From positions 1-5,946 of the forward strand of contig CADCQZ010000388.1 of NCBI GenBank assembly GCA_902803675.1: DNA of 5,946 bases, written 5' to 3'. Below, piece by piece: positions 1 through 5,946 of this stretch. Origin of the DNA: an uncultured Eubacteriales bacterium (GTDB taxonomy: Bacteria > Bacillota_A > Clostridia > Christensenellales > Aristaeellaceae). Numbering within the stretch: the first letter of the stretch is position 1; each line of letters begins with the position of its first letter. Below the pieces are notes generated by a model, which was not told where the DNA came from, did not search any database, and saw only the letters and a program-made list of their open reading frames with translations. The position numbers and the translations under genes were made by a program.

Positions 1-572
1 AGGGAGTAGCTGTAGGAGTTGTCAGCGCGGTAGAGCACGGCCACGTTCTTGTAGCCCTGCTCCAGGCACCACTTGGCCTGGATAGCGCCCTGCAGGTCGC
101 AGGAGGGCTGGCTCAGGAACATGTAGGTCCAGGGATCGGTCAGAGCGCCGATCTCGCCCCTGCGGGTGCAGCGGCTGTCCATGCCCATCATGAAGATCGG
201 GGTGCCGATCTCTTCGGCCACGGGCGCCAGCGCGATTTCGATGTTCGCCTGATGGGGGCCGACGACGGCCACGCAGCCCATGGAGGCCAGCTCCTTATAG
301 GCCATGATGGAGGTATCCACGTCGGACTTGGAATCCTTCTTCACCAGTTCGACCAGGTATTTTTCACCGTCGATGGTGATGCCCCCCTCACGGTTGGCCA
401 GTTCCACAGCCCAGTCGACGCCGCCCTCGATCATGTTGCCCATGACGGAGGAGCTGCCGGACAGCGCCTGGATGGTGCCGATCTTGATGGTCTTGGCTTC
501 ATCGGCCGCCGCGATGGAGATCATCGTCAGCGTCATGCAGGCCGCCAGGAGGATACAGAGAAGTTTTTTCAT
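1..572 (-). CDS. ABC transporter substrate-binding protein, branched-chain amino acid (LivK) type, 3' end outside window
   Basis: This is the N-terminal 190 residues of a periplasmic-binding-protein fold receptor (Peripla_BP_6/LivK group), which captures a small solute outside the membrane and delivers it to an ABC importer. Residues 1-23 form a signal peptide: MKK, a hydrophobic core, then an AAA-D cleavage site at 23/24. The mature protein opens with IKIGTIQALSG (29-39), the usual first strand of the family. VAVVGPHQAN (101-110) matches the loop where the ligand side chain is held, and NVAVLY (176-181) is the next strand of the fold. The ATG is preceded by AAAGGAGA with 9 nt between AGGAG and the start. 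It lies 43 nt downstream of the cupin gene, so the two are probably cotranscribed. The gene leaves the window at base 1, and permease and ATPase genes may follow. The family also carries amides, urea, aromatic acids and other solutes, so the ligand cannot be named. No lipobox cysteine sits at the expected cleavage position. Confidence 0.9.
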   Translation of the reverse strand, partial: MKKLLCILLAACMTLTMISIAAADEAKTIKIGTIQALSGSSSVMGNMIEGGVDWAVELANREGGITIDGEKYLVELVKKDSKSDVDTSIMAYKELASMGCVAVVGPHQANIEIALAPVAEEIGTPIFMMGMDSRCTRRGEIGALTDPWTYMFLSQPSCDLQGAIQAKWCLEQGYKNVAVLYRADNSYSYS

Positions 573-580
573 GGTGTGAG

Positions 581-622
581 TCTCCTTTCATGATATATTA
601 ACCGCTTGCCGCGGTTCATGAA
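581..622 (-). promoter_or_regulatory. Ribosome binding site and overlapping stem-loop between cupin gene and binding-protein gene
   Basis: AAAGGAGA (581-588 on the minus strand) is the Shine-Dalgarno sequence of the binding-protein gene. Just upstream, AACCGC/GCGGTT (600-605 with 611-616) forms a 6-bp stem with a 5-nt loop. TTCATG/CATGAA (587-592 with 617-622) adds six more pairs beyond a one-sided 7-nt bulge. The structure spans the TGA of the cupin gene (616-618) and touches the edge of the Shine-Dalgarno. There is no U-tract, so it is not an intrinsic terminator. It may affect translational coupling or mRNA processing, which is inference. Confidence 0.45.
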
Positions 623-975
623 CGGTCCGTATCGGCGAGATACTCGTCCGCCGGGTCGAAACAGGGGACGGCCACGTTGAGGATCCTCATTTTTCCCACC
701 GGGCGGTGCACACAGCCCGGATAGATCATCACGGTGTCCATGGGCTTGACCGGCACCGTCTCGCCGTCCAGCTCAAGAGCCCCTTCGCCTTCCAGGATGG
801 TATAGCACTCCAGGGTGATCTTATGGTAGTGGGGCTCCGTATCGTTTTTGACGTCCAGCAGATGCACTGACGCCGGTTTTCCTTCCGCGTCCATAAATGC
901 CCGGCGGCTCAGGCCGCAGGGACAGGCGGAAGGTTCGATCGAGCCCAGAGATGCCTTCAGATAGTGTGAAGCCAT
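616..975 (-). CDS. Small single-domain cupin, predicted metal-binding
   Basis: This 119-residue protein is one cupin barrel. Cupin motif 1 is EPHYHKITLECYTILEGEG (47-65), giving ligands H49, H51 and E56. Motif 2 is PGCVH (86-90), giving H90. All four residues of a classic 3-His/1-Glu metal centre are present. An N-terminal extension carries CPCGLSRRAF (18-27), a Cys-Pro-Cys-Gly segment that I recall from a widespread group of uncharacterised stand-alone cupins. There is no signal peptide, so it should be cytoplasmic. The ATG has GGAGA 7 nt upstream and follows a strong promoter (1020-1048), so it is the first gene of its transcription unit, ahead of the ABC binding protein. Small cupins of this type can be isomerases, mutarotases, dioxygenases or ligand sensors. 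In this setting a sugar or keto-acid isomerase is plausible, but the reaction cannot be assigned from sequence. Confidence 0.88.
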   Translation of the reverse strand: MASHYLKASLGSIEPSACPCGLSRRAFMDAEGKPASVHLLDVKNDTEPHYHKITLECYTILEGEGALELDGETVPVKPMDTVMIYPGCVHRPVGKMRILNVAVPCFDPADEYLADTDRS

Positions 976-1019
976 GTGGTTTTCTCCGAATAAAAATGTG
1001 ATGCTGCTGATTTGTCAAT

Positions 1020-1048
1020 ATTATACACGATGATGCCCGATGGTACAA
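1020..1048 (-). promoter_or_regulatory. Sigma-70/A-type promoter for the cupin / ABC binding-protein unit
   Basis: On the minus strand, TTGTAC (-35, 1043-1048) is followed by a 17-nt spacer and a perfect TATAAT (-10, 1020-1025). Transcription would start near 1013, giving a leader of roughly 38 nt before the cupin ATG. The spacing and perfect -10 make this the best promoter in the window. It shows that the cupin and binding-protein genes can be transcribed separately from the enzyme operon upstream. Confidence 0.72.
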
Positions 1049-1068
1049 GCGTTTTTTCTTCTGTACCA
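1041..1068. promoter_or_regulatory. Candidate operator: 7-bp inverted repeat overlapping the -35 box
   Basis: TGGTACA (1041-1047) and TGTACCA (1062-1068) are perfect inverted copies separated by 14 nt. Their centres are 21 bp apart, two helical turns, so both face the same side of the DNA. The left arm overlaps the -35 box at 1043-1048. The enclosed stretch holds a T6 run on the plus strand inside the loop, and no U-tract follows either arm, so a terminator is unlikely. The regulator is unknown. It could be the local AraC protein or a GntR/LacI-type repressor encoded elsewhere. Confidence 0.45.
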
Positions 1069-1107
1069 GGATCTTCCTTGATGCCTGAAGGGCCCGCGTC
1101 CGCCGGC

Positions 1108-2172
1108 TCACCCGATGCGCCTGAGGGCCTGCGCGGCTCTTTGGACGCTGTCTCCTTCGCGGTTGAGCAGGTCTCTCTTTTCAAGGTCTTCGGCGATGGC
1201 GTCATAGACTGCGCCGTCCTCCGGGATCGAAATATCCCTCAGATGCATCGGCAGCCCGAGAGAGGCCAGGATCCGGTCCAGATCCTTCAGATCCCTGCCG
1301 TCGTATTCGAGCTGAAGCCGCAGGCCCACGCCCACGATCTCGCCGTGGAGGTATCCCGCCGCTTCCCGGGTGAACAGGGTCCTGGCCGCTTCGTACAGCC
1401 CATGGGCCAGGGCCGACTGCCCCCGGCCCCGGGCGCATCCGCTGACCATGCCTGTGGCGGCGACGGTGAGGTAGACCATCTCGTCGATCAGGGGGGAGGG
1501 GATGCCGTTTGCAAGCTCGGCGGGCATGCCCGGCGCGATGGCGGAAAGCCGTCTGTAGAGATATTCCGCGTTATAACGGGCAAAAACCATGTCGGCGCCC
1601 GCCGGGGCATCGCCCATGTTGTGATCCAGCTCGATCATTTTCGCCATACTGTCGGCGATGCCGGCAAAGGCGTACCGGGCGGGCTGGCGCGCCATGATCC
1701 GGGTGTCGGCGATCAGGCAGGCGATCTCGTTTTCGAAAAACCAGGACCCCAGCGCCCGTCCCTCGGGCGTGTAGAGCACGGAAAGCGGGGTGTAGGCGGC
1801 ACAGGTGGCGCAGATGGTGGGAACGTTGATGACCGGGCAGCCGGCGAATTCCCCCGTCAGTTTCGCCAGGTCCATGATCCTTCCGCCGCCGATCCCCACG
1901 ATCACGTCCGCCCCTTCCTGCCGCAGGTCCCGGGCGTACCGCCGTGCCGCCTCCTCACTGCAGGGCTGCGTATGGATCCGGTGGCAACAGTCGATCCCCT
2001 CAAGAGGGGCGTCATAAATGTCCAGCACCGCCTGCCACGCCTTCCGGCCGCTCAGGATCAGCGCTTTTGAGCCGATCCTGCCGATCTCTTTCTTCAGGTC
2101 CATGAAAGCGTCCGGCCTCTGGATGTAGCGGCCGCAGCCGAATTTCCATGCCGGATCCGGTCTCAGATACAT
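1108..2172 (-). CDS. Iron-containing / glycerol-dehydrogenase-like alcohol dehydrogenase
   Basis: This 354-residue protein belongs to the GldA side of the iron-containing alcohol dehydrogenase superfamily, which interconverts alcohols and carbonyls with NAD(P). The nucleotide-binding motif GGGRIMD is at 95-101, preceded by VIVGI. The three metal ligands known for glycerol dehydrogenase are matched by D174 (GIADS), H257 (ALAHG) and H276 (YLHGE). The length is normal for the family. I chose the ATG at 2172 because GGAGG lies 8 nt upstream and the protein then opens like other members, with RYIQ at 15-18. An ATG at 2199 has a poorer signal (GGGAG, 11 nt). It starts 52 nt after the fusion gene, so it is probably the third gene of that operon. 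The usual family segment around the substrate-pocket Asp (STDAPT) here reads ATCAAY (122-127), with Cys124 replacing Asp, so the substrate is probably not glycerol. I recall a similar Cys-Ala-Ala segment in HcxA/YbdH-type hydroxycarboxylate dehydrogenases, but this is unverified. Confidence 0.9.
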   Translation of the reverse strand: MYLRPDPAWKFGCGRYIQRPDAFMDLKKEIGRIGSKALILSGRKAWQAVLDIYDAPLEGIDCCHRIHTQPCSEEAARRYARDLRQEGADVIVGIGGGRIMDLAKLTGEFAGCPVINVPTICATCAAYTPLSVLYTPEGRALGSWFFENEIACLIADTRIMARQPARYAFAGIADSMAKMIELDHNMGDAPAGADMVFARYNAEYLYRRLSAIAPGMPAELANGIPSPLIDEMVYLTVAATGMVSGCARGRGQSALAHGLYEAARTLFTREAAGYLHGEIVGVGLRLQLEYDGRDLKDLDRILASLGLPMHLRDISIPEDGAVYDAIAEDLEKRDLLNREGDSVQRAAQALRRIG

Positions 2173-2180
2173 GGCTTGAC

Positions 2181-2185
2181 CCTCC
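2181..2185 (-). promoter_or_regulatory. Ribosome binding site deciding the dehydrogenase start
   Basis: GGAGG on the minus strand with an 8-nt spacer to the ATG at 2172. It favours that start over the in-frame ATG at 2199 and over longer forms that would run back inside the fusion gene. Confidence 0.7.
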
Positions 2186-2209
2186 GTCCAGAACGTCATG
2201 CGTTTTTCC

Positions 2210-2223
2210 GCTCCCGGGGGAGC
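2210..2223 (-). other. Short intercistronic hairpin after the fusion gene
   Basis: GCTCC/GGAGC (2210-2214 with 2219-2223) closes a 4-nt loop just after the TGA of the fusion gene (2225-2227). On the minus strand it is followed by GGAAAAACGC, not a U-tract. It is therefore not an intrinsic terminator and should not stop transcription into the dehydrogenase gene. It may stabilise or mark the mRNA between the two cistrons. Confidence 0.35.
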
Positions 2224-2224
2224 C

Positions 2225-3904
2225 TCAGGCAAAATACGGGTCCGTCTTCGCGTAATGGTATCCCCGGGTGGCGGGGGAATGGGCGACGAGCACCCAGAGG
2301 TAGGTGTTTTTTGTGCCGGGGACGGCCACTGTGGGATGATACCCGTCGGCGGCCAATACCATGTGTCCGGAGGATACGACACTGATCCGGGGATCCGAAA
2401 AGGTCCCGTCCGTCCCATAGGAGATGTGGAATCCCGCCATTGGCTCGGGCATGTCGAAGTAGCAGTAGACTTCTTCCAGTTCCTTCTCGTGCTGGTGCGG
2501 CGGCCAGGAGGTCCACATGCCGTCCGCTCCCCATGTCAGCCCGCAGATCAGCCGTGAGGCGGGGATCTTTTCGTCCAGGGTGAAAAACACTTCCCTGCGT
2601 CCGCTGCCCTCTCCGTGGATCTGATGGATCTCCCCGATGGGCAGCGTTGGATCGAAGCGCCGGAAAAAGGGCTTTCCGATGCCCTCACACCTGCCCGCGC
2701 CGATATAGAACACGGCGCCGTCCGGGCCCGCTGTCAGGCTGATCTGACATTGGCCCGGGATATAAAAACTGTCGAACCGTTCCATGTCTTCCCGGATGCC
2801 GCAGCCCTCGGCCAGGCAGCTTCCCCGGATCAGGACGCAGTTCATCTCCAGTTCGCCGGAACAGAGGAGGAATCCTTCCCCGGGCCGCAGGTTCAGCCGC
2901 AGGATATGGGCCGCCTGATTGGGCGTCTTCCCCGGCGCGATCACCTCATGCAGCCCGGGTTCCTCGGGGGATACACAGTGCCAGTGGGGGAGGGAAGGCT
3001 GTTTTTTGATGAGGGAGCGCACGTCCCGCATGCAGGCCGCCGCCAGTTCGCGTCCGGCGGGCATGTAGGCGTCCTCTTCCGACACGCTCTCCACCGCCAG
3101 ACATCCGTCGTAGCCCATCTCCTCCAGAGCGTCGATGATGGCGGGCCAGTCCACGCCGCCCATGCCGATGCGCCGGTGAGCGTAATAGTCGTTCCTCGGG
3201 CGGACGGGCGGCACCACCCGGGTGAAGCGGCCGATGTGTTCCGCGTAGAAGTCATACCGGAAACAGCCCCTGTGCGCGGGGGAGGACAGTTTGATGATGT
3301 CCTTGATGTGCACGTCGAATATACGGCCCGCCAGTTTTCTGATGCAGCCGGGGATGTCCCCGGTGGGTACCTGGTACAGGTTCACCGGGTCCACGATCAG
3401 GCCCACGTTGTCCCGGCCGATCATATCCAGCAGTTTCAGGGAGGACTCCGCCGTGTCCAGGATCGTGCCGTGATGCATCTCCATGGCGATGCCTCTGCCC
3501 TTCTCCCGGGCCAGGTCGGCGCACCTGGCCATCCACTCGGCGGCCCGCTCGTAAACGCTTTGGGACGCGGCGGCGGATTCCACCCACGCCGGCCACATCC
3601 TGATGAGGGGCGCGTCGAATTCGACCGCGATGTCCAGCCATTTTTTGAAGGTCTCAAGGGTATTTTCGCACTCTTCGTCATCCAGGAGGCCAAAGTCTCC
3701 CACGAAACAGCTCAGGCAGGTCACTTTCAGGTCCCGGCGTTTCAGATAAGCCTTCACCGCGTCTTTCTTTTCCTGTGAAGAGGCGGGACCGATGTGAGTG
3801 GACCTCAGCTCGATGCCGTCATACCCGAGATCCGCGGCGGCGGCAAGATGCTCCCATACAGAGAGCGAGTCGAACATCTGCCCGGAGAGGGTGATCTTAA
3901 ACAT
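2225..3904 (-). CDS. Fusion protein: AP-endonuclease-2-type TIM barrel (IolE/IolI-like) joined to KduI/IolB-type double cupin
   Basis: A single 559-residue frame carries two enzyme modules. Residues 1 to about 298 are a sugar isomerase/epimerase-type TIM barrel. Its predicted metal ligands are E142 (AMEMHH), D172 (VDPVN), H199 (DVHIKD) and E272 (VES), matching the Glu/Asp/His/Glu set of the IolI structure. From about residue 307 to the end is a 5-deoxyglucuronate isomerase (IolB/KduI) module. Its first cupin lacks a metal motif, as is usual in the family. The second contains WPPHQHEKELEEVY (467-480), giving H470, H472 and E477, plus H523 in DGYHP. The module has close to full IolB length, so both halves look catalytic. 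The likely job is two consecutive isomerisation, dehydration or elimination steps on a keto-sugar or inositol-like intermediate in the cytoplasm. I chose ATG 3904 because GAGG lies 9 nt upstream; a TTG at 3928 is also in frame. The start overlaps the oxidoreductase stop by 8 nt (ATGTTTAA), implying translational coupling. Confidence 0.9.
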   Translation of the reverse strand: MFKITLSGQMFDSLSVWEHLAAAADLGYDGIELRSTHIGPASSQEKKDAVKAYLKRRDLKVTCLSCFVGDFGLLDDEECENTLETFKKWLDIAVEFDAPLIRMWPAWVESAAASQSVYERAAEWMARCADLAREKGRGIAMEMHHGTILDTAESSLKLLDMIGRDNVGLIVDPVNLYQVPTGDIPGCIRKLAGRIFDVHIKDIIKLSSPAHRGCFRYDFYAEHIGRFTRVVPPVRPRNDYYAHRRIGMGGVDWPAIIDALEEMGYDGCLAVESVSEEDAYMPAGRELAAACMRDVRSLIKKQPSLPHWHCVSPEEPGLHEVIAPGKTPNQAAHILRLNLRPGEGFLLCSGELEMNCVLIRGSCLAEGCGIREDMERFDSFYIPGQCQISLTAGPDGAVFYIGAGRCEGIGKPFFRRFDPTLPIGEIHQIHGEGSGRREVFFTLDEKIPASRLICGLTWGADGMWTSWPPHQHEKELEEVYCYFDMPEPMAGFHISYGTDGTFSDPRISVVSSGHMVLAADGYHPTVAVPGTKNTYLWVLVAHSPATRGYHYAKTDPYFA

Positions 3905-4919
3905 AATTCCCGTCCTCTCCCCTGACAAGGATCCTGTGCGCGGCCGCGGATCTCAGGCAGGCTTCCTGGATCCGGACGTTTTGCATGCCCACGGCACCGT
4001 CCGTCAGCGGCGGCCTGCCCTCCTTCACGGCGGCGGCGAACTCGTCATACTGGCGGGTGAAATTGCTGATCTCATCGCGGTCGTCCACCGCTACGGTCCC
4101 GTTGTGGGTGAGCCGAGTCTCATCGTTCAGGCTGAGGGTCCCGTTTTCGGCCAGGATCAGGCGCTGATAATGGATGTCCTTGGAGGACAGGATCTTCCCC
4201 TCGCCGTTCCAGGAGCCGCCGTCCAGGCGGGTGTTCCATGACATGCGGACGCTGGCGTAGCGGTCGTCGGAGAAGCCGAGCACCGCCATCACCTCATCCT
4301 CGCCCTCCCAGACGGGGTTGAGATGCTGGGTCTCGCAGTAGACGGTCCGCGGCATCTCGCCGAACATCCACAGGATATAATCGAAGATATGGTTGCCCCA
4401 CAGGGGGATCATCAGCCCGCCGGTCTTTTGTGCGCTCTTCCACCAGGGGGTCGGGGGTGCGGCCAGGTATCCGTAGAGTTCCGCGGATACGGAGTACACC
4501 CGGCCGGCCAGTTCTTTGGACTTCATCACGGCGGGGTAGTAGCGGCGGCTCTGGCCGATCATGAGCGTGACGCCGGCGGCGTCCGCTTCCCGGATCATTT
4601 CCGCGCAGTCCGATACGCTGTTGGCCATCGGTTTTTCCAGGAGGACGTGCTTTTTGAGGCGCACGCAGCGGATCGCCATGTCCTTGTGCAGATCGTTGGG
4701 CAGGCAGATGTCGAACGCGTCCGGATCACAGCCGGCGGCCGCTTCCTCCGGGGTCGCGTAAACATGCGTGATCCCGTACCGGGCCGCGTAATCGGCCGCG
4801 CGGTCCGGGGAAACGTCCACCAGGGCGGCGACCTCCACGAGGCCGGACTGCTTCGCGGCGTTCAGATGGCTCAGGGCGATCCGCCCGCAGCCGATCAGGC
4901 AAATCTTCAGTCTGCTCAT
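3897..4919 (-). CDS. Gfo/Idh/MocA-family NAD(P)-dependent oxidoreductase
   Basis: This 340-residue cytoplasmic dehydrogenase belongs to the family of inositol 2-dehydrogenase (IolG), glucose-fructose oxidoreductase and many sugar 3-dehydrogenases. The Rossmann motif GCGRIA is at 10-15. The family EKP motif (LLEKPMA) places the catalytic lysine at 96. The C-terminal domain keeps the conserved histidine H177 and following D180 in GNHIFDYILW. The position four before the histidine, an Asp in the IolG Lys-Asp-His triad, is Leu173 here. I chose ATG 4919 because AGGAGG (4928-4933) is 8 nt away. An in-frame ATG at 4925 is only 2 nt from that site. This is the first gene of the enzyme operon and overlaps the fusion gene by 8 nt. 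It probably oxidises a ring hydroxyl of a polyol, sugar or glycoside to a ketone for the next enzyme, or runs the reverse reduction. Its exact substrate is unknown. Confidence 0.92.
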   Translation of the reverse strand: MSRLKICLIGCGRIALSHLNAAKQSGLVEVAALVDVSPDRAADYAARYGITHVYATPEEAAAGCDPDAFDICLPNDLHKDMAIRCVRLKKHVLLEKPMANSVSDCAEMIREADAAGVTLMIGQSRRYYPAVMKSKELAGRVYSVSAELYGYLAAPPTPWWKSAQKTGGLMIPLWGNHIFDYILWMFGEMPRTVYCETQHLNPVWEGEDEVMAVLGFSDDRYASVRMSWNTRLDGGSWNGEGKILSSKDIHYQRLILAENGTLSLNDETRLTHNGTVAVDDRDEISNFTRQYDEFAAAVKEGRPPLTDGAVGMQNVRIQEACLRSAAAHRILVRGEDGNYV

Positions 4920-4927
4920 ATTCATCT

Positions 4928-4933
4928 CCTCCT
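4928..4933 (-). promoter_or_regulatory. Ribosome binding site deciding the oxidoreductase start
   Basis: AGGAGG is an essentially ideal Shine-Dalgarno, 8 nt from the ATG at 4919 and only 2 nt from the alternative in-frame ATG at 4925. The protein therefore most likely begins MSRLKICLIG. Confidence 0.75.
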
Positions 4934-4941
4934 TTTGGAAA

Positions 4942-4986
4942 AGTATAGCATGAAAGATCTGATCGTAAAATGGCCATATCGTACGA
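4942..4986 (-). promoter_or_regulatory. Promoter of the enzyme operon, probably activator-dependent
   Basis: TGC followed by TATACT (-10 at 4942-4947) is an extended -10 element. A 17-nt spacer upstream the sequence is TTTTAC (4965-4970), a poor -35. Start of transcription would be near 4935, leaving a leader of about 16 nt that contains the AGGAGG site. A direct repeat on the plus strand, ATCGTA at 4962-4967 and 4978-4983 (16-bp period), overlaps and flanks the -35. The second copy lies partly inside the palindrome TCGTACGA (4979-4986). A weak -35 with repeats over it is the usual layout for promoters switched on by AraC-type activators, and such a gene lies next door. Confidence 0.55.
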
Positions 4987-5048
4987 ACAACTTATACAAA
5001 CAGTCCCACTCCGCCGCGGGCAGCCCCCCCCGGGGAACGTTCGGCCGG

Positions 5049-5858
5049 TCAGCGTAAGTCCGCTCCCGATCTCATCCGGACCGGCGGAAATCCGTAGTAT
5101 GCCTTGAAACATTTGCTGAAATACTGGGGCGAGGAATAACCCAGCCGGCCCGATACCTCACTGAGGGCCATGCCGCCGCGGATGAGGGCGGCTGCCCGTT
5201 CCATTTTGACTGACTGCTGATACTTCAGGATGGTCTGCCCCATGGTGGAGGAGAAGACCAGCCCCAGATAATGGGGCGTCACATACAGGCTGGCCGCGAT
5301 CTCTCCCACGGTGACGAAGCGGTGCGGGTTGGAACGGATGTATTTGACGGTCTTGCGGCACAGGATGCTTTTCTGGCTGTCCGCCCCGTCATCCCGGCCG
5401 CTGTCCGGGCCTCTGAGGTACGCCGCCACGGGCACGAGCGCGCGGATCCGACGGTCTGAGTAGGGCCTGAAGTCCGTGGACCGCGCCATTTCGCGCATGA
5501 TCTCAGCCAGGTCTCCGTTTTCGGGCATGCTATCCGGCGGCAGACGGTCATCCGGTACGCTGTCCCGGGAAAGCCCGCGCTCCGTTTCACAGCGGAAGCC
5601 CACATATGTGATCACCGTGCCGAGAGGGCCTGCCGAGAGACGGTGTTCTTCCATCGGAGGCACGATCAGGGCCTGGCCCGGCATAAGATGCCGCGTTTCA
5701 TCCCCGATGCTGATGTCGCAGTCCCCGCTCACCGCATAGAGGATCTCCCGGAAAGCGTGGCGGTGTTTCTCGCCCAGCCAGCCCGGAGGACATGTGAGCG
5801 CTCCTGAAAGCTCGAGCCGGATATAGAGATCGAACTCTGTCTGATAACGGGTCAGCAT
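5049..5858 (-). CDS. AraC-family transcriptional regulator with N-terminal cupin sensor domain
   Basis: This 269-residue DNA-binding protein is the likely switch for the locus. The N-terminal domain (about 20-90) is an AraC-type cupin, with KHRHAFREIL (31-40) and a second strand pair around GQALIVPPMEEH (61-72). It is expected to bind a small sugar-like effector. A polar, probably flexible linker rich in Asp and Pro spans about 92-115, followed by a helical region. The C-terminal domain (about 167-266) has two helix-turn-helix units. The first is around VGEIAASLYVTPHYLGLVF (184-202). The second is around LSEVSGRLGYSSPQYFSKCF (232-251), which carries the family signature with GYSSPQYFSKCFK. 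I chose ATG 5858 because AGGAG is 8 nt upstream. In-frame ATGs at 5876 and 5900 have weaker sites. It is upstream of, and in the same direction as, the enzyme operon, separated by a 128-nt promoter-bearing gap, so it probably activates that operon and may regulate itself. Confidence 0.92.
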   Translation of the reverse strand: MLTRYQTEFDLYIRLELSGALTCPPGWLGEKHRHAFREILYAVSGDCDISIGDETRHLMPGQALIVPPMEEHRLSAGPLGTVITYVGFRCETERGLSRDSVPDDRLPPDSMPENGDLAEIMREMARSTDFRPYSDRRIRALVPVAAYLRGPDSGRDDGADSQKSILCRKTVKYIRSNPHRFVTVGEIAASLYVTPHYLGLVFSSTMGQTILKYQQSVKMERAAALIRGGMALSEVSGRLGYSSPQYFSKCFKAYYGFPPVRMRSGADLR

Positions 5859-5887
5859 GGTGTATGCTCCTTTCATTTCCTGATGGG

Positions 5888-5916
5888 AGCATAGCACCAT
5901 TTATATAAATATACAA
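5888..5916 (-). promoter_or_regulatory. Candidate araC-type gene promoter with a palindrome in its spacer
   Basis: On the minus strand TTGTAT (-35, 5911-5916), a 17-nt spacer and TATGCT (-10, 5888-5893) preceded by TGC form a plausible extended -10 promoter, with transcription starting near 5881. The spacer contains the perfect 12-bp palindrome ATTTATATAAAT (5899-5910), directly beside the -35. Protein binding there would block RNA polymerase, so autoregulation is possible. The promoter is moderate and unproven. The region is AT-rich compared with the genes around it. Confidence 0.5.
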
Positions 5917-5946
5917 GCGCAAATAATGCTTTGTTTCTGGCCGGTC

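Follow-up and report, generated by a model that had tools for sequence, protein, structure and literature searches.

The window, as the whole 5,946-nucleotide stretch of DNA analysed here is called, carries a gene in which two known protein families, an AP_endonuc_2 TIM barrel and a KduI/IolB double cupin, are joined in a single chain; this is a genuine two-domain architecture, and a rare one. Quite possibly the product is a genuine two-site enzyme of an uncharacterised operon for the catabolism of a sugar acid (hexuronate-like) or a glycoside: hexuronate-type or keto-glycoside catabolism is favoured, and a role in inositol catabolism is disfavoured. By Pfam, the window is one minus-strand row (Table 1) made up of an AraC regulator, a MocA dehydrogenase, the fusion, an iron-containing alcohol dehydrogenase (Fe-ADH), a small cupin and a truncated ABC binding protein.

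Table 1. Features of the window, with positions counted from its first letter
Feature	Position	Strand	Basis or remark
AraC-family regulator, heads the row	5049..5900	-	PF12833 + PF02311; homologues in L001, L050
Gfo/Idh/MocA dehydrogenase	3897..4925	-	PF01408, E 7.2e-26
Barrel-cupin fusion CDS	2225..3904	-	559 aa, ATG to TGA, one open frame
AP_endonuc_2 TIM barrel, N-terminal part of fusion (residues 1-300)	3005..3904	-	PF01261
KduI/IolB double cupin, C-terminal part of fusion (residues 303-559)	2228..2998	-	PF04962
Barrel metal-site E142	3479-3481	-	
Barrel metal-site D172	3389-3391	-	
Barrel metal-site H199	3308-3310	-	
Barrel metal-site E272	3089-3091	-	
Cupin metal-site H470	2495-2497	-	
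Cupin metal-site H472	2489-2491	-	
Cupin metal-site E477	2474-2476	-	
Cupin metal-site H523	2336-2338	-	
GldA-like iron-containing alcohol dehydrogenase	1108..2172	-	PF00465, E 3.2e-22; L001 homologue 624 bits
Small single-cupin protein	616..975	-	PF07883; maybe same row; adjoins binding-protein gene
ABC substrate-binding protein start (Peripla_BP_6), cut at window end	3..572	-	Homologue in L001

The initial annotation had described an uninterrupted frame holding both modules; its coordinates are right and the frame is single and open, the strand (minus) being absent from that description, and a plus-strand reading of 2225-3904 is interrupted by two stops. Both Pfam families score above their gathering cutoffs, PF01261 on residues 20-280 (E 1.1e-39, 137.1 bits against 31.1) and PF04962 on residues 331-545 (E 2.4e-21, 76.7 bits against 23.9), so that the C-terminal half is PF04962, as had been supposed. 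Among 99 protein-search matches, 46 are homologues with both domains, from 97 down to 39% identical over 82-100% of the query. Frameshift, read-through and assembly artefact were rejected as explanations: an artefact or chance frame is very unlikely because 46 homologues carry both domains and because two related loci, L001 and L050, keep the AraC-MocA-fusion order. The predicted structure of the full chain has a pTM of 0.67, with the arrangement of the two domains unsure.

The architecture is rare among the sampled genomes, the samples being drawn, incomplete sets, three of which include the genome of L001 (G001). In that genome's family sample the fusion is found in 2 of 200 genomes, with one more holding the cupin only; in its order sample, in 1 of 297 (E<=1e-40); and in its class sample, in 1 of 391 (E<=1e-30), where one further genome was matched by barrels alone. 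The family sample of another genome, G672, gave none in 400, with five genomes matched in the cupin part only. Searches of mobile elements gave 97 stretches of viral contigs fitting a pattern, none of them confirmed, no near match to 2225-5946 among phages, and 133 plasmid records with partial matches below 60% identity, none reaching 80% query cover. With regard to independent fusion events, 27 of 28 fused cupins form one group in the cupin tree (support 89/89), with P0018 unplaced among the stand-alone cupins. Approximately unbiased tests gave p-AU 0.049 for all fused cupins as one clade and 0.139 for the fused barrels, the barrel test leaving out S_P0059 and S_P0052 (the barrel-only relatives P0059 and P0052, probably fusion fragments) and the long, degenerate F_P0046 and F_P0047.

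The earlier claim that both metal sites are complete holds for the translation, where all eight named residues are present, and the cupin's HxH-x4-E spacing, said to be that of KduI, does agree with KduI 1ywk in a profile alignment. In the barrel, a histidine, H144, follows two residues past the first ligand, E142. Ligand conservation was scored in an alignment of 28 fusions, in which 27 of the 46 two-domain homologues were set beside the query: H470, H472, E477 and H523 of the cupin are invariant in all 28, E142 and D172 of the barrel are each kept in 27, H199 in 26 and E272 in 25 (plus two with Asp, P0043 among them), and the full barrel set is present in 25. Both sites thus appear, from this alignment, to be under constraint. 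One possibility, an unlikely one, is a scaffold fusion in which one half is catalytic and the other mainly holds an oligomer together, as has been proposed for QsuB (see below): a pure scaffold would need neither the unbroken cupin set nor the nearly unbroken barrel set. Two homologues depart furthest from the pattern: the barrel of P0046 has lost three of its four metal ligands, and that of P0047 has lost two, with a third replaced by Asp, while the cupin site is intact in both, which shows that one half of a fusion can outlive the other. These two barrels are also shortened past residue 206, where about 25-32 alignment columns are missing. For the fusion of the window, profile alignments of the barrel to PDB relatives stop at about residues 200-216 and restart at about 247, which marks the intervening segment as unusual.

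The start of the fusion gene shares eight bases with the 3' end of the upstream MocA gene. The Fe-ADH ORF is open from 2418, and its start at 2172 was placed by comparison with the closest related locus, L001, from Clostridiales MAG RUG13503. In L001 the fusion is 84% identical, the order AraC, MocA, fusion, Fe-ADH is the same, and a divergent KduD-like SDR (248 bits) adjoins the AraC gene. The homologue of the small cupin lies about 6 kb past the Fe-ADH gene there; between the Fe-ADH and the small cupin/binding protein are a metallo-beta-lactamase-like gene, a GntR regulator, a glycerate 2-kinase-like gene, an enolase and a D-2-hydroxyacid dehydrogenase. The metallo-beta-lactamase-like gene (L001:10766-11782), which is on the reverse strand and separates the fusion operon from the glycerate kinase genes, has a lactonase as its best NCBIfam match, far under the cutoff. 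Downstream of the L001 operon, L054:7863-14998 holds genes for a fumarate-reductase-like flavoprotein, an IlvD-type dehydratase and a Zn-ADH, possibly part of the same catabolic island. In L050 the fusion is 57% identical and AraC, MocA and fusion are kept; the Fe-ADH was not found on its short contig.

The initial annotation had gone on to suggest that barrel and cupin stand for IolE/IolI and IolB in a myo-inositol route with re-ordered steps. The top NCBIfam matches do have this flavour, being IolG for the upstream gene (108 bits), IolE for the barrel and IolB for the cupin, but all three are far under their cutoffs (355 for IolG; 46.1 bits against 290 for IolE, TIGR04379; 57.3 against 205 for IolB, TIGR04378), and so are the matches of the fusion to KduI (NF002091, 26.6 bits against 250) and of its barrel to IolO (NF041099, 37.6-40.9 against 300). 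In the related genome G001, a separate iol operon lies away from the fusion, with IolD at 867.4 bits (cutoff 715), IolE at 398.3 (290), IolG at 459.4 (355) and IolC at 378.3 (300), and a canonical KduI at yet another place (432.5 bits, cutoff 250); the IolB-like gene of G001 had no match at the strict E-value of that search. A phmmer search (E<=1e-5, ORFs of at least 100 aa) with an IolD query taken from L052, which it recovered, found no IolD in the window, in L001, L054, L050, L058 or L059, or in the 29 stand-alone cupin loci described below. In addition, the MocA of the window scores higher against the MocA of a Paenibacillaceae-type barrel operon (223 bits) than against the IolG of G001 (65 bits). 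An IolE/IolI-IolB fusion acting in a re-ordered inositol route is, on this evidence, most improbable, and that suggestion was not borne out.

If the fusion is not an inositol enzyme, what do its halves associate with when they occur apart? Barrel relatives with PF01261 only are found between P0050 and P0069 (49-55% identity) and, in Paenibacillus and Cohnella, among P0072-P0091 (about 38%). One barrel relative, P0058, has a D-2-hydroxyacid dehydrogenase fused on at its C-terminus, 36-40% identical to the D-2-hydroxyacid dehydrogenase of the Paenibacillaceae-type barrel operons. A stand-alone barrel is present in 2 of 177 genomes of the G1271 family sample (loci L058 and L059), called Paenibacillaceae-type on the strength of the named proteins P0072, P0074 and P0077; a search with P0072 in the G676 class sample, run without a positive control, gave 0 of 299 at E<=1e-50. 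The barrel's neighbours are alike in both: a ROK-like regulator, two permeases, a sugar-binding protein, a MocA, a D-2-hydroxyacid dehydrogenase and a Zn-alcohol dehydrogenase. One of the two genomes also has a GH88-family gene, to which nothing corresponds in the part of the other that was read. Upstream of the L058 barrel operon (L058:1288-7029) is a cluster of glucarate dehydratase (882.8 bits, cutoff 828.7), KdgD (421.2 bits, cutoff 373.95) and aldehyde dehydrogenase genes with an alpha-L-fucosidase-family gene; this cluster is absent from the portion of L059 that was read.

Among the MocA proteins compared from outside fusion loci, those of L058 and L059 are the nearest to that of the window, matching it at 223 and 196 bits, against at most 79 bits for nine other MocA-type proteins. 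The percentages of identity to the window proteins rise and fall together for barrel and MocA (85/80% in L001, 56/56% in L050, 36/38% in L058, 41/36% in L059), and each of the five neighbourhoods read around a barrel or fusion (the window, L001, L050, L058 and L059) has a MocA partner. Cupin-type matches in both Paenibacillaceae-type genomes are far from the barrel.

Stand-alone relatives of the cupin half, about 266 aa long and 50-59% identical to it, come from Lachnospiraceae, Oscillospiraceae, Clostridium, Tissierellia, Brachyspira, Megasphaera, Sporosarcina, an Actinomycetaceae strain and others. Of 29 such loci read, 28 have a recognisable cupin ORF (L028 has none; L028 and L029 are partial matches). 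A KduD-like SDR of at least 230 bits is found in 25 of the 29 and in none of 10 control loci, these controls being few and non-random and the threshold having been chosen after a first, looser count; loci of more distant KduI/IolB kin (L030-L032) have KduD-like SDRs at 175-182 bits. Other recurrent partners are a D-2-hydroxyacid dehydrogenase (22/29 at a loose threshold, 20/29 at a strict one), the TRAP binding protein DctP (18/29), an Eda-like aldolase (16/29), IlvD (9/29), ManD (7/29 loose, 6/29 strict), KdgK (5/29) and a GldA-like Fe-ADH (4/29). Among NCBIfam matches in sample loci, a nickel-dependent putative hexonate epimerase exceeds its cutoff (574.6 bits against 500); ManD (411.6 against 550) and KduD (243.7 against 338.85) fall below theirs. 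Judged by these neighbours, the stand-alone cupins sit in putative hexuronate/hexonate-type operons. Neither MocA nor the barrel was found in any of the 29 loci at 150 bits, nor the barrel, at E<=1e-25, in any of 28 of the genomes that hold them; as a control, the barrel query was positive in G001, G1117, G1664 and G1709, all known to have it, and negative in the cupin-only genome G1162. Eight cupin loci (L002, L003, L004, L006, L007, L008, L014 and L027) have genes for a type II dehydroquinase-like protein and a TctA-like transporter, with an Eda-like gene in seven and the nickel-dependent putative hexonate epimerase in three, and may represent a sugar-acid pathway without assignment.

Since MocA accompanies the barrel in L058 and L059 and the cupins keep other partners, the pairing of MocA with the barrel appears to be old, with the cupin as a module joined on to it, as far as two barrel-only and three fusion loci can indicate. 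The fusion operon unites this pair with the cupin, and acts as a Rosetta stone that links a MocA-barrel pair to a family of KduI/IolB-like cupins, both of them unassigned: the function of this one fusion would help to assign all three. Automatic naming is of doubtful help. Two stand-alone cupins that were tested have IolB as their best model, under its cutoff, so the name 5-deoxy-glucuronate isomerase is questionable for such proteins; the fusions P0018 and P0023 carry it in databases.

A possible scheme is as follows. The MocA dehydrogenase would oxidise a ring hydroxyl to a ketone; the barrel, with a divalent metal at E142/D172/H199/E272 and with H144 as acid/base, would then carry out enediolate chemistry on the keto sugar, in which a beta-elimination or dehydration is the likeliest reaction; the cupin, using another metal bound at H470/H472/E477/H523, would interconvert aldose and ketose forms of the resulting sugar acid; and the Fe-ADH or a KduD-like SDR would alter the redox state of the product. 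The fusion would fix the second and third steps at a constant ratio in one chain. The two domains, their conserved ligands, the row of genes and the different partners of the separate halves are observed, whereas the reactions, the substrate and the order of steps are inferred; MocA is placed first, barrel second and cupin third by analogy with the levoglucosan, 3-keto-phlorizin and C-glycoside systems, and the order could be reversed.

The barrel step could also be of another kind. The cupin might convert an aldohexuronate to a ketohexuronate, which the barrel would then epimerise in the manner of IolO or LguG (5-keto-L-gluconate to D-tagaturonate). IolO is the barrel's second-best NCBIfam match, although at 40.9 bits for a cutoff of 300; LguG performs such a C-4 epimerisation on a ketohexuronate, according to the available portion of PMC12632266; and the operons of the cupin's relatives would suit this pairing. 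It is nevertheless quite improbable: the barrel and its stand-alone relatives have E-x-H-H-G-T in place of E-x-x-N-R-x-E, and an isomerase-epimerase would have no need of the MocA found in every barrel and fusion neighbourhood read. The barrel motif is nearer to the E-T-H-P-N-T of AsbF than to the E-x-x-N-R-x-E of L-ribulose 3-epimerase, and in this respect resembles AsbF-type dehydratases more than epimerases. In its most specific form, the scheme of elimination followed by isomerisation makes the fusion a self-contained lyase-isomerase, whose barrel would eliminate or dehydrate a keto uronide or uronate made by MocA and whose cupin would isomerise the unstable enediolone before it could escape. 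This is somewhat unlikely as it stands; if true, it would give these Clostridia an oxidative, non-hydrolytic route into a sugar acid or glycoside, and a catabolic step without prior description.

How does the fusion compare with known systems? In the literature searched, with most subscription journals outside its scope, no characterised enzyme of this architecture was found, in agreement with the initial annotation. The KduI/IolB family (KduI 1ywk and 7yrs, IolB-like 2qjv) matches most of the C-terminal half and has in common with it the double-cupin fold and the HxH-x4-E...H site, whereas the fusion's cupin is under the equivalog cutoffs, is joined to a barrel and has stand-alone proteins as its nearest kin. 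E. coli KduI has been linked to the conversion of galacturonate and glucuronate; that it acts there as the isomerase is a hypothesis of the paper's authors (PMC3578941). Relative to the xylose isomerase-like barrels (AsbF, IolI, IolE, Art22 and D-tagatose 3-epimerase kin), the fusion barrel is under every equivalog cutoff scanned and bears a C-terminal cupin. The QuiC1/QsuB dehydroshikimate dehydratases (compare 5hmq) likewise combine a barrel with a second metalloenzyme-like domain, but this is HPPD-like rather than a cupin, and the pathway is different; for the HPPD-like domain of QsuB, the accessible part of the source gives no established activity and proposes a role in oligomerisation (PMC7442255). 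A barrel is also paired with a second module in the C-glycoside deglycosidases, described in the portion seen of PMC8563793 as a Mn barrel subunit joined to a beta-sandwich subunit, the active site lying at their junction.

The levoglucosan and 3-keto-glycoside systems (LgdA/B1/B2/C, AtOGE/AtHYD) have a sugar dehydrogenase beside proteins annotated as sugar phosphate isomerases, and AtHYD is among the fold matches of the fusion. LgdA is in the same family as LgdC, and LgdB1 and LgdB2 are PF01261 barrels. Levoglucosan is oxidised, then undergoes elimination and hydration by the annotated sugar phosphate isomerases, with LgdC annotated as Gfo/Idh/MocA (from the available sections of PMC7676230). 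AtOGE eliminates from 3-keto-phlorizin, using His132 as a ligand and His134 as the catalytic residue, and the hydration by AtHYD is called preliminary (as given in the available text of PMC10628242); the i/i+2 spacing of His132 and His134 is that of E142 and H144 in the fusion.
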